Source of the DNA: Alphaproteobacteria bacterium
Lineage (GTDB): Bacteria; Pseudomonadota; Alphaproteobacteria; Micavibrionales; Micavibrionaceae
NCBI GenBank assembly: GCA_030427765.1
Contig: JAUICS010000025.1
Location: forward strand, 1 to 10,240
Direction of reading: 5' to 3'
DNA length: 10,240 bases
The notes under the pieces: generated by a model
What the model was told of the DNA's origin: nothing
Seen by the model: the letters and a program-made list of their open reading frames with translations, nothing else
Databases searched by the model: none
Program-made: the position numbers and the translations under genes
Shown: positions 1 to 10,240 of the stretch, piece by piece
Layout: each line of letters starts with the position of its first letter
Position numbering within the stretch: the first letter of the stretch is position 1

Positions 1-42
1 CTTTTTGAGTATATTTTTCTTCATGTCTACTAACCGGGTTGT

Positions 43-1695
43 CTAATTTTTTTCTGTCTGGTTTTCTGTCTGTTCTGTTGTCTGTTTTTTTAATTGTGCG
101 GCTTGCCTTTCATAGTCCACAACAATACGATAATGAGGGTCTTCGACGGTATCAACCACAACCATGTTAGCGGCCTTTTTGAGGAGGAGTTTACAGTCTT
201 CGCTCATGTGAACCAAATGAAGTTTTTTGTTGAATGCTTCGTATTTGGATGCCAGCGCATCAATGGCTTCTAGCGCGGAATGATCCCAAACGCGCGCGTT
301 TTTAAAGTCTATAATAATATCGTCCGGGTCATTTGCCGGGTCAAATAAATTCTTGAATGATGTGATAGATCCAAAAAATAGCGGACCCGATAAATTGTAT
401 ATCTTACTCCCGTCACCTGTAAACGTGGTTTGGCAGTAGATATGTTTTGAGGATTTCCATGCAAATACCAATGCCGATACAATTACACCAATTACAACAG
501 CAATGGCCAAATCAGATATCACAGTTACGCCTGTGACAAGGAGGATAACAAGTGCATCTTCCCTAGGGATTTTCCTGAGAATACGTATCGAGCTCCATGC
601 AAATGTTGCGATTACAACCATGATCATAACGCCGGTCAGTGCCGCCAGCGGGATCATTTCAATATAGGGTCCTGTGAAAAGGATAAAGCCAAGCAGTGCA
701 AGTGCGGCAACAATTCCGGATAAACGGCCTCGACCACCGGCGTTGATGTTAATCATGGATTGCCCGATCATTGCACATCCCCCCATGGCTCCGAAGAATC
801 CGCAGAATATATTTGCCATGCCTTGCCCCTTGCATTCTCTTGACGCCAATCCACGGGTTTGTGTCATTTCATCGATCAATGTCATGGTCAGCAGGCTCTC
901 AATCAGGCCGATTGCAGCTAAAATCAAGGCATAGGGAAATATTATTTGCAATGTTTCGAATGTTAGCGGCACCTGCGGCACATGGAAATCAGGTAGGCCA
1001 CCCGTTATGTTGGCCATGTCTCCTACGGTTTGTGTCTCTATGTTAAAGCCAATAACGAGGCCGCTTACAACCAAAATGCTGACAAGTGCAGAGGGGACTG
1101 CCTTAGTCAGTTTGGGTAGGCCCCATATAATGGCCATTGTTAATGCGGTTAAACCAACCATTGTGAAAAGTTCATTTCCATGCATCCATCCTCCGTTGAA
1201 AAGAACATCCAATGTACTATGCCCGCCGGTGTGATCGCCTTTGTGTAAGGATGTCTGAGCATGTTCTGATGTTTTAAACTGTTGCAACTGTGCCAGAAAA
1301 ATGACAATGGCCAAACCGTTTACAAACCCGAGCATAACAGGATGAGGTACAAGGCGTATGAATTTTCCGAGATGGAAAATTCCGGCCAAAATTTGTAGTA
1401 ATCCCATAAGCACAACCGTTGCAAAAAGATACTCAACACCATGCTGGGTGACCAATCCAACCATTACAACGGCTAATGCCCCCGTTGCGCCGGAAATCAT
1501 GCCGGGGCGACCTCCAAACACGGATGTAATCAATCCTACAATAAACGCAGCGTACAAGCTGACTAGAGGCGCCACTCCCGCAACAAAAGAAAACGCAACG
1601 GCTTCGGGAACCAATGCCAACGCAACGGTTAAGCCGGAGAGAATATCGGCTTTAATGTTCCTTGTTATGCGGAATTTATTAACTAAACGGATCAA
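43..1695 (-). CDS. SulP-family inorganic anion transporter with STAS domain
   Basis: A 550-residue inner-membrane permease of the SulP (SLC26-like) family, which moves sulfate, bicarbonate or similar anions, usually by Na+ or H+ symport or by exchange. Residues 15-415 are hydrophobic and carry family landmarks: ALALVPEAVAF at 26-36, the FGGRPGMISGATGALAVVM stretch at 60-78, RLVPHPVMLGFVNGLA at 114-129, and the segment RECKGQGMANIFCGFFGAMG to about 322 (GQSMININAGGRGRLSG). A cytoplasmic STAS domain follows at about 428-525 with DHSALEAIDAL at 471-481. The tail is a short Gln/Thr/Glu-rich repeat (QTTEQTENQTEKN). The start is TTG at 1695; an AGGTG lies a few bases upstream, and no other start codon occurs before the first conserved segment. 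The substrate cannot be told from sequence alone. The gene is transcribed divergently from the export operon, so it is probably an unrelated neighbour. Confidence 0.93.
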   Translation of the reverse strand: MIRLVNKFRITRNIKADILSGLTVALALVPEAVAFSFVAGVAPLVSLYAAFIVGLITSVFGGRPGMISGATGALAVVMVGLVTQHGVEYLFATVVLMGLLQILAGIFHLGKFIRLVPHPVMLGFVNGLAIVIFLAQLQQFKTSEHAQTSLHKGDHTGGHSTLDVLFNGGWMHGNELFTMVGLTALTMAIIWGLPKLTKAVPSALVSILVVSGLVIGFNIETQTVGDMANITGGLPDFHVPQVPLTFETLQIIFPYALILAAIGLIESLLTMTLIDEMTQTRGLASRECKGQGMANIFCGFFGAMGGCAMIGQSMININAGGRGRLSGIVAALALLGFILFTGPYIEMIPLAALTGVMIMVVIATFAWSSIRILRKIPREDALVILLVTGVTVISDLAIAVVIGVIVSALVFAWKSSKHIYCQTTFTGDGSKIYNLSGPLFFGSITSFKNLFDPANDPDDIIIDFKNARVWDHSALEAIDALASKYEAFNKKLHLVHMSEDCKLLLKKAANMVVVDTVEDPHYRIVVDYERQAAQLKKQTTEQTENQTEKN

Positions 1696-1730
1696 AACTA
1701 CACCTACTCTACTTATCTTTGTTCAGCCTT

Positions 1731-1751
1731 TTGTATTTTGCGTGAATACAA
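1731..1751. promoter_or_regulatory. Perfect 7-7-7 inverted repeat upstream of sulP-like gene
   Basis: TTGTATT at 1731-1737 and AATACAA at 1745-1751 are exact reverse complements around a 7-base centre (TTGCGTG). The repeat ends 36 bases upstream of the TTG start of the minus-strand transporter. A dyad of this size and place could be an operator for a dimeric regulator or a small hairpin in the 5' leader. The stem is AT-rich and has no following U-run, so it is not a terminator. No regulator can be named from it. Confidence 0.35.
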
Positions 1752-1866
1752 TAAGAACTTTCGGTGCTTATACCAGCATTTCATAATTTTTAAATTTATT
1801 TTTAATTTTTTCTATCGGGTTCATGGAATACATAGGGAAAAGGCCCGAAATGATGTCTATTAGAAC

Positions 1867-1895
1867 TTTTTACTATATCGCTAATCTGGTATTAT
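1867..1895 (+). promoter_or_regulatory. Weak candidate sigma-70 promoter for the export operon
   Basis: TATTAT at 1890-1895 is a reasonable -10 hexamer. TTTTTA at 1867-1872 sits 17 bases upstream in the -35 position but matches the TTGACA consensus poorly. If used, transcription would begin near 1902 and leave a leader of about 65 bases before the tolC-like ATG. In such an AT-rich region chance matches are common. Confidence 0.25.
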
Positions 1896-1967
1896 GTAAG
1901 TTGAGCGAAATTTAAGTGTCTGCGTTCTGTGGGTGCTTTTTCATGTATGTAAAATAAAAGTGTTTTA

Positions 1968-3416
1968 ATGTCCTTGGCGCAAATAAAGACGTCTATGGTT
2001 TTGGTGGCATTATGTGCGTTCGTTTTTGGGTGTTCATCCGTTGATCAGGATGAGGCTCTGCAAAAACGGCAGGCGCAGGTGATTGGTCATGTTGAAGCGT
2101 TCGAGAAGCGCTGGGATGACGTGCGTGAAGTTGACCTGTCACTGCGGCAAGCCCTTGATATGGGGATACGCGAAAATCTGGATGCCCGTATTGCCGCGCT
2201 TGAAATTATTGTGGCGCAGGATGACGTTGTTCTGGAGAAATTGTCGGCATTACCAAATCTGGATGCAACATTTGCATATGTTGGGCGTACAAATGAAGGT
2301 GCGTCGTCCAGCCGGTCTTTTCTAACGGGGAGTCAATCGCTCGCGTCATCTGTCTCAAGTGATCAGTACAGACGCGTTATTGATCTTGATGCCAGCATGG
2401 ATCTTTTGGATACAGCCCTCGCCGTATATCGCTCCAAAGTTGCTGAAAAAGAGGCGTTGGTATTAGGTCAGCGTCATCGCACAGTTTTGGCAAATGTGTT
2501 TCAGGATGTTTATGCCGCCTATTTGCGTGCATGGATTATGCAAGAGGAGCACGAAAAGATTGATGAGTTGATTGCCAGAATTGAAGATCATCTTGTTCGG
2601 CTGGATGTGGCAAAGCGCGCAGATCTTCTTGGGGTGGAAGATGTTGTCGAGAAAAAATCCAATTTTCTGGAGGCTATTCGCTCGCTTCACAACCTGAAAG
2701 AGGACATTACAAACGCAGAAAGCGAGTTGAAAGGCCTGCTTTCTATCCCGCACCATGTTGATCTAACACTGCGTGAACCTGATTACGCCGCTTTGCCATC
2801 TGTAAAACGTGTCATGGACGGGCATCTGGCCGAGATGGAATTAAAGGCACTTCAGTCAAATCCTGATATTTATGAAGCATTATTAAGCAGTGAAATAGCC
2901 GAAAGCAGAGTTCAAGAAGAAATCCTGCGCACATTTCCTGGACTAAATCTGTTTTACGGGTTCAATCAGGATAGTAACAGTTTTCTGGAACATCACAGAT
3001 GGGTTGATTTTTCCGCGACGCTTGCCCAAAGCCTGATTTCGGTTTTTACCTTGCCTAAACGTTATGAAGCCGCCGAAAATATTTATAAGGTTGAGGAAAG
3101 ACGCCTGCTTGCATTAAGCGCGGCCATCATTACGCAGGTGCATTTGGCAAGAGAGCGTTTGAATGTGCTTGAAGATAGCCTTGATTTGGCAAAGCGCAAC
3201 GAATTTCAACTATCACGCCTGAAACATGCCGTTTCTGAAAAGCATAAGCTTGGTTTCGTATCCGGTGAAAGTAAAATCCTAACCGATGTAAAGGTTCTGG
3301 AAGGTTCGATTTTGAGCGAGTTTGCAAAGGCAGATTTACAACGCGCCATGATCGAAATGGTCATGCTTCTCGGATATGATGTTGATGAAATTTTAGGTGG
3401 CGGGGATGCGATATGA
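1968..3416 (+). CDS. TolC/NodT-like outer-membrane efflux lipoprotein
   Basis: A 482-residue protein of the TolC outer-membrane efflux family, which forms the trimeric channel-tunnel of tripartite exporters. The N-terminus is a lipoprotein signal: a hydrophobic stretch at 10-20 and Cys22 in FVFGCSS, so the mature protein should be lipidated as in NodT-type members. The first OEP repeat opens with LSLRQALDMGIRENLDARIA (57-76), the usual family entry helix. It continues through ALPNLDATFAYVGR (94-107), a beta strand with FLTGSQS, and LDLDASMDLLD-like text around 139-148, followed by long amphipathic helices. The second repeat, with similar helical pattern, ends near 465. Length is normal for the family. 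It is the first gene of a four-gene operon, and its TGA overlaps the next ATG by 4 bases. The ATG at 1968 was chosen because it gives the complete signal peptide; the Met at residue 10 would leave too short a signal. Confidence 0.88.
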   Translation: MSLAQIKTSMVLVALCAFVFGCSSVDQDEALQKRQAQVIGHVEAFEKRWDDVREVDLSLRQALDMGIRENLDARIAALEIIVAQDDVVLEKLSALPNLDATFAYVGRTNEGASSSRSFLTGSQSLASSVSSDQYRRVIDLDASMDLLDTALAVYRSKVAEKEALVLGQRHRTVLANVFQDVYAAYLRAWIMQEEHEKIDELIARIEDHLVRLDVAKRADLLGVEDVVEKKSNFLEAIRSLHNLKEDITNAESELKGLLSIPHHVDLTLREPDYAALPSVKRVMDGHLAEMELKALQSNPDIYEALLSSEIAESRVQEEILRTFPGLNLFYGFNQDSNSFLEHHRWVDFSATLAQSLISVFTLPKRYEAAENIYKVEERRLLALSAAIITQVHLARERLNVLEDSLDLAKRNEFQLSRLKHAVSEKHKLGFVSGESKILTDVKVLEGSILSEFAKADLQRAMIEMVMLLGYDVDEILGGGDAI

Positions 3417-4480
3417 TCACGTTTTCCCGCTATTTAAATACGTATCGTTATACAGTTTCGCTCACTTTGGTCTTTTTGGCCTTCATAACGATATATGTCC
3501 TGTTCTTAAATCATATTATGGACAGGCTGAATAATGTGAAAGCTTCTCCGGAATATAAAATCAGCTATAAAACAGAACCGCCGGAGGAGCTCACAAAAAC
3601 AAAGTATATCTTCAAGATATACCGTAATGCCTATATCGAGCCGATTTTACCAATAACGGAATATAATGTTGATAAATATCAAACCGTATCGTCGTCACCC
3701 ACGGTGATTGATAACAAAGGTTCCGAAGCCAAAATACGTGATGGGTTTATTTATCAGATTGAAGAGCCTGTCATCGAAATTGATACCGTATTGGTGGCGC
3801 AAAAAAATACCATTATTTCCAGTACGCGTGACGGTAAAGTTGTTGCGGTCAATTATGATGATGGTGACATATTTCATCGCGGTGATGTTCTGGTTGAATA
3901 TGATTGCCGCGATGTTCGCGCGGAATTAACGGCGCGCCGTAAGGAGGCCGATTTTACACGCAAGAAGGCATTTCGCGGTCAAAAGCTATTTAAGCTTGAT
4001 ATCATTTCTAATCTGGAAAGCAGTTTGTTGGACACGGAGCAAGTTCAGGCCGAGGCGCAAAGGGAGCTGTTAGAGCAACGGTTTGAACGGTGTGTTATAC
4101 GTGCCGATTATAACGGACGCATTGTTCGGCGCAGTATTAATCCCGGTGAATATACACGGACAGATCGTGTTCTTATGGAAGTGGCCTCACTGGATGATCT
4201 GGATGCAGAGTTTCTGCTTCCCTCCAGATGGCTGCGATGGGTGAATGTAGAAGCACCCGTGGATATAGAGGTATTTGAAACCAGTAAAATTTATGCCGCC
4301 AAAGTGACACGTTTCCACGGTGAGGTGGACCCTTCAAGTCAGACGATTCAGGTGTCTGCGAGACTTGAGCCGTATGAAGAACCGCTTCTGCCCGGTATGA
4401 GCGGAACGGCAAAAATTGATGCACACGATATACGGTCACAAGGGATAACCGGATATCTTGAAACGGGCCGTAGATATTAA
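3413..4480 (+). CDS. HlyD/RND-type periplasmic adaptor (membrane fusion protein) 1
   Basis: A 355-residue periplasmic adaptor that would join an inner-membrane component to the TolC-like channel. One transmembrane anchor lies at about 15-33, followed by a 90-residue linker of unknown fold. The lipoyl-like half-motif is at about 131-165 (STRDGKVVAVNYDDGD, then GDVLVEYDC). A short hairpin follows at 166-224 and the second lipoyl half at 225-260 (CVIRADYNGRIVRRSINPGE). The beta-barrel and membrane-proximal part runs to about 337, with the adaptor signature DPSSQTIQVSARLEP (306-320) and LLPGMSGTAKI (325-335). Cys165 and Cys227 flank the hairpin and are placed to form a disulphide. The start overlaps the tolC-like stop (ATGA), implying translational coupling; GGGG at 3402-3405 could serve as its ribosome site. 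The hairpin is short compared with HlyD proper, so it resembles RND-type adaptors more than the type I secretion type. Confidence 0.87.
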   Translation: MITFSRYLNTYRYTVSLTLVFLAFITIYVLFLNHIMDRLNNVKASPEYKISYKTEPPEELTKTKYIFKIYRNAYIEPILPITEYNVDKYQTVSSSPTVIDNKGSEAKIRDGFIYQIEEPVIEIDTVLVAQKNTIISSTRDGKVVAVNYDDGDIFHRGDVLVEYDCRDVRAELTARRKEADFTRKKAFRGQKLFKLDIISNLESSLLDTEQVQAEAQRELLEQRFERCVIRADYNGRIVRRSINPGEYTRTDRVLMEVASLDDLDAEFLLPSRWLRWVNVEAPVDIEVFETSKIYAAKVTRFHGEVDPSSQTIQVSARLEPYEEPLLPGMSGTAKIDAHDIRSQGITGYLETGRRY

Positions 4481-4482
4481 GC

Positions 4483-5814
4483 ATGAAAAAAGCATTACAA
4501 CTTATTGGCATTCAAAAAGATACATTACATGCAGGTAGTGTTGATGCGCTTGGGTTTATAGCTGCAAATAAAATCCATACATTGATTTCGTATCGTCAGG
4601 TTGTGTTTTGGGTTGGTAACTGCTCGTCTCCTGAGCTGACAACCGTGTCTGGTAATGCAACGATTGACCAAAAGGGGCAATACGCAAACTGGATACGCAG
4701 GACCATCAAAAAATATACTGCGAATAATGCGGTAAATTTACATGCGCTCAATTTTGAAAACATTGATGAGCGGGATAAAGCGGATTGGCAACAATTTGGA
4801 TTGTCTAATGTTACAATCATTATATTCAAAACAGACACAGAAGGTTCTCTGGGCGGTGTATGGATTGAACATGATAAACCATATACGGATGCTGAAATAA
4901 CCATATGGCATGAATTGCAGGGAACGTTTTCTGCTGCGCTTGCGCTCCAGAATTTACGGACATCCCGATCACTGTTTTTCAGGATTTCAAATGTATTAAA
5001 TATACGGACCGGTAAATATAAATACTACATTCTGGCCGTCTGTCTGGCGCTAATGTTCTTCCCCGTTCGTTTGTCTATTACAGCGCCTGCCGAAATTATC
5101 AGTTCTGATCCCGGTATTGTGGCGCCAGTATATGACGGTGTTGTAAAAGACATTTTGGTGGAGCCGGGGGACGAGGTCAAAAAATATGATCCGTTGGTTA
5201 TAATGGATGATCAAAGTTTGATGGCCGAAAAACGGGCCACAGAAGAAGATTTGCGGGTTGCACGTGCAAAATTGTCACGGTTAAAGCGTGAGGCGCTTTT
5301 GGAGCCTGAAAAAAAGATTGAATTACAAAGGATACAATCTGAAATTTCCCTCAAACAAATCGAGTATGACTACGCGACACAAAAATTGCAGCGCAGTGTT
5401 TTGCGATCACCGAAAAATGGTGTCGCCGTGTTTTCGGATGCACAATCAATCATTGGAAAGCCGATACCAACCGGTCAATCTATTATGCAAGTGGCGTCGC
5501 TTGCCGATGCCGAGCTGTTCATCCGTATCCCGGTGCAATCAATGTTACGAATTGATGATGACGTGCCGGTTGAGTTTTATATGAATGTGGCTCCCTTGGA
5601 GACGTTGGAGGGGCGTATTTTAAGTATGGGCTATCAGGCAAGTGCCGATGCCGATGGTTTGTTGACGTATAAGGTTCGGGCCAGTTTACCGGAAGGGTAT
5701 AGTCCACGTATAGGATGGAAGGGCACGGCTAAAGTTTACGGGGAATGGAGCGTGTTGATTTATGCGGTTCTACGTCGTCCGTTAATATCACTACGCGATA
5801 TTACGGGGCTATAA
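4483..5814 (+). CDS. GAF-like/HlyD hybrid periplasmic adaptor 2
   Basis: A 443-residue protein with two halves. Residues 1 to about 165 are soluble and would be cytoplasmic. The alternating strand/helix pattern (ALGFIAANKIHTLISYRQVVFWV; VTIIIFKTDTEGSLGGVWIEHD; then a long helix 135-160) looks like a GAF-type sensor fold, though I see no ligand-binding signature. One transmembrane helix follows at about 180-198. The periplasmic half has a lipoyl half-motif at 205-243 (SSDPGIVAPVYDGVVKDILV, then EPGDEVKKYDPLVIMDD). A coiled-coil hairpin lies at 244-303 and the second lipoyl half at 304-340 (SVLRSPKNGVAVFSD, GQSIMQVASL). A beta-barrel region extends to about 418. The C-terminal SVLIYAVLRRPLISLRDITG (423-442) looks like a second membrane-associated or amphipathic helix. 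The gene follows the first adaptor after 2 bases and precedes the M50 gene by 1 base. GAF assignment is moderate; adaptor assignment is firm. Confidence 0.82.
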   Translation: MKKALQLIGIQKDTLHAGSVDALGFIAANKIHTLISYRQVVFWVGNCSSPELTTVSGNATIDQKGQYANWIRRTIKKYTANNAVNLHALNFENIDERDKADWQQFGLSNVTIIIFKTDTEGSLGGVWIEHDKPYTDAEITIWHELQGTFSAALALQNLRTSRSLFFRISNVLNIRTGKYKYYILAVCLALMFFPVRLSITAPAEIISSDPGIVAPVYDGVVKDILVEPGDEVKKYDPLVIMDDQSLMAEKRATEEDLRVARAKLSRLKREALLEPEKKIELQRIQSEISLKQIEYDYATQKLQRSVLRSPKNGVAVFSDAQSIIGKPIPTGQSIMQVASLADAELFIRIPVQSMLRIDDDVPVEFYMNVAPLETLEGRILSMGYQASADADGLLTYKVRASLPEGYSPRIGWKGTAKVYGEWSVLIYAVLRRPLISLRDITGL

Positions 5815-5815
5815 G

Positions 5816-7969
5816 ATGCAGGATGAAACACCTTCCGATTTACAGGCGCGACCGATGTTATTGCCGCGCATTAATCCGGTTGTGCGTGTGTTTAAAGGGG
5901 CGGATAAATCAGATGGCTCACCGACATGGACGTTACATCATCCGGCGGCGAACAAATATTATCAAGTTGGCTGGATGGAATTTGAGTGTATTTCACGTTT
6001 TCACGTATTCAATAACGCCGAACAGTTAATACAATCAGTTAACACAGAAACATCATTAAATATTGATCTGGATGATTTGAAGGACTTACTTATTTATCTA
6101 AACAAAAATGGTTTGCTAGAGCATGATCCGGCATTGGTAGAGCAACCTTCGTTTGCGAAACAGCCTTTTTTGCAAAAAATTCTGCATAATTATTTGTTCT
6201 TTAGTATCCCTCTGATAAAGCCAGACTGGTTTTTAAAAGCAACGTCACCGTTTGTAAAACCTGTCATGTCAAAAGTGTTTTTGTACATGACTATGATATG
6301 TTTTTTTATCCTGTTGTTTCTGACGATCCAGCGTTTTGACGAATTTATGAATACGTTTATAAACCTGATGTCGGTGAAGGGCGCAGCACTTTTATTTATC
6401 ACCTTGATATGCATTAAAATTTGCCATGAATTCGGGCATGCATTTACCGCGCATCGGTATGGTGTCGATGTGCCACACATGGGTGTGGCGTTTATGGTGA
6501 TGTATCCGGTTTTTTATACGGAAACATCGGCATCGTGGCAACTTAGTGATAATAAATCCCGTATATACATCGGCCTTTCCGGTGTTATTACCGAATTGAT
6601 ACTCGCAACATACGCTTTGGCAATCTGGCACATAATGCCGCCCGGCATTCTCAATAGTCTTGCTTTTGCGGTTGTGTCGATTGCGCTTGTCGGCTCTTTG
6701 CTTGTAAACCTGAATCCGTTTATGCGTTTTGATGGTTATTTTGTACTAAGCGATACTGTGGGTATAGAAAACCTTCATGCACAAAGTTTTGCCTTTGCCA
6801 AATGGTGGATTCGTAAAACCTTATTCGGATTGAACGATGATGTTCCTGAAGATTACAAACCGGATATTCAGCGGCTTCTCATTTTTTTCGGTGTCGGGAC
6901 GATTATACACCGTTTCTTCTTATTTTTAGGGATTGCGCTGCTTGTATATTGGCTGTTTTTCAAACCGTTAGGATTCATCCTCATGGTGGTTGAATTGCTA
7001 TGGTTTATCGGGTTTCCGGTTTTTCGGGAAATCACCGTGTGGTGGGAGCGTAGGGCGGATATATTATCGCATTCCCGCATATATATTCTGGGGGCGGTTA
7101 TGGTGCTTTCGATAGGATATGTTTTCTTGCCGTTTCAGCAAAGTCTGACCATTCCGGCTATCGCCCACGCAAAGGAATTCAGACGGATTTATCCGCCAGT
7201 TCATTCTACGGTTGAGAAGATCAATGTTGCGGAAGGGCAAGCTGTTAATGCCGGCGATATACTAGTCGTATTGTCATCGGACGAACTTGAGTACGACATT
7301 CGACGGACAACGCAGGAATTGCAAAACCTGCAAACTGAAAAACGGATTTTGTTTGTTGGACGCTCCCACATATCCCGTTCAATCGATGAAGAAATTACGG
7401 CAACGGAAATAAGGCTGCGTAATTTACTGGATAAGTCGGAGAGCCTGACTATTCGTGCACCATTCAATGGAACAATCAGGTCTTTAAATCCCGATATTCA
7501 TAATAAGATGGCGGTATCCCAATCGACCGCACTTTTTGATCTGGTTGATGAACGTGATTACACATTCACCGCCTATATTGATGAAAATGCACTTGAACGC
7601 GTTGCCGTTCATAATCATGCGTCATTTCGCCCACAATACCAATTTATGGCAGATGTTCCATTAACACTTACAAAAATTGGCCAGGCAAATGAACGCTATA
7701 TCAATTGGCCGGAATTATCATCTATCTATCATGGGCCTATCCCGAGTGAATTTGATGTGTCACCGTCATCAAATGTACAGGAAATAAAGGCCCGCCAAAC
7801 CATCTATGCGGTTATGTTTGATCCGGTGGATGATGCAGAAAAAAACGTGCCGCACTACAGATTTATAACGGCTGGTACAATAAACGTTGAGGCCAAACGT
7901 TCGAGTACATTTTGGAATTTTGTGAAAAAAACACTGGCATTCGTAAAGCGTGAATCTGGTTTTAATTGA
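5816..7969 (+). CDS. M50 (site-2-protease-like) membrane metallopeptidase fused to HlyD-like adaptor
   Basis: A 717-residue polytopic inner-membrane protein with three parts. Residues about 38-103 read like a PqqD-type winged helix: TWTLHHPAANKYYQVGWMEF, then a short spacer, LIQSV, and DLKDLLIYLNKNGLLEHD at the end. Residues 155-440 are membrane helices of the M50 family, with zinc motif HEFGH at 204-208 (His204, Glu205, His208). The conserved NPFMRFDGYF is at 300-309, with Asp306 as probable third zinc ligand, so the active site appears intact. After the last helix (about 422-440), residues 445-580 form a periplasmic HlyD-like part: the lipoyl half VHSTVEKINVAEGQAVNAGD (462-481), a coiled-coil hairpin 487-543, then IRAPFNGTIRSLNPD (546-560). 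A barrel-like region follows up to about 695. The gene starts 1 base after the preceding stop and ends the operon. M50-adaptor fusions of this kind are known in bacterial genomes, but the substrate is usually unknown. Processing or gating of the downstream giant protein is my inference. Confidence 0.87.
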   Translation: MQDETPSDLQARPMLLPRINPVVRVFKGADKSDGSPTWTLHHPAANKYYQVGWMEFECISRFHVFNNAEQLIQSVNTETSLNIDLDDLKDLLIYLNKNGLLEHDPALVEQPSFAKQPFLQKILHNYLFFSIPLIKPDWFLKATSPFVKPVMSKVFLYMTMICFFILLFLTIQRFDEFMNTFINLMSVKGAALLFITLICIKICHEFGHAFTAHRYGVDVPHMGVAFMVMYPVFYTETSASWQLSDNKSRIYIGLSGVITELILATYALAIWHIMPPGILNSLAFAVVSIALVGSLLVNLNPFMRFDGYFVLSDTVGIENLHAQSFAFAKWWIRKTLFGLNDDVPEDYKPDIQRLLIFFGVGTIIHRFFLFLGIALLVYWLFFKPLGFILMVVELLWFIGFPVFREITVWWERRADILSHSRIYILGAVMVLSIGYVFLPFQQSLTIPAIAHAKEFRRIYPPVHSTVEKINVAEGQAVNAGDILVVLSSDELEYDIRRTTQELQNLQTEKRILFVGRSHISRSIDEEITATEIRLRNLLDKSESLTIRAPFNGTIRSLNPDIHNKMAVSQSTALFDLVDERDYTFTAYIDENALERVAVHNHASFRPQYQFMADVPLTLTKIGQANERYINWPELSSIYHGPIPSEFDVSPSSNVQEIKARQTIYAVMFDPVDDAEKNVPHYRFITAGTINVEAKRSSTFWNFVKKTLAFVKRESGFN

Positions 7970-8086
7970 CCTCAATCTATCTAAATATTTGTAATTATTG
8001 GCTTAATTAACGTTTTCTAAAGTATTCCCATGTAAAATTGTAGTTGTGGAAATCCGTTTTTGAAAATCTGAAAGAGGCAGAAGGGT
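7970..8086 (+). promoter_or_regulatory. Spacer before giant repeat protein, with ribosome site deciding the TTG start
   Basis: This 117-bp AT-rich gap separates the export operon from the repeat protein. GAGG at 8074-8077 lies 9 bases before the TTG at 8087. An in-frame TGA at 8069-8071 rules out any start further upstream, so TTG is the only start that keeps the N-terminal LEKR motif. TAAAAT at 8033-8038 directly preceded by TG could be a -10 element, but no -35 at proper distance is convincing. I see no terminator hairpin, so read-through from the operon is possible. Confidence 0.45.
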
Positions 8087-9439
8087 TTGCGGAAAAAAAC
8101 TATTAAAATTCAAGAGCTTGAGAAGCGTTTAATGCTTGATGCATCGCTGGGTGATTTGGCGACGACTGTGGTTTTTGCCGAAGAAACCGTGAACGCGGCT
8201 CCTGTAATTCTGGATTCCGATGCGTCTGTAACAGGTTCTACAACAAATTTTGATGGTGAATCCCTTACCATTTCAACCGATGGTGGGGCGGACGATCAAA
8301 TTTCCATTAATGACGAAGGTACCGGTGCCGGACAAATTGGTTTTGACGGCACAAATGTATCGTATGAAGGAACGGTGATCGGAACGGTTTCCTCAGACGG
8401 GACGAACGGGGCGGATTTGATTATTGATTTTGATGCAGATGCCAGCAAGCAATCCATCGAACGCCTGATCGAGAATATTAATTACGCGCATACGTCCGAT
8501 GATCCGGCGACATCGCGTACGCTTACATTCGCGCTTGGCGTATATTTCTCGGAAAATATGGATGTTGTGATTGTTGCTTATAACGAGGGGCCGAGTGTTG
8601 ATACAAACGCCGGATTAACACTTAACGAAGGCGCAACCAAAACCATCACATCGACAGAATTAGGCATTAGTGACCTTGATCACGATGATACGGAAGTAAC
8701 GATTTCGATTACCGATGATGTTGACAATGGGCGCATAGAGTTGTCAACCAATGCAGGTGTGGCCATTACAAGCTTTACACTGGATGATCTGAATAATGGT
8801 CTTGTCCGTTATGTGCATGATGACAGTCAGACAACATCAGATCAATTTACGTTTAACGTTACGGACGGTGATATTACAACGCCGGATGAAAATTTTGATA
8901 TTACTGTTACGGCTGTGGATGACCCGTTGACGCTTGATACAAACACGGGGACAACACTTTCACTCGGCGAAGAAATTGGAATTGGGGCGCAGGAAATTCC
9001 CGCACGTTTTGGCACGCAGGTGCATAGCATAAGCGGGGTAGGTCAACATGCGAGAATGGATGGCTATATTAACAATCAGAATACCCAGCTATCTTTGGTG
9101 TTTACAACACCTTCTTCTACCCCCAATTCGGTTCCCGGGCAGGTGCTTTTTGAAACCGGAGGGTCAGGACGCGGTATAGGTCTGTACCTTAATAATCAGG
9201 GAGAGTTAACGTTTTATGCGGGAAATGCACAATCATCCCCGCTTATTACATCACCGGCCGCTTTGAATGCTAACGCCCAATATGCTGTCGTTGTTGAGAT
9301 TGATAACACAAACAACGAACTGAGATTGCATTATGCTGAAGCTTCTGATTTTGATTGGTTTAGTTATGGTAGGAGTGCCGAAGCATCCCTAAAAATTTCA
9401 CACAGACAAGTTTTTCCGGTAGTGACGGAGCAGGTTTAG
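8087..9439 (+). CDS. Giant LEPR-type cadherin/LamG repeat protein, 5' part, ending at a frameshift
   Basis: The first 450 codons of a large surface or secreted repeat protein. There is no hydrophobic signal peptide. The N-terminus is charged and contains LEKRLMLDAS (11-20), which resembles the LEPR-xLL/LEPRxMLDA motif found at the start of very large bacterial repeat proteins. Residues 38-165 form one module (PVILDSDASVTGS, FDGESLTIS, then IERLIENINYAHTSDDPATS) like the cadherin-like modules common in such proteins. Residues 168-280 are a CSPG/NG2-like cadherin repeat (ELGISD, NGRIELST, FTLDDLNNGLVRYVHDD, DQFTFNVTDG). From about 303 a LamG/concanavalin-like domain begins (LSLVFTTP, GQVLFETGGSGRGIGLYLNN, ELTFYAG, YAVVVEIDNTNNELRLHYAE). 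The frame then closes at TAG 9437-9439, after about ten residues that no longer fit the domain; the proper continuation lies in another frame. The start is TTG with a good ribosome site. I infer it to be the client of the upstream exporter. Confidence 0.82.
   Translation: MRKKTIKIQELEKRLMLDASLGDLATTVVFAEETVNAAPVILDSDASVTGSTTNFDGESLTISTDGGADDQISINDEGTGAGQIGFDGTNVSYEGTVIGTVSSDGTNGADLIIDFDADASKQSIERLIENINYAHTSDDPATSRTLTFALGVYFSENMDVVIVAYNEGPSVDTNAGLTLNEGATKTITSTELGISDLDHDDTEVTISITDDVDNGRIELSTNAGVAITSFTLDDLNNGLVRYVHDDSQTTSDQFTFNVTDGDITTPDENFDITVTAVDDPLTLDTNTGTTLSLGEEIGIGAQEIPARFGTQVHSISGVGQHARMDGYINNQNTQLSLVFTTPSSTPNSVPGQVLFETGGSGRGIGLYLNNQGELTFYAGNAQSSPLITSPAALNANAQYAVVVEIDNTNNELRLHYAEASDFDWFSYGRSAEASLKISHRQVFPVVTEQV
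8588..8992 (+). repeat. CSPG-like repeat plus linker, copy 1
   Basis: A 135-codon segment beginning GPSVDTNAGL and ending GEEIGIGAQ. It aligns without gaps to copy 2 at 9835-10239. By manual count about 93 of 135 residues are identical. The most conserved blocks are ELGISD, FTL-DLNNGLVRYVHD, TTSDQFTF and LTLDTNTGTT. Confidence 0.85.
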
Positions 9440-10240
9440 GAGTACTCGGCGGTGGCACTTACGGAGGTTTTAATGGTTCTGCAAATGGTACAACAGCGTT
9501 TCAGGGGACGATTGATAGTGACCTTATTCTGACACGTTTCCCGACCGGCGGAACGACAATCATCGGTGATAATGAACAGCTTGTTGCAAATGATGTTGAT
9601 ACCATTGCCGATAATATTGTTTATACGATTACAACCGATGTTCTGCACGGAACGTTAAAAAATGATGGTGTCGCAATGGGTTTGGGCGATACGTTTACGC
9701 AAGCCGATCTGGATGCCGGTGATGTTACATACTTGAATGATGGCGTTGCAAATAGTTCGGATAGTTTTGAATTCAGCGTGACGGACGGAACGACTACTCT
9801 TACAAACCAGACATTTGATTTTACCTTGAATGGTGGGCCGAGTATCGATACCAACGCCGGATTAAGCCTTGTTGAAGGTGAAACAAAGGTTATATCGGCG
9901 GCAGAACTTGGCATCAGTGATGGCGACAACACTGATGATGAGGTTACTATTAATATTTCAAACGGGGTTGATAACGGGCGGGTGGAGTTGTCGACTGACC
10001 CTGGTGTGTCAATTACCAGTTTTACATTGGAAGATTTGAATAATGGCCTTGTCAGATATGTGCATGACGGCGGCCCGACAACATCGGACCAGTTTACGTT
10101 TACTGTTACAGACGGCCTATATACAACGGATGCAGATGATTTTGATTTTAGCATTACAACTGTCGACGAACCGCTGACCCTTGATACCAACACTGGGACA
10201 ACAGTTTCACAAGGATTGGAGGTTGGAATTGGCGGTCGCG
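9373..10240 (+). CDS. Giant repeat protein, continuation in the -1 frame (partial, runs off the window)
   Basis: This stretch is open to the window end with no start codon of its own in a sensible place, and its translation continues the preceding gene. From about 9394 it gives NFTQTSFSGSDGAGLG and then GGGTYGGFNGS, the second half of the LamG-like domain. A cadherin/CSPG-like repeat follows at about 9540-9834 (VYTITTDVLHGTLKNDG, FTQADLDAGDVTYLNDG, FEFSVTDG). A second copy of the earlier CSPG repeat lies at 9835-10180 (ELGISDGDN, NGRVELSTDPG, FTLEDLNNGLVRYVHDGG). The last codons (LTLDTNTGTTVSQG) match the linker that leads into the LamG domain in the first unit, so a second LamG domain is expected just outside the window. 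Coding quality and codon use equal those of the 5' part, which argues against long-standing decay. Confidence 0.8.
9391..9395 (+). other. Probable frameshift site: A-run shortened by one base
   Basis: The 5' frame and the continuation frame are both open only between 9373 and 9439, so the shift must lie there. CCCTAAAAATTT at 9387-9398 is the best place. Adding one A gives CTA AAA AAT TTC ACA CAG, that is SLKNFTQTSFSG, a smooth join between AEASL and the LamG continuation. No canonical X XXY YYZ slippery heptamer is in register here, so sequencing or assembly error or a recent deletion is more likely than programmed frameshifting. Confidence 0.65.
9835..10239 (+). repeat. CSPG-like repeat plus linker, copy 2
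   Basis: The second copy of the 135-codon segment starts GPSIDTNAGL, 1247 bases after copy 1. The spacing equals 416 codons minus one base, as expected if one base is missing from a 1248-base super-repeat. The unit order is CSPG-like, LamG-like, a second cadherin-like module, then CSPG-like again. Confidence 0.85.

Follow-up and report, generated by a model that had tools for sequence, protein, structure and literature searches.

A TolC, adaptor and M50 protease operon paired with giant LEPR-box proteins looks like an undescribed export route

The window, the whole stretch of 10,240 nucleotides analysed here from a bacterium of the family Micavibrionaceae, carries in order genes for a TolC-family channel, two adaptors and an M50 protease fused to a third adaptor, followed by the start of a giant LEPR-box gene (Table 1). 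Operons of this kind are widespread and almost always occur together with LEPR-box giants. With a probability of about 0.6, they specify a dedicated apparatus for the recognition, cleavage and export of these giants, which would be powered by SecA in a sister branch and most likely by the housekeeping SecA in the branch of the window. The basis of this reading is gene content and order, cognate pairing, modelled domain folds and the linkage of a SecA gene to the sister operon. Since no pump is a constant partner, the pairing with LEPR boxes is near-obligate, the protease bears an RRE-like domain and the sister operon adds a SecA, the system looks like an undescribed route for the export of giant proteins. 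No published description of the apparatus was found in the open-access PMC literature searched.

Table 1. Features of the operon and of the giant gene in the window
Feature	Position	Strand	Evidence
TolC-family outer-membrane channel, 482 aa	1968..3416	+	PF02321, E 2.1e-19
MFP1, periplasmic adaptor, 355 aa, single N-terminal TM	3413..4480	+	TIGR01730, 109.8 bits, over cut-off
MFP2, 443 aa; N-terminal GAF domain (residues 1-163), TM near 181, adaptor after	4483..5814	+	
RRE-M50-adaptor fusion, 717 aa	5816..7969	+	PF02163, PF13437, structure model
RRE/PqqD-like domain of M50 protein, residues 15-104	5858..6127	+	
M50 site-2 protease core, residues 185-378, HEFGH at 204-208	6368..6949	+	
Adaptor domain of M50 protein, residues 439-696	7130..7903	+	
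Giant LEPR-box/Cadherin_3 protein, N-terminal part, TTG start, 450 aa to first stop	8087..9439	+	PF16184, E 9.6e-27
LEPR-type box LEKRLMLDA	8117..8143	+	NF012209 match 8117-8167, 13.8 bits; aligns with 18 other boxes
Interval of reading-frame change, giant gene	9367..9400	+	tblastn of relatives
Giant gene continued in other frame, ended by contig end	9401..10240	+	Cadherin_3 at 9676-10239, E 4.4e-38; tblastn of relatives

The operon and the giant gene

The four-gene operon noticed in the preliminary description is real, and the homologue cluster of its TolC is present in 60 of 81 loci. The TM segment of MFP1 lies near residue 12. MFP2 has a GAF fold, for which a Pfam search of the protein returned no GAF match. 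An Rfam search of the window gave no match.

The M50 fusion protein has seven hydrophobic segments and matched RseP in structure comparison. Its multi-TM core contains HExxH together with NxNPxxxxDG, the second zinc motif, as expected of an M50 site-2 protease. Among 18 aligned M50 rows, residues H204, E205, H208, N298, L299, N300, P301, M303, F305, D306 and G307 are invariant. Its N-terminus was modelled with the winged-helix fold of leader-binding RRE/PqqD domains; this domain, which looks like a tag reader, precedes the first TM, where a cytoplasmic location is expected. The PqqD model PF05402 fell just below its cut-off of 23.4 in two sister M50 proteins (22.9 and 22.7 bits), and PqqD was absent among the Pfam families matching 18 window-type M50 rows at E ≤ 10. 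Docking of the LEPR box onto this domain was also considered and received no structural support: the sole model, an AlphaFold prediction in which the M50 protein runs on into the LEPR N-terminus, left the box undocked and disordered (pLDDT about 30), a weak test with one chain and four cargo rows.

In this contig the giant gene is not intact. The tblastn matches of relatives follow frame 3 to about 9385-9400 and frame 2 from about 9367, placing an apparent frame change near 9.37-9.40 kb, and the contig ends inside the gene. Over about 435 aa, the N-terminal part of the product shares 55-63% identity with giants from five relatives, and complete giant ORFs in relatives encode about 940-2,860 aa. 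The giants lack Sec-like N-termini, a score of 2.0 or above being found in only one of 50. Neither this frame change nor the RRE/PqqD-like domain nor the SecA-linked sister operon had figured in the preliminary description.

Pairing of the M50 fusion with LEPR boxes

The survey of co-occurrence proposed at the outset was made for the M50 and the LEPR box. Among 299 sampled genomes, with cut-offs of 500 bits or more for M50 and E ≤ 0.01 for the LEPR box, window-type M50 was present in 59, the box in 58 and both in 56 (p 2e-54 by a Fisher test that ignores phylogeny); with the window's genome removed the counts are 55/3/2/238 (p 1e-53). The box profile, A2, was made from 19 boxes that lie next to M50 operons, that of the window among them. 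It was used for window-type boxes after the LEPR-8K model NF012209 at E ≤ 10 had proved too loose, with matches in 7 of 14 control genomes; the window box, at 13.8 bits, lies below the curated NF012209 cut-off of 17. A LEPR-box ORF falls within the examined stretch at 16 of 20 Micavibrio-group loci and at 47 of 80 named loci, two sets that overlap. In Azospirillum argentinense the operon adjoins the gene of a DUF4347 giant.

LEPR boxes without the M50 are very rare. Just two of the 58 LEPR-positive genomes lack the M50, and the matches in both are weak, to ORFs 370 and 472 aa long. An association of M50-distant LEPR genes with T1SS genes was not borne out in 20 further stretches, where ABC motifs were seen only in two ORFs of L160, which by eye resemble importer ATPases, and once inside a giant ORF of L151.

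The pairing is subfamily-specific, each M50 family occurring with its own LEPR type. In the 13 genomes having only the lower-scoring M50 family, window-type boxes were found in none and NF012209 matches at E ≤ 1e-3 in 11. At that threshold there were no matches in 20 genomes of the window's class without an M50 match, and at E ≤ 0.1 weak ones appeared in 3 of 20. The sister M50 family pairs with LEPR-8K giants, whose open frames reach 15,434 aa. The branch of the window occurs in Pseudomonadota and also in Nitrospira, and within the former phylum two or more branches run in parallel.

Pumps and SecA

The window encodes no ABC transporter ATPase, and the initial statement that it contains no RND, MFS or ABC pump was upheld. 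Nor is such a pump regularly found at homologous loci: there was no constant neighbour of these kinds, and once the core clusters are set aside, the most frequent neighbouring family was present in 11 of 81 loci. A Pfam scan of 113 neighbours found ABC_tran in four and MFS_1 in four, and RND was not among the 25 commonest neighbour families shown.

The sister M50 is accompanied by a SecA paralogue in 11 of 14 genomes, encoded on the strand of the M50 match at a distance of 117-1080 bp; none was seen in the other three. Walker A and B motifs were present in all five paralogues checked, and the paralogue does not reach the cut-offs set for the SecA and SecA2 models. A second SecA serving the branch of the window was rejected as a candidate, none being found in 36 window-type genomes, with the window's genome incomplete; the only SecA found in the latter is divergent (31% to relatives). 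Because of this result, SecA would be the motor of the window system only by analogy. The label 'ATPase-less' thus fits the operon itself and probably not the process, given the SecA-linked sister operon.

Proposed mechanism, alternatives and known systems

The products of the operon would form an envelope-spanning apparatus dedicated to LEPR-box giants. The box would be leader-like, and the RRE/PqqD-like domain of the M50 protein would recognise it at the inner membrane, a step considered somewhat probable. The box may well be cut by the M50 site of the same protein, for which the odds are about even. MFP1, GAF-MFP2 and the M50-adaptor protein would serve as three adaptor modules linking the inner membrane to TolC, through which the giant rather likely reaches the cell surface. 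The motor would be an ATPase of the SecA type. The sister branch would use its dedicated paralogue, whereas in the branch of the window the housekeeping SecA is the likeliest candidate, a tentative assignment at slightly less than even odds. A so far undescribed protein secretion class, defined by an RRE-M50-adaptor reading LEPR leaders, a SecA-type motor and an adaptor-TolC conduit to the surface, with at least two branches, is conceivable, with the odds leaning against it. The original conjecture, a pump-less export or processing set tied to the giant in which the M50-adaptor fusion fills the inner-membrane slot, has withstood the findings on pumps and orphan giants; secretion, cleavage and motor are inferred.

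A type I ABC ATPase encoded elsewhere, of the LssB type in the Micavibrio group, could instead drive export, with the M50-RRE-adaptor operon in an auxiliary role, choosing and cutting the LEPR cargo. Of 91 genomes from the window's family and order, 82, among them the window's own (G000:C107), encode an LssB-type ATPase over cut-off, as do 26 of 39 genomes that carry the system. In Phyllobacterium sp. 628 about 3 kb separate the M50 gene from a T1SS adaptor and ATPase, and an ORF with ABC motifs lies upstream in L112 (Pseudomonas sp.). The preliminary option of a pump encoded elsewhere is thus available in most relatives, but 6 of the 39 (G110, G117, G158, G176, G276 and G338), all with M50 and LEPR box, have no type I ATPase over the curated LssB, PrtD and HlyB cut-offs, G110 having full-length matches below them. 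Moreover, LssB is about equally common in relatives with the M50 (22 of 23) and without it (60 of 68, by hand count), and the RTX motif GG.G.D is absent from 19 complete window-type giants, the window's own being incomplete, though six copies occur in one giant of L158. Export by such an ATPase is considered unlikely.

A role for the complex following export or alongside it is quite improbable; the cargo would then cross by another path, and the TolC-MFP-M50 assembly would hold, release or trim the giant at the surface in the manner of Lap-type retention and proteolysis. A protease within the complex would suit this role, as would the hydrophobic C-terminal segments of some Nitrospira giants (L127, L142) and the AA/AG after the box (FDAA, FDAG), presumably a likeness to LapG-type cleavage sites. 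However, the RRE-like domain is expected in the cytoplasm, TolC and three adaptors exceed the needs of a retention device, and the sister operon adds a motor. The public names 'efflux RND transporter periplasmic adaptor subunit' and 'HlyD family efflux transporter' would accord with an ordinary efflux system lying by accident near a giant gene, a reading made very improbable by the pairing over 299 genomes, the lack of a constant pump and the RRE-like domain.

Type I secretion of giant adhesins, of the LapA/LapBCE and SiiE type, uses a TolC-type channel, an HlyD-type adaptor and a giant repeat cargo without a Sec signal. The dedicated apparatus proposed here is alike in all three; unlike type I systems it has as a rule no linked ABC ATPase, its cargo, free of RTX motifs in the 19 complete window-type giants, pairs by an N-terminal LEPR box, and its M50 protease is fused to an adaptor. 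Leader processing by M50 proteases of RiPP systems (daptide, NF041824; epipeptide YydH/LiaK, NF058609) involves a related M50 and an RRE-like domain, the window M50 matching the daptide protease NF041824 at E 9.6e-41 with 140.2 bits, below the cut-off of 300. Here, in contrast, the cargo is a giant protein rather than a small peptide, there is no constant ABC exporter, and the protease has an adaptor domain of its own and is encoded together with TolC. The SecA paralogue beside the sister apparatus recalls the dedicated SecA2 of accessory Sec; it differs in sitting with adaptors and an M50, and the branch of the window has no linked SecA. The adaptor folds match MacA, MexA and EmrA in structure comparison, as in MacAB-TolC, AcrAB-TolC and EmrAB-TolC, whereas no RND, MFS or ABC inner-membrane pump is a constant partner.

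A LEPR-XLL or LEPR-8K (NF012209) protein of about 8000 aa occurs in a cold-water Vibrio, and the passage on it names only the protein and its RTX end, with no apparatus (PMC10868602); the term LEPR-XLL also appears in another article (PMC9611531). The window giant shares this N-terminal tag family, with a variant box below the curated cut-off.

Many bacteria from soil, from water or associated with plants encode LEPR-tagged giants of surface type, and no statement of how these proteins leave the cell was found in the open-access literature. Their export becomes directly testable through the near-obligate partner apparatus, which comprises a likely tag reader and a protease and, in one branch, a SecA motor. 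If the proposed mechanism is true, it would join RiPP-type leader recognition to protein secretion and would add a SecA-linked route towards TolC.

Layout of the operon and its presumed giant cargo gene

The window is an entire contig of 10,240 bp, one of 429 in a genome assembly that is 77.5% complete, and the nearest named loci are those of Micavibrio and other alphaproteobacterial MAGs.

Features of the window
Feature	Position	Orientation or remark
SulP transporter	43-1695	divergent from operon
TolC-adaptor-M50 operon	1968-7969	+ strand
LEPR-box gene	start at 8087

The LEPR-box proteins share an N-terminal L-E-x-R-x-x-x-D, in which L, E, R and D are invariant in 19 aligned rows. As a rule a Sec-like N-terminus is absent, reaching control level in 1 of 50 of these proteins. 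Those of the Micavibrio group, our label for same-family and same-order genomes, contain 0 or 1 cysteine, and several of these giants have a similar C-terminal stretch, e.g. FEDVLTYQEARKNKLREAL. In the giant gene of the window the reading frame shifts at about 9367-9400, and this copy is therefore either a broken gene or the product of a sequencing or assembly error; positions 9829-10239, downstream, match residues about 169-305 of the giants of relatives. This segment is a second copy of a Cadherin_3 repeat, the first of which lies earlier in the gene. Hydrophobic segments (19-residue means 1.25-1.71) lie at the C-terminus of four Nitrospira giants (L123, L127, L136, L142) and may represent another anchoring end. 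Such segments are absent from the Micavibrio-group giants and from that of locus L108 (0.79).

Conservation and pairing of the M50 fusion with LEPR giants

With the window's genome counted, 30 of 95 Micavibrio-group genomes have an M50 match at E <= 0.001, and 24 have one above 350 bits. A LEPR-box ORF was present in 16 of 20 fetched loci of this group. Two of the four loci without it are from G073 and G074, genomes with LEPR giants elsewhere; for the third, from G076, a genome search that did not include the fourth, G094, gave a weak LEPR match. Among named loci (the best 80 of 571 candidates, including Micavibrio, Rhizobiaceae, Azospirillum, Nitrospira, Pseudomonas and Methylobacter, and overlapping the set of 20 by several identical contigs) the ORF was found in 47; in many of the other 33 the contig is short or a large ORF begins outside the stretch.

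The preliminary description had linked the M50 fusion to the LEPR giant, and their co-occurrence was borne out in a sample of 299 genomes: an M50 of at least 500 bits in 59, the box in 58 and both in 56. The p value of this pairing is only a guide, because the boxes from which the profile was made neighbour M50 operons and related genomes do not count as independent samples. The box occurred without the M50 only in G240 and G366, as weak matches in small ORFs. The M50 occurred without the box in G098, where its gene is truncated at a contig end, and in G108 and G179, which also carry LEPR-8K boxes and sister M50s.

Candidate pumps and the sister system

It had also been suggested that the operon has no pump of its own, and no ABC or RND gene proved to be a constant neighbour. 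All-against-all clustering of ORFs from 81 loci placed the adaptor/M50 cluster in 80, TolC in 60 and the giant in 57; the next most frequent family occurred in 11. A Pfam scan of 113 neighbouring proteins from 35 of the 80 named loci found ABC_tran in four and MFS_1 in four, and RND was absent from the 25 families shown. Against a pump-free view stand LssB in 82 of 91 Micavibrio-group genomes, the window's among them, type I secretion genes close to the operon in Phyllobacterium sp. 628, and an ORF with an ABC motif at locus L112. Among 39 genomes with the system, type I ATPases exceeded curated cut-offs for LssB in 26, PrtD in 15 and HlyB in 6; none was found above these cut-offs in 6 genomes.

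Other genes recur locally. Six Rhizobiales-type loci (L089, L092, L103, L130, L133, L141) have conserved uncharacterised genes downstream of the M50 gene, encoding about 362 and 387 aa in all six and 634 aa in five. A small-protein family (median 193 aa) recurs close to the operon in L090, L112, L118, L132, L134 and L138, four of them from Pseudomonas or Stutzerimonas. The Phage Tail Collar domain was seen in 3 of the 113 neighbours, and 80 plasmid records, including 18 from Escherichia and 8 from Citrobacter, contain relatives of a Rhizobiales M50-adaptor protein.

The second M50 family scores 141-360 bits. In twelve sister stretches (L163-L174), blastp with window-type queries found the M50 in nine and the GAF-type adaptor in six. 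According to Pfam, sister operons L165 and L171 encode a SecA-like ATPase of ~670 aa, a GAF-adaptor of 616-645 aa and a PqqD-M50-adaptor protein, with the PqqD match slightly below cut-off and M50 and HlyD matches in L171 only. All five SecA-like ORFs checked contain Walker A and B. Giants near these operons carry LEPR variants (e.g. LEPRLLFSA in L169, LEDRILLSA in L174), and in genomes with the sister M50 the open frames with LEPR-8K matches reach 15,434 aa. Some large ORFs close to the sister operons have RTX motifs. A survey of 65 genomes detected a second SecA in 11 of the 14 that have a sister M50, in none of 36 carrying only the window type among the three M50 candidates scored per genome, and in none of 15 with neither. 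Each of these 11 second SecA genes is encoded on the strand of the M50 match, at a distance of 117-1080 bp from it.

The sole SecA found in the window's genome (L183, contig C46, 970-3723) is divergent, at about 31% to the SecA of relatives; it has a Walker A motif and lacks the CPCGSGKK-type C-terminal tail. The incomplete assembly may lack the housekeeping SecA.

Classification and proposed mechanism

The component parts of the apparatus are known families, and LEPR-XLL giants have already been mentioned in print (PMC10868602); no paper naming the apparatus or the RRE-M50-adaptor fusion was found in searches of an open-access library. The system lacks tested defining features of type I secretion, of tripartite pumps and, in the window branch, of accessory Sec; the apparatus is therefore placed in none of these. 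From the fold and the subfamily pairing, we infer that the LEPR tag would be read by the RRE. The M50 would cleave the cargo, the one indication being its intact active site, and gene content suggests that the cargo would pass through the adaptors and TolC. Export would be driven by a SecA-type motor, to which a single line of evidence points, the linkage in the sister branch.
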